A DNA stretch of 64,000 bases from an uncultured Pelagibacteraceae bacterium (GTDB lineage: Bacteria; Pseudomonadota; Alphaproteobacteria; Pelagibacterales; Pelagibacteraceae): contig CACFKZ010000003.1 in NCBI GenBank assembly GCA_902566945.1, positions 1 through 64,000 on the forward strand. The letters run 5' to 3'. Positions 1 to 64,000 of the stretch are shown piece by piece. Made by a program: the position numbers and the translations under genes. The first letter of the stretch is position 1. Each line of letters begins with the position of its first letter. Under the pieces are notes generated by a model. The model was not told the origin of the DNA, made no database searches, and saw only the letters and a list, made by a program, of their open reading frames with translations.

Positions 1-1239
1 GACTACTTAATTCTTGGTGTACCAACGAGATTTTTTAGAGATTGGATAGTTTCTAGATATTTAGACAAAATTCTGGAACAAGTAAAAAATTTCAAATTAA
101 GCCTTAACAGAATTGAATTCAAAATTATTGAGGAAAATAAACAAAATCAAGAATTACTTAAAATTGATGAATTAAACAAAGTTACAGAAATAAAAGACTC
201 AATTTTAAATTATAATAGGTTAAATCCCAAGTTGAGCTTTCAAAACTTTATTGCTGGAAAAAGTAACGATATTGCTTTGTCTTATTCAAAGAAAGTATGT
301 GAGCACGTTTCAAGGTATAACCCCCTTTATATATGCGGCGGCGTAGGTCTTGGTAAGACCCATTTATTAAACGCTATAGGCTTAGAATTACAACCTAATA
401 ATAACGTAATGTTCATTTCTGCTGAGAGATTTATGTATCATTTTATTAAATCAATTAAAAAAAATGATATGGTGAATTTCAAAGATTTTTTTAGAAAATC
501 TTCGGTTTTTATTATTGACGACATACAATTTGTAAGCGGCAAAGAGAGTTTGCAAGAAGAATTTTTCCATACTTTCAATAATTTAATTGAAAAAGGATCC
601 CAAATAATTATTTCAGCGGATAGACCTCCAATGAAATTAGACCGAATCCAAGAGAGAATAAAATCTAGACTTGCTGGCGGTCTTGTTGTGGACATTGAAA
701 CTCCTGATTTAGACTTGAAAATACAAATATTGAAGAAAAAAATTGAAGAGATAGAAAATCAATTTAAAGAAAACATTAACTTAAGTAACGAAATTATAAA
801 TTTTATAGCTACAGAATGTAAAACCAATATTAGAGAATTAATTGGAGTACTAAACAGGGTAATAGCATTTAGTAGAGTTCATAACAAAACACCATTATCA
901 ATATCAGACTGTAAAAGTATTTTGAAAGATGTTTTTAATCAAATAAAAATAATCACCGTTGATAAAATACAAAATGTTGTTTCAAATTATTTCAATATTG
1001 CTTTAAGTGAGATGTTATCGCAAAGGAGATCCAGACCTCTTGCTAGACCAAGACAAATTGCAATGTATTTGTCTAAAAAGATGACCTCTAGATCCTTACC
1101 GGAAATTGGAAGAAGATTTGCAAATAGAGATCATACTACTGTAATTCATGCAGTTAAAACAATTACTAGATTGTCAGAACAAGATGACGAAATGAAAAAA
1201 AACTTGAGTCAGATAAAAAGTCTTTTATTAGAACAATAA
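1..1239 (+). CDS. dnaA: DnaA replication initiator (5' end missing)
   Basis: DnaA opens the chromosomal origin and loads the replicative helicase. The reading frame is open from base 1, so the gene starts before the window; the TTG at 232 is internal, not a start. The first 75 or so residues fit domain I and the linker (YLILGVPTRFFRDWI). The AAA+ domain follows with Walker A GGVGLGKT and Walker B VFIIDDIQF. The C-terminal DnaA-box binding helix-turn-helix is intact (RPLARPRQIAMYL, then NRDHTTVIHAVK). Four bases separate it from dnaN, which suggests cotranscription. The identification is secure; only the N-terminus is missing. Confidence 0.97.
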   Translation, partial: DYLILGVPTRFFRDWIVSRYLDKILEQVKNFKLSLNRIEFKIIEENKQNQELLKIDELNKVTEIKDSILNYNRLNPKLSFQNFIAGKSNDIALSYSKKVCEHVSRYNPLYICGGVGLGKTHLLNAIGLELQPNNNVMFISAERFMYHFIKSIKKNDMVNFKDFFRKSSVFIIDDIQFVSGKESLQEEFFHTFNNLIEKGSQIIISADRPPMKLDRIQERIKSRLAGGLVVDIETPDLDLKIQILKKKIEEIENQFKENINLSNEIINFIATECKTNIRELIGVLNRVIAFSRVHNKTPLSISDCKSILKDVFNQIKIITVDKIQNVVSNYFNIALSEMLSQRRSRPLARPRQIAMYLSKKMTSRSLPEIGRRFANRDHTTVIHAVKTITRLSEQDDEMKKNLSQIKSLLLEQ

Positions 1240-1243
1240 TAAA

Positions 1244-2362
1244 ATGCAGTTTAAAATTAAGAGAGATATTTTACTAAAATCTTTAAATTTTGTTCAAGGT
1301 GTTGTAGAAAAAAAAAATACTTTACCTATTCTTTCAAACGTATTATTGCAACTTAAAAATAATAAATTATCAATAGTTGCTACAGATTTAGATATTATTT
1401 TTTACGATGAAATTAAAAATGTTGAAGTTCTTACAGAAGGAAGCACAACTACATCGGCAGCGATATTATATGATATTTTAAGAAAAATATCTTCAAATGC
1501 TGAACTAAATTTTGAACAAAAAACAGAAAATAAATTATCACTTAAAAGTGAAAACTCTAATTTTAGTTTATTATGTCTTCCCACAGATAATTTTCCAAGT
1601 TTTGCAGAAGAATTTGAAGCTAATGAGGTCAAACTTAATAGGGATAAATTTTTAAAGCTTTTAAATAAAACAAGAATTTCTATATCAAATGATGACACAA
1701 GACATTATTTAAATGGAGTTTTTATACACATTACAGAGGCCCATGGAAGAAGTTTTCTAACTGGCGTTGCTACCGACAGTCACAGACTTTCCTCAAGCAG
1801 TTTGGAGATAGATGAGAAAGGATCAATTTTAATACCATTCATTTTGCCTCGAAAAACTGTATTTCAGCTATGCACACTACTTGCAGAAACAAATGATTCA
1901 TTAATAATGCAAACTAGTGAAAATAAGGTCAAGTTTGCTATTGGTAATATAAAACTAATATCAAAAGTAATTGATGGAAAATTTCCAGACTATAAAAAAG
2001 TGGTACCGATTAATAATGATAAAAGACTAACAGTTTCTACAAAAGATTTTATTAGTTCTATTGAAAGGGTCGCAAGTGTATCATTGGATAGAAAAGAGGG
2101 TGTAAAATTAGCAATAAACAAAGATAATATTCATTTTTCTGTAAATAGCGCCAATTCAGGTGAAGGCAATGAAATAATTAAAGCAGAATTTAGCTCAGAC
2201 AATCTATCAGTTAGTTTCAACTCTAAATATTTGACAGATATAGCCTCTGAAGTTGAGGACAGTAAATTAAGATTAAATTTTAAAGACCCAACTTCACCAG
2301 TTCTTATAGAGGATGCTGCTGATAAGAACAGTTATTATGTGATTATGCCAATGAAAATTTGA
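1244..2362 (+). CDS. dnaN: DNA polymerase III beta sliding clamp
   Basis: The beta clamp is a ring-shaped dimer that tethers replicative polymerase to DNA. The 372-residue length is normal for a three-domain clamp. Recognisable segments include the N-terminal KNTLPILSNVLL, the middle-domain TGVATDSHRLS and the C-terminal YVIMPMKI. It lies four bases after dnaA. The usual alphaproteobacterial or gamma-type downstream partner recF is not present; the next gene is gyrB. Nothing in the protein looks broken. Confidence 0.96.
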   Translation: MQFKIKRDILLKSLNFVQGVVEKKNTLPILSNVLLQLKNNKLSIVATDLDIIFYDEIKNVEVLTEGSTTTSAAILYDILRKISSNAELNFEQKTENKLSLKSENSNFSLLCLPTDNFPSFAEEFEANEVKLNRDKFLKLLNKTRISISNDDTRHYLNGVFIHITEAHGRSFLTGVATDSHRLSSSSLEIDEKGSILIPFILPRKTVFQLCTLLAETNDSLIMQTSENKVKFAIGNIKLISKVIDGKFPDYKKVVPINNDKRLTVSTKDFISSIERVASVSLDRKEGVKLAINKDNIHFSVNSANSGEGNEIIKAEFSSDNLSVSFNSKYLTDIASEVEDSKLRLNFKDPTSPVLIEDAADKNSYYVIMPMKI

Positions 2363-2394
2363 TTTTTATTTAAAATTAGATTTTTTTTTATTTT

Positions 2395-2434
2395 AAGCGC
2401 TATTATCGTTGATAATAAATAGTTCTAGACGCTT
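2395..2434 (+). other. Nested hairpin between dnaN and gyrB
   Basis: TATTATC (2401-2407) and GATAATA (2411-2417) form a perfect 7-bp stem with a GTT loop. AAGCG (2395-2399) can close an outer helix with CGCTT (2430-2434). There is no T tract after it, so it is not a clear intrinsic terminator. It sits just before the gyrB promoter and could protect the dnaN mRNA end. The function is unknown. Confidence 0.4.
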
Positions 2435-2469
2435 TAAGCTCTGTGTAGTTTTATATTGTAAAGAAAAAA

Positions 2470-4559
<2,090 letters not shown>

Positions 4560-4566
4560 AATTATC

Positions 4567-5856
4567 ATGAATTTATCAACTCTTTTTCGAACAAAAGAGA
4601 ACTTAAGTTTAGACAAAAATACATTAACAATCCTAAGATATATAGCTATAATTGGCCAAATTTTAGCAATAAGTACAGTTTTTTATTATTTAAATTTACC
4701 GTTTCCAATTCAAGAGAGTTATTTGATCATTTCACTTGGTTTGGCTACAAATTTGTATCTTCAATTCGGGATTAAAATCAATCAGTTAAAAGATTTTTAC
4801 GCAGCTCCTTTTCTTTTGTATGATCTAATTCAATTGAGCGCTCTTCTTTATTTGACAGGCGGAATTTTTAATCCATTTTCTTTCTTACTAGTTATACCAG
4901 CTGTTGTTTCTTCAACATTTTTAAGTATGGGCACAACAATTATTTTAGGATTAATAACATCATTACTATTATTAACTATCTCATTTTTTCACTTACCTTT
5001 ACCCGGTGAGGATATGAATTTGTTACATTTTCCAAATTTTTACAAGATTGGAATAATAATATCAGTTTTGATTGGTCTAATATTTTTAAGTTATTTTGGT
5101 ATTAGATTTGCTGGAGAAAAAAAGAAAACAGAAGAAGCCTTTAAAAAACTCCAAGAGGTAATCTATAAAGAGTATGAACTAGAATCTTTAGGTGGACAAG
5201 CAGCAGCAGCGGCTCACTCTTTGGGAACACCTTTAGCAACAATAAGTGTAGTTGCAAAAGAGTTAAAAAAAGAAATCGGAGACAACAACGAACTATCAAA
5301 GGATATTGATCTTTTAATTAGCCAATCTAAAAGATGTAGTGAAATTTTAAAAAGAATTTCAAAAAAACAAATAGAAGAGGATAAATTTTTTAGTTCAACA
5401 AAATTAGAGAATCTACTTGAGGAAATAATAAATTCTTTTAAAGAAACCTCTTCTAAAGAAATTGCTTTAGTATCCGAAAATGATAAAAATAAAATTGATA
5501 TTCAACGATCAGCAGAAATGATTTATGGTTTAAGAAACTTTATAGGCAATGCAATTAAATTTTCAAAAAGTAAAGTAAATATTTTTCTTACAAGTAATGA
5601 TAAAGAAATTAAAATTATAGTTAATGACGACGGGCCAGGATTTCCTAGAGATATAATTGAGAAATTAGGTGAACCCTATATTAAATCCAGGTCATTGGAA
5701 TTAAATCCTAATTCAGGTTTAGGTCTTGGGACTTTTTTAGGTAAAACTTTGTTAGAAAGACAAAACGCTAAACTGTTATTTAAACAGGATAAAAATTTAG
5801 GTGGTGCCTCAGTAGTTATTAGCTGGTCACCAAAAAATATTTTACTTAACGCTTAA
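4567..5856 (+). CDS. regB: RegB/PrrB-type redox sensor histidine kinase
   Basis: RegB senses quinone redox state and phosphorylates RegA, the global regulator of respiration and energy metabolism in alphaproteobacteria. About six hydrophobic segments cover residues 20-185. The quinone-binding GGxxNPF motif is present as GGIFNPF. The H-box is GGQAAAAAHSLGTPLATI with His217 as the phosphoacceptor. Cys257 in the segment QSKRCSEIL corresponds to the redox-active cysteine of RegB. N and G boxes (FIGNAIKFS, DDGPGFP, GLGLGTFLG) complete the kinase. It starts seven bases after gyrB. Its partner regA lies beyond three opposite-strand polyamine genes. Confidence 0.93.
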   Translation: MNLSTLFRTKENLSLDKNTLTILRYIAIIGQILAISTVFYYLNLPFPIQESYLIISLGLATNLYLQFGIKINQLKDFYAAPFLLYDLIQLSALLYLTGGIFNPFSFLLVIPAVVSSTFLSMGTTIILGLITSLLLLTISFFHLPLPGEDMNLLHFPNFYKIGIIISVLIGLIFLSYFGIRFAGEKKKTEEAFKKLQEVIYKEYELESLGGQAAAAAHSLGTPLATISVVAKELKKEIGDNNELSKDIDLLISQSKRCSEILKRISKKQIEEDKFFSSTKLENLLEEIINSFKETSSKEIALVSENDKNKIDIQRSAEMIYGLRNFIGNAIKFSKSKVNIFLTSNDKEIKIIVNDDGPGFPRDIIEKLGEPYIKSRSLELNPNSGLGLGTFLGKTLLERQNAKLLFKQDKNLGGASVVISWSPKNILLNA

Positions 5857-6727
5857 ATTCAAAAGAATATGAAAGGATCTTATAAGCTAATTTAGCTACC
5901 AAAAAGTTATATGAGTCGAATCTTTTTATCGGTGCAAGTTCATTAATATCTGCACCAACTATATTTGATATTTGACAGACCTTCTTTATTATCGGCAAAA
6001 CCTCATCCCAAAATAACCCGCCTGGTTCAGGAGTTCCAGTAGCTGGCATAATACTCGCATCAAAGCCATCTACATCAAAAGTTATATAGACTTGCTTGTT
6101 TTCAAATAAGTTATTTAACTTTTTTAAATCCCAATTTTTTTTATCTTTTGCCCAAAAAATCTTTATTCTATTTTTATTCATATTATAATAATCCATTTCA
6201 GTTTTAGAGAGATTTCTGATTCCGAAAGATACAACTTTTAAATTTTTAAAATCGAGGCACCTCTTAATTGCAGAGGCATGAGAAAATTTTTCTCCTTGAT
6301 AACTTTCTCTTAGATCAGCATGTGCATCAAAATGAAGTAGTATTAACTCTTTATGTCTTTTTACAAATGGTTTTACAGAACCTGGCGTAATAGAGTGTTC
6401 ACCTCCTAAGACTAATGGAAATTTTTTTTCAGATAATATCTTTTCATTAATTTCTGATAATTGATTTAAAGCTTCACTTAATTTACTTTTTATTTTAAAA
6501 GGTTTTAAAGTTTGAATGCTGATCGTTTTGTAAGGTTCTTTATTTAACTCTTCATCAAACAACTCTACTTGATGAGAGGCTTTAATTATTTCTTTCGGTC
6601 CATTCTTAGTTCCACTACCATAGCTTACGGTTTTTTCTAAACCAAATGGTACTACAACTACTTTTGACTTAGATTTAAGATTTGTATCAAATCCCAAAAA
6701 ACCTTTTTTCTGGTCTAAGTAATTCAT
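5846..6727 (-). CDS. speB: Agmatinase/ureohydrolase-family protein
   Basis: This arginase-fold enzyme most likely hydrolyses agmatine or a related guanidino compound to putrescine and urea. The binuclear manganese ligand motifs are all present: GGEHSI, HFDAHADLR and TFDVDGFDASIMP. Its 293 residues are normal for the family. It ends 11 bases inside the convergent regB gene and follows the deoxyhypusine-synthase-like gene without a gap. That context favours a polyamine role. Exact substrate cannot be told from sequence, since this superfamily includes guanidinobutyrase and others. Confidence 0.85.
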   Translation of the reverse strand: MNYLDQKKGFLGFDTNLKSKSKVVVVPFGLEKTVSYGSGTKNGPKEIIKASHQVELFDEELNKEPYKTISIQTLKPFKIKSKLSEALNQLSEINEKILSEKKFPLVLGGEHSITPGSVKPFVKRHKELILLHFDAHADLRESYQGEKFSHASAIKRCLDFKNLKVVSFGIRNLSKTEMDYYNMNKNRIKIFWAKDKKNWDLKKLNNLFENKQVYITFDVDGFDASIMPATGTPEPGGLFWDEVLPIIKKVCQISNIVGADINELAPIKRFDSYNFLVAKLAYKILSYSFEFKR

Positions 6728-7777
6728 TTAAGACTCAAAAATTTGAGAAAAATTTCTTTTTGATCTCTTTTTCCAATTAGCTCTGTGATATGCATCACTT
6801 GCGATTAACGGCAATACACTCGTAGCTTCAGCGAATACCATTTGTTCTTTTGTTATATCAACTTTACCCCATGAGCTAGCTTCTTTTAATGTTGAGCTAC
6901 TGCAAGCGCCATCTCTAGTATCAGCAACAGTAATTTGTATAGCATATTTATGCATATCCACTTTTTTACCTAGCAACTCTGCACAAACCACTGTATCTTG
7001 TATGAAATTTTTAGGCACACCTCCCCCTATCATCAGCAGCCCTGATTGCTTTGATTGAAGTTTTATTTCAGTTAACTCTCTAAATTCTCTTATAGAGTCT
7101 ATTGTAATATGTTTGTTAGGATTTTTTTCTTGATGCATTACAAGCCCAAAACCTGCTGAACTATCAGTGAAAGCTGGGCAAAATATTGGAACATTATTAT
7201 CGTATGCAGTCTCTATCAAAGAGCCTTTTTTTTTAGAGTTAGATTTAAGATATTTTCCTAATTCTTTTATGAATTCTCTAGAGGTATAAGTTTTAGGTTT
7301 TAATTCATTAGCAATATCACAAATAGTTTGGTCACATGCTTGAAGTTCTTCCTCATCTATATATGTATCGTAAATTCTATCTATATAGTTATTTCTTAGC
7401 TCAGTATCATCTTGAAATTGAGATCCTTGGTAATGTTTAAATCCTAGAGCTTCAAAAAAATCCATATCAATAATAGAGGCTCCAGTAGCTACAATTGCAT
7501 CTACCATATTATTTTTTACTAAATCAGTATATAAGTCCATACATCCACCTGCAGAGGTCGAACCTGCTAAAGTCAAAAAAATTGAACAATCCTTATCAGC
7601 AAGCATTTCATTATATATCGCTGCCGCCTTAGCTGTATCTCTAGAAGTGAAAGACATTTTACTCATTCCATCAATAATCTTACGAGCATCAAAAGATTTG
7701 ATATCGATATGCTCAACCGGGGAATTAAGTAAAGATTTTTTGTTATGTCCAATATTTGGACTATTTTTTTTACTCAT
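6728..7777 (-). CDS. Deoxyhypusine-synthase-like protein
   Basis: The family is NAD-dependent and transfers the aminobutyl group of spermidine or putrescine. Archaea and eukaryotes use it on eIF5A; bacterial members are thought to make polyamines such as homospermidine. The sequence carries the NAD-binding LTLAGSTSAGGCMDLY region and EASSWGKVDI, which holds the active-site lysine of the family. The 349-residue length fits. Its start overlaps the decarboxylase stop by one base and the agmatinase-like gene follows directly, so the three form a polyamine operon. Homospermidine or spermidine formation is an inference from context. Confidence 0.85.
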   Translation of the reverse strand: MSKKNSPNIGHNKKSLLNSPVEHIDIKSFDARKIIDGMSKMSFTSRDTAKAAAIYNEMLADKDCSIFLTLAGSTSAGGCMDLYTDLVKNNMVDAIVATGASIIDMDFFEALGFKHYQGSQFQDDTELRNNYIDRIYDTYIDEEELQACDQTICDIANELKPKTYTSREFIKELGKYLKSNSKKKGSLIETAYDNNVPIFCPAFTDSSAGFGLVMHQEKNPNKHITIDSIREFRELTEIKLQSKQSGLLMIGGGVPKNFIQDTVVCAELLGKKVDMHKYAIQITVADTRDGACSSSTLKEASSWGKVDITKEQMVFAEATSVLPLIASDAYHRANWKKRSKRNFSQIFES

Positions 7778-8958
7778 TAAGCTACTAAAGAACCGACTTT
7801 ATCATTTGTTTCATCGTACATAGATATAATCGGTTTGTCACTTAATTCATGAATTTCATTTGAATAAAAGCCGTTGAAGTTTGTTCTGAAAGTAAGACTG
7901 TACGCGCCTAGCTGGCCTAATTCTATGTAATCACCTTCCTTAATATTGTTAGGTAACAAAAACGGACCTTTCATATAATCTAACCCATCACAAGTAGGCC
8001 CAAAAAAACTAAAAGCAGTAAGTTTTTTAGACTGAACTCTTCCATCTGTAATCATTTTTGATGGTAAAACAAAGTTTGGTGCACCAGCGTCAAATAAAGA
8101 CCCATATGTTCCATCATTAATATACAGGCTATTTTTTTTTCTTAAAATAACTTTAACTATTGTAGATCCACTTTCAGCTACAAGAGATCTTCCTGGCTCA
8201 CAAATTATTTCGGGCAATTTATTAAGTTTTAAATTATTAAGTTCTTTTTTAATTTCATTCATATAATTTATTAATGGTTCAGGATTAAGGTCCGGGTAAA
8301 TAGAAGGGAAACCACCTCCAACGTTGATTGTGTCTGGGACTATCTTTGTCTTTTTAATTATGTTTCCTATTTCACTTATGCCCTTAGAGTAAGAAATTTT
8401 ATGCATGCATTGAGAACCTACATGAAAGCTTATACCAATTTTTTTTGAATGATCTTTACATAATCTGACCAACCCCAAAGCTTCAGATGGAAGAGCGCCA
8501 AATTTTCTAGATAAATCTATTTCTGCATGTTCATTAGAAATCGCAATTCTTACAAATAGCTCTAAATCTTTTGCCTGATTAGTAGCATCTAAAATTTTTC
8601 TTAATTCATCTCTGCTATCAAGAGAAAAACTTTTAACACTGTAGTCAAAGTAAGCTGAAGAAATACTTTCTTTACTTTTAATTGTATGCATGAAATGTAG
8701 CTTTGAGTCTGATTTAATCTTTTTAATAAGCTTAATTTCATTTAAAGAAGCAACATCAAATTCATTGATGCCGCTATTAATTATTTGTTTTATAATTTTT
8801 TCGTTTGGATTGGTTTTTACGGCGTAGAGGACCTTTCCAGGAAAATTCTCTTTAAAAAATTTTACGGATTTCTTAATCTCGTTTAGCCGTATACAATATA
8901 CGGGGTAATCTGGTTTTAATGAGTTAACTAATTCGTTAACTGTTTTAAATTTTCCCAT
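7777..8958 (-). CDS. PLP-dependent ornithine decarboxylase (alanine-racemase fold)
   Basis: The enzyme decarboxylates ornithine (or possibly lysine) to the diamine. It belongs to the fold III group rather than the SpeC group. The PLP lysine lies in VLYAVKTNP near residue 49. HVGSQC, INVGGGFPSIYP, CEPGRSLVAES and the active-site cysteine motif GPTCDGLDYM are visible. At 393 residues it is typical for alphaproteobacterial Odc. It is the first gene of a three-gene operon and has a promoter-like sequence in the spacer shared with regA. Confidence 0.9.
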   Translation of the reverse strand: MGKFKTVNELVNSLKPDYPVYCIRLNEIKKSVKFFKENFPGKVLYAVKTNPNEKIIKQIINSGINEFDVASLNEIKLIKKIKSDSKLHFMHTIKSKESISSAYFDYSVKSFSLDSRDELRKILDATNQAKDLELFVRIAISNEHAEIDLSRKFGALPSEALGLVRLCKDHSKKIGISFHVGSQCMHKISYSKGISEIGNIIKKTKIVPDTINVGGGFPSIYPDLNPEPLINYMNEIKKELNNLKLNKLPEIICEPGRSLVAESGSTIVKVILRKKNSLYINDGTYGSLFDAGAPNFVLPSKMITDGRVQSKKLTAFSFFGPTCDGLDYMKGPFLLPNNIKEGDYIELGQLGAYSLTFRTNFNGFYSNEIHELSDKPIISMYDETNDKVGSLVA

Positions 8959-9067
8959 TTCATGTGTCCCTCGTTAATTTACACAAAGATTTTTTAAAAA
9001 ATTTAATAAAAAAAATCTTATTTATTTCGCGTTTAAGGTTTTTTTAACATTATGTAAAGAAAAAAAG

Positions 9068-9097
9068 GACATATTTGTCATGTTGTAATTTTGTCAA
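9068..9097 (-). promoter_or_regulatory. Probable promoter of the polyamine operon
   Basis: Read on the minus strand, a perfect TTGACA (9092-9097) is followed after 18 bases by TATGTC (9068-9073). It lies about 110 bases upstream of the decarboxylase start in the 159-base divergent spacer with regA. The -35 is ideal and the -10 is weak. Confidence 0.45.
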
Positions 9098-9117
9098 CAG
9101 TACCCATATGAACCTAT

Positions 9118-9690
9118 ATGAGATCACAAAAAAATGTACCTGAGCAGCTAAAATTGGCCAACTTCGCGGATAAATCGCTATTAATTCTTGATGATGACGA
9201 TCCGCTAAGAGGAAGGCTCGCTAGAGCTATGGAAAAGAAAGGTTTTCAAGTAAAAGAGGCAAAATCTGTTGCTGAAGGCCTAAACATTGCTAAGAGTGCT
9301 CCAACGGCCTTCGCAGTAGTGGATTTAAGACTTGAGGATGGTAATGGGCTTGATGTTGTTAAAGAACTCTCCAAAAATAAAAAAGACAGCAGAATTGTGA
9401 TGTTAACAGGATACGGGAATCTACCAACGGCTGTAGAGGCAGTAAAAGTTGGAGCGATAGATTATATAGCTAAACCAGTTGATGCGGATGATGTTGAAGC
9501 AGCACTTCTAGCATCTCCTGAGTCAAAAGCTAAGCCACCAGAGAACCCGATGTCAGCAGATAGAGTTAAGTGGGAACATATTCATCGAGTGTTTGAATTG
9601 TGTAATAGAAATGTTTCTGAAACAGCTCGAAGACTTAAGATGCATAGAAGAACGCTACAAAGAATTCTATCAAAAAGATCCCCAAGATAA
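9118..9690 (+). CDS. regA: RegA/ActR/PrrA-type response regulator
   Basis: RegA is the DNA-binding partner of RegB. The receiver domain has the acidic pocket DDDDP, the phosphoacceptor aspartate in AVVDLRLEDGNGLD, and the conserved threonine and lysine (VMLTGYGN, IAKPVD). A proline-rich linker leads to the Fis-type helix-turn-helix (NRNVSETARRLKMHRRTLQR), a RegA hallmark. The total of 190 residues is normal. The start at 9118 has no clear ribosome-binding site, so the true start may lie a few codons downstream. It is separated from regB by three opposite-strand genes. Confidence 0.93.
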   Translation: MRSQKNVPEQLKLANFADKSLLILDDDDPLRGRLARAMEKKGFQVKEAKSVAEGLNIAKSAPTAFAVVDLRLEDGNGLDVVKELSKNKKDSRIVMLTGYGNLPTAVEAVKVGAIDYIAKPVDADDVEAALLASPESKAKPPENPMSADRVKWEHIHRVFELCNRNVSETARRLKMHRRTLQRILSKRSPR

Positions 9691-9692
9691 TT

Positions 9693-10244
9693 TTAAATAT
9701 ATTTTCTTAATTTTTTTATGTGATTGATTGCTAAAGTTGCAATCATAATTTTAAATAATTCCGCTAATAAAAAAGGTTGTGCTCCCAATTTAAATATCGG
9801 TTTTTCCCAGCCTATTAAAGTCCCTAACCACAACATTCCTAGAATATAGATAAAACTAGTAGCAAAAACTATTTTAAAAAAATTCATAATCAAATTTTTA
9901 CCATAAGTAAATTTTCCTACAAGATATGCTGTAATCATAAAACCAATAAGATAACCCATTGTAGGGCCAGTAAAATAAACTAAACCTAAACCTTTTTCAG
10001 GAGTTCCAGAAAACACTGGCAACCCTAAAATTCCTTCAAACAAGTATAAGGAGATAGTAGCTAACCCAAGTTTCCAACCAAATGCTATTCCAATAAATAA
10101 AACAACAAAGGTTTGCATGGTCATAGGCACTGGATAAAAAGGTATTTTAATTTTTGATGAAATAGCCAAGAGTAAAGATCCCAACAAAGCGATGAACATA
10201 TATTTAACTATTTTTTGTTGTCTTAAACTTTTTACAAATTCCAT
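9693..10244 (-). CDS. bioY: Biotin transporter BioY (S component)
   Basis: BioY is the membrane substrate-binding component of biotin ECF transporters and can act alone. The protein has about six hydrophobic helices and typical motifs: KIPFYPVPMTMQTFVVLF near residue 33 and the GPTMGYLIGF loop. At 183 residues it has normal length. No BioM or BioN neighbour is present; the next gene upstream encodes an unrelated type of ABC ATPase. It ends two bases from the convergent regA gene. Confidence 0.88.
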   Translation of the reverse strand: MEFVKSLRQQKIVKYMFIALLGSLLLAISSKIKIPFYPVPMTMQTFVVLFIGIAFGWKLGLATISLYLFEGILGLPVFSGTPEKGLGLVYFTGPTMGYLIGFMITAYLVGKFTYGKNLIMNFFKIVFATSFIYILGMLWLGTLIGWEKPIFKLGAQPFLLAELFKIMIATLAINHIKKLRKYI

Positions 10245-10275
10245 TAAGTTAATTTAGCTTTTTTTAAGATAAAAT

Positions 10276-11205
10276 CTAGTGTTTTGTTAGTTGTACAAAA
10301 ACATCCTCTAAATCACCATCCTCAGTGATTATATCTTCAATTTTGATATCATTTTTATTTAAATAATTTACTATTTCACTAAAATCTAATGATTTTTTCT
10401 CGTATGTTACCAAAATTGAATTTTTTGATATAATTTTAAAATTTATATCTTTCATTAATAGTTTTTGATCCAAATTAATATTTTTGACTTTAAAATTAAT
10501 TTTTTTAGTTTTAATTCGATCTAATAATCTTGCCGTTGTATCTAATGCTACCAAATTTCCATTATTTATAATTGCAATTCGATCGCACATTTCTTGAGCT
10601 TCAATTAGATAATGTGTAGTCAATATTATTGTTACTCCCGCTTTGTTGAGTTCTTTAACATTTTCCCATAGATTATTCCTTAACTCAACATCAACACCGG
10701 CGGTTGGCTCATCTAAAATTAATATTGGAGGTTGATGAACCATAGCTTTAGCAATAAGCAGTCTTCTCTTCATTCCACCTGATAAACTTCTAGAATAAGC
10801 ATTGGCTTTATCTTCTAATGCTACCATTTTAAGTATTAAATCGGTTATACGATCTTTTTTTTCAATTCCATAAAGACCAGCTTGAAGCTCAAGAAGTTTT
10901 TTTGGACTAAAAAAAGCATCTAAGTTTACTTCTTGAGGAACAACACCTACAGAAGCTTTTACTTGACGGGGATTTTTATCTAGATCAAAACCCCAGACGT
11001 TTACTTTGCCATTTGTCTTTGTAACTGTCCCACCAAGAATACTCAAAAATGTAGTTTTACCGGCTCCATTAGGCCCTAGTAATCCAAATACCTCTCCCTG
11101 CTCAACTTTAAAACTTAATTCATTTAATGCTTTATTATGTTTCTTAGTCTTAGGGTTAGAGTAAATTTTTGACAGATTCTCAACAGTTAAAGCAAATTTA
11201 TCCAT
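10276..11205 (-). CDS. ABC-2-type transporter ATP-binding protein
   Basis: An ABC ATPase of the drug/polysaccharide exporter (DrrA/YadG) type. Walker A is GPNGAGKTTF, the Q loop includes VGVVPQEVNLD, the signature is SLSGGMKRRLL, and Walker B is ILILDEPTAGVD followed by the H-loop histidine in TTHYLIEAQ. The last 80 residues form the extra domain common in this subgroup. No permease gene adjoins it in this window. Its start lies 42 bases from the divergent polA. The exported substrate is unknown. Confidence 0.88.
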   Translation of the reverse strand: MDKFALTVENLSKIYSNPKTKKHNKALNELSFKVEQGEVFGLLGPNGAGKTTFLSILGGTVTKTNGKVNVWGFDLDKNPRQVKASVGVVPQEVNLDAFFSPKKLLELQAGLYGIEKKDRITDLILKMVALEDKANAYSRSLSGGMKRRLLIAKAMVHQPPILILDEPTAGVDVELRNNLWENVKELNKAGVTIILTTHYLIEAQEMCDRIAIINNGNLVALDTTARLLDRIKTKKINFKVKNINLDQKLLMKDINFKIISKNSILVTYEKKSLDFSEIVNYLNKNDIKIEDIITEDGDLEDVFVQLTKH

Positions 11206-11247
11206 ACTTTTTTAAAAATTGGTTAAAATTCAATGTAATATGTATAT

Positions 11248-14013
11248 ATGAGTTCAATAAAAAAAACAGATCATTTTTATTTAGTTGATGGTTCAGGATA
11301 TATTTTTCGAGCTTATTATGCTTTACCCCCTCTTTCTAGGAAAAGTGATGGTCTCCCAACTGGAGCAGTAAGCGGTTTTTGCTCAATGCTTTTTAAACTT
11401 TTAGAAGACGCAAGATCGGATGATACTAAAAATAAACCTACACATTTTGCAGTGATTTTTGACTCTGCAAGAAAAAATTTTAGAAATGAAATTTACAGTG
11501 ATTACAAAGCTAATAGAACTGAAGCTCCAGAAGATTTAGCTCCACAATTCGAGTATATTAGAAAATCAGTTGAGGCGTTTAACTTACCTTCTATAGAACT
11601 TTTGAATTATGAAGCTGATGATTTAATCGCCACTTATGCTAAACAAATTACAGAGGCTGGAGCAAAAGTAACTGTAATTTCTTCTGATAAAGATTTAATG
11701 CAATTAGTTTCAAATAAAATAAGACTATTCGACCCAATGAAAAGCAAAGTAATTGGAGAAAAAGAAGTTTTTGAAAAATTTGGTGTAAAACCAAATCAAG
11801 TAATTGATGTCCAATCTTTAGCCGGAGACACTTCAGACAATATTCCAGGCGTTCCAGGCATTGGAATTAAAACTGCATCAGAGCTTATAAATAAATATAA
11901 AAACCTAGATAATTTGCTCAATAAAGCATCTGAAATAACTCAGAATAAAAGGAGAGAAACTTTAATAGCCAATAAAGAAAAAGCCCTATTAAGTAAAAAA
12001 CTAGTCACCCTAAAAGAAGATGTCCCAGTTAAGCAGAGTGCTGATAAATTTTTAATCAAGTCTATTGATAAAGATAAACTTTATAGTTTTCTAAGAGAGA
12101 TGGAATTTAATCGATTATTGAGCCAGGCAATAAGTTTTTATGGAGAGCCAAACATAAAAAATTTTGGTGTAGAAAATAAACTTAAAAAGCAATCAAAAAT
12201 TAATACTAAAGAATATAAAAGCATAAAGGAAGAAAAAGAGTTAAGTAAAATAGTCAACGACTTAAATGAGAAAAGTATATTTGCAGTCGATACAGAAACA
12301 ACTTCTCTTAATCCACAGGAGGCAGAGTTAGTTGGTATTTCTTTGAGCTATGCTGCAAATGCTTCTTTTTACATACCAATCGGACATAGTAATACTCGTA
12401 GCTTAAGCAAAGAATATGTTATCAGTAAATTAAAACCTATTTTAGAAGATCCAAGTATTAAAAAAGTCGGTCAAAATATTAAATATGATTATATAATTTT
12501 TAAAAAGCATGGAGTTGAACTTACTTCTATAGAAGACACAATGCTTCTTTCATACACTTTAGATGCAGGAAATAATCGTCATAACATGGATACGCTATCA
12601 GAATTACATCTTGGTCATAAAACTATTTCTTACAAAGATGTAGTTGGAACGGGCAAAAAACAATTAAATTTTTCTGAAGTTAATTTAGATAAAGCTACAG
12701 AGTACGCAGCAGAAGACGCAGACGTGACCCTAAGATTATATGAAATTTTATCAGATAAAATAGAAACTGAAAAACTAAATAAAATCTATGAAATTTTTGA
12801 AAAGCCAATGATTAAAATTTTATCAAAATTAGAAATTCAAGGAATTAAAGTAGATGACAGCTACTTAAAGAAATTGTCAAAAAAATTTGAAACAAGATTG
12901 ACAAAAATAGAAAAAGAAATTTATCAAATTTCAGGAAAAGAATTTAATATAGGCTCACCCAAACAACTCGGTGAAATAATTTACAACGATTTGAAAATTG
13001 CTAAATTAAAAAAAACAAAAAAAGGTAGTTTAGCTACAAGTGCAAAGATTCTAGAAGACCTTGCCCTAACAGGTCATAAGTTTCCTAACTTAGTTTTAGA
13101 ATGGAGACAAGTTTCAAAGCTAAAAAGTACTTATACTGATGCCCTTCAAGATCATATTAACGAAAAAACAAAAAGAGTTCATACATCTTTTCTTCTTGCA
13201 GCTACTAACACTGGTAGATTGGCATCAAGTGATCCAAATTTACAAAATATACCTATTAAAACCTCTGATGGAAAAGAGATAAGAAAAGCTTTTATTGCTG
13301 AAAAAAATAATACTTTAATTTCTGCTGATTACAATCAAATTGAAATGAGAATACTTGCAGATATTGCTGATGTGAAAGAATTAAAAAAAGCTTTCAAAGA
13401 TAACCAAGATATTCATTCTTTAACAGCAAGCCAAATATTCAACTTACCAATAAATAAAATTTCTGAAGATCAAAGAAGAAAAGCCAAAGCGATAAATTTT
13501 GGTATTATTTATGGAATCACACAATATGGGTTAGCGAAACAAATATCAGTTTCAAATGATGATGCGCAAGAATTTATTAATTCATACTTCAAAAAATTTC
13601 CTGAAATTAAAGATTACATGCAAACTACTGTTAAAAGTTGCAGAACTAAAGGATATGTTACAAATATTTTTGGAAGAAGAATTCATCTTAGAGGTATAAA
13701 TGATAAAAATTTTAGCGTTAGAAGCTTTCAAGAAAGGGCTGCAATTAATGCCCCTATCCAAGGATCTGCAGCTGATATTATTAGATTAGCCATGATTAAT
13801 ATTGATCAAATTTTATCAAAAAACCAAAAAGCAAAAATGTTACTTCAAATTCATGATGAATTAATTTTTGAATGTTTAAAATCTGATGAAAATAAAGTTA
13901 AAAAATTAATCAAAGATGCCATGGTATCAGTTTCTAGTTCAGAACATCACATGTTTTCAATTCCTTTAGAGGTAAGTATTAATTCAGGAAATAATTGGGG
14001 AGAGGCGCATTAA
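11248..14013 (+). CDS. polA: DNA polymerase I
   Basis: PolA removes RNA primers and fills gaps in replication and repair. All three domains appear. The 5' nuclease covers roughly residues 1-300 (YLVDGSGYIFRAY, GDTSDNIPGVPGIGIKTA). The 3'-5' exonuclease keeps DEDD residues in FAVDTETTSLN, GQNIKYDYIIF and YAAEDADVTL, so proofreading is probably active. The polymerase has motif A SADYNQIEMRIL, motif B RRKAKAINFGIIYG and motif C LQIHDELIFE. At 921 residues it is full length. Confidence 0.96.
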   Translation: MSSIKKTDHFYLVDGSGYIFRAYYALPPLSRKSDGLPTGAVSGFCSMLFKLLEDARSDDTKNKPTHFAVIFDSARKNFRNEIYSDYKANRTEAPEDLAPQFEYIRKSVEAFNLPSIELLNYEADDLIATYAKQITEAGAKVTVISSDKDLMQLVSNKIRLFDPMKSKVIGEKEVFEKFGVKPNQVIDVQSLAGDTSDNIPGVPGIGIKTASELINKYKNLDNLLNKASEITQNKRRETLIANKEKALLSKKLVTLKEDVPVKQSADKFLIKSIDKDKLYSFLREMEFNRLLSQAISFYGEPNIKNFGVENKLKKQSKINTKEYKSIKEEKELSKIVNDLNEKSIFAVDTETTSLNPQEAELVGISLSYAANASFYIPIGHSNTRSLSKEYVISKLKPILEDPSIKKVGQNIKYDYIIFKKHGVELTSIEDTMLLSYTLDAGNNRHNMDTLSELHLGHKTISYKDVVGTGKKQLNFSEVNLDKATEYAAEDADVTLRLYEILSDKIETEKLNKIYEIFEKPMIKILSKLEIQGIKVDDSYLKKLSKKFETRLTKIEKEIYQISGKEFNIGSPKQLGEIIYNDLKIAKLKKTKKGSLATSAKILEDLALTGHKFPNLVLEWRQVSKLKSTYTDALQDHINEKTKRVHTSFLLAATNTGRLASSDPNLQNIPIKTSDGKEIRKAFIAEKNNTLISADYNQIEMRILADIADVKELKKAFKDNQDIHSLTASQIFNLPINKISEDQRRKAKAINFGIIYGITQYGLAKQISVSNDDAQEFINSYFKKFPEIKDYMQTTVKSCRTKGYVTNIFGRRIHLRGINDKNFSVRSFQERAAINAPIQGSAADIIRLAMINIDQILSKNQKAKMLLQIHDELIFECLKSDENKVKKLIKDAMVSVSSSEHHMFSIPLEVSINSGNNWGEAH

Positions 14014-14051
14014 CGCCTAAATTTTGACATTAAGATTATGAAAATAAAATT

Positions 14052-14750
14052 ATGGGACATACAATCGCTTTAGTCGACGACGACAGAAATATTCTTACTG
14101 GTATAAGCATGGCCTTAGAGAGAGAAGGCTTTAAAGTTCAAACTTATATTGACGGTGAGTCAGCACTAATTGGACTGACTAGAAATCCACCTGATTTAGC
14201 AGTTCTAGATATAAAAATGCCAAGAATGGATGGAGAAGAACTCCTTAAAAAATTAAAAAAGAAAATGTCTATTCCAATAATATTTTTAACCTCTAAGGAT
14301 GAGGAAGTAGACGAATTATTGGGACTTAAGTTGGGGGCAGATGATTTTGTAAAAAAATCTGGTGGTTTTTCCACAAAAGTGCTCATTGAAAGAATTAGAG
14401 TTCAGCTAAGAAAAAAAACTAACGTAATCGACGATACTAAAAATATAATTTCTCATGGAAAATTAAAGTTAGACCCAGCGCAATTAGAGTGCGAGTGGAA
14501 TGGTAAACCATTACCAGATAAATTGACAACCACTGAATTTTTAATCGTTAAAGAATTAGCAAAAAGACCTGGAGTAATTAAGGAGAGATCACATTTAATG
14601 GATATCGCTTATAAAGAGAATACAGAAATTGAAGATAGAACTATAGATAGTCACGTTAAAAGAATAAGAAAAAAGTTTAAAAAAGTAGATGAAAAATTTT
14701 CTGCGATTGAAACTAGATATGGAAGCGGGTATAGATGGAATGTTAGCTAA
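14052..14750 (+). CDS. chvI: ChvI-type response regulator (OmpR family)
   Basis: The protein pairs a receiver domain with a winged-helix DNA-binding domain. VDDDRNI provides the acidic pocket, AVLDIKMPRMDGEEL the phosphoacceptor, and FLTS and KKSGG the switch residues. The C-terminal winged helix ends with RYGSGYRW, as in OmpR/PhoB proteins. Its immediate neighbour, joined by a one-base TAATG overlap, is a ChvG-like kinase. The ChvG/ChvI system responds to acid and envelope stress in alphaproteobacteria. The paired arrangement supports the name. Confidence 0.88.
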   Translation: MGHTIALVDDDRNILTGISMALEREGFKVQTYIDGESALIGLTRNPPDLAVLDIKMPRMDGEELLKKLKKKMSIPIIFLTSKDEEVDELLGLKLGADDFVKKSGGFSTKVLIERIRVQLRKKTNVIDDTKNIISHGKLKLDPAQLECEWNGKPLPDKLTTTEFLIVKELAKRPGVIKERSHLMDIAYKENTEIEDRTIDSHVKRIRKKFKKVDEKFSAIETRYGSGYRWNVS

Positions 14751-16270
14751 TGAAAGTAAAAAAAACAGCGTCTATTTTAAAGAAATTTTTACTATTTAAT
14801 TTAACTACATTTTCAATTCTTGGTTTATTTACAATAATTTATCTAAAAGCAATTCAGCCTAATTTAGTTAAAGAAAGAGCTACTGACCATAGAACTATAA
14901 TAAACAATACGCTAGATCATTTAAAGAGACTTAATGTGGAGTATAGTTCAGAAGGAATTAGAACTTTTTTACTTTCAACTAGGTTTTTATTTCAAAGTTT
15001 GGATAGAGTACAATTTTATGATTCAACCGGAGAACTAATTGGTGACACAAATATTTTAGATTTAGATCAAAGTGTATTTTCAAGATCGGAGATAATCATT
15101 GAAGAAACTATTGATGGAAAACGGTCAAATCAATTTAATTCAATTGCATCTGATGAGGAAAATAAAAATTTTATTGGTCAAAATTTATTAGAAAATTATG
15201 AAAATGAACCTTTGATTATTTCTGAAGTAGATAAAAATAATTTTTACGTAAAAACACTTAGTAAAATAAACTTAGGGGAAAACGATATTGGATATATTTT
15301 AGTATCTGAGCAAGCTAATGACATTGTTAACGCAGTTACTGAGAGAAAAGATTTTATAATAAGAACAGTCATTGCAGTTGCACTAGTAATTTTAATCTTT
15401 TCAATGTTTTTAAATAAATATATATTAAAACCTATTGGATTACTTGTTAAATATAGTGATTCCATTAAAAAAAAATCTACTGAAATTATCAATATAAAAA
15501 AAGTTTTTGTTAGAGATGATGAGATAGGAAAACTTACAATGTCTATCGATGAAATGACTAAAGAACTTCAACACAGAACAAATAGAGCAGAGACATTTTC
15601 AAATGATTTAGCACATGAAATTAGAAATCCACTTGCTTCCTTAAAAAGCGCATCAGAGTTACTAGATAAAACAACCGAAAAAAATGAAAGCGAAAAGCTT
15701 CTTAAAATAATTAATCATGACGTTGAAAGAATAGAGAGATTAATTACTGATTATTCTCAAATGTTGAAAGATGAGGCCTCTCTATCAAGAGAAAAAATGA
15801 CTAAGATCAATTTATTAGAAGTTATAAATAACGTGGTTGAAGACTTTAAACAGGATCTTAGTAATCAAAATAAAAAAATTGTAATTAAGATTAACGAAAA
15901 AATTGGTTCTAAAAATGGAAAATATATCTTAGGCATAGAAAATAGATTAGAACAAGTTATTGCAAATCTTTTAGATAATTCTATTTCGTTTAGCCAAGAC
16001 AACCAAAAAATCGAGATAAGCATTGAAGAGACAACAAAAAATCTTGTAATGACAATTAAAGATGAAGGCCCAGGATTTTCAGAGACATCACCTCAAAAAA
16101 TTTTCAAACGTTTTTATAGTAATAGGCCTAAAAACTTTGGGAAACACTCTGGGCTTGGTCTTAATATTGTTAAGAATATTGTAGAATTACATAAAGGCAC
16201 AATAGCAGCGTCAAACAGACTTAATACAAAAGGAGCTCAAGTTGAAGTTCTGTTGCCGAAATTTTCTTAG
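14750..16270 (+). CDS. chvG: ChvG-type sensor histidine kinase
   Basis: A membrane kinase that would phosphorylate the adjacent ChvI. A transmembrane helix near residues 13-33 and a second near 205-222 enclose a periplasmic sensor domain of about 170 residues. A HAMP domain follows, then the H-box FSNDLAHEIRNPLASLKSA, N-box VIANLLDNSISFS, and G-boxes DEGPGFSE and HSGLGLNIVKNIV. At 506 residues it is slightly shorter than rhizobial ChvG. Translation is likely coupled to chvI. Confidence 0.88.
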   Translation: MKVKKTASILKKFLLFNLTTFSILGLFTIIYLKAIQPNLVKERATDHRTIINNTLDHLKRLNVEYSSEGIRTFLLSTRFLFQSLDRVQFYDSTGELIGDTNILDLDQSVFSRSEIIIEETIDGKRSNQFNSIASDEENKNFIGQNLLENYENEPLIISEVDKNNFYVKTLSKINLGENDIGYILVSEQANDIVNAVTERKDFIIRTVIAVALVILIFSMFLNKYILKPIGLLVKYSDSIKKKSTEIINIKKVFVRDDEIGKLTMSIDEMTKELQHRTNRAETFSNDLAHEIRNPLASLKSASELLDKTTEKNESEKLLKIINHDVERIERLITDYSQMLKDEASLSREKMTKINLLEVINNVVEDFKQDLSNQNKKIVIKINEKIGSKNGKYILGIENRLEQVIANLLDNSISFSQDNQKIEISIEETTKNLVMTIKDEGPGFSETSPQKIFKRFYSNRPKNFGKHSGLGLNIVKNIVELHKGTIAASNRLNTKGAQVEVLLPKFS

Positions 16271-16318
16271 TGTTCTTTCTTGCTAAGATAAGCTTATGTT
16301 GATATTAACAAAATCAAA

Positions 16319-17608
16319 ATGACACAAGATTATAAAGTAAAAGATATAAAGTTAGCTGATTTTGGTAGGAAAGAAATTTCTCTAGCTGAAACTGAGATGC
16401 CAGGTCTTATCGCTTTAAGAAAGGAGTACAAAGGAAAACAACCACTTAAAGGAGCAAAAATTCTTGGGTGTCTTCACATGACGATTCAAACGGCAGTTTT
16501 AATTGAAACATTAGTTGAGCTTGGTGCGGAAGTGAGATGGTCATCTTGTAATATTTTTTCAACACAAGATCATGCAGCAGCAGCAATCGCTAAAGCTGGT
16601 ATTCCTGTTTTTGCTTGGAAAGGAGAAACGGAAGAAGAATATTGGTGGTGTGTAAAACAAACTATTGAAGGAAAAAAAGATTGGAAGCCAAACATGATTT
16701 TAGATGATGGTGGAGATCTAACAGGTTTAATGCATAAAAATTATAAAGACCTTTTGAAAGGTGTGAAAGGAGTATCAGAGGAAACAACTACAGGTGTTTT
16801 AGCTTTAAAAAAGATGGAGGAAAAAAAAGAACTTCTTATTCCTGCTTTTAATGTGAACGACTCAGTTACAAAATCAAAATTTGATAACTTATATGGTTGC
16901 AGAGAAAGTTTAGTAGATGGCATCAAAAGAGCAACTGACATTATGATGTCCGGAAAGGTGGCAATAGTTGCAGGATTTGGTGACGTTGGTAAAGGTAGTG
17001 CTGCATCACTTCGTCAAGCAGGAGCTAGAGTATTAGTGACTGAAACTGATCCAATCTGTGCTCTACAGGCAGCGATGGAAGGGTATGAGGTCGTTCTGAT
17101 GGAAGATGCAATAAAAGAAGCGGATATAGTTGTAACCGCCACAGGAAATAAAGATATTGTAACAGCAGATCATATGAGAGATATGAAAGATAGAGCTATT
17201 CTTTGTAACATTGGACACTTTGACAATGAAATTCAAGTAGAGGCATTAAAAAATTACAAATGGGATGAAATTAAACCTCAAGTTCATGAAATAGAATTAC
17301 CAAACAAAAAAAGAATAATTTTATTAGCCGAGGGAAGATTAGTAAATCTTGGATGTGCAACAGGTCACCCTAGTTTTGTCATGAGCGCTTCATTTACAAA
17401 TCAAGTCATAGCACAAATAGAACTCTGGAGTAATTCAGATAAATATGAAAATAAAGTTTATGTATTACCAAAACATTTGGACGAAAAAGTTGCAATGTTG
17501 CATTTAGAAAAAGTTGGTGCAAAATTAACTAAAATGTCTAAAGATCAAGCAGATTATATTAGCGTTAAACCATCAGGACCATTTAAACCCGATACTTACC
17601 GCTACTAA
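16319..17608 (+). CDS. ahcY: S-adenosylhomocysteine hydrolase
   Basis: AhcY reversibly cleaves S-adenosylhomocysteine to adenosine and homocysteine, relieving product inhibition of methyltransferases. The sequence is highly conserved: [40 protein letters not shown], the NAD-binding [18 protein letters not shown], and the C-terminal [13 protein letters not shown]. The 429-residue length suggests the shorter form without the insertion seen in some bacteria. The 48-base spacer after chvG shows no convincing riboswitch. Confidence 0.96.
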
Positions 17609-17619
17609 AACAGTAGCTA

Positions 17620-18069
17620 ATGATTGTTAAATCTTTAGAACATTTAAATTCTTTATCTAAAAAGGTTGCAGACCAACTTTCTAAAAACGATTGCATTTTT
17701 TTAATTGGTGAAATTGGTGTAGGAAAAACCACTTTTACAAGATATTTAATAAATTACTTACAAGAAAAAAATGGGGGAAAGATTACAGAAGTATTAAGCC
17801 CTACATTTAATTTACTTTATGAGTATGATTTAAATAATATTAAAATTATGCATTATGATCTTTATAGAATAGTAGATGTAAGTGAATTAAGACATTTAGG
17901 CATTTTTTCAGATAAACAAGAGACAATAAAAATCATAGAATGGCCGCAACTCATTGATTTTCCGTTATCTGATAAGTTAGAAATACATCTAGATTACGCT
18001 AAAAATGAAAATCAGCGAGAAATAAAGTTTATAGGATCTGGTAAGTGGAAAATTTTTAATGAATTATAA
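17620..18069 (+). CDS. tsaE: tRNA threonylcarbamoyladenosine ATPase TsaE
   Basis: TsaE is the small ATPase of the t6A37 tRNA-modification complex with TsaB and TsaD. Walker A appears as GEIGVGKTTF near residue 31. The family motifs SPTFNLLYEY, HYDLYRI and IIEWPQ follow. Its 149 residues are normal. It overlaps the next gene by 11 bases, matching the common alphaproteobacterial tsaE-amgK-murU order. Confidence 0.92.
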   Translation: MIVKSLEHLNSLSKKVADQLSKNDCIFLIGEIGVGKTTFTRYLINYLQEKNGGKITEVLSPTFNLLYEYDLNNIKIMHYDLYRIVDVSELRHLGIFSDKQETIKIIEWPQLIDFPLSDKLEIHLDYAKNENQREIKFIGSGKWKIFNEL

Positions 18070-19021
18070 ACTTAAAAAAATTTCAGGTGATGCATCATTC
18101 AGAGAATTTTATAGATTACAAAAAGGACGAGATACATCAATAATAGTTCAAGCAAAAAAAGAAAAATTTAAAAATTTAATCACCTATATTGTCGTAAATA
18201 AAATTTTGGCAAAATATAAGATATATGCGCCTAAGTTAATCAGCAATCACTTCGAGAACGATATTATTGAGATTACCGATTTGGGGCAAAAGTCTTTTTA
18301 TGATTTAATTATTAAAAAAAAAAATAAATTTAATGACTACAAAGATCTAATTAAGATTATTATTAAACTACAAAATATTAAGTTAAAACAAAATTATCAC
18401 TTAGGAAAATTTAAAATTAATTTTCAAAAATATTCAATTAAGAATCTTCATAAAGAATCCGATTTATTTTTTGATTGGTATTTAAAGTATTGTTTCAAAA
18501 GTTCAAAACTAAAAAAAATTAGAGAAAGTTTTAAAAATGAATTAACTAAAATATATAAAAAGCTTTATTTTCAAAATAATACTTTTGTACACAGAGATTT
18601 TCATGCATCTAATATAATGATAAATAAAAATAAACTTGGTTTAATTGATAGCCAGGATGCTATAATTGGAAACCCATTATATGATGTAGCTTCATTAATT
18701 GATGATGTAAGAATAAAATTGCCTTCAAATTTACAAGAAAAATTATTAAATTTTTATTATTATAAATCTAAACTAAAGAAAGAGGATTACAAAAATTTAA
18801 AAAACGATTTTGAAATATTATCTGTTCAAAGAAATTTAAAAATTCTTGGAATATTCGTTAGACTTTTTAAAAGAGATGGTAAATCTAATTATCTAAAATA
18901 TTTACCTTATACTTGGAGCTTAATTGAAAGACGTCTCAAAAATCCTGTTTTCAAGAACCTGAACTTATTATTTAAAAAACATCTAAAAATAAAAAAATTG
19001 AAAAAAATAAATAATTTATGA
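18059..19021 (+). CDS. AmgK-like sugar kinase (aminoglycoside phosphotransferase fold)
   Basis: AmgK phosphorylates MurNAc/GlcNAc at the anomeric position in cell-wall recycling. This 320-residue protein has the phosphotransferase active-site motif FVHRDFHASNIMI and the metal-binding aspartate in LGLIDSQDAIIGNPLYDVASL. The N-terminal SGDASFREFYRL also fits the family. It overlaps tsaE by 11 bases and the nucleotidyltransferase by four, which mirrors the known amgK-murU pairing. The central part is very lysine- and isoleucine-rich, reflecting the AT-rich genome. The recycling role is inferred from context. Confidence 0.8.
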   Translation: MNYKLKKISGDASFREFYRLQKGRDTSIIVQAKKEKFKNLITYIVVNKILAKYKIYAPKLISNHFENDIIEITDLGQKSFYDLIIKKKNKFNDYKDLIKIIIKLQNIKLKQNYHLGKFKINFQKYSIKNLHKESDLFFDWYLKYCFKSSKLKKIRESFKNELTKIYKKLYFQNNTFVHRDFHASNIMINKNKLGLIDSQDAIIGNPLYDVASLIDDVRIKLPSNLQEKLLNFYYYKSKLKKEDYKNLKNDFEILSVQRNLKILGIFVRLFKRDGKSNYLKYLPYTWSLIERRLKNPVFKNLNLLFKKHLKIKKLKKINNL

Positions 19022-19716
19022 AAATAAAACACGGAATGGTATTGGCTGCTGGCTTAGGAAAAAGAATGCAACCTTTTACTAATAAAAAACCAAAACCATT
19101 ATTAGAAATAGGAGGCAGCACTCTCCTTGAGAGAGCAATTAATCTTTTAATCAATCATGGTGTAGAGGAGATTACTGTAAACGTCCATCATCTTGCTAAT
19201 CAAATTGAAAAATTTATCTCAGATTTTAAATCAGAGATTAAAATTAAAATATCAAATGAAAAAGATTTATTATTAGATACTGGTGGAGGAGTGAAAAAAG
19301 GAACAAAAGAATTTAAAGATAATCCTTTTTTTATAATTAATCCGGATACACTTTGGAATAATAAATATTCTAAAGAGTTACAAGCTTTAGAAAAAGAGTA
19401 TTTCTCAAATAAAAGACCTTGTTTACTACTGGTTAATAAAGAATTATCTTTGGATAATTCTTTCAATGGTGACTTTAATTTAAAGAATAATTTAATTTCT
19501 AAAAATGAAAAAAACCAATTTATTTTTACTGGCCTACAAATAATGAAAAATGATCATTTAGCCTTTTTTAATAAAAGTATTTTTTCTATGAATGAAGTTT
19601 GGACAAAATTAATAAATGAAAACAATCTTGGTGGATTGGAAAGTAATCAAAAATTTTACCATTTAAATACCATCAAAATGTTTGAAAAAATATCTTCTTT
19701 AAGCTCTATTGATTAA
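19018..19716 (+). CDS. MurU-like sugar-phosphate nucleotidyltransferase
   Basis: The protein would transfer UMP to the sugar 1-phosphate made by the upstream AmgK-like kinase, giving UDP-MurNAc and bypassing part of de novo synthesis. The nucleotidyltransferase signature MVLAAGLGKRMQPFT is at the N-terminus, followed by KPKPLLEIGG and the metal-site region INPDTLWNN. At 232 residues it has normal length. Its 3' end overlaps convergent gpmA by 11 bases. A mannose-1-phosphate guanylyltransferase-like role cannot be excluded from sequence alone. Confidence 0.82.
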   Translation: MKIKHGMVLAAGLGKRMQPFTNKKPKPLLEIGGSTLLERAINLLINHGVEEITVNVHHLANQIEKFISDFKSEIKIKISNEKDLLLDTGGGVKKGTKEFKDNPFFIINPDTLWNNKYSKELQALEKEYFSNKRPCLLLVNKELSLDNSFNGDFNLKNNLISKNEKNQFIFTGLQIMKNDHLAFFNKSIFSMNEVWTKLINENNLGGLESNQKFYHLNTIKMFEKISSLSSID

Positions 19717-20425
19717 AAATTATATTTTTAGCTCTCGACTTATCTAGATAATAATATTTTTTAATTTTTAATTGATTATCAAATTCGATTATTAGTGGAT
19801 TTCCTGTTGGAATTTCTAGTTCATTAATCTTTGTGTCTGAAATCTTAAAGAGATATTTACACAATGCTCTTAATGAATTTCCATGAGCTGATATCAAAAT
19901 ATTTTTTCCATTTTTCAAATTTTTTTTTATTTCTAAATCATAAAATGGAACTACTCTTTCATAAGTATTTTTTAGGGATTCGGTCAAAGGAATTTTATTT
20001 TTTTGAATTCCACTGTTTAAGGGGCCGAAATTTTCAAAATATTGACTATCCTCGGCCATTGGAGGAGGTGCTACGTCCCAAGATCTTCTATATCTTTTAA
20101 ATTGTTCTTCACCAAGTTTCTTTTTTGTTTCCTCCTTATTTAAACCTGTAAGAGATCCATAATTTCTCTCATTTATTTTCCAAGAAGTATTAAACTTCAT
20201 AGATAAATTTAAGGTTTTTAAGATAATTGTTAGCGTTTCAATCGCCCTTTTTAGATAAGAGGTATAACTAATATCTATATTTATATTCAATTCTCGAATT
20301 AACTCACCTGACTTTTTAGCTTCCTTTTTACCTTTCTCTGAAAGATCAACATCTACCCAGCCTGTAAATCTGTTTTCTGCGTTCCAAATACTTTGTCCAT
20401 GTCTTACAAGAATTAATTTTATCAT
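19706..20425 (-). CDS. gpmA: 2,3-bisphosphoglycerate-dependent phosphoglycerate mutase
   Basis: GpmA interconverts 3- and 2-phosphoglycerate in glycolysis/gluconeogenesis. The catalytic histidine lies in LVRHGQSIWNAENRFTGW at the N-terminus, with WKINERNYGSLTGLNK and the second histidine in ILISAHGNSLRAL. At 239 residues it is the usual size. It is divergent from the VanZ-like gene across a 54-base spacer that must hold both starts. Confidence 0.93.
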   Translation of the reverse strand: MIKLILVRHGQSIWNAENRFTGWVDVDLSEKGKKEAKKSGELIRELNINIDISYTSYLKRAIETLTIILKTLNLSMKFNTSWKINERNYGSLTGLNKEETKKKLGEEQFKRYRRSWDVAPPPMAEDSQYFENFGPLNSGIQKNKIPLTESLKNTYERVVPFYDLEIKKNLKNGKNILISAHGNSLRALCKYLFKISDTKINELEIPTGNPLIIEFDNQLKIKKYYYLDKSRAKNIIFNQ

Positions 20426-20479
20426 TTGATTTATACTTAACTAAACTTATTATACTAATTCCCTTTAAAAATAAAATTT

Positions 20480-20869
20480 ATGAATAGTGAAAAAATTATA
20501 TCTTTTTGTTATTATTCTCTAATAATAGTATTAATTTTTCTTTATCTGGTCCCGCCATCTATTATGGCATTTTTATTTCGAACTGATCCAGAAATTGCTC
20601 TCTATCCATCATATAAAATTGGATTATCTATCTATCACCTAATTTTTATTTTTATACTTACATTATTAGGTTTTTTAAAAAGTTTTTCTAAAAGAAATAT
20701 TTCTTTTTTATTTATTTTAATTTTTAGTATAGAAATTTTACACTTTATTTTACCCTATAGAAGTTTTGAGTTAAAAGATTATTTGGGAAATATATCAGGT
20801 TTTTTTTCTGCTTTTTTAATGTTTTATTTAATAAGATTTTTAATTAACAAATTTACTTTTACTAAGTGA
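20480..20869 (+). CDS. VanZ-like small membrane protein
   Basis: This 129-residue protein has four hydrophobic segments. The segment HFILPYRSFELKDYLGNISG matches the pattern of VanZ-like proteins, in which an aromatic/acidic motif precedes an aspartate and asparagine-glycine in the last helix. VanZ-like proteins are poorly understood membrane proteins. Its stop overlaps the GTG start of the nuclease gene. Confidence 0.6.
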   Translation: MNSEKIISFCYYSLIIVLIFLYLVPPSIMAFLFRTDPEIALYPSYKIGLSIYHLIFIFILTLLGFLKSFSKRNISFLFILIFSIEILHFILPYRSFELKDYLGNISGFFSAFLMFYLIRFLINKFTFTK

Positions 20870-21369
20870 AATACTTTCTTTTCTTATTTTTAAATATTTT
20901 TTTAATATCAAATCTTGCTTTTTCAGAAGAAATTTTTGGAGAAGCTAAAGTAATTGATGGAGATACATTAAGAATAAAAAAATCTAAAATTAGACTGGAG
21001 GGTATAGATGCACCAGAGATGAAACAAAAATGTAAAAAACCTTACCTACAAATTTCTAATATTATAGGTATAACTTTTAATAAAGAATATAATTGCGGAC
21101 AAAAATCAAAAAAAGAATTAGAGAATAAAATTAAAAAATCTAAGATTAACTGTATTATAAAATCTAAAGATAAATATAAAAGATATTTAGCTACTTGTTT
21201 TAAAGGAGACCTAAACCTTAACCAATGGATGGTAAAAAGAGGTTATGCAGTAGCTTACAAAAAATACTCCAAACAATATTTAGCTGACGAACAAAAAGCT
21301 AAAGAAAATAAATTAGGGATATGGGAGGGTTCCTTTATAAGACCAGAAAAGTGGAGAAAGCTTAATTAA
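20866..21369 (+). CDS. Secreted thermonuclease-like (SNase) protein
   Basis: A staphylococcal-nuclease-fold protein of 167 residues. A signal peptide (residues 1-20, ending near LAFSEE) indicates export. Family motifs are AKVIDGDTLRI, IRLEGIDAPEM, YKRYLATCF and the C-terminal AKENKLGIWEG. Catalytic arginine and aspartate positions appear present. The GTG start overlaps the previous stop as GTGA. A role in degrading DNA or RNA for nutrients is plausible but inferred. Confidence 0.85.
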   Translation: MKYFLFLFLNIFLISNLAFSEEIFGEAKVIDGDTLRIKKSKIRLEGIDAPEMKQKCKKPYLQISNIIGITFNKEYNCGQKSKKELENKIKKSKINCIIKSKDKYKRYLATCFKGDLNLNQWMVKRGYAVAYKKYSKQYLADEQKAKENKLGIWEGSFIRPEKWRKLN

Positions 21370-21389
21370 TTTTTAGTATAAGTTATCAA

Positions 21390-21989
21390 GTGATTCATTT
21401 TAAAAAAATTATATTAATTTCAATTTTATTTATTCTTAGCGCTTGTTCTTCAATCCCGAAAAATACACAAAATAGTTGTGCTATCTTTGAAGAAAGATAT
21501 TTATGGTACAAACATTCGAAGGCTTCTTATGAAAAATGGGGGGCACCTATTCATCTGCAGCTAGCTTTTGTTAAAAAAGAAAGTAACTTCAATTTCCTTG
21601 CGAAGCCCCCAAGAACCAAATTATTTAAAGTAATACCTTTTAAAAGACCTTCTTCTTCATTTGGATACTCTCAAGCAATTAAGGCTACTTGGGAAAAATA
21701 TAAAAGAGAAACAAATAATCCACTAGCTACGAGAGCAAGATTTAAAGACTCAGTAGATTTTATAGGATGGTACATTCATAAAACTAATAAGATATTGAAA
21801 ATTTCCAAAAAAGATCCTTATCGACAATATTTAGCTTATTACAAAGGTTGGGGAGATTATAAAAATTATTCAAAAGATAAAAAAGCTATTATATATGCAA
21901 AATCTGTTAAGGACCTGGCAAAAAAATATAGAAAGCAATTAACACTCTGTAAAAAAAATCTAGATAAAAATAAATATATTATCTTTTAA
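21390..21989 (+). CDS. SLT-like lytic transglycosylase lipoprotein
   Basis: A GTG-started lipoprotein of 199 residues. The signal sequence ends in the lipobox LSAC at about residue 19. The domain that follows has features of soluble lytic transglycosylases: the catalytic glutamate in FVKKESNFNF and SSFGYSQAIKATW. The YYKGWGDYKNYSKD segment resembles the C-terminal part of the SLT fold. It would cleave peptidoglycan in the periplasm. Its end overlaps the convergent RND gene by 11 bases. Confidence 0.78.
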   Translation: MIHFKKIILISILFILSACSSIPKNTQNSCAIFEERYLWYKHSKASYEKWGAPIHLQLAFVKKESNFNFLAKPPRTKLFKVIPFKRPSSSFGYSQAIKATWEKYKRETNNPLATRARFKDSVDFIGWYIHKTNKILKISKKDPYRQYLAYYKGWGDYKNYSKDKKAIIYAKSVKDLAKKYRKQLTLCKKNLDKNKYIIF

Positions 21990-24900
21990 GCTGTTTTTTT
22001 AATTCTATTTCAACTGCGTCTATTCTCTTTGTGCCTTTACCAACTATCGTATAAACAGTGGGTATTACGTAAAGAGTAAAAAAAGTAGAGAATAACATTC
22101 CACCAAATATTGTTATACCAACAGTTAATCGACTTGCAGCACCTGGTCCAGTTCCAAGAATAAGTGGTAAAACTCCAATAATAGTTGAGATACTTGTCAT
22201 AAGAATAGGTCTTAATCTTATCGCAGCAGCCTCAAAAACAGCAACTTCTAAATTTTTTCCTTCTTTTCTAAGTTGATTTGCAAATTCCACAATTAAGATT
22301 CCATTTTTAGCTGATAAGCCAATTAAAATTATTAAAGCAATTTGACTATAAACGTTTAGTGAAGAGCCAACTACTAATAGACCTAATAGACCACCTAGTA
22401 TTGCCATTGGAACAGTTAACATAATTGTAAGTGGATGCCTCCAGCTTTCAAATTGTGCGCTCATAGCTAGATAGGCGGTTATTAAAGCAAGAGCGAAAAT
22501 AACATAAAGCTCAGTATTAGTTTTTTTATACTCTTCACTTTCACCTTTGTAAGCAATCCTAGCCTGTGGAGTATTTTGTTCAACAACTCCAACTAAAAAT
22601 TTTAATGCTTCATCTAAAGAATAATCACCAACAAGTCTTGCTGAAATAGTAACTGCCTTTTGTCTATTATACCTTGCCAAAAATGGTGATTCACCTTCCT
22701 CATCGTAATCAACTAAATTAGATACTGAAACAAGTTTTCCATTATTTTTAGATCTAACAAAAACTTTACTTATGCTATCTGGTTCTTGTCTATCTTTTAT
22801 ATCTCCTTGTAAAATAATAGAGTATTCTTTTCCATCTCTTGTAAAATTCGTTACTCTTTTAGATCCAAAAATAGTCTCAATCGTTTTTCCAATATCTTCG
22901 GTAGAAACACCTAAATCAGCGGCTTTTTTTTGATCAATTTTAACATTAAGTTGTGGTTTATTTAAATCAAAGTCATCTTGTATAGATGTTAGTCCAGGAT
23001 TCTTCCTTGCCTCTCTTTTGATAATTTCCTTCCACTCGACCAGTTGCTCGTAGGTATTGCCCAAAATTACAAACTGAACAGGGCTTTCAATTCCACCAGT
23101 TCTTATTCCTTGGGGCATAATTGGAAAAGCTAAAACGCCTGGCACTTTTCCTATTTCTCTAAAAGACTCCCTCATAATTTCTACTCCATGACGGTTTCTC
23201 TTTTTCCAAGGCTCTAAAAGCACAATAATGAACCCGCTATTAACCTGTTTTGCAGATTTTCCAAACCCAGGAACTCGCATTATTAATCTTCTATATTCAC
23301 CTTTTCCAACTTTTGGCAGTAGTAGTTTTTCAATTTCTTCTGCTCTATCTTTTGTAAAGTTAAATCCAGAGCTTTGAGGAGCTTTAACTATTACAAAAAA
23401 TGCACCTCTATCTTCAGGTGCTATCAATTCTTTTTTTGCAAAATTAAAAAAGAAAATAGTTAGAGCGAGCGTACTCAATAAAAAAATTGTGATTGCTTTT
23501 CTTTTTTTAATCCATTCTAATAATGAAACCTTATATAAGTAAGTAAGATTTTTTAAAAGATTCTCAAATTTAATAACCGTTTTAGATTTTTCCATATTTT
23601 TTCTTAGAAACTTACTGGCTAGCATTGGACTCAGTGAAAGAGCAACAAAACTTGATATGATAACTGCTGAAGCAAGCGTGATCGCTGTTTGAGTGAACAG
23701 TACTCCAGTTATACCCTTAATAAAAATTAAAGGAACAAAAACAGCAACTAGAACTACGGTAGTTGCTACAATTGCAAAAGAAACTTGTTTTGCTCCTTTA
23801 TATGCAGCAACTAAAGGAGTATCTCCTAACTCTATTCTTCTCACAATATTTTCAAGCATCACTATGGCATCATCAACCACTATTCCAATAGCCAAAACTA
23901 AAGCCATCAAAGTGAATAAATTTATTGAAAAATCAAAAATATATATAGATAGAAATGTAGAAATTAATGATACCGGTAGAGCAATTAAAGGTACTATTAA
24001 CGCTCTTAAGTTTCCTAAAAATAAATAGATAATTATAGTTACTAATATTAGAGCAATGACTAAAGTTTTATAAACTTCCTTAATTGCAGTTTTTATATAA
24101 TTACTTCTGTCAAAAGATACTTCTAAAGTTGTGCCTGGAGGTAAACTTGGTCTTAGTTCTTGCATTTTTTCTTTAATACCATTTGCTACAGCAATAGTAT
24201 TTGCATCTGATTGTTGGTATATACCTATTCCAACTACTTGTTTGCCATTTCCTTTAAATATGGTTCTTGTTGACTCAGCACCTAATTCTATTCTTGAAAC
24301 ATCAGATAAAGTAATTATTGAGCCATCTTTGGCTCTTTTCAGTGGTAAATTTTTATAATTTTCTACATCTTCGTAAGCTTTATCGAGTTTAATTGTTAAA
24401 TCTATATCTTTAGACTCAATTCGACCAGCTGGAAACTCAACATTTTCTTTTCTTAAAACTGCCTCAACCTCCTGCGTTGTCAAATCTCTTGCAGCTAAAG
24501 CTAGAGGGTCCAGCCAAACTCTTAACGAGAGTTCTCTTTGACCTCCAAGTCTCACTCTACCAACACCGTCGACGGTGGACAGCGAGTCTGTTATACGCCT
24601 GTCAGCGAAGTCAGTTAGCTCGAGGTCCGTCATAGTTTCAGAACTAAAAGATAACCACATCGTCGTACGCATTTGTCCGCTTTGCTTGAATATTTCAGGT
24701 TGTTCGGCACCGTCAGGTAAATTATCTAAAACTCTGGACACAGAGCTTCTAACATCGTTAGCTACATCATCTAAATCTAAATCCGTTTCAAAAGTGAGAG
24801 TAATTCTAGAGCTTTCATCTTCACTGAAAGAGTCGATTGTCTCTAAGCCTGGAGTGCCTCCAACAAAATCCTCAATTTTTTGTGTGATTTGAGTATCAAC

Positions 24901-25074
24901 TACTTCAGCAGAAGCGCCTCTATATTCAGTTTGAATTGTAACAACAGGCGGTTGCACATCAGGTAATTCATCTGTAGGGATTTCTTGAAAAGTTACTAAA
25001 CCAAATATAACTAAAACCAAACTCATTACTGAGGCTACAACAGGTCTTTTGATTGAAAGGTCAGTTAAAAACAT
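21979..25074 (-). CDS. RND-family efflux pump inner-membrane subunit
   Basis: A 1031-residue proton-driven exporter of the AcrB/MexB class. Twelve transmembrane helices with two large periplasmic loops are apparent. The proton-relay aspartates lie in IGIVVDDAIVMLENIVRR and the partner lysine in IGLSAKNGILIVEFANQLR. The N-terminus SIKRPVVASVMSLVLVIFGL is characteristic. The adaptor gene abuts it with no gap. No outer-membrane channel gene is nearby, so that partner must be encoded elsewhere. The substrate is unknown. Confidence 0.92.
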   Translation of the reverse strand: MFLTDLSIKRPVVASVMSLVLVIFGLVTFQEIPTDELPDVQPPVVTIQTEYRGASAEVVDTQITQKIEDFVGGTPGLETIDSFSEDESSRITLTFETDLDLDDVANDVRSSVSRVLDNLPDGAEQPEIFKQSGQMRTTMWLSFSSETMTDLELTDFADRRITDSLSTVDGVGRVRLGGQRELSLRVWLDPLALAARDLTTQEVEAVLRKENVEFPAGRIESKDIDLTIKLDKAYEDVENYKNLPLKRAKDGSIITLSDVSRIELGAESTRTIFKGNGKQVVGIGIYQQSDANTIAVANGIKEKMQELRPSLPPGTTLEVSFDRSNYIKTAIKEVYKTLVIALILVTIIIYLFLGNLRALIVPLIALPVSLISTFLSIYIFDFSINLFTLMALVLAIGIVVDDAIVMLENIVRRIELGDTPLVAAYKGAKQVSFAIVATTVVLVAVFVPLIFIKGITGVLFTQTAITLASAVIISSFVALSLSPMLASKFLRKNMEKSKTVIKFENLLKNLTYLYKVSLLEWIKKRKAITIFLLSTLALTIFFFNFAKKELIAPEDRGAFFVIVKAPQSSGFNFTKDRAEEIEKLLLPKVGKGEYRRLIMRVPGFGKSAKQVNSGFIIVLLEPWKKRNRHGVEIMRESFREIGKVPGVLAFPIMPQGIRTGGIESPVQFVILGNTYEQLVEWKEIIKREARKNPGLTSIQDDFDLNKPQLNVKIDQKKAADLGVSTEDIGKTIETIFGSKRVTNFTRDGKEYSIILQGDIKDRQEPDSISKVFVRSKNNGKLVSVSNLVDYDEEGESPFLARYNRQKAVTISARLVGDYSLDEALKFLVGVVEQNTPQARIAYKGESEEYKKTNTELYVIFALALITAYLAMSAQFESWRHPLTIMLTVPMAILGGLLGLLVVGSSLNVYSQIALIILIGLSAKNGILIVEFANQLRKEGKNLEVAVFEAAAIRLRPILMTSISTIIGVLPLILGTGPGAASRLTVGITIFGGMLFSTFFTLYVIPTVYTIVGKGTKRIDAVEIELKKQLKR

Positions 25075-25947
25075 TTATTTGGCTGATGTAATAATTTTTA
25101 TTTTACCTTTATCTCTTACTTTAGATACACCCTCACTAATGACAAGATCACCTTCATTTAATCCAGATATAACTGAAACTTTACCAAAATTTCTTTTACC
25201 AATTTCTATATTCTTTTTTACAGCAGTATTATCATTAACCATATAGACAAATGCAGTCTTTCCTTGAATTGTCACCGCACTTTCTGGAACACCAATTTGG
25301 TTTTTTTCATCATAAATAATTTTTACAGTCATTAATTGACCAGGAATGATTTCAAAATTTGAATTATCTACTATTATTCTTGAAAGAATCGATCTAGTAG
25401 AGGGGTCAATACGAGAACTTATTGTTTCTATTTTACCCTTAAAAATTTTTTTGTAAGCAGAACTAGTAACCTCAGCTTTTAGCCCTGTTTTAAGAACACC
25501 TACATAATTTTCAGGCACTTTTATATCTATTATGATATTTTTGAGATCATCAAGTGTAATAATTAAACTCTCAGAACCCAAAACACCTTGAGCTATTTCT
25601 CTTTTTCCTACTTTACCAGCAAAATCTGCTATTAAATTTTCTCCATCTTTCAATGCAAGAATTATTTCTCCTTTTTTTACAAATCTATTTTCTAAATTAA
25701 GTTTTCCATTAATATTACTCGCTTGAACCCTATAGGCTTTTGAGTTTTGAGCAATTGCGGTACCAAAAGTTTCAATACTTTTATAAAAAAGCGATTTTTC
25801 AACAGTTGAAACGATTACACCTGGAGCTGGTCTCACGCTAAATTTTTTTTTAAAATGAAGATTTAAAAAGTGCCTCGCTGTTATGATTGCAAAAATAGCT
25901 ATAAAAAAAATTATTAGGAAAGTTTTGATTTTTGAAGAAGTTGTCAT
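25075..25947 (-). CDS. RND efflux periplasmic adaptor (HlyD/MFP family)
   Basis: This 290-residue protein begins with a single membrane anchor (residues 8-27) and then has the lipoyl/barrel pattern of membrane-fusion proteins (ENRFVKKGEIILALKDGE, IIPGQLMTVKIIYDE, ISGLNEGDLVISEG). It is short for the family and seems to lack a long coiled-coil hairpin. It would bridge the adjacent RND pump to an outer-membrane channel. The two genes abut directly. Confidence 0.88.
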   Translation of the reverse strand: MTTSSKIKTFLIIFFIAIFAIITARHFLNLHFKKKFSVRPAPGVIVSTVEKSLFYKSIETFGTAIAQNSKAYRVQASNINGKLNLENRFVKKGEIILALKDGENLIADFAGKVGKREIAQGVLGSESLIITLDDLKNIIIDIKVPENYVGVLKTGLKAEVTSSAYKKIFKGKIETISSRIDPSTRSILSRIIVDNSNFEIIPGQLMTVKIIYDEKNQIGVPESAVTIQGKTAFVYMVNDNTAVKKNIEIGKRNFGKVSVISGLNEGDLVISEGVSKVRDKGKIKIITSAK

Positions 25948-25950
25948 ATT

Positions 25951-26763
25951 TTAATTTAATCCGTACTCTGCCCATGAACCGTCATAGATAACAGGTTTTT
26001 TACCACTTATAATAGAATATGCTAGTCCTAATACAGTACTGGTCACACCACTGCCGCATAAAAAAGCCTTATCTTTCTCATTATTAATTTTTTTTTCTTC
26101 AAAAATACGTTTTAACTCATTTACCTTTTTAAAGGTTCCGTCCTCATTAATTAATAATTGAAATGGTAAATTTATAGAATTTTTTACATGTCCGCTCCTT
26201 AATCCTTCTCGTGGCTCAGGCTGTAGACCTAAAAATCTTTTCTCGCTTCTTGCATCAATTAATTGAAATTTTTTGTTTATTATATTTTCATTTACTTGTT
26301 CTTTATTAATTACTAAGGAATTATCTTCAACTGCATTATATTTTGTCTCAATAATTTTAGATGTATCTTTAGATGTTGATTTTTTTTCAATTAACCATTT
26401 GCTAAAACCACCATCTAATACAGAAATTAGATTAGGATCATGACCAAAGTAGATAAAAGTATACCAAACCCTACATGCGCTTAACACATCTGAATTATCA
26501 TAAACAACTACATGATCAGAATTTTTAATACCTAAACTAGATACTATAATCTCCCAATCTTTTTCTTGAGGCAACATATGAGGTAAAGGCGAATTTTGAT
26601 TTGAATACTTATCGATATCGAAAAAAATTGAGTTTTGGATATGGTTCAATTTATATTCTTCTTCTGCTTTTCTATTTGAATTTGGAAGATGCCATGAAGC
26701 ATCAAGTATTTTTACTTTATTTAGATTTTTTTCTAACCAATCTGTAGAAACAAGTTGTTTCAT
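25951..26763 (-). CDS. sseA: 3-mercaptopyruvate/thiosulfate sulfurtransferase
   Basis: Two rhodanese domains in 270 residues. The N-terminal inactive domain has VSTDWLEKNL and ILDASWHLP. The C-terminal domain holds the active-site cysteine in FLCGSGVTSTV; the CG-S-GVT loop is typical of mercaptopyruvate sulfurtransferases. It would transfer sulfur to thiols or cyanide. It overlaps msrA by four bases, placing it in a sulfur/redox-repair pair. Confidence 0.88.
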   Translation of the reverse strand: MKQLVSTDWLEKNLNKVKILDASWHLPNSNRKAEEEYKLNHIQNSIFFDIDKYSNQNSPLPHMLPQEKDWEIIVSSLGIKNSDHVVVYDNSDVLSACRVWYTFIYFGHDPNLISVLDGGFSKWLIEKKSTSKDTSKIIETKYNAVEDNSLVINKEQVNENIINKKFQLIDARSEKRFLGLQPEPREGLRSGHVKNSINLPFQLLINEDGTFKKVNELKRIFEEKKINNEKDKAFLCGSGVTSTVLGLAYSIISGKKPVIYDGSWAEYGLN

Positions 26764-27218
26764 CTTCTGTTCTTCATGATATATTTTTGATGATAATCCT
26801 CTGCAGTTACATATGTTGTTAAAGGATTAATATTTGTCACAACTTTACCACCTAAAGTTTTATTAAATCTATCTTTTACAGCAGAAGCTATTTTTTTTTG
26901 TTCGTCATTAATGTAAAATATTTCACTTCTATACTGAGGTCCCACATCAGGGTATTGCATATCTTTCTGTGTTGGATCATGCATTTTGAAAAAAAGATCA
27001 AGAATTTTTTCATAGCTTATAATTTTTTCATCAAATTCGATTTTAACTGTTTCTGCATGGCCAGTGTTACCTTTACAAACTTTTTCGTAATTAACATTTT
27101 CATCTTTTCCACCAGCATAACCAACCTCTGTGGAAATTATACCTGGTTTTGTTCTAAAGCTTTCCTCTATGCCCCAAAAGCAACCACCGCAAACATAAGC
27201 CTTTTTTAATTCATTCAT
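26760..27218 (-). CDS. msrA: Peptide-methionine (S)-S-oxide reductase
   Basis: MsrA repairs oxidised methionine. The catalytic motif GGCFWGIEESF is near residue 12, followed by VGYAGG, GNTGHAETV and HDPTQ, then YRSEIFY. The 152-residue length is compact but complete. No msrB is next to it. Its stop overlaps the sulfurtransferase start. Confidence 0.94.
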   Translation of the reverse strand: MNELKKAYVCGGCFWGIEESFRTKPGIISTEVGYAGGKDENVNYEKVCKGNTGHAETVKIEFDEKIISYEKILDLFFKMHDPTQKDMQYPDVGPQYRSEIFYINDEQKKIASAVKDRFNKTLGGKVVTNINPLTTYVTAEDYHQKYIMKNRR

Positions 27219-27249
27219 AATGTGATAAACAATATTTGAGGATAATGAA

Positions 27250-28128
27250 TTGTTAACTAAAAATCAATTAGGGGTATGTTATGGGATCGCATCTGTCGCA
27301 TGTTTTGCGATGATGGATGCTTCTGTGAAGTGGCTAGATATGCTTCCTGTTGGACAAGTTTTATTTGCTCGGTTCTTTTTTGGATTAATTCCTATTCTCA
27401 TGCTTGTACCTAGAAGTGAATATAAAACTTTTTATAAAACAACTCGGCCTAAGCTTCACGCAGCGAGAGCTATAGCAGGTTTTTTTGCGATCGTTTCTTT
27501 GTTTATTGCACTTAGAGAAATGCCTCTTGCAGATGTAGTGAGTTTAACTTTTGGAGGTCCGATTTTCGTTACTCTTGGTTCTATATTTTTTTTATCTGAA
27601 AAAGTGGGTATTAGAAGATGGTCTGCAGTGTTTATTGGATTTATTGGAATGTTAATGATTGTTAAACCAGCTTATGATGAATTAAATATTTATTATATAT
27701 TTCCAATAATTTTTTGTATTTTCTTTGCATGCGTAGCCCTAAGCATAAGAAGCTTATCATCTACCGAACCTAATTATAGAATTGCCTTGTACTTTTCTTT
27801 ACTAAGCATGGTAGGTGGTTTAGTAACACTTCCTTTTGGTTGGATTATGCCATCAAAATTTGAACTCTTTCTTCTTATTTTTACAGGTATAATTGGTTCA
27901 GTAGCTAATATTTTACTTACAGTGTCGCTAAGAATTGCTGAAGCATCACTAGTTACACCAACAAAATATTTAAATTTAGTATTTGCAATATTACTAGGAT
28001 ATTTCATTTGGGGCGAAATACCAAAAGTACTGACTCTTTTGGGTGCTGGTTTAATAATTGTAAGTTCTGCAATTATTTTTATGAGAGAGTCTCAACTTAA
28101 AAAACAGGTTGTAAGTCCTAGGCCGTGA
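27250..28128 (+). CDS. EamA/DMT-family transporter
   Basis: A ten-helix drug/metabolite transporter of 292 residues with two EamA repeats. Typical features include GIASVACFAMMDASVKWL at the N-terminus and PTKYLNLVFAILLGYFIWGE in the second repeat. A TTG at 27250 is the best start: a GAGG ribosome-binding site precedes it and the next in-frame ATG would remove most of the first helix. The last bases overlap the glycosylase GTG. The substrate is unknown. Confidence 0.85.
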   Translation: MLTKNQLGVCYGIASVACFAMMDASVKWLDMLPVGQVLFARFFFGLIPILMLVPRSEYKTFYKTTRPKLHAARAIAGFFAIVSLFIALREMPLADVVSLTFGGPIFVTLGSIFFLSEKVGIRRWSAVFIGFIGMLMIVKPAYDELNIYYIFPIIFCIFFACVALSIRSLSSTEPNYRIALYFSLLSMVGGLVTLPFGWIMPSKFELFLLIFTGIIGSVANILLTVSLRIAEASLVTPTKYLNLVFAILLGYFIWGEIPKVLTLLGAGLIIVSSAIIFMRESQLKKQVVSPRP

Positions 28129-28748
28129 GCAAGTATCCAAGTTACTGGCCAAAAGCAATAAAAATTTTATCTAAAAAAGATAAAGTACTAAAAAAACTTA
28201 TTATAAAATATAACGATAAATTCCTTACAACAAGAAAAGATATTTTTTATTCATTGTGTAAGAGCATTATTTCACAACAATTATCTACTTTTTCAGCTTC
28301 AGCAGTATTTAATCGATTTCAAAAAAAAGTTGGGAAAATTAAGCCAACCCAAGTTGCCAAATTCTCAATTTCGCAGATTAAATCTTGTGGCATGACCAAA
28401 CAAAAAGCAAAAGGAATTAAAGAACTTGCGATAAAAATGATAAGAAAAGAATTTGATCCAAAATTAATTAATAAAATGAATGATGAGCAGGCTATTGAGT
28501 ATCTATCATCTCTTAGACAAATAGGTAGGTGGAGCGCTGAAATGATATTATTATTTACTTACAATAGATCTAATATTTGGCCTTTGCAAGACATTGGTTT
28601 ATTGAGAGCAATATCAAATAATTATAAGAAAAAATACTTTCCTCCAAAAAGTTTTTTAAATAAACTTTATAAAAAATTTACACCTTATTGTTCAGTTGCT
28701 ACGTGGTATCTCTGGCGCAGTATTGACGATGAACCAATCCAATATTAA
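28125..28748 (+). CDS. AlkA-like DNA-3-methyladenine glycosylase
   Basis: A helix-hairpin-helix-GPD DNA glycosylase of 207 residues, which would remove alkylated bases. The N-terminal SIISQQLSTFSASAVFNRF and CGMTKQKAKGIKELA are family motifs. The HhH element is LRQIGRWSAEMILLF and the catalytic aspartate sits in IWPLQDIGLLRAI. The GTG start overlaps the transporter stop. The protein ends with YCSVATWYLWRSID as in AlkA-type enzymes. Confidence 0.88.
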   Translation: MSKYPSYWPKAIKILSKKDKVLKKLIIKYNDKFLTTRKDIFYSLCKSIISQQLSTFSASAVFNRFQKKVGKIKPTQVAKFSISQIKSCGMTKQKAKGIKELAIKMIRKEFDPKLINKMNDEQAIEYLSSLRQIGRWSAEMILLFTYNRSNIWPLQDIGLLRAISNNYKKKYFPPKSFLNKLYKKFTPYCSVATWYLWRSIDDEPIQY

Positions 28749-29032
28749 GCCCCTTCAATCGTTTGATGTTGACGTTCTGCGTAGCCTTCAAGAACAGAGT
28801 GTGCATCTTGATACTCTTTTGAATTGTAAAAGTTATTAGCTTCATCGTAGGATGGAAACTCAATTACAACTGTTCTTGGAGATTTATCGCCCTCATTAGA
28901 TGTAGATCTTCCGCCTCTAATTAAAAATTTTCCCTTATATTTTTCAACTGCTGCTTTAGCTTTGACTGCGTATTCTTTTAACTTTTCCTCATTACTTATA
29001 CTTTTATAAACACAAACTACGTATCCTTTCAT
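28745..29032 (-). CDS. DUF1330 family protein
   Basis: A 95-residue protein with the alpha-beta dimeric ferredoxin-like pattern of DUF1330: YVVCVYKSI, YKGKFLIRGGRS, TVVIEFPSYDEANNFYNS and EYQDAHSVLEGYAERQ. The family has no settled function. It converges on the glycosylase gene with a four-base overlap. Confidence 0.85.
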   Translation of the reverse strand: MKGYVVCVYKSISNEEKLKEYAVKAKAAVEKYKGKFLIRGGRSTSNEGDKSPRTVVIEFPSYDEANNFYNSKEYQDAHSVLEGYAERQHQTIEGA

Positions 29033-29065
29033 TTACAACTCCTTTAAAATAAATTAACTTTTTTC

Positions 29066-29593
29066 ATGGCAGATAAACTTATCATTGATTGGAAAGAGTA
29101 TAATCTAATCGTTGAAAAATTAGCAATACAAATTCATGAAAGTGGTTTTAAACCAAACTTACTTATTGGTATTGCTAGAGGTGGTCTTCCAATTACTGAT
29201 GTCTTAAGCCGAGTTTTTAAACTAAAGTGCGCCTATCTTGCCGTAGAATCATACTCTGGAGAGGGCACAGAAGATCAACAAGGAGATTTGGTTTTCTCAA
29301 GAGAAATGAGCTCTACTGTTCAAGACATGAAAGGCAACATTCTTTTATGTGATGACTTATCTGATACAGGGGTAACACTAAATAAAAGTATTGATTGGCT
29401 AAAAAAATATCCACCCCTCAAAGGCAATATAAAAGAAATTAAAACTGCTGTGCTTTGGAAGAAAAAAGACTCAACTTTTGAACCCGATTTTTGTGCTCAA
29501 AGATTAGATAGTAACCCATGGATTGTTCAACCGTTCGAGCATTATGAAGAGATAAAAGTTCAGGATTTAATTAAGAAACATCAGAAGAATTAA
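29066..29593 (+). CDS. Phosphoribosyltransferase (xanthine/guanine-type)
   Basis: A 175-residue type I phosphoribosyltransferase. The PRPP loop LLCDDLSDTGVTL is at about residue 92 and the PPi loop is near IGIARGGLPITDVL. It is closest in layout to bacterial and archaeal xanthine/guanine enzymes that salvage purine bases. A purine permease gene is convergent immediately downstream, across a shared terminator, which fits a salvage role. Specificity cannot be read from the sequence. Confidence 0.82.
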   Translation: MADKLIIDWKEYNLIVEKLAIQIHESGFKPNLLIGIARGGLPITDVLSRVFKLKCAYLAVESYSGEGTEDQQGDLVFSREMSSTVQDMKGNILLCDDLSDTGVTLNKSIDWLKKYPPLKGNIKEIKTAVLWKKKDSTFEPDFCAQRLDSNPWIVQPFEHYEEIKVQDLIKKHQKN

Positions 29594-29617
29594 GGGCCAG
29601 AATTAACTGGCCCTTAA
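29590..29617. terminator. Bidirectional terminator between phosphoribosyltransferase and permease
   Basis: TTAAGGGCCAG (29590-29600) and CTGGCCCTTAA (29607-29617) form a perfect 11-bp stem with an AATTAA loop between two convergent genes. T-rich sequence flanks it on both sides. Confidence 0.75.
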
Positions 29618-29621
29618 ATAT

Positions 29622-30938
29622 TTAAACTACAGCAAAGTAAGCTACGCTAGCAATAGCAATTACATAAACTGCTCCAGAAACTTTACTTCCTTGACCAGTT
29701 AATAATTTTATCAAAGCATAACTTAAAAAGCCCAAAGCTAAACCTGCAGAAATTGAGTAAGTCAAAGGCATTGCTAAAGTAGCAATTACGGCCGGAAGAT
29801 ACTCGCTTACATCTTTCCAATTCAAGTCTTTTAAGTTTTTCATGAACATACTCGCAATAACAACTAATGCTGCTCCATCTATAGGAGCTGGTATGCTTGT
29901 TGCAAGCGGTGAGATGAACAAACATAGTAAGAATAAAACTCCACAACCAACTGCAACGAGACCTGAGCGCCCGCCTACAGACACGCCACCTGCGGCCTCA
30001 ATGTAACTCGTGACGTTCGACGTACCAGTTAGTCCACCAACTACTGTTCCAACTGAGTCAGCCATCAAAGCTCTATCAACATCTTTGATGTTTCCTTTTT
30101 TATCTATTCTACCTGTCTCTTTTGCAATCGCAGTTAAAGTAGAATTCGTATCAAGGACATCTACGAAGAATAGTGTAAAAACTACTGTTGCACCACTCGC
30201 TGACATAATAGCTGAAAAATCAAATTCTAAAAAGTATCCCATTTCAGGAATTGATCCAACAACACCATTAAATTTTGCAAGACCAGTTACCCAAGCAATA
30301 GTTGAAAATAAAATTATACCTATAATTATTGATCCTTTACTAATCATTCCTAAGTTTAATTTTTGCAAAACAACAATAAATATTAAAGCAGCACATGCCA
30401 GAATTGTCATCGGAGAAGTCATATCTCCAAGTTGAACTAATGTTATTGGCGCATCTTTTATGACGGCCATTAAACTAATTCCAATTACAAAAAGAAAAGC
30501 GCCTATTCCCGCGGCGATTCCATTTTTAAGTGACATAGGCACTGCATTGACTAAATATTTTCTAATTGGACTTACTGATAATATTACAAACAATATTCCA
30601 GAAACTAAAATTGCACCCAAAGCTTGCTCAGGTGTAAATCCTAGTTGCGCACATACATAGTATGAAACTGTTGAATTTAATCCCATACCCGAAGCGAGCG
30701 CAATCGGCTGGTTTGCCCAGAGTCCCATCACGAAACATGCTATCGCTGCTGAAATTATTGTTGCTACAAAAACAAAATTGAAATCAAAAAATCCCTTTTC
30801 TGGTCCAGCAAATTCACCAGAAAGTATCAACGGATTTAAAAATATCACATATGCAGTTAGCAAAAAAGTTGTAACTGATGCGTTCAACTCTGTTCGCATA
30901 TTTGTTTTAAGTTCTTTAAATTTAAAAAATTTTTCCAT
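29622..30938 (-). CDS. AzgA-type NCS2 purine permease
   Basis: A 438-residue membrane protein with about 12-14 helices. The N-terminus MRTELNASVTTFLLTAYVIFLNPLIL and GMGLNSTVSYYVC, AGIGAFLFVIGISL and VDVLDTNSTLTAIAKETG are typical of the adenine/guanine/hypoxanthine AzgA branch of NCS2. A strong AAGGAGAA ribosome-binding site precedes the start. It would import purine bases for the neighbouring phosphoribosyltransferase. The 130-base leader shows no recognisable purine riboswitch. Confidence 0.9.
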   Translation of the reverse strand: MEKFFKFKELKTNMRTELNASVTTFLLTAYVIFLNPLILSGEFAGPEKGFFDFNFVFVATIISAAIACFVMGLWANQPIALASGMGLNSTVSYYVCAQLGFTPEQALGAILVSGILFVILSVSPIRKYLVNAVPMSLKNGIAAGIGAFLFVIGISLMAVIKDAPITLVQLGDMTSPMTILACAALIFIVVLQKLNLGMISKGSIIIGIILFSTIAWVTGLAKFNGVVGSIPEMGYFLEFDFSAIMSASGATVVFTLFFVDVLDTNSTLTAIAKETGRIDKKGNIKDVDRALMADSVGTVVGGLTGTSNVTSYIEAAGGVSVGGRSGLVAVGCGVLFLLCLFISPLATSIPAPIDGAALVVIASMFMKNLKDLNWKDVSEYLPAVIATLAMPLTYSISAGLALGFLSYALIKLLTGQGSKVSGAVYVIAIASVAYFAVV

Positions 30939-31068
30939 ATATTCTCCTTTTGAAGTTTTTTAATGGATAATTGTTAAGAAATCTTATTTAAATTTCTCAG
31001 AACTGGCATGATTCAACTATAAGTAAATATATCTGTTTATAACTTTACGTTATAAAATAAGGTTAAGA

Positions 31069-31374
31069 ATGAAAAAATTTTTTAAAGTAATTTTATTCAC
31101 ATTATTGATTGTTTCATTGGCGGGGTGCCAGACAGTTTCAAAAAAAATTGATGATACTACAGCTAAAGAGGAAAAAGAATTGAGCAAATGGTTAAATAAA
31201 CCTGAAGAAGATCTTAAAAGCTTTTATGGTCAACCTGATAAAGTTGAGTTTTTAAAGACTAGAAATAGGAATTACGTCTATATTACTGAGAAATATAAGA
31301 TTAAGTGTGAACGTAAATTTGAGGTAAATCCAAGGAATATTGTGGTTGGTTTTAGTAGTAAAAACTGCTTTTGA
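31069..31374 (+). CDS. Small SmpA/OmlA-like lipoprotein
   Basis: A 101-residue predicted lipoprotein with signal peptide and lipobox LAGC at residues 17-20. The mature part LNKPEEDLKSFYGQPDKVEF and YVYITEKYKIKCERKF resembles the small BamE/SmpA-like fold, in which a helix leads into GxPD and a beta pair. That resemblance is tentative. A strong hairpin follows the stop. Confidence 0.65.
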   Translation: MKKFFKVILFTLLIVSLAGCQTVSKKIDDTTAKEEKELSKWLNKPEEDLKSFYGQPDKVEFLKTRNRNYVYITEKYKIKCERKFEVNPRNIVVGFSSKNCF

Positions 31375-31408
31375 TTACCTGCGGAGTTAAACTCCGCAAG
31401 TAAGGTAA
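31375..31408. terminator. Bidirectional terminator between lipoprotein and hsp20
   Basis: TGCGGAGT (31380-31387) pairs with ACTCCGCA (31391-31398) around a TAA loop. TTACC (31375-31379) and GGTAA (31404-31408) can extend the helix with a bulge. It fills the gap between two convergent genes. Confidence 0.65.
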
Positions 31409-31410
31409 AC

Positions 31411-31857
31411 TTATTTAATTTCAATAAGTCTTTTTTTCTTCATTTCAGGGATGATTTTTTCACAAGAAATAGTTAGCAAACCATCTTTTAGCTCGGCACC
31501 ATTTACTTTTACATCATCTGCAATTGTAAATGATCTGGCAAAGGATCTTTGCGATATTCCTCGATGAATAACTTCATCACCACCTTTATCATCTGTTTTT
31601 TTAACTTGTTTTGTTCTAACAGTTAAAAGATTGTCCTCAGTTTCAACTTCAACTGAATCTTTCGAGTGACCAGCAAGAGCAATAGAAATTTCAATTCCAT
31701 TTTTGCCTACTTTTCGAATATTGTATGGTGGATAGTTGCCTTGTAAAGAAACACTTCCATCACCTAACATCGACTCGAACTGTGAAAAAACATCCTCAAA
31801 ACCTATCGAAAACGGTCTTAGTGAATTAAAGATTGATATTTCCCTACTTAAGTTCAT
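31411..31857 (-). CDS. Small heat-shock protein Hsp20 (IbpA type)
   Basis: A 148-residue alpha-crystallin-domain chaperone that holds unfolded proteins. The N-terminal FNSLRPFSIGFEDVFSQFE and the core YNIRKVGKNGIEISIALAGHSKDSVEVE and RSFARSFTIADDVKVNGAELKDGLL are typical of proteobacterial IbpA. The C-terminal I-x-I-like RLIEIK tail is present. A perfect GGAGG ribosome-binding site lies within a ROSE-like hairpin, suggesting temperature-controlled translation. Confidence 0.92.
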   Translation of the reverse strand: MNLSREISIFNSLRPFSIGFEDVFSQFESMLGDGSVSLQGNYPPYNIRKVGKNGIEISIALAGHSKDSVEVETEDNLLTVRTKQVKKTDDKGGDEVIHRGISQRSFARSFTIADDVKVNGAELKDGLLTISCEKIIPEMKKKRLIEIK

Positions 31858-31860
31858 ATT

Positions 31861-31910
31861 CCTCCTTTGTTAGCAAGGTTCATTGTCAGCCCCACTTAGC
31901 AACTGACAAT
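31861..31910 (-). promoter_or_regulatory. ROSE-like RNA thermometer candidate upstream of hsp20
   Basis: Read on the minus strand, TTGCT (31872-31876) is followed by a short loop and AAGGAGG (31861-31867), the ribosome-binding site of hsp20. This UUGCU/AGGA pairing with the site is the hallmark of ROSE elements. A second perfect stem, ATTGTCAG with CTGACAAT (31882-31889 and 31903-31910), lies directly upstream. The leader is only about 50 bases, shorter than classic ROSE elements with three or four hairpins. Confidence 0.55.
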
Positions 31911-31930
31911 TTATATGTAGGAACTAATTT

Positions 31931-34018
31931 TTAATTTTCAAGAGATGCGTTTAACTTTCCAGAAATTTTTAAAGCGAAAGCATAATCAAAAGCAACTTCC
32001 TCGATTGCTGCCGTTCTCCCACTGCGACCACTATGTCCACTTTCCATTTCACATTTAAAAAGTTGTAAATTATTATCAGTTTTTAAAAATCTTAATTTAG
32101 CGCAATATTTTGTTGGCTCATCAAAAAGAACGCGTGAGTCTGAAAGGGATGTCGTTATTAAAATATTAGGGTAATCTTTCTTTTTAATATTATCATATGG
32201 AGCATAAGATTTAATATATTCAAAATGTTTTTTATTATTTTTTGCATCTCCGAATTCAAAAATTTCTCCTTTTGTTAATGGAAGAGAGTGGTCTTGATTT
32301 GTTGTAAGACAATCTAAAAATCCGACATGATTAATTACACCTAAAAATAATTCTGGTCTTTCATTTACAACAAATCCAATTAAAGTCCCACCAGCTGAGC
32401 CACCAATCCCTATAATTTTTTTTTTTGCTGTATATTTCTTATCAATTAAAAATTCAGCACAACTTATAAAATCAAAAAAAGTATTTTTTTTATTCATCAT
32501 CTTACCAGACTTCCAGTGATTCATGCCACGTTCCAAACCGCCACGAATATGGGAAGTAACACAAATTATATTTCGATTAATTAGACTTAGTTTTGAAGAT
32601 GAAAAACCAATAGGCTGGGATAAACCATAGGAACCATATCCTGTTAAAAGTAAATTGGCAGACCCATCTAATTTGGTTTTTTTATGTCTTGTAATAGTAA
32701 TGGGAATTAAATAACCATCATGACCTTCTACCTCAAGTCTTTCTACAATATAATCATCCCTGTTATGTCCAGAGGGAACAATTTGTTCTTTAACTAATTT
32801 TTTCTCTTTAGTCTTTATATTATACTCAAATACTCTTGAAGGTGTTTTAGGAGACTCGTAGCCTATTCTAATCCAGTCAGTATCTTTATCTTTTTGCATC
32901 AAACTAATACCAGGACTAATGACTTTTTCCTCTGTAATAATAAGTTCTTCCTCCTTATTAGTTTTAATATCTCTTACATAAATCTTTGATAAAGCATTGG
33001 ACATTTCTGATCGAACTATCCAATCTTTTAAAAAGGTAAGTCCGCCTATTAAAGTTCCAGATTTTGCAGGAATAAAATCTTCCCATTGGTTTATATTTTC
33101 ATGTGAGCATCTAGCTATTTTGAAATCTTCAGCATCTTTATTAGTGTTCATCCAAAAATATCCTGCCCAACTGTTAATTGAATACTGAACACCATCTTCA
33201 CGTTTAATAAACAATTTTGGCTCTAAATTTTTATCATCTTTATGAATATAGTAGATTTCTGATGTTGTGTGTTCTGTAGCAGATATCATGTAATAGTTTT
33301 CATCAGATGTTAAGTAAAGTGATGCTGTAAAACGCTCATCAGTCTCGTTATAAATTAATTTATCTTCTTTTGGAGAGGTGCCTAAAACATGTTGAAATAT
33401 TTGCCTTGGTCTGTGAAGTTTATCGAGTTTGCTATAAAAAAAAGATTTATCATCATAAGCCCAAGTTATTCCACCAGCAGTATCTAAAATCGGTTCCCCA
33501 ATAATTTTTCCATCACTAATATTTCTCACATATATAGTGAAGTATTCACTTCCCTTATCATCAATTGAGTACGCAAGCATCTCGTCATTATTGGAAACCT
33601 CAATATCACCAGCATTAAAAAATTTTTTACCTTTGGCTTCTTTATCGCCGTCCCAATACATTTCTACCTTATCTTCTCCAATTTTTTTTCTAAGATATTT
33701 TGTGTAGTTTCCTTCTTTTGTAGTTTTCGACCAATATTCATATCTCCGGTCTTTATATTTTAAACTTTCATCTTCTAGCTTGATTCTTCCCTCAATTTCC
33801 TTAAACAATTTTTTTTGTAATTCTTTAGTGTCGCTCATATTTTTTTCTGTATAAGCGTTCTCTTCCTCTAAATATTTTCTTACCTCAGGATTAAGTTTGC
33901 TTTTATCTTGTAAGATTTCTAGACAATTAGACTGATGAATCCACGAATAATAATCAGACCAAGTGTAACCATGTGCGGTCTTTACTTCTTCTTGTCTTCT
34001 AAGGTAAGGTGTTTTCAT
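31931..34018 (-). CDS. ptrB: Oligopeptidase B (prolyl oligopeptidase family)
   Basis: A 695-residue cytosolic S9 serine peptidase that cleaves small peptides after basic residues. The N-terminal part forms the beta-propeller and the C-terminal part the hydrolase. The nucleophile is in IGIGGSAGGTLIGFVVN, the aspartate region is ITTSLSDSRVLFDEP, and the histidine is in MESGHSGRSGR. Full length and intact. It lies upstream of hsp20 on the same strand, separated by the ROSE-like leader. Confidence 0.92.
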   Translation of the reverse strand: MKTPYLRRQEEVKTAHGYTWSDYYSWIHQSNCLEILQDKSKLNPEVRKYLEEENAYTEKNMSDTKELQKKLFKEIEGRIKLEDESLKYKDRRYEYWSKTTKEGNYTKYLRKKIGEDKVEMYWDGDKEAKGKKFFNAGDIEVSNNDEMLAYSIDDKGSEYFTIYVRNISDGKIIGEPILDTAGGITWAYDDKSFFYSKLDKLHRPRQIFQHVLGTSPKEDKLIYNETDERFTASLYLTSDENYYMISATEHTTSEIYYIHKDDKNLEPKLFIKREDGVQYSINSWAGYFWMNTNKDAEDFKIARCSHENINQWEDFIPAKSGTLIGGLTFLKDWIVRSEMSNALSKIYVRDIKTNKEEELIITEEKVISPGISLMQKDKDTDWIRIGYESPKTPSRVFEYNIKTKEKKLVKEQIVPSGHNRDDYIVERLEVEGHDGYLIPITITRHKKTKLDGSANLLLTGYGSYGLSQPIGFSSSKLSLINRNIICVTSHIRGGLERGMNHWKSGKMMNKKNTFFDFISCAEFLIDKKYTAKKKIIGIGGSAGGTLIGFVVNERPELFLGVINHVGFLDCLTTNQDHSLPLTKGEIFEFGDAKNNKKHFEYIKSYAPYDNIKKKDYPNILITTSLSDSRVLFDEPTKYCAKLRFLKTDNNLQLFKCEMESGHSGRSGRTAAIEEVAFDYAFALKISGKLNASLEN

Positions 34019-34031
34019 AAAAATTAAATAT

Positions 34032-34532
34032 ATGAATTATATCCTTTTAGCTATTAGCATTTTTATCGTCTTATACCTAATTTTAAATTATTTAGCTCGA
34101 GTAAGTTCAAAAAAAATTGCCACAACTATAAAAAAATTCGCTGTTTATTTATCTTTAATACTTACAGCTCTTTTTACTATTGCTGGAAAATGGATATTTA
34201 GTTTGCCATTCCTTTTAATAGTTCTTTCAGGATTAAAGATAAAAGGTTTGACAGCTTTGCAGTTTTATAACCTGTACCGGCTTATTCAATTTATGAAAAA
34301 TTCTGGAAGATTTTCTCAAGGACAAACCCAAGGTTCCACGACTGTTTCAATAGATGAAGCGTATAAACTATTAGGGTTGAAAAAAGGAGCAAGTAAAGAG
34401 GAAGTTTTGAGGGCAGCTACTCAATTACAAAAAAAAATACATCCTGATTTAAATAGAACTGTATCCACTGAAAGACTTAGCCAACTAGTAAATGAGGCTA
34501 AAGAAAAAATAATAAAAACTGACTTTAGTTAG
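34032..34532 (+). CDS. Membrane-anchored J-domain protein
   Basis: A 166-residue protein with two N-terminal hydrophobic segments (about residues 3-20 and 37-65) and a C-terminal J-domain. The J-domain reads SIDEAYKLLGLKKGASKEEV and keeps the HPD motif in KKIHPDLNR, so it could stimulate DnaK. The layout resembles alphaproteobacterial DnaJ-like membrane proteins related to Tim14. Its 3' end overlaps the convergent glycosyltransferase by eight bases. Confidence 0.82.
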   Translation: MNYILLAISIFIVLYLILNYLARVSSKKIATTIKKFAVYLSLILTALFTIAGKWIFSLPFLLIVLSGLKIKGLTALQFYNLYRLIQFMKNSGRFSQGQTQGSTTVSIDEAYKLLGLKKGASKEEVLRAATQLQKKIHPDLNRTVSTERLSQLVNEAKEKIIKTDFS

Positions 34533-35487
34533 ATAGAAGCTCAATACATTTATTATAAACTTTATCAAAAGAAATTTTATTAGAACCTAAACTATCATGT
34601 GATAGCGACTCCTCAGTCTCACCTTCTGGAATTATCACATTAATATTTTCTGAATATTTCCCATAAGCAAGTACAGGAGAGTCCATAAATAAAGCTACTG
34701 TTTTCAAAGACAAAGCCGCGCTGATATGCATAAAACCAGTATCATTTCCACAATATAAATTACAATTTGCTATTATAGGAAGCATCTCATTTATCTTTAA
34801 ATAATTTAGAGAAATACAATTAGTTCCTATATTTGAATTTAATATTTCATCTATCAATTGCTGATCATTTTTTCCAGCTGCTAAATAAAATTTTGAAGGG
34901 TGCTTTTCATTTATTTTTTCGATTAATCTTATAAAATTTTTAATTTCCCAACGCTTTGTCGGTCCAGATGCACTAATACCTAACACAATATTTTTGTGGC
35001 TTTGAGATACATCTTTTTTAGCTTTTAAAATTTTGTCCTCACTGATTATAAGTTTTGGTTGCGTTGATACAATTTTGTTAAGTTCATTCTCGGTAAAGAT
35101 TTTAGCAGTATTGACTACATGTTGTCCCTTTTTTTTAAATAAAGGATATTGAGAAATTTTTTTTATACCTGCAAATTTACAAATTAAAAAATATCTTAGG
35201 GAACTGTTAAAGATGAATACTTTATCAAATTTTTTTTCTTTAATATCATTTACTAATTTAAAAAAACCACTTAGACCATCATGGCTACCCGAACTATCAG
35301 CTAATCGGTCTAACGTGATCACCTCATCAATATGAGGATCATCCAGAAACAGATCTTTTGCTCTTGTATTTTCTTTAGCTAGTATTGAAACTGGTTTTCC
35401 GTATTTTTTTGAAATTTCATGTATGTAATTAATGTGAATTATACAGTCTCCAAGACCTACTTTATTTATGAGAATCAGAACTTTCAT
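34525..35487 (-). CDS. Glycosyltransferase family 9 (heptosyltransferase-like)
   Basis: A 320-residue GT-B protein like ADP-heptose:LPS heptosyltransferases. The N-terminal motif VLILINKVGLGDCIIHINYI and the C-terminal nucleotide-sugar site YCGNDTGFMHISAALSLKTVALF are characteristic. A central GISASGPTKRWEIKNFIRLI fits the family. It probably adds a sugar to LPS core or another envelope glycan. No other LPS gene is adjacent. Confidence 0.82.
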   Translation of the reverse strand: MKVLILINKVGLGDCIIHINYIHEISKKYGKPVSILAKENTRAKDLFLDDPHIDEVITLDRLADSSGSHDGLSGFFKLVNDIKEKKFDKVFIFNSSLRYFLICKFAGIKKISQYPLFKKKGQHVVNTAKIFTENELNKIVSTQPKLIISEDKILKAKKDVSQSHKNIVLGISASGPTKRWEIKNFIRLIEKINEKHPSKFYLAAGKNDQQLIDEILNSNIGTNCISLNYLKINEMLPIIANCNLYCGNDTGFMHISAALSLKTVALFMDSPVLAYGKYSENINVIIPEGETEESLSHDSLGSNKISFDKVYNKCIELLSN

Positions 35488-35534
35488 TTTTAAAATTTAT
35501 ATTATATTTTATTTCAATAAATTGGGACAATAAG

Positions 35535-36422
35535 ATGTTGAAACGTGGGGTGTACGCAGCTGGGATGAGTGTTTTAAATAAAGACTTAACTTTAAACGTT
35601 GAGGCTACCATTTCTCATGCAGAAAATTTAATCAAAAATGGTCTTCACGGCTGTTTCTTTTTTGGAAGTACAGGGATGTCTCAGCTTATTTCAAAAAATG
35701 AAAAAATGGAGCTGATTTCCAAAATTTCCACTCACAAACTTAGAAAACAGTTTTTTTTAGGAACTGGCTGCAACAGTCTTAACGAAAATATTGAATTAAT
35801 AAAATATGCAAGTGAGTTTGGCTTCAATACAATCTTGCTAATGCAAAGTGCCTACTATTCTGGAAATTCCGATGAGGGAGTCTTTGAATTTTATAAAAGA
35901 ATAATTTTAGCATGTCCAAAAATAAAAATTGTAATCTATAACTTTGAGAAATTATCTGGTTATTTGTTTTCAGTTGAGGCAATAACAAAATTGGTTGAGT
36001 CATTTCCTAAAAATATAATTGGAGTAAAAGATTCGTCTTATAATTTATATGAAAAATTAAAAATTAAAAATTTTTTGATCTTTCCAGGATCAGAGGCAAA
36101 GCTGCTTAAAGGACTTGAATTAAAATGTTCGGGTTGTGTTTCTGCAGTATGTAATTCGACCCACTCTCTAGCCAGAAAAGTGTTTGATGATTTCGAAAAT
36201 AAAACACCACAGTCTAAAAACGATCAATTAATTGGTGTAAGACAGTCATTTGATCAGGCCGGTAACTTGATATCAGCATTGCATACTTATCATTCGATTA
36301 AAAATGAAAATTATAAGAATATATTGCCTCCACTTACTTTATTAAGTGAGGAAAAAAAGAAAGAACTTATTGAAAAATTAAATAAACTAAAATTTACTGG
36401 TGAAAAAAATTTAGCAGCATAA
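35535..36422 (+). CDS. DapA/N-acetylneuraminate lyase family aldolase
   Basis: A 295-residue class I aldolase. The glycine-rich GCFFFGSTGMSQLISKNEK matches the substrate-carboxylate loop, VIYNFE holds the catalytic tyrosine and IIGVKDSSYNLYEKL the Schiff-base lysine. The family covers dihydrodipicolinate synthase, sialic acid lyase and sugar-acid aldolases, and the sequence looks closer to the catabolic group than to true DapA. It precedes the CFA-type gene by three bases. Confidence 0.75.
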   Translation: MLKRGVYAAGMSVLNKDLTLNVEATISHAENLIKNGLHGCFFFGSTGMSQLISKNEKMELISKISTHKLRKQFFLGTGCNSLNENIELIKYASEFGFNTILLMQSAYYSGNSDEGVFEFYKRIILACPKIKIVIYNFEKLSGYLFSVEAITKLVESFPKNIIGVKDSSYNLYEKLKIKNFLIFPGSEAKLLKGLELKCSGCVSAVCNSTHSLARKVFDDFENKTPQSKNDQLIGVRQSFDQAGNLISALHTYHSIKNENYKNILPPLTLLSEEKKKELIEKLNKLKFTGEKNLAA

Positions 36423-36425
36423 CTT

Positions 36426-37625
36426 ATGTTATTATCAAATTTTTTAAATAAATTGATTGAAAATGATGGATTTATTCTTGAAACATCAGACAAAAAGAAT
36501 TTTACTATTGGCAATCCAAAAAAACCAAATCCACCTAAAATAAAATTAAAAAATAAAATTATCGAATATCAACTTCTTTTATTTCCAGACTTTTATTTTG
36601 GTAAGGGATATACTGATGGTACAGTTGTAGTTGAAAATGGTACAATTTCAGAAGTATTAGATATCGCCTTAAAGAATATTGGTAGAAAAGATATTAGCAA
36701 TTTTTCTAAAATTATAAACAAATTTAGAGGAACCTGGAGATATCTAACGAACTTTAATACAAGAAAAAGCTCGAAGGCTTCCATCGAGTATCACTATGAC
36801 CTGGGGTCTGCTGAATTTTATAAAAAATTTATTGATAACAAACATTTTCAATATAGCTGCGGGTATTTTCCTAGAGAAAATATGACACTAGAGGACAGTC
36901 AAGAAGCGATGATAAATCATATGATAAAAAAATTAGAGATAAGTGATAAAGACACCGTTCTAGATATTGGATCTGGATTTGGCGGTTTAGCTTGTGCAAT
37001 AGCAGAGAAGACAGGAGCAAGAGTTGATGGAATTACGATTTCAAAAGTTCAAATAGAACATTCAAAAAATATTGCTAGGGAAAAAAGACTTGATAATTTG
37101 TGTGATTTTCGCTTTGAGGATTACAGAGATGTGAAAAAAAAGTACACAAAAATTCTGAGCAAAGGTCAATTAGAGCACGTAACGCGTAAATTCTATAAAA
37201 CTTATTTTAAAAAGATATACGAGTTGCTTGAACCGAAAGGAAAAGCATTAATTCATACTATTGGAAGCATTGATAAACCTAGAGACCCACAAGCATGGAT
37301 TTCTACATTTATTTTTCCTGAAGGATACACACCATCTTTTAGTCAGCTGATGCCAGCAATTGAAAATTCAAAACTTGTGTTATCTGACTTAGAGGTTTTG
37401 CCAGGCATACATTATGCATCAACTTTAAAAGAATGGAAAAATAGATTTATAAAAAATAAAGATAAAGTTGTTAAAGAGTATAGCGAAAAATTCTACCGAT
37501 TATGGCTTTACTACTTGAGCGGGTGCGAGTCCGCATTTAGATTTGCAGATCAATGTAATTTTCAGATATTACTAGATAAAGATATAAACATTTCTAAAAG
37601 ATCAAGACATTTTATGTACTCTTAA
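36426..37625 (+). CDS. Cyclopropane-fatty-acid-synthase-like methyltransferase
   Basis: A 399-residue SAM-dependent methyltransferase of the CFA/mycolic acid type. HYDLGSAEFYKKFID and YSCGYFP mark the lipid pocket, and VLDIGSGFGGLACAIAE is the SAM site. LSKGQLEHVTRKFY corresponds to the family motif usually written SVGMFEHVG; the Glu-His pair is kept but neighbours differ. The end, RLWLYYLSGCESAFRFADQ, is typical. It probably modifies unsaturated phospholipid chains, though the motif changes leave room for another lipid reaction. Confidence 0.8.
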   Translation: MLLSNFLNKLIENDGFILETSDKKNFTIGNPKKPNPPKIKLKNKIIEYQLLLFPDFYFGKGYTDGTVVVENGTISEVLDIALKNIGRKDISNFSKIINKFRGTWRYLTNFNTRKSSKASIEYHYDLGSAEFYKKFIDNKHFQYSCGYFPRENMTLEDSQEAMINHMIKKLEISDKDTVLDIGSGFGGLACAIAEKTGARVDGITISKVQIEHSKNIAREKRLDNLCDFRFEDYRDVKKKYTKILSKGQLEHVTRKFYKTYFKKIYELLEPKGKALIHTIGSIDKPRDPQAWISTFIFPEGYTPSFSQLMPAIENSKLVLSDLEVLPGIHYASTLKEWKNRFIKNKDKVVKEYSEKFYRLWLYYLSGCESAFRFADQCNFQILLDKDINISKRSRHFMYS

Positions 37626-37651
37626 AACCTGTTATTCATCTTGCTGCAGGT

Positions 37652-38863
37652 ATGAAAAGAAAGAAAAAGAGATTTAAGAATAATAAGTTAATTAAATCAA
37701 AAAGATTTAAATTAAGAAAACCTATTAAAAAAAGAAAAAAAGTTTTCAAAAGAAATCCAAAAATAAAAAGATCATTCAAAAAAAGAAGAAAAAAAATTAA
37801 GTCTCGAAAAAAGAAAATTGTTACATCAAGATCAAAATATAAAAAAACTCAAAAAACAAGAGCAATAGTTTCAGGAATTCTAAGCTTTAGTGACAAAATT
37901 AAATCTATGTTAAGGTTTAATTTAAATCTAGATAAATCTCTTCAAAATTTTTTTCAAGGTATTTCTAACCGAGTTTCAAATATTAAAAAAATCATTCAAG
38001 AAGAAAGAGTGAAGCAAAAACAGAAAAAAATAAAAGAAATGGAGAGAGAAAAAATAGAGGCAAAGAAACGCTTCATGCAACAAGAGGAAATAGCATTAAA
38101 AGCCAAAGCGCTTGAGCTTAAAGAGGAAAAAGAACTAAGTCGCCAATTATCAATCGATCTAAAAAGATTTTTGCGCGAGGATCAAGCTGAACTCAGACGA
38201 GAACGTGCAGAGAAACAAAGGAAGTTTTTAGAACAAATACAGCTTGAAAAGAAAATAGAAAGCTTTGTGCGTCGAGAAGAAAAGGAAGTTCAAGCACTCT
38301 CAAAATATGTCTTAAATCAACAAAGAGAGTCTTACGAAGAAGTCAAATTACGAATAGATAAAATTAAAGAGAAGTATAAAGCTTTAAGACAACAAAAAGT
38401 TGAGGAAGCAATTAGAGAACGATTAACTCAATTTGGTGTTGAAGTAAAAGACAGTGATACTAAAGAAATATTATTAGAGAAGGAAAGAGTTTATAATGAA
38501 GAGCGAGAAAAGGTAGAGTATGCGCTTGAATCTTTCTACAGGGCTTCCCACTCACTTTGTTTTATGATTTCAAAAAGATATTTAAGTAAACATCTTCCTA
38601 TAATGAGGTGTATAGACAAAAGAATAGAGGAGTCAGCTATATATATTAAATGGGATGATACCCCCGAAGATGAGTGGCTCATTTGTATTTATTTAAAAGA
38701 TGATACTCCGACTGAAGGGATAGTCATCGAGGACAAGACTGATCCAGAAAAAAATATTTCAAAAGAATTTAAGAGAGATCAGATTTTTGACGCTTCAGAT
38801 TTTATGGTGGACTCTCTGACCGCTTTACTTGAGAGAGTAAGATCTAAAAGAAAAGTTAGTTAA
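37652..38863 (+). CDS. Very basic coiled-coil protein, unknown function
   Basis: A 403-residue protein that I cannot assign to a family. Residues 1-70 are almost wholly lysine and arginine with few hydrophobic positions, suggesting nucleic-acid or membrane-lipid binding or an unstructured tail. Residues 110-290 are a long charged coiled coil rich in E, K, R and Q. The last 110 residues look folded (SLCFMISKRYLSKHLPIMRC, EDEWLICIYLKDD). No signal peptide or membrane segment is seen. It converges with the metallo-beta-lactamase-fold gene. Confidence 0.7.
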   Translation: MKRKKKRFKNNKLIKSKRFKLRKPIKKRKKVFKRNPKIKRSFKKRRKKIKSRKKKIVTSRSKYKKTQKTRAIVSGILSFSDKIKSMLRFNLNLDKSLQNFFQGISNRVSNIKKIIQEERVKQKQKKIKEMEREKIEAKKRFMQQEEIALKAKALELKEEKELSRQLSIDLKRFLREDQAELRRERAEKQRKFLEQIQLEKKIESFVRREEKEVQALSKYVLNQQRESYEEVKLRIDKIKEKYKALRQQKVEEAIRERLTQFGVEVKDSDTKEILLEKERVYNEEREKVEYALESFYRASHSLCFMISKRYLSKHLPIMRCIDKRIEESAIYIKWDDTPEDEWLICIYLKDDTPTEGIVIEDKTDPEKNISKEFKRDQIFDASDFMVDSLTALLERVRSKRKVS

Positions 38864-39956
38864 GTAAATCTTTAATTAATGAAATTTGACCTATATTCAT
38901 TAAATGAATATCTTTCTTTTCAAAGCCAAATTCTTGTGCACTATTTAAAAGTCGATTTCTTGGTTCATTAATAGGACCATCGGAATTCTGACCCTCTAAT
39001 CCTAAAAGAAAACTTCCATAATGCATAGGTATAACTTTTTTTGCTTTTATATCTTTGGAAACTTTTAAAGCTTCTTCAGGATTTGTGTGAAAAATAGAAA
39101 AATCTTTTTTACCAGTGATAACCTCGAAGTTATATGCACCCGAATTTATAAAAATAACATCGATAGGGCCAAATTTATCTCCCATCATTTTATAAATATT
39201 GGAATAACCAGTGTCACAAGCAAAAAATAATTTAATATCTTTGTACTCGATTAAAAAACTTCCCCATAAAGCCTTATCCGTTGCTCCTGGGCCAAAAGGG
39301 AGTATACTCCTCTTATTCCAATGTTGCGAGGGAACTAAAGTTATAGTTAAATCTTTATTTATCTTAACTTTATCAAACCAATCCAGCTCTTTTACATCTT
39401 TAAAATTATTTTTTTTAAAATATGAACCATTATTTAAAGGAACTAAAACTTTTGCAGATTTAAATGGAAACCTTCGAATATCACTCATAGATAAATGATC
39501 GTAATGTAAATGGCTGTTCAACCATAAATCAATTTTAGGAAAATCTTTTAACTCTAATGCTGGAGGTGTATATCTTTTAGGGCCTAAGAATAGAGGACCT
39601 GCATTTGGGGCAGTAATTAAGTCTGTAACAATTTTTTGATTACCAAGGTTTATTATGAAGCTTGCATGATTAATCCATAAAATAAAATCTTGACTTGAGT
39701 ATTTATTCAAATTTTGAATGACTGTCTTTCTTGGAATTACAAAATCCTTTGGAACAACTACATTAATGTTTTTTTTAGCTTCACCAAATTTTTTGTAAGA
39801 CCATTTTATATTTTTATCTCTCTGAGGAGCACCCTGGAAATTTCTGAATTTTAAAAATTTTCCGTTTTTATAAACGTGATGGTATGGTTTTTTTTCCATA
39901 GCATTTAAACTAATACTTAATGAAAATAATGTACACAGAATAAGGGGTATTCGCAT
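38856..39956 (-). CDS. Metallo-beta-lactamase-fold hydrolase (NAPE-PLD/UlaG-like), exported
   Basis: A zinc hydrolase with the HxHxDH motif in WLNSHLHYDHLSMSD and further ligands in LVPSQHWNKRS, FFACDTGYSN and VIPMHYGSF. The arrangement resembles N-acyl-phosphatidylethanolamine phospholipase D-like proteins. A TTG at 39977 would lengthen it by seven residues, but the ATG at 39956 begins directly with a good signal peptide (MRIPLILCTLFSLSISLNA), so I use it. That ATG sits at the loop of a perfect 12-bp hairpin. Confidence 0.82.
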   Translation of the reverse strand: MRIPLILCTLFSLSISLNAMEKKPYHHVYKNGKFLKFRNFQGAPQRDKNIKWSYKKFGEAKKNINVVVPKDFVIPRKTVIQNLNKYSSQDFILWINHASFIINLGNQKIVTDLITAPNAGPLFLGPKRYTPPALELKDFPKIDLWLNSHLHYDHLSMSDIRRFPFKSAKVLVPLNNGSYFKKNNFKDVKELDWFDKVKINKDLTITLVPSQHWNKRSILPFGPGATDKALWGSFLIEYKDIKLFFACDTGYSNIYKMMGDKFGPIDVIFINSGAYNFEVITGKKDFSIFHTNPEEALKVSKDIKAKKVIPMHYGSFLLGLEGQNSDGPINEPRNRLLNSAQEFGFEKKDIHLMNIGQISLIKDLLN

Positions 39957-39966
39957 ACCCCTTATT
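39939..39966. promoter_or_regulatory. Perfect 12-bp hairpin over the metallo-hydrolase start
   Basis: AATAAGGGGTAT (39939-39950) and ATACCCCTTATT (39955-39966) flank a four-base loop. On the minus strand the ATG start (39954-39956) lies at the stem-loop junction, and an AAGGGG purine tract forms part of the 5' arm. It may control translation or end transcription of the small upstream gene; no T tract follows it. Confidence 0.6.
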
Positions 39967-39994
39967 AGCACAGACAATTAAATTTAAAAGGAAA

Positions 39995-40204
39995 TTAGCT
40001 ATCTGAACAATTGGATTTATTTATTCTTTTATCAAAAGATTTTTCATCCAAATCTTTTGAAACTACCCATATGTAAGAGCTTTCTTGTAAGCCACCTTTA
40101 TCAGCAACAGTACAACGCTTTCCAAATTTAACACTTTGAGCAAAATTCCCACCAGCGCAGTTAGCAGTTAAAAGTAACAAAGTTAGAATAGATAATATTT
40201 TCAT
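39995..40204 (-). CDS. Small exported cysteine-containing protein
   Basis: A 69-residue protein with a signal sequence (MKILSILTLLLLTANC). The segment around Cys16 resembles a lipobox but has asparagine just before the cysteine, which is unusual, so it could be a lipoprotein or a cleaved secreted protein. Two further cysteines near residues 31 and 66 could form a disulphide. I do not recognise the family. It lies 38 bases upstream of the metallo-hydrolase ATG on the same strand. Confidence 0.55.
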   Translation of the reverse strand: MKILSILTLLLLTANCAGGNFAQSVKFGKRCTVADKGGLQESSYIWVVSKDLDEKSFDKRINKSNCSDS

Positions 40205-40300
40205 GATTTAAAATTAATCAAAGAGTCTGTGCTTTGCTTGGCATAATTTGGACCAAAAAAAGAAATTGAAACTTTATTGAATAAGATAAATTTTAGCCTT

Positions 40301-40705
40301 ATGATTGAAATTATGTCCAAAAGCCACATTTATAAATTGAAAGTTTTTGTTGAAGACGTTGACTTTGGTCGGGTTTTTTATTCTAGATATCTTCAGTATA
40401 TCGAGAGAGCCAGAACGGAGCTAATACACGAAAAATTTGGTCTTACTTTAACTCAACTTATGAACGAACACGATATAATGTTTGTTGTAAAAAATTGTAA
40501 CATAAAATATATAAAAGGGGCGGTTTTTGAGGATAATTTAAGTGTCGAAACAACCGTTTTAAAAAAAACCAACGTTAGACTTAATTTGCTTCAAGAGGTT
40601 AAAAGAGGCGGGGAAGTTCTTGTTAGCGCAGAAGTGGAACTAGCAGTTGTAGATCGAAGTGGGTCAATAAAAAAACTTCCTCAAGATTTTTTTGCAAAAA
40701 TTTAA
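40301..40705 (+). CDS. YbgC/FadM-type acyl-CoA thioesterase
   Basis: A hotdog-fold thioesterase. The catalytic region reads FVEDVDFGRVFYSRYLQYIERART, close to the family pattern in which Asp, Gly, Tyr and Tyr are conserved. The frame is open from a TTG at 40277, but ATG at 40301 or 40313 is more likely; I use the first. YbgC proteins usually sit beside tol-pal genes, which are not here. The acyl substrate is unknown. Confidence 0.85.
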   Translation: MIEIMSKSHIYKLKVFVEDVDFGRVFYSRYLQYIERARTELIHEKFGLTLTQLMNEHDIMFVVKNCNIKYIKGAVFEDNLSVETTVLKKTNVRLNLLQEVKRGGEVLVSAEVELAVVDRSGSIKKLPQDFFAKI

Positions 40706-40818
40706 ATTTGGCCAAGAAACGCCTAATATCTGCCTAATTTTTCCTTATAAACTATATTCAACTCAAGTTTGCAAATTCAGCAATACTCATAGGGTTAAAA
40801 ATAAACTAAAAAGGAATC

Positions 40819-40941
40819 ATGAGAATTAAACAACTTAAAAAAAACAAATTAAAGACAAACATTAATAAGAAATTCAAAAAAATCTCTCTTTTCGAACTTC
40901 AAAATAGTCCAAAATTTCTAAATTTTAGAGTTCGAGCATAA
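40819..40941 (+). CDS. Possible 40-residue basic peptide
   Basis: An ATG preceded by AAGGAA at a good distance opens a frame of 40 codons rich in lysine (start MRIKQLKKNKLKTNINKKFK). It lies in the 312-base gap between the thioesterase and purE and is followed by an intrinsic terminator, so the region is probably transcribed as its own unit. The end of the frame overlaps an imperfect inverted repeat (40892-40905 with 40922-40935). It could instead be a small RNA with a chance frame. Confidence 0.4.
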   Translation: MRIKQLKKNKLKTNINKKFKKISLFELQNSPKFLNFRVRA

Positions 40942-40963
40942 TCTTTCCTCCTAAATAAATCAG

Positions 40964-40992
40964 TGGCTTAATCTAATTAGGCCATTGTTTTT
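40964..40992 (+). terminator. Intrinsic terminator upstream of purE
   Basis: TGGCTTAAT (40964-40972) pairs with ATTAGGCCA (40976-40984) around a CTA loop, including one G-T wobble, and is followed by TTGTTTTT. It ends only 25 bases before the purE GTG start, so it terminates the small upstream unit or acts as an attenuator of purEK. Confidence 0.7.
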
Positions 40993-41017
40993 ATATAAAT
41001 AATTGTTAAATTAATTC

Positions 41018-41503
41018 GTGAAGTTCAATAAACAAAACAACAAAGTTGCCGTCGTCATGGGGTCGCAATCAGACTTCAAAGTGATGAAAGAGGCTGTAAA
41101 AATTTTAAAAGAATTTAAGATTAAACACGAAGTTTCAATAGTAAGTGCACATAGAACTCCAAAAAGAATGTATGATTTTGCTACTTCAGCGGAAGATAAT
41201 GGTTTTGCAGTAATTATAGCAGGAGCCGGGATGGCCGCGCACCTTCCAGGTATGATTGCGAGCTTAACTTCATTACCGACAGTGGCAGTACCTTGTGAAA
41301 GTAAAAAACTTAAAGGATTAGACAGTCTGCTCAGCTGTCATATGCCAAATGGTATTCCTTTAGCTGTTATGCCAATAAATGGAGCGATGAATGCAGGACT
41401 ATACGCTGTTTCCATAATTGCCACTTTTGATCAAAGAGTAAAAACAGCTTTAAACAGATGGAAATTGAAACAAACCAAATCAGTTAAAAAGAAACCAAAA
41501 TAA
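41018..41503 (+). CDS. purE: N5-carboxyaminoimidazole ribonucleotide mutase PurE
   Basis: PurE moves the carboxyl group from N5-CAIR to CAIR in purine synthesis. The N-terminal half is normal: VVMGSQSDFKVMKEA, VSAHRTPKRM and IIAGAGMAAHLPGMIAS. The later motif usually close to LLSIVQMPxGIPV is LLSCHMPNGIPLAV here, and the NAGLYA end also differs from the usual. The start codon is GTG. purK follows after three bases, confirming the role. Active-site His and Ser residues are kept. Confidence 0.9.
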   Translation: MKFNKQNNKVAVVMGSQSDFKVMKEAVKILKEFKIKHEVSIVSAHRTPKRMYDFATSAEDNGFAVIIAGAGMAAHLPGMIASLTSLPTVAVPCESKKLKGLDSLLSCHMPNGIPLAVMPINGAMNAGLYAVSIIATFDQRVKTALNRWKLKQTKSVKKKPK

Positions 41504-41506
41504 TTT

Positions 41507-42550
41507 ATGTCAAATAAAAGACTTGGAATTGTTGGTTCAGGACAGCTTTGTAGTTTTCTTTGCATGGCAGCAAAAAAACTAAAAATCTCTACTACTGTAT
41601 TTACTGATGACAAAGATGGACCTGCACAGAATTTTTGTGATAATTTTATTTATGGCAAATATGATGATAAAGAAAAAATAAAAGAATTTATAGAGAATAC
41701 GGATATCGTAACTTACGAATTTGAAAATATTCCAGTAGATTTCTTAAAATTAATTGAAAATGAAAGACCAGTCCTACCTAATCCCAATATAAATAAAATT
41801 GCTCAAAATAGAAAACTTGAAAAAACTTTTGTAAATGAACTAGGCATTAAAACTACTGATTGGGTTTATATAAAGTCTGCTGAAGATATAAAAAAAAACC
41901 AAAATCTTTTACCCGGAATATTAAAATCTAATACACTAGGTTATGATGGAAAAGGTCAGTTTGTTTTAAATTCTCTAGATGATATAAAAAAAGACTGGTG
42001 TTTTACGGCTGATTATATTTTAGAAAAAAAAGTAAATTTAAAAAAAGAGATATCAGTAGTCATAACAAGATTTAAGGATGGAACATTATCTTTTTACCAA
42101 CCAATAGAAAATGAGCATCGAAATCAAATCTTATTCAAATCTAAAATACCAGCAGATATTAGTAATAAAATATTTGAAAAAGCTATATCAGATGCAAAAA
42201 AAATATCTGAAAAATTTAATTATATAGGTGTATTAACAGTAGAATTTTTTATAACCGAAGATGATGAATTATTGGTAAATGAGGTTGCTCCAAGAATCCA
42301 CAACAGTAATCATTTATCCATCGATGCTTTTAATATATCCCAATTTGAAAATCATGTTAGAGCAGTATGTAACCTAGGTTCAAAACCAATTGGAAAAATA
42401 TCTAATGCGGAAATGTATAATATTTTAGGTTCTGAAATTCTTGATTACAGAAAAAAGACTTTTAAAAAAAATGAATTTTTTTATGATTATTTAAAAAAAG
42501 AACCTCGCGAGGGAAGAAAAATGGGTCATATTACAATTTTAAAAGAATAG
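41507..42550 (+). CDS. purK: N5-carboxyaminoimidazole ribonucleotide synthase PurK
   Basis: PurK carboxylates AIR with ATP and bicarbonate. The ATP-grasp protein of 347 residues begins RLGIVGSGQLCSFLCMAA and has TYEFENIPVDFL, LKSNTLGYDGKGQF, IGVLTVEFFI and NEVAPRIHNSNHLSIDAF. These match PurK with a few substitutions. It is paired with purE and ends at the convergent dioxygenase gene without a gap. Confidence 0.93.
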   Translation: MSNKRLGIVGSGQLCSFLCMAAKKLKISTTVFTDDKDGPAQNFCDNFIYGKYDDKEKIKEFIENTDIVTYEFENIPVDFLKLIENERPVLPNPNINKIAQNRKLEKTFVNELGIKTTDWVYIKSAEDIKKNQNLLPGILKSNTLGYDGKGQFVLNSLDDIKKDWCFTADYILEKKVNLKKEISVVITRFKDGTLSFYQPIENEHRNQILFKSKIPADISNKIFEKAISDAKKISEKFNYIGVLTVEFFITEDDELLVNEVAPRIHNSNHLSIDAFNISQFENHVRAVCNLGSKPIGKISNAEMYNILGSEILDYRKKTFKKNEFFYDYLKKEPREGRKMGHITILKE

Positions 42551-43345
42551 TTATTGAACCGTAATCCTAAACATTTTTCTATTTCCATTGAATGCTGTTG
42601 CTGCGTGTAGCGAAGCACTAGACCATAATGCTAAATCTCCTTTTTTCCAGGAAAAACTAAATGAGAATTCTTTTTTAGTTTGGTGAGAAGATAAAAATTC
42701 AATTAGCTCGTTTTGATCAGCTTTGTAATTAGCTATACCCACTATATGTCCAGGAGAAGAGTAAATAGCTTTTCTTCCATCGATAGTCTGAACTAATTTA
42801 TGCTGGGATTTTATTTCTTTTGTATTACTAGTGCCATGTTCAGCCTCTCGCAATGTACGAGTCTTAGCAATTTTGCCTTTTGAAGAAAAAATACCTTTTA
42901 AATTTTCAATTTTGGTTTTAATTTCATTTGGTAGTGCTTCATAGGCAAGAAACTGATTATAGAATAATGTGTTACCTTGTCCTTCTTCGGGAACTTCTAC
43001 AGCTTGTAAAAAAGTAAATCTTGGAGGATTATTCATGTAAACTGAGTCGAGGTGAGCACCTTCGCCAAAACTTAGACCCTTGTCACTTTTTTTTCTTTCT
43101 ATAACATAGATATCTTTAAAATCTTTATGAGGTTTTAGCATTGGATATTTAGCAGGTTTACCAAATTGAGATGCAAATCTCATATATTCTTCTGGACTTA
43201 AATTTTGTTCTTTAAAAAAAAGTACCGCGTATTTATTTAATAATTTTTTTATTTCCTGAATTTTAAGATCGTTGACGGTTTTTAAGTCAGTTTTTACATA
43301 ACAACCAACATTATTTTCTGATAGTTCTACTGAAAGTTTATTCAT
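42551..43345 (-). CDS. TauD/TfdA-family Fe(II)/2-oxoglutarate dioxygenase
   Basis: A 264-residue oxygenase. The iron-binding HxD is in GEGAHLDSVYMNN and the distal histidine in LWSSASLHAATAFNGNRKMFR, whose arginine binds 2-oxoglutarate. The N-terminal LLNKYAVLFFKEQNLSPEEY is typical of the family, which hydroxylates taurine, alkylsulfonates, herbicides and other small substrates. The start overlaps the SRAP stop by four bases. The substrate is unknown. Confidence 0.85.
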   Translation of the reverse strand: MNKLSVELSENNVGCYVKTDLKTVNDLKIQEIKKLLNKYAVLFFKEQNLSPEEYMRFASQFGKPAKYPMLKPHKDFKDIYVIERKKSDKGLSFGEGAHLDSVYMNNPPRFTFLQAVEVPEEGQGNTLFYNQFLAYEALPNEIKTKIENLKGIFSSKGKIAKTRTLREAEHGTSNTKEIKSQHKLVQTIDGRKAIYSSPGHIVGIANYKADQNELIEFLSSHQTKKEFSFSFSWKKGDLALWSSASLHAATAFNGNRKMFRITVQ

Positions 43346-43968
43346 TCTACAGGATTTATAAGATTTTCATCGTTTTTAGAAGGATTATTCACATCAGTAG
43401 ACACCTTGTGAAACTTTAACTTAGGTGCTTTAACAGAGTTTAAAAATTCAACAGCATTGTTGTTTAGATTGAAATAATTATTAATTTGAGATTTTGAAAT
43501 TATTACAGGTTGTCTATGGTGTACAAATGCATTCTCAGAAGTTGCTGGTCTCGTAATAATTGTGAACTCCCCACCGTCATGAATCCCGCAGACAAATAAA
43601 TCCTGGTCGTCTGATCTTGTAAAATAATAAGGAACTTTCTTTTCATTTACTTTTTGCCATTCATAAAAACCTGTCAAACAGATTATCGCTCTAGAGTTAA
43701 CTATCAGTTTTTTAAAACTGACTTTAGTTTCTATACCTTCTAATCTTGCATTGTGAAGTCTTCTAAAATCAGGTTTGGCCCAAGAAGGTAAAATTCCAAA
43801 CACAGTCATTTCAAGGTACTTACCGTTTGTAGCAGATTTGATGCATGGGTATTTTCCTCCAGGAGCACAATTAAAATTATCTTGCTCAAGATCTACATTA
43901 ATATTTTTCTTAACTAAACTATTAGCAGCTAGTAAAGTTTTTTTCTGAACACTATATCTTCCGCACAT
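43342..43968 (-). CDS. SRAP-domain protein (HMCES/YedK family)
   Basis: SRAP proteins form a stable covalent link with abasic sites in single-stranded DNA through Cys2. That cysteine is present in MCGRYSV. ARLEGIETKVSFKKL, CLTGFYEWQK, and the histidine in AFVHHRQPVIIS complete the active site. At 208 residues the size is normal. A 36-codon basic ORF ends two bases before its start. Confidence 0.92.
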   Translation of the reverse strand: MCGRYSVQKKTLLAANSLVKKNINVDLEQDNFNCAPGGKYPCIKSATNGKYLEMTVFGILPSWAKPDFRRLHNARLEGIETKVSFKKLIVNSRAIICLTGFYEWQKVNEKKVPYYFTRSDDQDLFVCGIHDGGEFTIITRPATSENAFVHHRQPVIISKSQINNYFNLNNNAVEFLNSVKAPKLKFHKVSTDVNNPSKNDENLINPVE

Positions 43969-43970
43969 AA

Positions 43971-44081
43971 TTATTTATTTCTTTTCTCTCTTTTAAGTTT
44001 CCTTTTTTCCTTAAAAGACAATTTAGCTTTTTTTTTAAAGCTTCTATCTTTTCTGCAGGGCCCTGAGAATCTTTTTGACAT
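43971..44081 (-). CDS. Possible 36-residue basic peptide
   Basis: This small frame fills the gap between two same-strand genes almost exactly: it begins two bases after the FAH-family stop and ends two bases before the SRAP start. A GAGGAACC sequence upstream can serve as a ribosome-binding site. The peptide starts MSKRFSGPCRKDRSFKKK and is nearly all basic thereafter. The tight packing and ribosome-binding site support translation, but its function is unknown. Confidence 0.55.
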   Translation of the reverse strand: MSKRFSGPCRKDRSFKKKAKLSFKEKRKLKREKRNK

Positions 44082-44083
44082 AT

Positions 44084-44926
44084 CTATTGGTTCCTCACAT
44101 TATGTTTTTGTTTTCCTAACCCTTCAATTTCAAGCTCGATTATATCACCATCTTTTAAAAAAACAGGGTTAGGTTTACAACCCGCGCCTACCCCTTCTGG
44201 ACTGCCAAAAATAATTAAGTCACCTTTTTGTAGTTTAATAAAGGTACTTAGATATGCGATAATGTAATTTATAGAATGGATCATATCCTTCGTATTTCCA
44301 TCTTGCATGACTTTACCGTTTACAATTGTTTTCATTTTTAAGTTTTGTGCATCATCAATCTCATCCGGTGTAACTAAATAAGGACCAATAGGTCCAAAGG
44401 ATGGAGATGATTTTCCAATAATAAATTGACCTGACTTCTCTAATTGAAAATCTCTAGCACTAACATCGTTGGCTAAAAAATAACCACCAATGTACTTTTC
44501 ACTTTCATTTTCTTTAATTTGATAAGCATCCTCTTTTAAACAAACTCCTATTTCACATTCCCAATCAACTTTCTTAGAGTCTTTTGGAATTATTATGTCA
44601 TCGTTTGGACCGGATATACAATTTGCCTTAGAGAAGATCATTGGATTTTTTGGTGTAGAAGAATTTAGCTCCTTAATATGATTGATAAAATTTTTTCCCA
44701 CACAAAAATAGTTTTTGGGATTATTTATAAAGGGACCGACTCTTGTTTTAGGATGAATTTCTCTTTGTTTTGATAAGTCTATGTTTTTTATTTTTTCTAA
44801 ATACTCACTAATAAAAGTTTCTGGAGTTAAGTCATTAATAAGATCTGAAAGATCTCTGATACTATTCTCAGTGTCTATGGCAGCAATTTTTTCGCGTCCA
44901 ATCTCACCTACTCTTAATAATTTCAT
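44084..44926 (-). CDS. Fumarylacetoacetate hydrolase-family protein
   Basis: A 280-residue FAH-fold protein. The metal-binding acidic residues lie in DWECEIGVCL, and FFLANDVSARDFQ-like (seen as YFLANDVSARDFQLEK) and ITFGSPEGVG-like (IIFGSPEGVGAG) motifs follow. Members hydrolyse or decarboxylate 2-oxo acids in aromatic and sugar catabolism. The specific substrate is unknown. It leads a tightly packed four-gene run with the basic peptide, SRAP and dioxygenase genes. Confidence 0.88.
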   Translation of the reverse strand: MKLLRVGEIGREKIAAIDTENSIRDLSDLINDLTPETFISEYLEKIKNIDLSKQREIHPKTRVGPFINNPKNYFCVGKNFINHIKELNSSTPKNPMIFSKANCISGPNDDIIIPKDSKKVDWECEIGVCLKEDAYQIKENESEKYIGGYFLANDVSARDFQLEKSGQFIIGKSSPSFGPIGPYLVTPDEIDDAQNLKMKTIVNGKVMQDGNTKDMIHSINYIIAYLSTFIKLQKGDLIIFGSPEGVGAGCKPNPVFLKDGDIIELEIEGLGKQKHNVRNQ

Positions 44927-44950
44927 CTAGTAATTTTAGATAAGAATTTA

Positions 44951-45406
44951 TTATTTTACAAATCTTTTAATTCGTTCTTCGACTGTAGAATCAGGGCCAG
45001 TATAATTTGGATCCTCATAAGAATTTGTTTTAGTTAAAACACTAATACCTTTTGTAAAAACAAACATAAAAAATATAATAAAAACTATAGAAAAAATTTT
45101 TGCTGGACTAAGTTCTCGTTTTTCTTCAAAACCCGTTTGCTCTCTATTTCTAGCTTTATAAAAAATTTTAAATGTAAAGTAAGTGAGTATTATTAGAAGC
45201 ACATGTCCTAAGAAAACTCCAGCGAAACCTAACGCAAAAGTTGAAATATTAAATACATATAGCGAGAACACAAGTGACCAGCAGAAGCTCATGACGCAGA
45301 GCAATTGCAATCTTACTGTTTTGGGTAATGAACGAAAATCGTTTCGAGTGTCATCAAACATAATAGAGGCAGCGTCCGAACACCAATCTTTTAATTTTTC
45401 TAACAT
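44951..45406 (-). CDS. Membrane protein of unknown function
   Basis: A 151-residue protein with three hydrophobic helices (about residues 35-55, 60-80 and 107-127) separated by a basic loop. The N-terminal region is soluble (MLEKLKDWCSDAASIMFDD) and the C-terminus charged. I do not recognise the family. It lies 24 bases upstream of the FAH-family gene on the same strand. Confidence 0.6.
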   Translation of the reverse strand: MLEKLKDWCSDAASIMFDDTRNDFRSLPKTVRLQLLCVMSFCWSLVFSLYVFNISTFALGFAGVFLGHVLLIILTYFTFKIFYKARNREQTGFEEKRELSPAKIFSIVFIIFFMFVFTKGISVLTKTNSYEDPNYTGPDSTVEERIKRFVK

Positions 45407-45478
45407 ACTATGAGTTATATACTTTTTAAAAAAAAAATAAATTATTTTAATCCCTTGCTAGTTTTCTTACTCTTTTCA

Positions 45479-45628
45479 TTAATCTTTTTTATTTTTAGAT
45501 GGAAAAAAATATAAACCTGAACCGACTCCCACACAAACAGCACTAACAAGCATTTTTCCCTCCTGATTAGAATATAAAACAAGCCCTCCAAATATGATTA
45601 ATAAAATGCCTAAGATTTTTTGGTTCAT
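45479..45628 (-). CDS. Possible 49-residue two-helix membrane peptide
   Basis: An ATG at 45628 opens a 49-codon frame with two hydrophobic segments (ILGILLIIFGGLVLY and MLVSAVCVGVGSGLYFF) and a charged tail. An AAGG sequence lies ten or so bases upstream. It occupies an otherwise empty stretch upstream of the 151-residue membrane protein. The composition is far from random, so I think it is real, but no family is recognised. Confidence 0.5.
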   Translation of the reverse strand: MNQKILGILLIIFGGLVLYSNQEGKMLVSAVCVGVGSGLYFFPSKNKKD

Positions 45629-45728
45629 ATAACCTTATAAACTTGGAGATTTTTTGATCAAATAATATGTTGCAGAGCTGTGAATTATAAATTAAGATTC
45701 TCATTACCATAGAGCATGGATAAAAAGC

Positions 45729-45767
45729 TCCCGCGTACTCACGCGGGACACTTTCTGTAAAAAGTGT
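45729..45767 (+). ncRNA. Tandem-hairpin leader of the 64-codon gene
   Basis: TCCCGCGT (45729-45736) pairs perfectly with ACGCGGGA (45741-45748) around ACTC. Directly after it ACACTTT (45748-45754) pairs with AAAGTGT (45761-45767). The first stem is strikingly GC-rich for this genome. The hairpins stand about 30 bases before a very strong ribosome-binding site and could be a regulatory leader or a stable small RNA. Confidence 0.45.
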
Positions 45768-45796
45768 TGCAAAGAGGCTGAACAAAAGGAGGTGTA

Positions 45797-45991
45797 ATGA
45801 TTGGAAGATTTACACATTTATTGAAGAGTTTCAGCTTGGCACGCAAGAAAGAGCGACTTCTTCAAGAAATGAACAAAGCGCAAGTAACCCCGAGTGCTTA
45901 TGACAATGGCAGCGCAGGTCTAAAATTGTCTGAAGGCAATAGGAAGGGTGAAATAATCGCACATCGAAGAAAACATAATAATTCGTTGTAA
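45797..45991 (+). CDS. Small conserved-looking protein, 64 residues, unknown function
   Basis: The start has the best ribosome-binding site in this part of the window, AAAAGGAGGTG. The 64 residues are basic and soluble, with SLARKKERLLQEMNKAQVTP and a YDNGSAG segment. No domain is recognised. Two hairpins precede it and a perfect 11-bp stem follows it, so it looks like an independent, well-translated unit. Confidence 0.6.
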   Translation: MIGRFTHLLKSFSLARKKERLLQEMNKAQVTPSAYDNGSAGLKLSEGNRKGEIIAHRRKHNNSL

Positions 45992-46002
45992 TCTTTTTAT
46001 GG

Positions 46003-46028
46003 AGAGAGGGATTGTTTAATCCCTCTCT
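46003..46028 (+). terminator. Terminator-like hairpin after the 64-codon gene
   Basis: AGAGAGGGATT (46003-46013) pairs perfectly with AATCCCTCTCT (46018-46028) around GTTT. The following sequence is T-rich but not a pure T run. It lies between the small gene and rlmN. Confidence 0.55.
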
Positions 46029-46049
46029 ATCATCTTATATTAGCAAGTT

Positions 46050-47141
46050 ATGGAAAAAAAAAATTTTTATGATCTCACGTTTGATCAGTTAAAAGAATTT
46101 TTAATAGAAAAAGTTGGCATTGTCGAAAAACAAGCTAAGATGAGATCTCAGCAAATGTTCAATGCTATTTATAAAAAAAATATCAAAAGTTTCGATGAAT
46201 TAACAACTTTTAGTTTAGATTTAAGAGAAAAAATAAAAGATTTAATTAGCTTAGAAAGATCTGCGAAAATAATTGAAATTCAAAAATCAAAAAATGATGG
46301 AACAATTAAATTTTTATTAGAGTTAAATAAGGATAAACGACAAACAGAAACAGTTTTAATTCCCAACAAAAGTAAATCTAAATATACAATTTGCCTTTCA
46401 GTAAGTGTTGGCTGCTTCCTGAACTGCAAATTCTGTGCTACAGCTCAAATACCTAAAAAACTTGTAAGAAATTTATCTGCTTCAGAGATTATGTCTCAAA
46501 TAATGATTTGCAAAGAATATTTAAATGATTGGAAGACAAGTAATAAATTAGTTAAGACACAAGTTTTGATGGGATCTGGAGATTTTGCCTTAAACGCTGA
46601 AAATGTTCGCACTTATATTCAGAATGCAAAACACAAAGATTCACTAGATTATGGTAGGACTCGAATTACTGTCTCGAGCGTAGGTCTGGGTAATAAGATA
46701 AAAGATTTAAGTGTTATAGAGTGGGCGGCTAGGGAGCTTGATGTTTATTTTGCTTGGAGTTTACATAATCCTATAAACAAACAAAGGTTAGAGATGATGC
46801 CTAACGGTAATTATTCAATAGATGATTTAATTCCTAAATTTAAAAAGTATTATCAAATAACAAAATTACCAATATTTATAGAGTATGTTGCGTTAGAAAA
46901 TAATATTACTAAAGAGCATGCTAACGCGTTGGTTTCATTAATGAAAAAAGTACCAAGCAAATTGAATTTGATTGAGTACAACCCTTTAGACAATCGGGAT
47001 TTCAAACCCGCCACTCAAGAAAATATCGATATTTTTTCTAAAATTATTCAAGATAATGGTTTCTTGGCTTTATTTAGAAAATCAAAAGGTAGAGATATAA
47101 ATGCCTCTTGTGGTAGCCTAGCATTAAAAAGAGTTACTTAA
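46050..47141 (+). CDS. rlmN: Radical-SAM 23S rRNA methyltransferase RlmN-like
   Basis: RlmN methylates C2 of A2503 in 23S rRNA and of A37 in some tRNAs. The CxxxCxxC cluster motif is in GCFLNCKFCATAQ. A preceding cysteine in CLSVSVGC and the C-terminal cysteine in NASCGSL match the two catalytic cysteines. The motif normally MGMGEPLLN is MGSGDFALN here, an unusual change at the SAM site. Length, 363 residues, is normal. It overlaps the next gene by one base. Confidence 0.88.
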   Translation: MEKKNFYDLTFDQLKEFLIEKVGIVEKQAKMRSQQMFNAIYKKNIKSFDELTTFSLDLREKIKDLISLERSAKIIEIQKSKNDGTIKFLLELNKDKRQTETVLIPNKSKSKYTICLSVSVGCFLNCKFCATAQIPKKLVRNLSASEIMSQIMICKEYLNDWKTSNKLVKTQVLMGSGDFALNAENVRTYIQNAKHKDSLDYGRTRITVSSVGLGNKIKDLSVIEWAARELDVYFAWSLHNPINKQRLEMMPNGNYSIDDLIPKFKKYYQITKLPIFIEYVALENNITKEHANALVSLMKKVPSKLNLIEYNPLDNRDFKPATQENIDIFSKIIQDNGFLALFRKSKGRDINASCGSLALKRVT

Positions 47142-48091
47142 TGTTTCAAGACTTAAATATTTTTTTAGGTGCTGTTGTGGCAGACGCAGCCGCTCGCCCT
47201 CTTCATTGGGTATATGATCCTAAGAAGCTTAAAAGATATATTAAAGGGAAAAAAGAAATTGCTTTTCTAAAAGAAAACAAATCTCCTTTTTATGCTTTAG
47301 AGACGGGTTTAACATCAGGCTACGCAGACATGGGATTAGTTATGTTTCAAACAATAATAACTTCTAAAAAGAAATCAGACATACTTCCGAATTTTAAAAA
47401 AAATATAGTTCAACATTTTGGTCCTGGTTCTAATTACTGGAAAAATTTAAAAGAGAGAAAAAAATATAAAAAGGTTAAATGGAAACGTCCGTTACAGGGC
47501 AACTGGTTGCACCAAAATACGCTTGAGACCATTCAGAATATTAAAGAGAAAAAAAGGATCACAGGAGGTACAAAAGTTTTAGAAACAGACGGATTTAATT
47601 CAGCATTGCCCTATTATTTTCTAGTAAGCAAAGAAGACGAAGAAATTAAAAGAATAATTAGAACTGTGGCTAATTCTCATAAAAATGAATTATATGGATT
47701 AGCTAGATTGAAGATTATAGATTTGGCTAGTGAAGGAGAAAAAAATCCTATTCAAAAATTTATTCAATTAAATAAGAAAAATAAGTATTTTAGAGAAGTA
47801 GTTAAAGATATTAAAAAGGTATTAAAACTTAAAAATCAAAATCATATTTACGTCACAAGAATGCTGGGGAAAGCGTGCTCAGATAACTCGAACTTCAAAA
47901 GTTCAATTCATTGTATAATTACTTCAAGCAATTATGAGTCTGCAATCATTAAGACAATTAAAGCTGGAGGATGTAATTGCAGCAGAGCTATTTTTTGTGG
48001 ATCTTATTTTGCAGCGTTAAAAAAAAGGAATATCCCTTTAGCTTGGATTAAAAAAACCATCGCAGCACAAAAAATTTTAGAGTTTCTTTAA
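47141..48091 (+). CDS. ADP-ribosylglycohydrolase/crystallin J1-like protein
   Basis: A 316-residue protein starting with GAVVADAAARPLHWVYD, which is the start pattern of the ADP-ribosylglycohydrolase superfamily. The segment SPFYALETGLTSGYADMGL corresponds to the region that in true hydrolases carries the TDDT metal motif; that motif is not seen. The branch resembles the crystallin J1-like subgroup, whose activity is unclear. Its start overlaps rlmN by one base. Confidence 0.75.
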   Translation: MFQDLNIFLGAVVADAAARPLHWVYDPKKLKRYIKGKKEIAFLKENKSPFYALETGLTSGYADMGLVMFQTIITSKKKSDILPNFKKNIVQHFGPGSNYWKNLKERKKYKKVKWKRPLQGNWLHQNTLETIQNIKEKKRITGGTKVLETDGFNSALPYYFLVSKEDEEIKRIIRTVANSHKNELYGLARLKIIDLASEGEKNPIQKFIQLNKKNKYFREVVKDIKKVLKLKNQNHIYVTRMLGKACSDNSNFKSSIHCIITSSNYESAIIKTIKAGGCNCSRAIFCGSYFAALKKRNIPLAWIKKTIAAQKILEFL

Positions 48092-48092
48092 T

Positions 48093-48296
48093 TTATTGGT
48101 AACCCTTATTGATCTTTTCTCTTAATTTTTTTTCGTAATACTTCTTAGCTAAATCTTTAGATGAAAAAGATTTGGTTTGTTTAGCAGGGTTTTCAATACC
48201 AATTCTGCCATAGCAAATGTTTATTGATTTACCTTTAAGTTCAATCTCCCAGAATTTATTAGATTTAGCGTCAGTATATTCTAAATGTTTTCTCAT
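48093..48296 (-). CDS. WGR-domain protein
   Basis: A 67-residue protein that is essentially one WGR domain: SNKFWEIELKGKSINICYGRIG, then a KSFSSKDLAKKYYEKKLREK helix. WGR domains occur in PARPs and MolR-type proteins and bind nucleic acid ends. Here the central motif is YGRIG. It is downstream of and on the same strand as the nuclease/helicase gene, 36 bases away. Confidence 0.85.
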   Translation of the reverse strand: MRKHLEYTDAKSNKFWEIELKGKSINICYGRIGIENPAKQTKSFSSKDLAKKYYEKKLREKINKGYQ

Positions 48297-48332
48297 ACAT
48301 TTGCCTTAATTTAGGTAATGTAAACATTAAAG

Positions 48333-51300
48333 TTATTTGACTTTATAATCAAGCAATTTATAAAAATTATTCATTAATTTTATCTGATTAATATTTTTAG
48401 GGGAAAATTCTAAAAGTTTTGGATTAAAGAGTATTATTGATGCTACTTGTGCTCTAGATATAGCTACATTCAATCTATTTTTATCAAAGAAAAATTCTTT
48501 ATTTCTTGGTAGTGTTTCGCTATCCGATGAAGTCATTGAAATAATATTTACAGGCGCCTCCTGACCTTGAAATTTGTCTATTGTACCAACTCTGGCATTT
48601 TTAATTTTTTCCTCCTCTAATTTAGCTATCATTAGATTAACTTGTGTATTGTAGGGACTTATTATTAAAAAATCTTTCACATTGAGTTCTCTTTTTTTTC
48701 CATTGTCATTGAATTCACTACCAATCATTTGTTTCATTAAATCAATGACTGTGTCAATTTCCTCTAAACTTGTTTGAACATTGTTTTTATGGTTCATTTC
48801 TATGTAATGAATACCAGGATTTTGAATAATACATTTTTTGTCAAATTTAATAATTCTTTTTTCTGTTCTCTCATCACAATTAAGTCTTCCTTCGTAAAAA
48901 TTAGATGATATAAATTCATTAATTTTTGAGTGCATCCGATAAGTTTTATTCAAGAATATTCCTCTATTTTCAGGGATTGTATCCCGTCTCTCTAAGAGAT
49001 AATCCAAAATTGATTGACCAGATTCGTTTGGGTGAGTTCCTTTTATTGGTTGTCCTAACTGGTTTTGATCTCCAATTAAGACAATATTTTTAGCTATATT
49101 ACCGATACTAATTAAATCCGCTAAACTTACCTGTCCAGCTTCATCAATAAATAAGTAATCGATTTTGCTATCGTAATACGAACTCGCTAAGTGATATTTT
49201 GTGCCAGCAAAAATTTGACCTGCATCTTTTATTTTTAATGCATTCATGAAAACCGGATCTTTTTCATGAGTTTTAATAAAATCTCCATTAAATATTGTAT
49301 CTTCATCCTCAAGGTTTCCCCGTTTATATCCAATGATCTTTAACTGTTTCTCCTTTGCAATACCTTCGACTTTTTGCAATAGATTATGAATTACTTTATG
49401 AGACAAACCTGTAATTGCTATCTTCTTTTTTTGCTTCAATAATTCTATAATTGCGTTTGAAGCTTGAAACGTTTTTCCAGTACCGGGTGGCCCCTGAATA
49501 TAGATATAGCTATTATTTAAGTTTGAAATAATCTTCGGAATTTCTTTAATAAAATCATTTGATTGGATAATTTTTTCTCCAGTTTTTATACCAGTTATAT
49601 TTGGATATTTTTTTTCTAAGAAATCAATTAATGAGCTATATTTTTTTTCTTTATTTATTAGAGAGTCTATAAATTTATATGTATTAGAAACTAACTTTGT
49701 ATTAGGTCTTGGTTTATCCGGACCTATTGATAAAATTTTAGGCAAAATTCCTTGAGAGGTTCCTCTTTTTATTAAAATATCTTTCTTTTTATAATCGATT
49801 TCAATAATTGTCCCTGCATAATCTTTTTGCTCAATATCTTGATTATTTGCAATCACAGTTTTTTTACTTTTTCTAAGCTTAAAATCTTGATCTTCAAATT
49901 TATAAGAATAAAGCAAAGATTTTTTATCTGGTTTAGGCTCACCATCTAACGTCATATTCCCTATACATTCTGGATCTTCAATTAATTCTTCATCAGATTT
50001 TGTTCTTCTTTCAAAGAATTCACGCCATGCAGGCTTATCTTCACGATTATAAAAACCTATTATGTCTGACATTAATTGTTTAATCTTTTTATTTTCAATT
50101 TTAGATTTCTCAACTTTTTCTTGATATGTGATCATATCAATTTCCCAATCTCTTAACTCCATTTCTCCATTTTTCTTCGGAATGAACCAAGAAGTTTCTT
50201 CAGGTTTTTTATCTAATAACCATTTATGTAGTTCATAAGTAGAATGACAGTCTTGTTTGTTGTAACTTTCTATTTCTTCTAAAAATTTTTTATCGTTTGT
50301 TTCTAGCCATTCAATATAATATTCTTGCGAAACATCCCCTCTTTGTACATCGCCCTCTCTTTTAAAATGATAAAATTTTTCCATGTTTTTTAAAGAATTA
50401 CTATTCTCAGAAATAAATAGTCCTTGTCTATTAACTTCTAATAAATTTACAAATTTATCTAAGTTAAGATAATGGTCATATTCAATACCCTTTACTTTAT
50501 GGAAAGAGGATAGTTTTAATAATGCTGTTATTTCATAACTGCCGTAATGATAAATTTTTGAATTTGGGTATTTTTCAAAATGTTGTTTTGTAAAATCAAA
50601 AAACTTAATTAAGTTTTTTTTTTCTTCACTCTTGTTGTGAGACCATAATGCTTTGAAATTTTCTTTTCCATTTTCAATATAAAAAATTCCAAATAGATAT
50701 TCCAAACCTCCGGGATATATATGATCTTCAACACTTTCGATATCAAAGTATAAATCACATTCTGAGGATTTAGGTAACAAGTTAAAACCTTTTGACCCAT
50801 TTAAGTTATAAGGATTTGGTTTATATATTGGAATACCTGTCTTCTCATACTCTTTTTGTAGCTTAGCTTGTGTAACTAATTTGTAAGAAATTTCTTTTCT
50901 AAAACCCTTTATAGGTTTATTTTCATCTTGTTTTGATAATTTAGTCGCTGTATCTATTTTTATATTGAGTAATTTTTTTAAGTGCACTTTTGTCAATCCA
51001 CCAACTTGGTTGAGATTATCTTCTTTTTTCCAAATATTTTCACACCGATCTAGCCATTCACAAGTTTCACAGGCACTACATTTCTCCGGTTTTGTTTTAT
51101 TTACTAAAGTTTCAATAAATTTTTCGTAATTTTCTCTAGTTTTTTTAAAAAATTGATTTACCTGATGTACTTGAACTTCTTCTTGAACCATATTCTTCAA
51201 AACTATGATGAATTTTTTTGGTAAAACCCCTTGGGTTGCCTCTAACATAAATGTGTATGAACCCAATTGTATGATATGATCTGGTTTAGGTTTATTAGAG

Positions 51301-51695
51301 TATTTTGTATCTATTACTTCATAACTATAGTCTCCAAATCTAGATTCTTGATCTTTATTAATAATTAAAAAATCAAATTCACCACTCCATTTATCTCTTT
51401 TTAAACAACCACCAAAAATAATATCAAAACCTTCTTTCATTGCCTGAACGGTTTTTGAGATTTTTTCCTCTTTGGTGAGTTTTTGGTCCTTTAAATTAAG
51501 TGTTTTCTTAAGCTTTTTCTTTAATTCCTTAAAATATTCTTTTTCATGAATATTTCCTCTTTCAATTCTGAGCTTGTCATTTGTTTTTAGCTCAATTCTT
51601 TTGAGTTTGAGCTTTTCTTCGTTTATTTCATTAAATATTTTATACTTACAACTCAAGTACCTCCTAAGCATCGTAGGAGAAAAAAGATTTTTCAT
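48333..51695 (-). CDS. TM0106-type RecB-like nuclease/SF1 helicase
   Basis: A 1120-residue multidomain protein. Residues 1-230 resemble Cas4/AddB-type RecB nucleases: Cys16, the EFDFLI and EVIDTK acidic motifs with a following QLGSY, and a cysteine cluster CSACETCEWLDRC suggestive of an iron-sulfur cluster. Near residue 318 LYFDIESVED starts an RNase H-like (YprB) exonuclease domain. The C-terminal half is a DNA2/Upf1-like helicase with GPPGTGKTFQ, FIDEAGQVSLAD, TIDKFQGQEAPV and LNVAISRA. It would process DNA ends. It is divergent from the five-gene operon. Confidence 0.88.
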   Translation of the reverse strand: MKNLFSPTMLRRYLSCKYKIFNEINEEKLKLKRIELKTNDKLRIERGNIHEKEYFKELKKKLKKTLNLKDQKLTKEEKISKTVQAMKEGFDIIFGGCLKRDKWSGEFDFLIINKDQESRFGDYSYEVIDTKYSNKPKPDHIIQLGSYTFMLEATQGVLPKKFIIVLKNMVQEEVQVHQVNQFFKKTRENYEKFIETLVNKTKPEKCSACETCEWLDRCENIWKKEDNLNQVGGLTKVHLKKLLNIKIDTATKLSKQDENKPIKGFRKEISYKLVTQAKLQKEYEKTGIPIYKPNPYNLNGSKGFNLLPKSSECDLYFDIESVEDHIYPGGLEYLFGIFYIENGKENFKALWSHNKSEEKKNLIKFFDFTKQHFEKYPNSKIYHYGSYEITALLKLSSFHKVKGIEYDHYLNLDKFVNLLEVNRQGLFISENSNSLKNMEKFYHFKREGDVQRGDVSQEYYIEWLETNDKKFLEEIESYNKQDCHSTYELHKWLLDKKPEETSWFIPKKNGEMELRDWEIDMITYQEKVEKSKIENKKIKQLMSDIIGFYNREDKPAWREFFERRTKSDEELIEDPECIGNMTLDGEPKPDKKSLLYSYKFEDQDFKLRKSKKTVIANNQDIEQKDYAGTIIEIDYKKKDILIKRGTSQGILPKILSIGPDKPRPNTKLVSNTYKFIDSLINKEKKYSSLIDFLEKKYPNITGIKTGEKIIQSNDFIKEIPKIISNLNNSYIYIQGPPGTGKTFQASNAIIELLKQKKKIAITGLSHKVIHNLLQKVEGIAKEKQLKIIGYKRGNLEDEDTIFNGDFIKTHEKDPVFMNALKIKDAGQIFAGTKYHLASSYYDSKIDYLFIDEAGQVSLADLISIGNIAKNIVLIGDQNQLGQPIKGTHPNESGQSILDYLLERRDTIPENRGIFLNKTYRMHSKINEFISSNFYEGRLNCDERTEKRIIKFDKKCIIQNPGIHYIEMNHKNNVQTSLEEIDTVIDLMKQMIGSEFNDNGKKRELNVKDFLIISPYNTQVNLMIAKLEEEKIKNARVGTIDKFQGQEAPVNIISMTSSDSETLPRNKEFFFDKNRLNVAISRAQVASIILFNPKLLEFSPKNINQIKLMNNFYKLLDYKVK

Positions 51696-51782
51696 AAAAT
51701 TAATCTAATTAATTGCTCTACCAGTTTCAATTGATTGCTAAAATATCTTTTCTAATATTGTTTTAATTTTTTAAATTTACTA

Positions 51783-51811
51783 TTGACATTAAAATTACTT
51801 TGATTTATAAG
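51783..51811 (+). promoter_or_regulatory. Near-consensus sigma-70 promoter of the five-gene operon
   Basis: TTGACA (51783-51788), a 17-base spacer and TATAAG (51806-51811). This is the closest match to the sigma-70 consensus that I noticed in the window. Transcription would start near 51818 and leave a leader of about 115 bases. Confidence 0.7.
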
Positions 51812-51836
51812 GGAATTGTTAAGAATTATTAGATAA

Positions 51837-51899
51837 CCTTGTAATGTAGTCGAAGTTGTTCTTAATATCCTTTCGAAGAATATTTCCTATATTACAAGG
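51837..51899 (+). ncRNA. Structured leader RNA of the five-gene operon
   Basis: CCTTGTAATGTAG (51837-51849) pairs with CTATATTACAAGG (51887-51899) to give a 13-bp helix with one G-U pair. Inside it TCGAAG can pair with CTTTCGA, giving a nested two-helix RNA with an internal loop. It lies just downstream of the strong promoter. It could be a riboswitch-like or protein-binding element; no known class is recognised. Confidence 0.55.
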
Positions 51900-51931
51900 C
51901 TATAAAACTAAAAAACTAAGGAGTTTTTGTT

Positions 51932-52153
51932 ATGAATTGTAATAAACCTAAGGAATATATTAAATATTTCTCGTGTTACAACTGCAACTGTCTCGGTTTT
52001 TTTCAGGAAACCAGAGGACTTTTAACAGTTTTAGGGTGGAAACTATCGCTTAGCAAAACTCGACCTTGTTATATGTGTTCTGGCAAAGGTTTTGTTGCAT
52101 CTAAAAAAATAATAACAAAAAAAAATAATTACAAATCATTTTTAACTCACTGA
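51932..52153 (+). CDS. Small zinc-finger protein
   Basis: A 73-residue protein with a CxxC pair at residues 15-18, an extra Cys20, and a second CxxC at residues 46-49 within CYMCSGKGFV. The CxxCxGxG half resembles a DnaJ-type zinc-binding repeat. It probably binds one zinc ion. AAGGAG precedes its start. It is the first gene of the operon and stands two bases before the GHKL-ATPase gene. Confidence 0.7.
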   Translation: MNCNKPKEYIKYFSCYNCNCLGFFQETRGLLTVLGWKLSLSKTRPCYMCSGKGFVASKKIITKKNNYKSFLTH

Positions 52154-52155
52154 TA

Positions 52156-53739
52156 ATGGCACTAGAAGATAAAAAAATAGAGATTTACAAGAATTTGTTA
52201 CTTGGTATTTCAGGAGTTACTGAGGCTAAGTATTCAAAAACAGTGGAATCATCTGTTACAACCAGCTGGGGCGTTAATTGGGATCACGATTTCATCGCTA
52301 GAGACATTTTGCAAAATTTTAGAGACGCCAATCTTAAAGAAATTGATAAAATTGATATAAAAGTTCATGATGATCAAATTCTGGTCTCTGCTAAAAATTC
52401 TTTCGATATACGAAAATTATTTTATATGGGCTCAAATAAATCTGGAGATGATGAAACAATAGGTGAATATGGAGAAGGATTTAAAGCAGCTTGCGTATCC
52501 ATGATTAAATTAGGTATCAACGATCCGATTTCTATAAGTGGTGATAATGCAATAATAATATCAGTAGGCAAAGCGGTGGTAGAAAATATGAGGCCACTTA
52601 TCTACCATTATTTTAAAATTAATAAGCAAAACTCAACAATTTTCAGCGTAAATACCTACGACGAAAAGCTTAAAAAGGCTTTTAAATTTGGGATGAATCA
52701 TTTTTGGTATGAAAAAAATGATCTTGTTGGTCAAAAACTCTACGATTATAACGAAATAGCAGCTTATAGATCTAAGAAATCCAAAGAGGGTTATATTTTT
52801 TATAGAGGTATAATGAGAAATACTATTCCTCATATACCGATAGTAATAAATATTTCAAAAAAGTATGCCGCAATTGAAAATAAAATAAAAGCCGATCGAG
52901 ATAGAAATTCATTTTCTAGTAAACTTACTCAAACTTTTTTTTCAATTTACGCTAGATCCGGTTTTTACTGGGGTGGGATGAAAAACAATCCTGCAATCCA
53001 TTATATCTTAAAAACATCGAAACCGATCTGGCCAAAAGGGCATCAGTTATTGAGTGCTATTGGGACATATTCTAGAAGCTTACATGAAGATCCTGTTATT
53101 AAAAAAATGTTTGCATCAAAAAAATATTATTGTGAGAGTACTTATAATTATACATCTGGAATAACTTGGTCTGATTGGTACGATACTAAGACACAAAGCT
53201 TTGTTTTAAGACGTGATAATAAATTTAAAAAAGATGGTAGAGTAAAACTACCAAGTTATTTTTCTAGCTTCGGCGTTTTGAGCTCTTTAGGACAATTTGT
53301 GAAGAAAAAAAAAGCTGCTGAGGAAAGAGTTAAAAAGACTAAAACAGCATCGCTTACAACAAAGCAAAAGAAAGCTGTAAACCTTGCTTTAGATTGTATT
53401 CGAAAAGTAGCGCCCACTTTTTCAAAATTATATAAAAACCATATTGAAGATGAAGGAATTTATGATTTGAACATTAAAATGTGTGAGTCAAAAGATCTTC
53501 TTGGGCAGTTAAAAGATAATCGGGAATATAATGATAAAACAATTTTTCTTAATAAAGAATTATTTAAAAGTAGTTTTGGAAAATTCTTTAGCACGTTAGC
53601 TCATGAAATGAGCCATGTATTTGGTCAAGACGGACAAAGAGAATTTTCTGATGTGTTAACTCATTTACTAGAGCAAGCCGTGCAAAGAAATAAAATTTTA
53701 AATCAATATGCTAAAAAATGGAAGGAACTAAAATTATGA
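52156..53739 (+). CDS. GHKL ATPase fused to HEXXH metalloprotease-like domain
   Basis: A 527-residue protein. The N-terminus has an ATP-binding N-box (DILQNFRDAN, about residues 50-59) and G-box (GSNKSGDDETIGEYGEGFK, about 92-110) as in Hsp90/MutL/histidine-kinase ATPases. The middle is unassigned. The C-terminus has HEMSH at residues 483-487 in LAHEMSHVFGQD, a zinc-peptidase signature, followed by FSDVLTHLLEQ. This combination suggests an ATP-controlled protease or a chaperone-like switch. I do not know a named family. Its stop overlaps the next start (ATGA). Confidence 0.75.
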   Translation: MALEDKKIEIYKNLLLGISGVTEAKYSKTVESSVTTSWGVNWDHDFIARDILQNFRDANLKEIDKIDIKVHDDQILVSAKNSFDIRKLFYMGSNKSGDDETIGEYGEGFKAACVSMIKLGINDPISISGDNAIIISVGKAVVENMRPLIYHYFKINKQNSTIFSVNTYDEKLKKAFKFGMNHFWYEKNDLVGQKLYDYNEIAAYRSKKSKEGYIFYRGIMRNTIPHIPIVINISKKYAAIENKIKADRDRNSFSSKLTQTFFSIYARSGFYWGGMKNNPAIHYILKTSKPIWPKGHQLLSAIGTYSRSLHEDPVIKKMFASKKYYCESTYNYTSGITWSDWYDTKTQSFVLRRDNKFKKDGRVKLPSYFSSFGVLSSLGQFVKKKKAAEERVKKTKTASLTTKQKKAVNLALDCIRKVAPTFSKLYKNHIEDEGIYDLNIKMCESKDLLGQLKDNREYNDKTIFLNKELFKSSFGKFFSTLAHEMSHVFGQDGQREFSDVLTHLLEQAVQRNKILNQYAKKWKELKL

Positions 53740-54644
53740 TTTATAACCTTAAAATTTCAAAACCTATTCAAAAAAGTAATATAGTTGTGTTTTTTTTAAA
53801 AAACCATGAAATGAGTGAACACACTTATTTAAACTTAAATGAAGCTTTAAGAAAAAATAAAATTGGCATCGAAGAATATGATGATGTGGGTTATAGAGAT
53901 TTGCTAAATATTAAAAATTTGTCGAACGAAAGTTTGTTACTTTTAAACGGAGAGCAAATTATCGGCCATAAGATAAAACAAAATAGAGTAGTAGCAAGCA
54001 CATCGTTAATAGAAAAAAATTCTGAAGGAATAATCAGAGTATCTTGTGGAGAAAAAAATAGATGGTCGGCATTAACAAATGAGGATATCAACACCTCTGA
54101 CTCAATGTTTTTCTCACGGCAAACACTTCATAAACAGAACTTATCGTGGGGACAGATAGATAGCTATCTTTATCAAAATGGTATTAAATCTCTTACTAAA
54201 GACTCATCAATAGTTTACAAGAAGAATAAAATAACTGTAGACAATATTGTTGAGTCGTTTAAGCCAGAGGCTAATGTAATTGGTTTAGCGATAGGAAATC
54301 GTTATGGTATTACAAGCTTAGATGTTTTTTCAAACCCTTTACTATTTCAGCATTACTACAAAAAAATTTTAAGAAGTTACGTACTTGCAAATTTAAGTAA
54401 TAATAAAAAAATGATAAATGTAGATGAACAAGATGTGAATATTTTTCTTCAAAATGTATACGTTGCAAAAAAAAGAAAAATTATGAATTTAAAAGGACAG
54501 CACGGTGAAAAATACTCTCTGCAAAGTAAAAAAATTGTAGGTAATGTTTTGTATGATAAAGCTAAAGTAGTTCATTTTACCGCATTACTTAAAAATGATT
54601 TGAATGAACTTCCAGATAAAAATAAAAAAAGAAAGGCAGCTTAA
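53736..54644 (+). CDS. ARPP-1-domain-like protein
   Basis: A 302-residue protein whose N-terminal half matches the ARPP-1 domain pattern: YLNLNEALRKNKIGIEE, LLLLNGEQIIGHKIKQNRVVASTSL. The function of this domain is not established. The C-terminal half is unassigned. The frame is open from 53718, but ATG 53736, overlapping the upstream stop as ATGA with AAGGA before it, is the better start. Its stop overlaps rmuC by one base. Confidence 0.7.
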   Translation: MIYNLKISKPIQKSNIVVFFLKNHEMSEHTYLNLNEALRKNKIGIEEYDDVGYRDLLNIKNLSNESLLLLNGEQIIGHKIKQNRVVASTSLIEKNSEGIIRVSCGEKNRWSALTNEDINTSDSMFFSRQTLHKQNLSWGQIDSYLYQNGIKSLTKDSSIVYKKNKITVDNIVESFKPEANVIGLAIGNRYGITSLDVFSNPLLFQHYYKKILRSYVLANLSNNKKMINVDEQDVNIFLQNVYVAKKRKIMNLKGQHGEKYSLQSKKIVGNVLYDKAKVVHFTALLKNDLNELPDKNKKRKAA

Positions 54645-55750
54645 TGACATTTGAAATGAATTATTTGATATTTTCTATAGTTTTTCTAATTATAGGAGTT
54701 TTAGTGGGGTATTTTATTTATTCACGATTAAACAAAGATAAGACTGATCAAAACAAAGATTTAGAAACATTAAAAACAGAAGTTGAAGACACTTTTACAA
54801 GATTACTTAACGATTTAAATGAAAAAGTCGAGTCATACCATACTAAATCTGATCAAGATCGGGGATCTTTAACACAAGTTCTAAAAGATATTCGTTCTAT
54901 TGGTAGTGGTGTTAGTACTGATATTAATACCTTCAAAAATGTCTTAGTTTCTGGTGGTGCTCGTACTCAAGGTCCATGGGGACAAATGGTTCTGGAAAAA
55001 ATTTTGGAAAAGATGGAGTTTACCGAAGGTACTGAATATGAAAAACAAAAATCAATTAAAACAGATGATGGACGTAAAATTCCAGATTGTATCGTTCATC
55101 TCCCAAATGACTCAGGTGATAGAAGAGATATTGTCATTGATGCTAAAGTAAGTTTGCAAGCATGGTCAGAGCACGAGGAAAGTGATGATCCGATTGTAAA
55201 AAAAGAGGCACTCAAAAGACATATTCAATCTGTTAAAAATCATATTAAAGATCTGGCCGGCCAAAATTATCAAAACCTGCCCGGTATAGAGAGCTTAGAC
55301 TCAGTTATAATGTTTTCTCCAAATGAACAGGCGATTTTTGGATTAGGAAAAGATAGCAGAGAAATTTTAGATCTGGCTTTTGATAAAAAAATTGTACCTG
55401 TTGGGCCAACTATGCTTTATTTTGTTTTGAAGTCTGTTGCTGACAATTGGAACAAATCAAAACAATCAAAAAATATGCAAGAGGTAATAAAGATAGCAAA
55501 TTTAGCATGCTCGCAAGCTACTGAAATTTATCATTCAGCGAGAAAATCAAAAGAAAACATTAGTAAAACTCTTGAAAATTTAGATGATGTAATGGATCAA
55601 ATACAAGACGGTAGAGGAAGTTTTTTAGGAAGAATACAAAGAATGACAAAATTGGGCGGGTTAAATCCAAAAAGTATACCCGATGAAGCACTCAAAAATA
55701 TCGAGAACGCTGAAGTAAACACGATTTCAAAAACTAAAATTAAAGACTAA
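54644..55750 (+). CDS. rmuC: DNA recombination protein RmuC
   Basis: RmuC proteins limit rearrangements at inverted repeats and have a nuclease-like core. The 368-residue protein has an N-terminal membrane helix (residues 5-25), a coiled coil, then the conserved RTQGPWGQMVLEKILEKMEF, PDCIVHLPND, IVIDAKVSLQAW (the PD-(D/E)xK core) and GPTMLYFVLKSVADNW. It lies in the same operon as exonuclease I, which follows after five bases. Confidence 0.92.
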   Translation: MTFEMNYLIFSIVFLIIGVLVGYFIYSRLNKDKTDQNKDLETLKTEVEDTFTRLLNDLNEKVESYHTKSDQDRGSLTQVLKDIRSIGSGVSTDINTFKNVLVSGGARTQGPWGQMVLEKILEKMEFTEGTEYEKQKSIKTDDGRKIPDCIVHLPNDSGDRRDIVIDAKVSLQAWSEHEESDDPIVKKEALKRHIQSVKNHIKDLAGQNYQNLPGIESLDSVIMFSPNEQAIFGLGKDSREILDLAFDKKIVPVGPTMLYFVLKSVADNWNKSKQSKNMQEVIKIANLACSQATEIYHSARKSKENISKTLENLDDVMDQIQDGRGSFLGRIQRMTKLGGLNPKSIPDEALKNIENAEVNTISKTKIKD

Positions 55751-55755
55751 TTTAA

Positions 55756-57165
55756 ATGAATTATATATTCCTGGATACTGAATCTACGGGCTCTAGCACT
55801 GTTTGGGACCAGGTTTTAGAAATTGGAATGGTGTGGACCGATGAAAATTTAAACATTAAAGAAAAATGGGAAATGCGGAGTAGAATAAAAGATGGGATAG
55901 TTCCAAATTTAGGTGCGTGCGAGGTAACTGGCTTTTCTGTTCAGGACATTACACAATCTAATCATTCACATTTGCAGATGGTGGAAGCTATGGAAAATAC
56001 ATTAAAGCGTTGGGGCAACGCTTATGTATTTGCTTATAACGGGCAAAATTTTGACTACCCTTTGATCCAAAAGACTTTATATAAATCTTTAAAACCAGCT
56101 TATATCACTAATACAAATGGAAAAAAACATGGTGATGTTTTAAATATTATTCGTGCTGCAAAATTAGTTAATCCCGATGTCATTGAAACACCAATGTCAG
56201 ACTCAGGCAATCCAGTATTTAAATTAGATAAATTAATGAAACATGAAGGAGCTCACGGAGCTATGGCGGATACGCTCGCCATGCTTGAAGTAGCTAAAAA
56301 GGCCTTTAATAAAGCAAACTCTGTCTGGAAGTCATCTCTACTTACTATCAGCAAAGCAGATACAGAAGATATTATTACAAAACAAAAATTATTTTGTCAG
56401 CTACAGTGGTTTTATGGCAGAATGAGAAAATATTTAGTCACGCATTTCATATTTCATCCAGTTTATCTTGCATGGGCACAAACATGGGACTTAAGTAATA
56501 ATCCTGAAGACTTTTTTAAATTAGACGATGCTAATTTAAAACAAGCTCTTACAAAGTCTCCAAAAGCACTTAGAACGTTAAAAGCAAACAAAAGTGAAAT
56601 CATCCTAAATCACAAACATGCTTTAACTGAGTCTCCTTATAAAGAAATAGGAGTGGATGAACTTGTCAGAAGAGCCAGTATTTTACAAGATAATTTTGAA
56701 TTTAAAAAAAGAGTTAAAAAAATTTTACAAGATATTCATGATGAGAAAACAGCTAAATCAATAACAGATGATAAAATCTTATATCCAGAGGAAATGCTTT
56801 ATGCAAAAGGCTTTCCTAAGAAAGAAGACCAAACTTTAATGACCTTTTTTCACCAGTTTAAATGGGAAGATAGAGTTGAGCTAATTGATAAATTTAAAGA
56901 GGAAAGGTTTTCAAGATTAGCTGAAAAACTTATTTACGAAGAAAAACCTGAAATTCTTCCAGAAAGCATTAAAAAAAGGGTCAAAAGAGATATAGCAGAA
57001 AGGATTTTTTCGATTGATAAACAAAACTGGACCACGCTTCCAGAGTTTTACAGACAAATTGATGATAAAAGAAATAAGTATGAAAATGATGAAAAAAAAA
57101 TGAAACTATTGAATGAATACGATGAGTTTGCTCAATCTATACAAAGAAAATATGAGACAGCTTAA
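55756..57165 (+). CDS. sbcB: Exonuclease I (SbcB-like)
   Basis: A 469-residue 3'-5' single-strand DNA exonuclease of the DEDDh type. IFLDTESTGSS holds the first acidic pair, AYNGQNFDYPLIQ the second motif and HGAMADTLAM the last. The C-terminal exonuclease I domain with helical region (YPEEMLYAKGF, FFHQFKWEDR) is present, so this is more than a generic DEDD domain. SbcB is typical of gammaproteobacteria, which suggests acquisition. It is the last gene of the operon. Confidence 0.88.
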   Translation: MNYIFLDTESTGSSTVWDQVLEIGMVWTDENLNIKEKWEMRSRIKDGIVPNLGACEVTGFSVQDITQSNHSHLQMVEAMENTLKRWGNAYVFAYNGQNFDYPLIQKTLYKSLKPAYITNTNGKKHGDVLNIIRAAKLVNPDVIETPMSDSGNPVFKLDKLMKHEGAHGAMADTLAMLEVAKKAFNKANSVWKSSLLTISKADTEDIITKQKLFCQLQWFYGRMRKYLVTHFIFHPVYLAWAQTWDLSNNPEDFFKLDDANLKQALTKSPKALRTLKANKSEIILNHKHALTESPYKEIGVDELVRRASILQDNFEFKKRVKKILQDIHDEKTAKSITDDKILYPEEMLYAKGFPKKEDQTLMTFFHQFKWEDRVELIDKFKEERFSRLAEKLIYEEKPEILPESIKKRVKRDIAERIFSIDKQNWTTLPEFYRQIDDKRNKYENDEKKMKLLNEYDEFAQSIQRKYETA

Positions 57166-57206
57166 GAATAATTATAAACAGGTTTAAATAATAATTATTA
57201 CAAAGG

Positions 57207-57235
57207 TTGACATGTTTGAATTAAATAATTATTTA
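57207..57235 (+). promoter_or_regulatory. Probable promoter of trxA
   Basis: TTGACA (57207-57212), a 17-base spacer and TATTTA (57230-57235), directly before the trxA ATG at 57243. The resulting mRNA would have almost no leader, so translation may be leaderless. The presence of an intact promoter argues that the interrupted gene is still transcribed. Confidence 0.5.
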
Positions 57236-57242
57236 ATCATTA

Positions 57243-57611
57243 ATGGCAACTATCAAATCTACTGACGAAAATTTTGAAAAATTAAAAAAAGAACATAAAA
57301 ATCTATTATTAGATTTTTGGGCACCTTGGTGTCGATGAGCCCACTCACATTTTGTGGGTGGGCTCATCGATACAAACCCACGCGGTCCATGCGTTCAAAT
57401 CTCCCCGGTGTTAGAGCAAATTTCTGAAGAGATGAAAGATGTAACTATCGCTAAACATAACATTGAGGAGGAATTAAACCTTCCAGTCCAATATTCTGTG
57501 AGAGGAATTCCTACTATGATTCTTTTTTGTAATGGAGAACAAAAAGCTGTTAAAGTAGGCGCATCTAGCAAAGAAGATCTAGTCGAATTTCTCAAAAAAA
57601 ATAAAATTTAA
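57243..57611 (+). pseudogene. trxA: Thioredoxin interrupted inside its CGPC active site
   Basis: Thioredoxin reduces protein disulphides through a CGPC motif. The first 30 codons read up to NLLLDFWAPWC, then Arg and a UGA stop at 57336-57338. From 57384 the same frame resumes with GPCVQISPVLEQI and continues normally through YSVRGIPTMILFCNGEQ to the end. Taking out 57333-57383 (51 bases, 17 codons) restores WCGPC and a 105-residue protein of standard size. All the rest of the gene is undamaged, so either the disruption is recent, or the insert is bypassed or removed. Position next to folC is the usual one. Confidence 0.85.
57333..57383. mobile_element. 51-base palindromic insert in trxA
   Basis: The insert is about 55% GC within a gene and genome that are far poorer in GC. 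Together with four flanking bases it forms a 21-bp stem (57329-57349 with 57353-57373) having only two G-U pairs and a TTT loop. The remaining 10 bases of the insert (57374-57383) are unpaired. No target duplication is evident. It resembles in size and behaviour small palindromic elements known to insert into alphaproteobacterial genes, though its sequence is not one that I recognise and no second copy was noticed in the window. Confidence 0.7.
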
Positions 57612-58861
57612 TTCTTATTCAAAATATTTGAAGAAAAATAGAGACTACCAAAACAACAGATAAGTTTTTTTTCATTACTACTGATTTTTTTTAATGCATC
57701 TCTAAAATCTTTTGCTGTTTCAGACTTAATTTTATTATTATTGGCAATTTTGTTGAGTTCTTTAGCAGAAACTGAATCTACGTCTTCTATAGGAATAGCA
57801 ACTATTTTTTTAAATATACCTTTCAAGTTTTTAATGAATTCATCTGGCTCTTTATTTTTAGACATAGCCCAAACACCATATACGGGTAATTTTATTGTTT
57901 TAAGATATTTATACAAATTTAACGCGTCTGCCGGGGCATGAGCACCATCTATCATTATCATTTCATTCTTATGCAACATTTTTTTTATGTTACCTTTTTT
58001 TAAATAATCGTATCTTCCTGGAAAAGCTAGATTGGGAATAGTTTTTTCTATTACTTTTTTGCTGATATTTAAATCTAAAGCTATTTTGATAGCATGAGCA
58101 ATATTGCTAAACATACCTTCGCTATGTACATTTTTAGCATTAAGCTTAATTTTCGCTGACTTATCTTGGTAAAAATAAAGATTATTTTTTTTTATTAATC
58201 TCCAAGAACTTGGATAATGGATTATACTTTTATTTTTTTTCAAATAAAGTTTAGCCTTCTTTAATACATAGGGGGTTTGTTTTGCTATATATATGTTACT
58301 AAAGCTGGATAAATACCCTGTATCTTCTTTGATTATTTCACTAAGAGTTTTTTTTTTAAGAAAGTTTTTATGTTGCAGATTAATATTTGTAACGACTTGA
58401 GCGAGGGGGAAAGAAAAGATATTCGAGCAATCATTTTTCCAAAGAGCTCCAGTCTCTATAATAAAGTAATCTACATTTAGTTTAGACGCATTTATTACAT
58501 AAACCAAAGTAAGAACTTCATACACAGTTAAGGGAATTTTTAATTTTTCAATTTTTTTAATAGTCTCTTTAATTTCTTTATAAGATAAATATCCTTTTCC
58601 CATATAGTATCTATCTCGAATATCAAAAATTGACGGCGAAGTGTAAGTTGATACAGTTTGATTGTTCGCTTCTATGAAATTTTTTAATGACCATAGCGTA
58701 GTAAATTTTCCTGACTCTCCAAGTACACTAATAACTTTATTAAGTTTCCTTTCTGGATTTCCTAATAAATTGAGGGCAAGTTTGATTCTTTTAAGACCAA
58801 ACTTTACAGATTTATTAAATAATTTATGACGCGTTAGATGCTGGTATATCAACTTTGACAT
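57608..58861 (-). CDS. folC: FolC-like folylpolyglutamate/dihydrofolate synthase
   Basis: FolC adds glutamate to folates. The 417-residue Mur-ligase-like protein lies in its normal place after accD. Recognisable parts are YTSPSIFDIRDRYYMG, FPGRYDYLKK, MIDGAHAPADA and CFGSLYFSS. The P-loop normally GTNGKGS reads GESGKFT, the usual DH metal/nucleotide motif reads QH, and EKAGI reads EDTGY. The fold is clear, but the activity is uncertain. Its proposed start overlaps accD by 38 bases. Confidence 0.75.
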   Translation of the reverse strand: MSKLIYQHLTRHKLFNKSVKFGLKRIKLALNLLGNPERKLNKVISVLGESGKFTTLWSLKNFIEANNQTVSTYTSPSIFDIRDRYYMGKGYLSYKEIKETIKKIEKLKIPLTVYEVLTLVYVINASKLNVDYFIIETGALWKNDCSNIFSFPLAQVVTNINLQHKNFLKKKTLSEIIKEDTGYLSSFSNIYIAKQTPYVLKKAKLYLKKNKSIIHYPSSWRLIKKNNLYFYQDKSAKIKLNAKNVHSEGMFSNIAHAIKIALDLNISKKVIEKTIPNLAFPGRYDYLKKGNIKKMLHKNEMIMIDGAHAPADALNLYKYLKTIKLPVYGVWAMSKNKEPDEFIKNLKGIFKKIVAIPIEDVDSVSAKELNKIANNNKIKSETAKDFRDALKKISSNEKKLICCFGSLYFSSNILNKN

Positions 58862-59780
58862 TTGATGTTGACTCAGCTTTTACCTCTTTTTCTGATTTTT
58901 TGAGAAGCACTCTTATTAGACTTGTAATTCTCTCTCTAATTTCAATTCTTGATTCAAAAACACCATCAATCATACCTAACTCTTGTAAACTTGATGAAAC
59001 ACCGAAGTTTTCAGGTAGTGCTTGTCCTTTATTAACTGATGCTGAAACTCTTTTTCCAGCAAAAAGCTGCGACTGGTTACCGGGATTGGTAGAAAATAAA
59101 AAATCATTACTGTATGTGTTGCAAAATGTACCGCCAGTAATTTTAGCTTCCAAAATTCCGATTGTGACGATGCCTGCTTTTCTTAATTCTCTCATTGCAA
59201 ACATCTGTTTTGGCATGGAACTGAGCCCGTGTATATTAGTCGCGACGGACATACCGCCGCTTTGATATATTGAGATTACTCCGTCAACTTTTTCTTCTAA
59301 CGCTTTTTGTATACCACTTAAGAGTTGCTCATTTTCTCGGGGCGTCATAGCGGATCCGCCGAAGGCAAAATTGTAACCAAAAGCAACTATATTTAATCCA
59401 TTAACTTTCCCTAACCCTGCTAGGATCGCTGAGTCTTGATTAGTTTTTTTAACATTGGCATTATATTTATCTATATATTTTGTTTCACCAATTTTAAAAT
59501 TTAAAGGGTCTGGGTCAGCAGGAGGGCAAGGTATTCTTTCCCACTCTCCATCATCAAATAAAAGTTCTGTAAATAAAATTTTTGGATCAAGATCAAAGTG
59601 ATGACTGCATTCACAGACATTAAAATTTTTTTTAAGATCATCTCTCAATTTCATTTTATTGCAACCAGGGCAATTAATCCAAGCACTACTCGCTTGATCT
59701 GCCTTTGAAGGTCTGTCTCGTTTAAAGGTTTGTTTTACTTTTTCTACAAATTTAGTTTTAACTTTTAAGATCCAATTCAT
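58824..59780 (-). CDS. accD: AccD-like acetyl-CoA carboxylase carboxyltransferase beta subunit
   Basis: AccD with AccA transfers carboxylate from biotin to acetyl-CoA for fatty acid synthesis. The crotonase-fold core and length (318 residues) fit. The zinc ribbon shows WINCPGC and then VCECSHH, one residue short of the usual second CxxC. The motif usually GGSMGSVVGE is GGSAMTPRENE, SGGARMQE is SGGMSVATN, and TTGGVTASF is ITGGTFCNTYS. The synteny is standard, yet these changes are at normally near-invariant sites. Confidence 0.75.
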   Translation of the reverse strand: MNWILKVKTKFVEKVKQTFKRDRPSKADQASSAWINCPGCNKMKLRDDLKKNFNVCECSHHFDLDPKILFTELLFDDGEWERIPCPPADPDPLNFKIGETKYIDKYNANVKKTNQDSAILAGLGKVNGLNIVAFGYNFAFGGSAMTPRENEQLLSGIQKALEEKVDGVISIYQSGGMSVATNIHGLSSMPKQMFAMRELRKAGIVTIGILEAKITGGTFCNTYSNDFLFSTNPGNQSQLFAGKRVSASVNKGQALPENFGVSSSLQELGMIDGVFESRIEIRERITSLIRVLLKKSEKEVKAESTSNVKVDIPASNAS

Positions 59781-60601
59781 TTCTTGATTCCTCTTGATAG
59801 TTTCTTAACATAAGATGAGACAAATGTGGCTAATTTTTTACCTTTTAACCTTTTTTTATGTCCCTCAGCTACTTTATTTACTATAGATGAGCCACAAATT
59901 ACTCCATCAGCATATTTAGAGACTTGCTTTACTTGAGAAGGTGTCTTTACACCAAAGCCAACTGCTACAGGTATTTCTTTAGAATAATTTCTAACTCTTT
60001 TTACCATTTTTTTAACATTATCTATGTTTACGTTTTTGGAGCCAGTCAATCCAAAATATGATGTAATGTACAACCAAGAATCACGGCAATTTTTTATACT
60101 TAGCTTAATAAATTCATCATCGTTTGTAGGGCTAATAATTTTAATATAACCAATTTTCTTTTTTGAAAGACCGTTTATTAAAATTTTTTCCTCTGGTGAG
60201 TTTAGATTGCTATCTACTATAATGACACCATCAATTCCCACAAAATTGCATTGATTAATAAATTTTTTTAATCCGAATATCTTTACCGGATTTAAATATG
60301 TCATAATCACAAAACAAGTATTTGTCTTAGTTTCTCTTTTAACTTCTCTTATGAGTTTAAAAGTTTTGTTCATATTCATACCAGAATTTATAGCCCGATC
60401 ATTTGCTTCCATAATAATTGGAGAGTCACTTGTGCTAGTGTTAAAACTTATCCCCGCTTCAATTATCTGACAAGATTTTGTCATTTCTTTTATAATTTCT
60501 TTGGATGATTTGTAATTGGGATCACCGCTTGTTACAAATCCTATGAATATTTTTTTTTTATTTTTTTTGGCTTCTTTGAAAAGATTGTTAAGTTTACTCA
60601 T
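59777..60601 (-). CDS. trpA: Tryptophan synthase alpha-like protein
   Basis: TrpA cleaves indole-3-glycerol phosphate. The TIM-barrel protein of 274 residues keeps the catalytic glutamate (IIEAGISF) and an aspartate at the place of the second catalytic acid (STSDSPIIMEAN). However, the loop usually PFSDPLADGP is SFNTSTSDSP, and the phosphate-binding GVTG and GFGI/GSAIV regions appear as GLTG, GFGV and GSSIV. It overlaps both neighbours by four bases. Confidence 0.75.
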   Translation of the reverse strand: MSKLNNLFKEAKKNKKKIFIGFVTSGDPNYKSSKEIIKEMTKSCQIIEAGISFNTSTSDSPIIMEANDRAINSGMNMNKTFKLIREVKRETKTNTCFVIMTYLNPVKIFGLKKFINQCNFVGIDGVIIVDSNLNSPEEKILINGLSKKKIGYIKIISPTNDDEFIKLSIKNCRDSWLYITSYFGLTGSKNVNIDNVKKMVKRVRNYSKEIPVAVGFGVKTPSQVKQVSKYADGVICGSSIVNKVAEGHKKRLKGKKLATFVSSYVKKLSRGIKK

Positions 60602-61845
60602 TTATTTTTTTTCATATGTTCCATCATTTGTGCAACATTTGGTTCTCCAGCGCCACATAAGTGAATTAAATGATTTTGTTTAGGCTTTCCTATTTTTCTA
60701 ATTTCTTTGATTGCAGCATGAATCACATAACAAGCCTCGATTGCACAAATTAAACCAACTTTACGAGCCATCATCATAAAGGTTTTTTTTGCTTCTAAAT
60801 CTGTAGCAGTCAAAAATTTTATCCTTCCAACCGATTGAAGAAAAGCTACTTCAGTTCCTATAGAGCTGAAATCGAGCCCCGATGCTTCTGTAAAACTTTC
60901 TGCGATATTTTCTCCATCTAACAAAACTTTTGATTGCATACCAAGTAAAATTCCAATTTTTCCACCACCACCAATAGTTGCTCCATGTTTTCCAGTTTTC
61001 AAACCTTTGCCTGCAGATTCTACTGCATATATTTTAGTATTTTTCGTTTTAAGGTATGGATATGAGATACAAAGCATATTGGATCCACCTCCACATACAG
61101 AAAATATTGTTGAAGGATCTTTACCCACTAAATTTTTAAATTGTTTTTTTGTAATTCGACCAATGACACTGCCGAATGTTCTTACCATAAGAGGATATGG
61201 ATGCGGTCCTGCTACGCTTCCAACTACATACATTGAGTCTGGCTCGCTTTGAAATGCTCGAAGGGCAGCAGCCATAGCTGGCAACAAAGATTTTGTTGAG
61301 TCATGTACCTCAATTATATTAGCGCCATGAAGGGCAGATATATCTTTATTAATTGCTAATTTTTTAGCATCATTTGCACCAACATAAATATCTAAATCCA
61401 ATCCTAATGCAGCACAGGCAGAAGCAACGGCACGACCATTTTGGAATGCTCCAGTTTCAGTTAGAATCTTTTTAAACCCTAAATACTTTGCAAGTTTGCA
61501 ACAAGAATAAGCTGATACAGGTTTGTGACTGTGGTTTGTGTGCAAATCCGTTCTTTTAAGATAAATTTTACCAATTTTCTTTTCTCCCCCAGCTAATTTA
61601 GTCAGTTCAGGGCTAAAATGTACAGGTGTATTAACACCAATAAAAGAAAGCAGTTCTTCATTGAGCTCTCTCATAAATTTTTTATCTTTTATGGCTTTAA
61701 AAAAACCTTTCTCCACTCTTTTAAGATTTGGAACAAGCAGAGGAGAAATATATTGACCACCAAATCGCTCTTTAGTTTTTTTATTGATCCAAAAACCATC
61801 TTTTGTTGGTGGATTTATTTCTTTAAAAGGGGGAATTTTCATCAA
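60598..61845 (-). CDS. trpB: Tryptophan synthase beta-like protein
   Basis: TrpB is the PLP enzyme that joins indole and serine. FGGQYISP, the PLP lysine in NHSHKPVSAY, GSVAGPHPYPLMVR, GGGSN and GLDFSSIG are recognisable, and length (415) is normal. The usual HTGAHKINN is HTNHSHKPV, ETGAGQHG is ETGAFQNG, and LSGRGDKD is LCGAGEPN, which replaces the serine that contacts the PLP ring nitrogen by cysteine. It has the standard operon place between trpF and trpA. Confidence 0.75.
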   Translation of the reverse strand: MMKIPPFKEINPPTKDGFWINKKTKERFGGQYISPLLVPNLKRVEKGFFKAIKDKKFMRELNEELLSFIGVNTPVHFSPELTKLAGGEKKIGKIYLKRTDLHTNHSHKPVSAYSCCKLAKYLGFKKILTETGAFQNGRAVASACAALGLDLDIYVGANDAKKLAINKDISALHGANIIEVHDSTKSLLPAMAAALRAFQSEPDSMYVVGSVAGPHPYPLMVRTFGSVIGRITKKQFKNLVGKDPSTIFSVCGGGSNMLCISYPYLKTKNTKIYAVESAGKGLKTGKHGATIGGGGKIGILLGMQSKVLLDGENIAESFTEASGLDFSSIGTEVAFLQSVGRIKFLTATDLEAKKTFMMMARKVGLICAIEACYVIHAAIKEIRKIGKPKQNHLIHLCGAGEPNVAQMMEHMKKNK

Positions 61846-62452
61846 TTGAGCTAATTTTTTTCATAAAATTTTGAATTTTTATATGATCTTTATGTCCTAA
61901 TTTTTTTTCTAAATTAGACGATAAATCAAAAAAGTTAACCCCTAATTTTGATATATTTTCTACATTATCTATACTAATTGAGCCCGCCAAAGCATATCGA
62001 TCTCCCTTTGGCAGTTTTGATATGAGATCTTTAGGGAATTCAATTGATTTTTCCATGCCAGGAGTATCAAATAAGATTATATCCGCGCCTGCATCTTCAT
62101 ATTTTTTATATTCATCAATATCTGCATCCGCTCTAATTTTGATCGCTTTAATTATTTTGATCCCCATTGATTTAATTTCTCTAACTCTCTCACAAGTTTC
62201 AGACCCGTGTAATTGTATATAATCAAAGTTATTTAAAACTGTTTTTTCAATAAATTTGTTATTTGGATTCACAGTGACGGCCACAAATGACGAGTCTTCT
62301 TTTTTATAGTCTTTTAATTTTTGAATATCTTTTAAATTTTTAATATTTCTTGGCGATTTTTCAAAAAAAACAAAACCTAACATAAAAACTTTTAATTTTA
62401 TGCACAACTGTACATCCTTAATTGGATTTAAACCACAAACTTTTACTTTCAT
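61823..62452 (-). CDS. trpF: Phosphoribosylanthranilate isomerase-like protein
   Basis: TrpF carries out the Amadori step of tryptophan synthesis. The catalytic cysteine is present in VKVCGLN and the aspartate in IILFDTPG. The substrate phosphate loops usually GGTG-FDW, AGGL and VSSGVE are here PGMEKSIEF, AGSI and LSSNLE. The length of 209 residues is normal. It overlaps trpB by 23 bases and follows pyrF by four. Confidence 0.75.
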   Translation of the reverse strand: MKVKVCGLNPIKDVQLCIKLKVFMLGFVFFEKSPRNIKNLKDIQKLKDYKKEDSSFVAVTVNPNNKFIEKTVLNNFDYIQLHGSETCERVREIKSMGIKIIKAIKIRADADIDEYKKYEDAGADIILFDTPGMEKSIEFPKDLISKLPKGDRYALAGSISIDNVENISKLGVNFFDLSSNLEKKLGHKDHIKIQNFMKKISSIDENSPF

Positions 62453-62456
62453 TTTA

Positions 62457-63122
62457 TTATTTTAACTCTTTAATTAGATTTTCAATGTTTTTTTTAATAT
62501 TTTTAGATCTAGTTAAAGAACGGCCGATTACAAGCCAATCTGATTTGACATTCCTAGCTTCCATAGATCTTTTCTGATCGTAGTTTTTTTTACCTATTTG
62601 TATCCCAGGTGTAATAATTTCTTTTTTAAAAATTTTTCTTACAATAGTTACTTCATGAGGACTTAGCACAAGTGCATCTAAATTTGCTTTTTTAGCGAGT
62701 CTAGCCTGATGAACAACTAACTTTTTTATGGTTTTATTATACCCTATAGATTTTAAATCTTCATTATTAAGAGAAGTCAAAGTTGTTACACCTACTATCC
62801 GGGTTGATTTTTTTGAGACTTTTTTTACTGCTTTTAAAGCAGCTAATCCTGAAGAGATATGGACTGTGAGATAATTTATTTTTAAATCTTTTAATGCTTT
62901 TACAGTTGAGAGCATAGTATTAACTGTATCATGAAGCTTCAGATCGATGAATATAGTCTTATTTTTTAAAGAGGAAATAAAGTTTCTGCCTTTTTTTGAA
63001 TTCATGAACTCTAATCCAAATTTATAACCTACTTTAATTTTATTAGTCTGGGTTTGTTTTATAATATTTTTTGTTTTTGCTATACTCGTAGTATCTACTG
63101 CAATGAATAACTTTTTTTTCAT
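62457..63122 (-). CDS. pyrF: Orotidine 5'-phosphate decarboxylase
   Basis: PyrF makes UMP from OMP. The DxKxxD catalytic motif is intact in FIDLKLHDTVNTM. VGVTTLTSL, ALVLSPHEV, TPGIQIG with DQKR and WLVIGRSL are further family motifs. At 221 residues its size is normal. It is tightly linked with ihfB (four-base overlap). It deviates less from the family pattern than its trp neighbours. Confidence 0.88.
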   Translation of the reverse strand: MKKKLFIAVDTTSIAKTKNIIKQTQTNKIKVGYKFGLEFMNSKKGRNFISSLKNKTIFIDLKLHDTVNTMLSTVKALKDLKINYLTVHISSGLAALKAVKKVSKKSTRIVGVTTLTSLNNEDLKSIGYNKTIKKLVVHQARLAKKANLDALVLSPHEVTIVRKIFKKEIITPGIQIGKKNYDQKRSMEARNVKSDWLVIGRSLTRSKNIKKNIENLIKELK

Positions 63123-63400
63123 TTGTTAATTAAGTTATTTAATTTTTTTGACGCCTTGAACCTAACTCTATCACGTTCTGGTCTAAAAATTAATTGATTA
63201 GTCTTTGGGTTTCTAAGGTTTGCATTTGCTTTTAATTTTTTACGATAAAATCTTCCAAATCCTCTTAAATGAATTTCTTGATTATTTCTAAGTGCATTAG
63301 TAAGGCTTTTTGTGAAAGTATCTAAGATAACTTCTAAATCTGATTGAGTAAACTTTTTATTTTTTTTTTTAAGGCTTTTGATTATTTCAGCTCTTGACAA
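63119..63400 (-). CDS. ihfB: Integration host factor beta subunit
   Basis: IHF bends DNA for recombination, transcription and replication. The protein of 93 residues starts at a TTG (MSRAEII as translated), and the DNA-binding arm includes IHLRGFGRF and NLRNPKTNQ with the intercalating proline. Placement right after rpsA is standard in proteobacteria and supports IhfB over HU. It starts one base after the rpsA stop. Confidence 0.88.
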   Translation of the reverse strand: MSRAEIIKSLKKKNKKFTQSDLEVILDTFTKSLTNALRNNQEIHLRGFGRFYRKKLKANANLRNPKTNQLIFRPERDRVRFKASKKLNNLINK

Positions 63401-64000
63401 TTATTTATCTTTTTTTTTACTCTTTTTTCCTAGAGCAGTTTTAAATATTGATGCAAGTTTAGCTCCACTAGTAGAAGCTTTTTTTCCAAATTTTTCAATA
63501 AGATTTGACTGTTCATCAATCTGTGCAGCTTTTGGAGAGAGCCTTAGTATTCTTTTTTCAAAATCTAAATCCAATATTTTACAGTCGATTTTTATATCTT
63601 TCGTGTAAATATCCAGTCTTTGGTCAGCTGCCTCTATAGCTAGATCAGATTTCTTAATATTTGTGGTAATTTTCTTGTCAGGGTCTACGTAAACTTTTAA
63701 ACCAGATTTCAAAACTTCAAGAACTTTAGCTGTTATTATGTCATTAACATTCTTGTTAATTTCTTTGAAATAATTCCAAGGGTCTGGCCCTAATTTTCTT
63801 ACACTGACTTTTACTTTTGAGTCTAGAATTTCGGTAATTTTTACCTTTATAATTTGATTTTTCTTATACTTCTTTAATTCATTTATATCTTCGGAAAAAT
63901 TTAATTCTTTGTAATGTAAAAAACACACAACATTACCAAAATTTATTAATTCTCCGAAGATGCTTTTGTCAGTTATGTTTGTAATTTTGTAGTCAACCAC
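63401..64000 (-). CDS. rpsA: Ribosomal protein S1 (N-terminal part beyond window)
   Basis: S1 helps recruit mRNA to the 30S subunit. The window holds the C-terminal 199 codons; the 5' end lies past 64000. At least two S1 RNA-binding repeats are visible (YKITNITDKSIFGEL and ITAKVLEVLKSGLKVYVD), with VSVRKLGPDPWNYF between and RILRLSPKAA after. The lysine-rich tail is typical. Synteny with ihfB supports the call. Confidence 0.92.
   Translation of the reverse strand: MVDYKITNITDKSIFGELINFGNVVCFLHYKELNFSEDINELKKYKKNQIIKVKITEILDSKVKVSVRKLGPDPWNYFKEINKNVNDIITAKVLEVLKSGLKVYVDPDKKITTNIKKSDLAIEAADQRLDIYTKDIKIDCKILDLDFEKRILRLSPKAAQIDEQSNLIEKFGKKASTSGAKLASIFKTALGKKSKKKDK

Follow-up and report, generated by a model that had tools for sequence, protein, structure and literature searches.

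The window, a stretch of 64,000 nucleotides from the draft genome (76.8% complete) of an uncultured Pelagibacteraceae bacterium of the SAR11 group, carries a thioredoxin gene, trxA, that is broken within its active-site motif WCGPC by a GC-rich hairpin with an in-frame stop codon. This raises the question of whether thioredoxin is still produced from such a gene and, if it is, how the interruption is dealt with during expression. A sequence-only reading of the window had put forward three ideas, namely a small palindromic mobile element, an RNA removed or bypassed during expression and a recent inactivation, and had set an assembly or amplification artefact against them. Only the second of these ideas has survived. 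Our preferred interpretation, to which we give a probability of roughly 0.62, is that the insert serves programmed translational bypass in SAR11 trxA, much as in T4 gene 60.

The insert and its hairpin

The coordinates of all features are collected in Table 1. The insert lies exactly where the sequence-only reading had placed it, flanked by TGT (57330-57332) and GGT (57384-57386) and thereby splitting WC from GPC, and it reads CGA TGA GCC in frame, with the UGA noted before as its second codon. Joining TGT to GGT gives the 105-residue thioredoxin that had been expected from exact removal, with a Pfam Thioredoxin match of E = 8e-28. RNA folding returns the 21-bp stem described earlier, with two G-U pairs and a UUU (TTT) loop, at -40.4 kcal/mol (z = -9.3, equalled by none of 200 shuffles); the 5' arm of the stem takes in the last base of TGG and the whole TGT codon. 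The high G+C content of the insert, first estimated at about 55%, is indeed 55% against 29.4% for the genome. When all 864,174 bases were scanned for GC-rich hairpins with stems of 11 bp or more, this hairpin was the strongest in the genome, scoring -37.9 kcal/mol in the scan as compared to -22.0 for the runner-up. Rfam 15 gave no match to it above the gathering threshold, the sub-threshold matches being to microRNA and other hairpin models. The gene is preceded by rmuC and an exonuclease gene and followed, on the other strand, by a Mur-ligase-like gene (probably folC) and then accD, trpA and trpB.

Table 1. Features of the interrupted trxA gene, in positions of the 64,000-nucleotide window
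Feature	Position	Strand	Remarks
trxA, interrupted thioredoxin gene	57243..57611	+	halves 57243-57332 and 57384-57608; stop TAA 57609-57611; orthologues found
51-nt insert between the Cys30 and Gly31 codons of WCGPC	57333..57383	+	same site in 13 other species
Hairpin	57329..57373	+	arms 57329-57349 and 57353-57373; loop 57350-57352; covariation over 10 species
CGA, proposed take-off codon	57333..57335	+	insert codon 1: CGA in 9 carriers, GGN in 5
In-frame UGA, paired within the stem	57336..57338	+	stop at insert codon 2 in the ten type A carriers, at codon 3 in the four others
Unpaired insert tail	57374..57383	+	type A alignment; G at 57382 invariant
GGU, motif Gly codon, proposed landing or resume codon	57384..57386	+	GGN in 14/14 carriers, GGN having been a requirement in several carrier searches

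Distribution of the insert across SAR11

A search of the genome itself and of related genomes had been suggested as a check. At home the insert is present in a single copy in 864 kb, and inserts at the identical point (W-C^G-P-C) occur in 13 further species. This single copy and the constant location at one trxA codon do not support a dispersed palindromic mobile element of the REP, MITE or RPE kind.

The carriers came to light in several steps of increasing breadth. A pattern built on the inner stem matched six genome records, four of which are Pelagibacteraceae assemblies (AG-349-P08, AG-912-O16, AG-349-F22 and AG-920-I21), and all four of these matches lie at the same trxA codon boundary. 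In the window's genus, a joined-protein search of 169 genomes revealed eight with an interruption of trxA at residue 30/31, namely the window's own and G439, G470, G436, G498, G484, G023 and G497; G439, G470, G436 and G498 correspond to the four AG- assemblies and are counted once. The comparison of trxA among relatives also turned up genomes in which the gene is unbroken, such as G068, G069 and G222. A wider pattern applied to a sample of the family added, among the matches listed, G580 and G543 from genus g9 and G260, G261 and G083 from genus g6, and a g6 sample contributed G651. The insert is thus carried by at least 14 species, the window's own included, which belong to three genera, all of the SAR11 family Pelagibacteraceae; this count is a lower bound as the wider patterns used on the family and g6 samples demanded GGN. 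In a class-wide sample of 337 genomes, the matches beyond the window look like chance only.

A tree of 63 thioredoxins, which is poorly resolved owing to the shortness of the protein, calls for about eight events in which the insert was gained or lost, and branches with good support require four or more of these. This implies that the insert was gained, lost or transferred several times, and either repeated gain or loss or transfer along with trxA is likely.

Three insert families with a covarying stem

The inserts can be classified into three types. In type A, TGT is followed by CGA or GGG and then directly by a stop; this type is 49-52 nt long and has ten carriers (the window, G436, G439, G498, G484, G470, G260, G261, G651 and G083). 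Type B has TGT GGT NTT TAG and is found in G023 and G497 with 41 and 43 nt, while type C has TGT GGG GAG TAA and is found in G580 and G543 with 48 nt. Every insert of all three types forms a hairpin, and the boundaries and stems of the types are without evident common sequence. The lengths across carriers (41, 43, 48, 49, 51 and 52 nt) fall into all classes modulo three, so that the divisibility by three remarked on at the outset holds for the 51 nt of the window and is incidental to the element. A stop codon is present in frame in 14 of 14 inserts, at codon 2 in the ten of type A and at codon 3 in the other four, and at codon 2 of type A it occurs as UGA, UAG or UAA. Selenocysteine insertion and stop readthrough were rejected, since UAG and UAA replace UGA and some inserts have lengths not divisible by three.

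In the alignment of the ten type A inserts, 99.5% of the 198 cells of the stem are standard pairs, and both partners have changed in 10 of the 20 pairs. The covariation score is 0.531, compared to 0.231 +/- 0.028 for shuffled alignments, with none of 500 shuffles as high, and slid registers of the stem come nowhere near the observed value. What never varies within type A is TGGTGT, portions of each arm and a G located two bases ahead of GGN. At this last position (57382 in the window) all ten type A inserts have G and the four others have A, for which no single explanation covers all carriers. A second stem-loop, in which the tail would pair with the 3' arm, was considered and dropped: the complementarity (GUGGGU/ACCCAC in the window) seemed convincing on inspection within the window's group but not in the others.

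The stem also decides the matter of an assembly or amplification artefact. The genomes are draft assemblies from uncultured cells, and those with AG- names are presumably single-cell amplified genomes, but the insert was recovered in independent assemblies of several species at the same codon and with differing hairpin sequences whose pairing is kept by compensatory changes. An artefact is refuted by this covariation and can for practical purposes be dismissed.

Selection beyond the stop codon

The 75 codons beyond the stop are under strong purifying selection, with dN/dS of 0.03-0.14 within the window's group. No second ordinary TrxA was found in any carrier, including G083, which is 97% complete; the other Pfam thioredoxin matches in carriers are far weaker and come from frames of at least 127 aa. 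Judging from this selection, thioredoxin is evidently still needed and produced in spite of the in-frame stop. A recent or recurrent inactivation of trxA would account for a stop within the active site and for the many relatives without an insert. It would not account for the selection past the stop, the conservation of the insert at the same site in 14 species of three genera, the compensatory changes in the stem or the lack of a replacement TrxA, and a decaying gene is therefore a very remote prospect.

Under split or regulated expression, translation would terminate at the stop, and the second half would be made by re-initiation, or the full-length protein would appear only under certain conditions. 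An in-frame GTG or TTG does lie behind the hairpin in the window and some other carriers, but six of them (G484, G260, G261, G083, G543 and G023) have no ATG, GTG or TTG between the last upstream stop and GGN, and in G260 a TGA directly precedes GGA. This contradicts re-initiation as a general mechanism. The active-site cysteines would furthermore fall on separate peptides, and we consider split expression improbable.

The 90 bases upstream of the insert (57243-57332 in the window, and their homologues) show fewer synonymous changes than the second half of the gene in 8 of 8 carrier pairs, while the pattern is reversed in 10 of 12 pairs of intact trxA genes, the pairs not being independent of each other. 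As a point in favour of bypass this is suggestive only, and an additional constraint at the RNA level on these 90 bases is possible.

A proposed model of programmed translational bypass

That the gap is not decoded, with a functional gene on either side of it, is indicated by the lengths in all classes modulo three, the in-frame stops and the selected second half; the spread of lengths means that the insert cannot, as a rule, be read straight through. A stop at codon 2 or 3 of every insert, taking three forms within type A, suggests that the ribosome is where the event takes place. The conserved site, structure and stop, the variable length and the selection on the downstream half are seen in the sequences; the ribosomal location and the identity of the take-off and landing codons are inferred. 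In the proposed sequence of events, the ribosome would decode up to the first codon past the active-site cysteine, CGA in the window and GGG or GGU in other carriers, and stall there at the stop codon and a very stable hairpin. The mRNA would then be released while the peptidyl-tRNA is retained, 41-52 nt would be passed over, and re-pairing at or adjoining the GGN ahead of CCN-UGY would allow thioredoxin to be finished. Two features of the inserts bear on the start of this process: the stop is immediately behind the putative take-off codon in 10 of 14 inserts, with one further codon in between in types B and C, and the covarying stem begins at the putative take-off codon.

The fit between take-off and landing divides the carriers into two groups. 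In the five GGN carriers, a single glycine tRNA fits both codons (GGG to GGA, GGU to GGC or GGU to GGU), and the bypass product would be WCGPC. In the nine CGA carriers, the window among them, the match is imperfect. Their candidate landing triplets are GGN itself or an xGy triplet just before it, and a CGA-reading tRNA fits them perfectly in some members of the window's group only (CGC, CGU), with one or two matching positions elsewhere. The product of these carriers may be WCRPC, WCGPC or WCRGPC, which is the weakest step of the bypass reading; around the junction, the joined protein of the window would run ...LLLDFWAPWC, then G, R or RG, then PCVQISPVLEQISEEMK. Among intact SAR11 thioredoxins there are some with other residues in this position, for example N, Q, S and A.

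The tRNA-Arg genes found in the window's genome have the anticodons UCG and UCU (L047 13593-13670 and L045 970-1046), and tRNA-Arg(ACG) was not found in this incomplete assembly, so that CGA may be read by tRNA-Arg(UCG). CGA is used at 2.06 per 1000 codons in this genome and all CGN codons are likewise rare. This rarity fits a role in stalling without proving it.

Three observations speak against bypass: the landing codon of the CGA carriers differs from their take-off codon, whereas the match in gene 60 is perfect, the stop of types B and C lies one codon farther from the take-off site than it does in gene 60, and the constancy of GGN is explained more simply by a precise excision of RNA. Excision is the main rival, although on balance an unlikely one. 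Here the hairpin would be a mini-intron cut at TGT^...^GGN and the ends would be rejoined, either by an unknown ribozyme activity or by a nuclease and a ligase, to give WCGPC in all carriers. Exact removal does restore WCGPC in 14 of 14, GGN is constant even where CGA is the first insert codon, and type A has an invariant G two bases before the 3' boundary. Such an activity would, however, have to act on three dissimilar sequences whose boundaries and stems share nothing evident, and it leaves the ever-present stop at codon 2 or 3 without an evident role. RtcB, the only RNA ligase searched for, was not found in the 14 carriers and two relatives, most of whose genomes are incomplete. Introns and inteins typically sit inside highly conserved motifs. 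It is nevertheless rather unlikely that the hairpins of 41-52 nt form a new class of bacterial mini-introns served by a ribozyme-like or protein activity new to SAR11; we know of no bacterial intron this small, and if the RNA is excised the insert would, to our knowledge, be the smallest intron-like element in bacteria.

Comparison with known systems

Translational bypassing is firmly established in one phage gene and in yeast mitochondria. T4 gene 60 has a GGA take-off codon with the stop UAG adjacent to it, a stem-loop, a gap of 50 nt and a GGA landing codon, and its sliding stays processive over distances of up to 56 nt and drops off thereafter (PMC11194080). The trxA inserts share with it the codon followed by an in-frame stop (directly adjoining in 10 of the 14), the stem-loop at this place, the gap of about 50 nt and the conserved gene that resumes past the gap in any frame. 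They differ in that a bacterial housekeeping gene is affected at an enzyme active site, in that the hairpin is a single long stem of 20 bp, and in that take-off and landing match in the GGN carriers only; bypass in SAR11 is moreover a prediction from sequence.

Imperfect matches between take-off and landing have been reported for yeast mitochondria (PMC5009743). The byp elements in the mitochondria of Magnusiomyces capitatus are also short inserts that must be skipped to obtain the protein, with imperfect matches, but they occupy 81 sites in 12 of 15 mitochondrial genes, in contrast to the one site in one chromosomal gene of SAR11, and the SAR11 insert has a conserved covarying hairpin, which sets it apart from them. 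Rickettsia palindromic elements are palindromic inserts within protein genes of AT-rich alphaproteobacteria which are larger, spread over many genes and translated in frame; the trxA insert is confined to a single site, bears a stop and in many carriers has a length not divisible by three. Like group I introns and inteins, it sits in the most conserved part of its gene and is patchy among relatives. It is, however, far below the size of all known self-splicing introns, and it is no intein because the stop closes the frame.

A 2016 review states that counterparts of the known bypass systems have long been presumed to exist elsewhere (PMC5009743). If the bypass interpretation is true, trxA would provide such a counterpart in a housekeeping gene of cells that are very abundant, and gene finders would report thioredoxins of this kind as broken or split. 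With 14 natural variants in three sequence families, the requirements for take-off, hairpin and landing lend themselves to direct testing. Among open-licence papers, a search of the literature on bypassing together with SAR11 or thioredoxin found no earlier report of the element, and hairpin skipping of this kind was not found described for any bacterial housekeeping gene.

Possible origin of the insert

The insert of gene 60 may have protected against a homing nuclease (PMC5009743), and by analogy the trxA insert may have protected the conserved motif in which it sits. Phage and plasmid records contained no related element, only short chance matches with E of 2 or more, and an interrupted trxA was found neither in phage records nor, among the matches listed, in viral contigs. 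Neither the type A inner-stem pattern nor the type B pattern matched any viral contig, and further patterns led there, among the matches listed, to unrelated loci only. The type C pattern hit one short hairpin, resembling the type C stem, on a viral contig (L304 9321-9349) outside any thioredoxin gene, which is probably a chance match or terminator-like.

The intact thioredoxins of the window's genus cover a wide range of active sites (CGPC, CNPC, CQPC, CSPC and CSAC) and have very different sequences (for example at L096, L100, L103, L106, L109 and L110). Where the flanks could be read, the same gene lies downstream of these varied copies, as if trxA had often been replaced.
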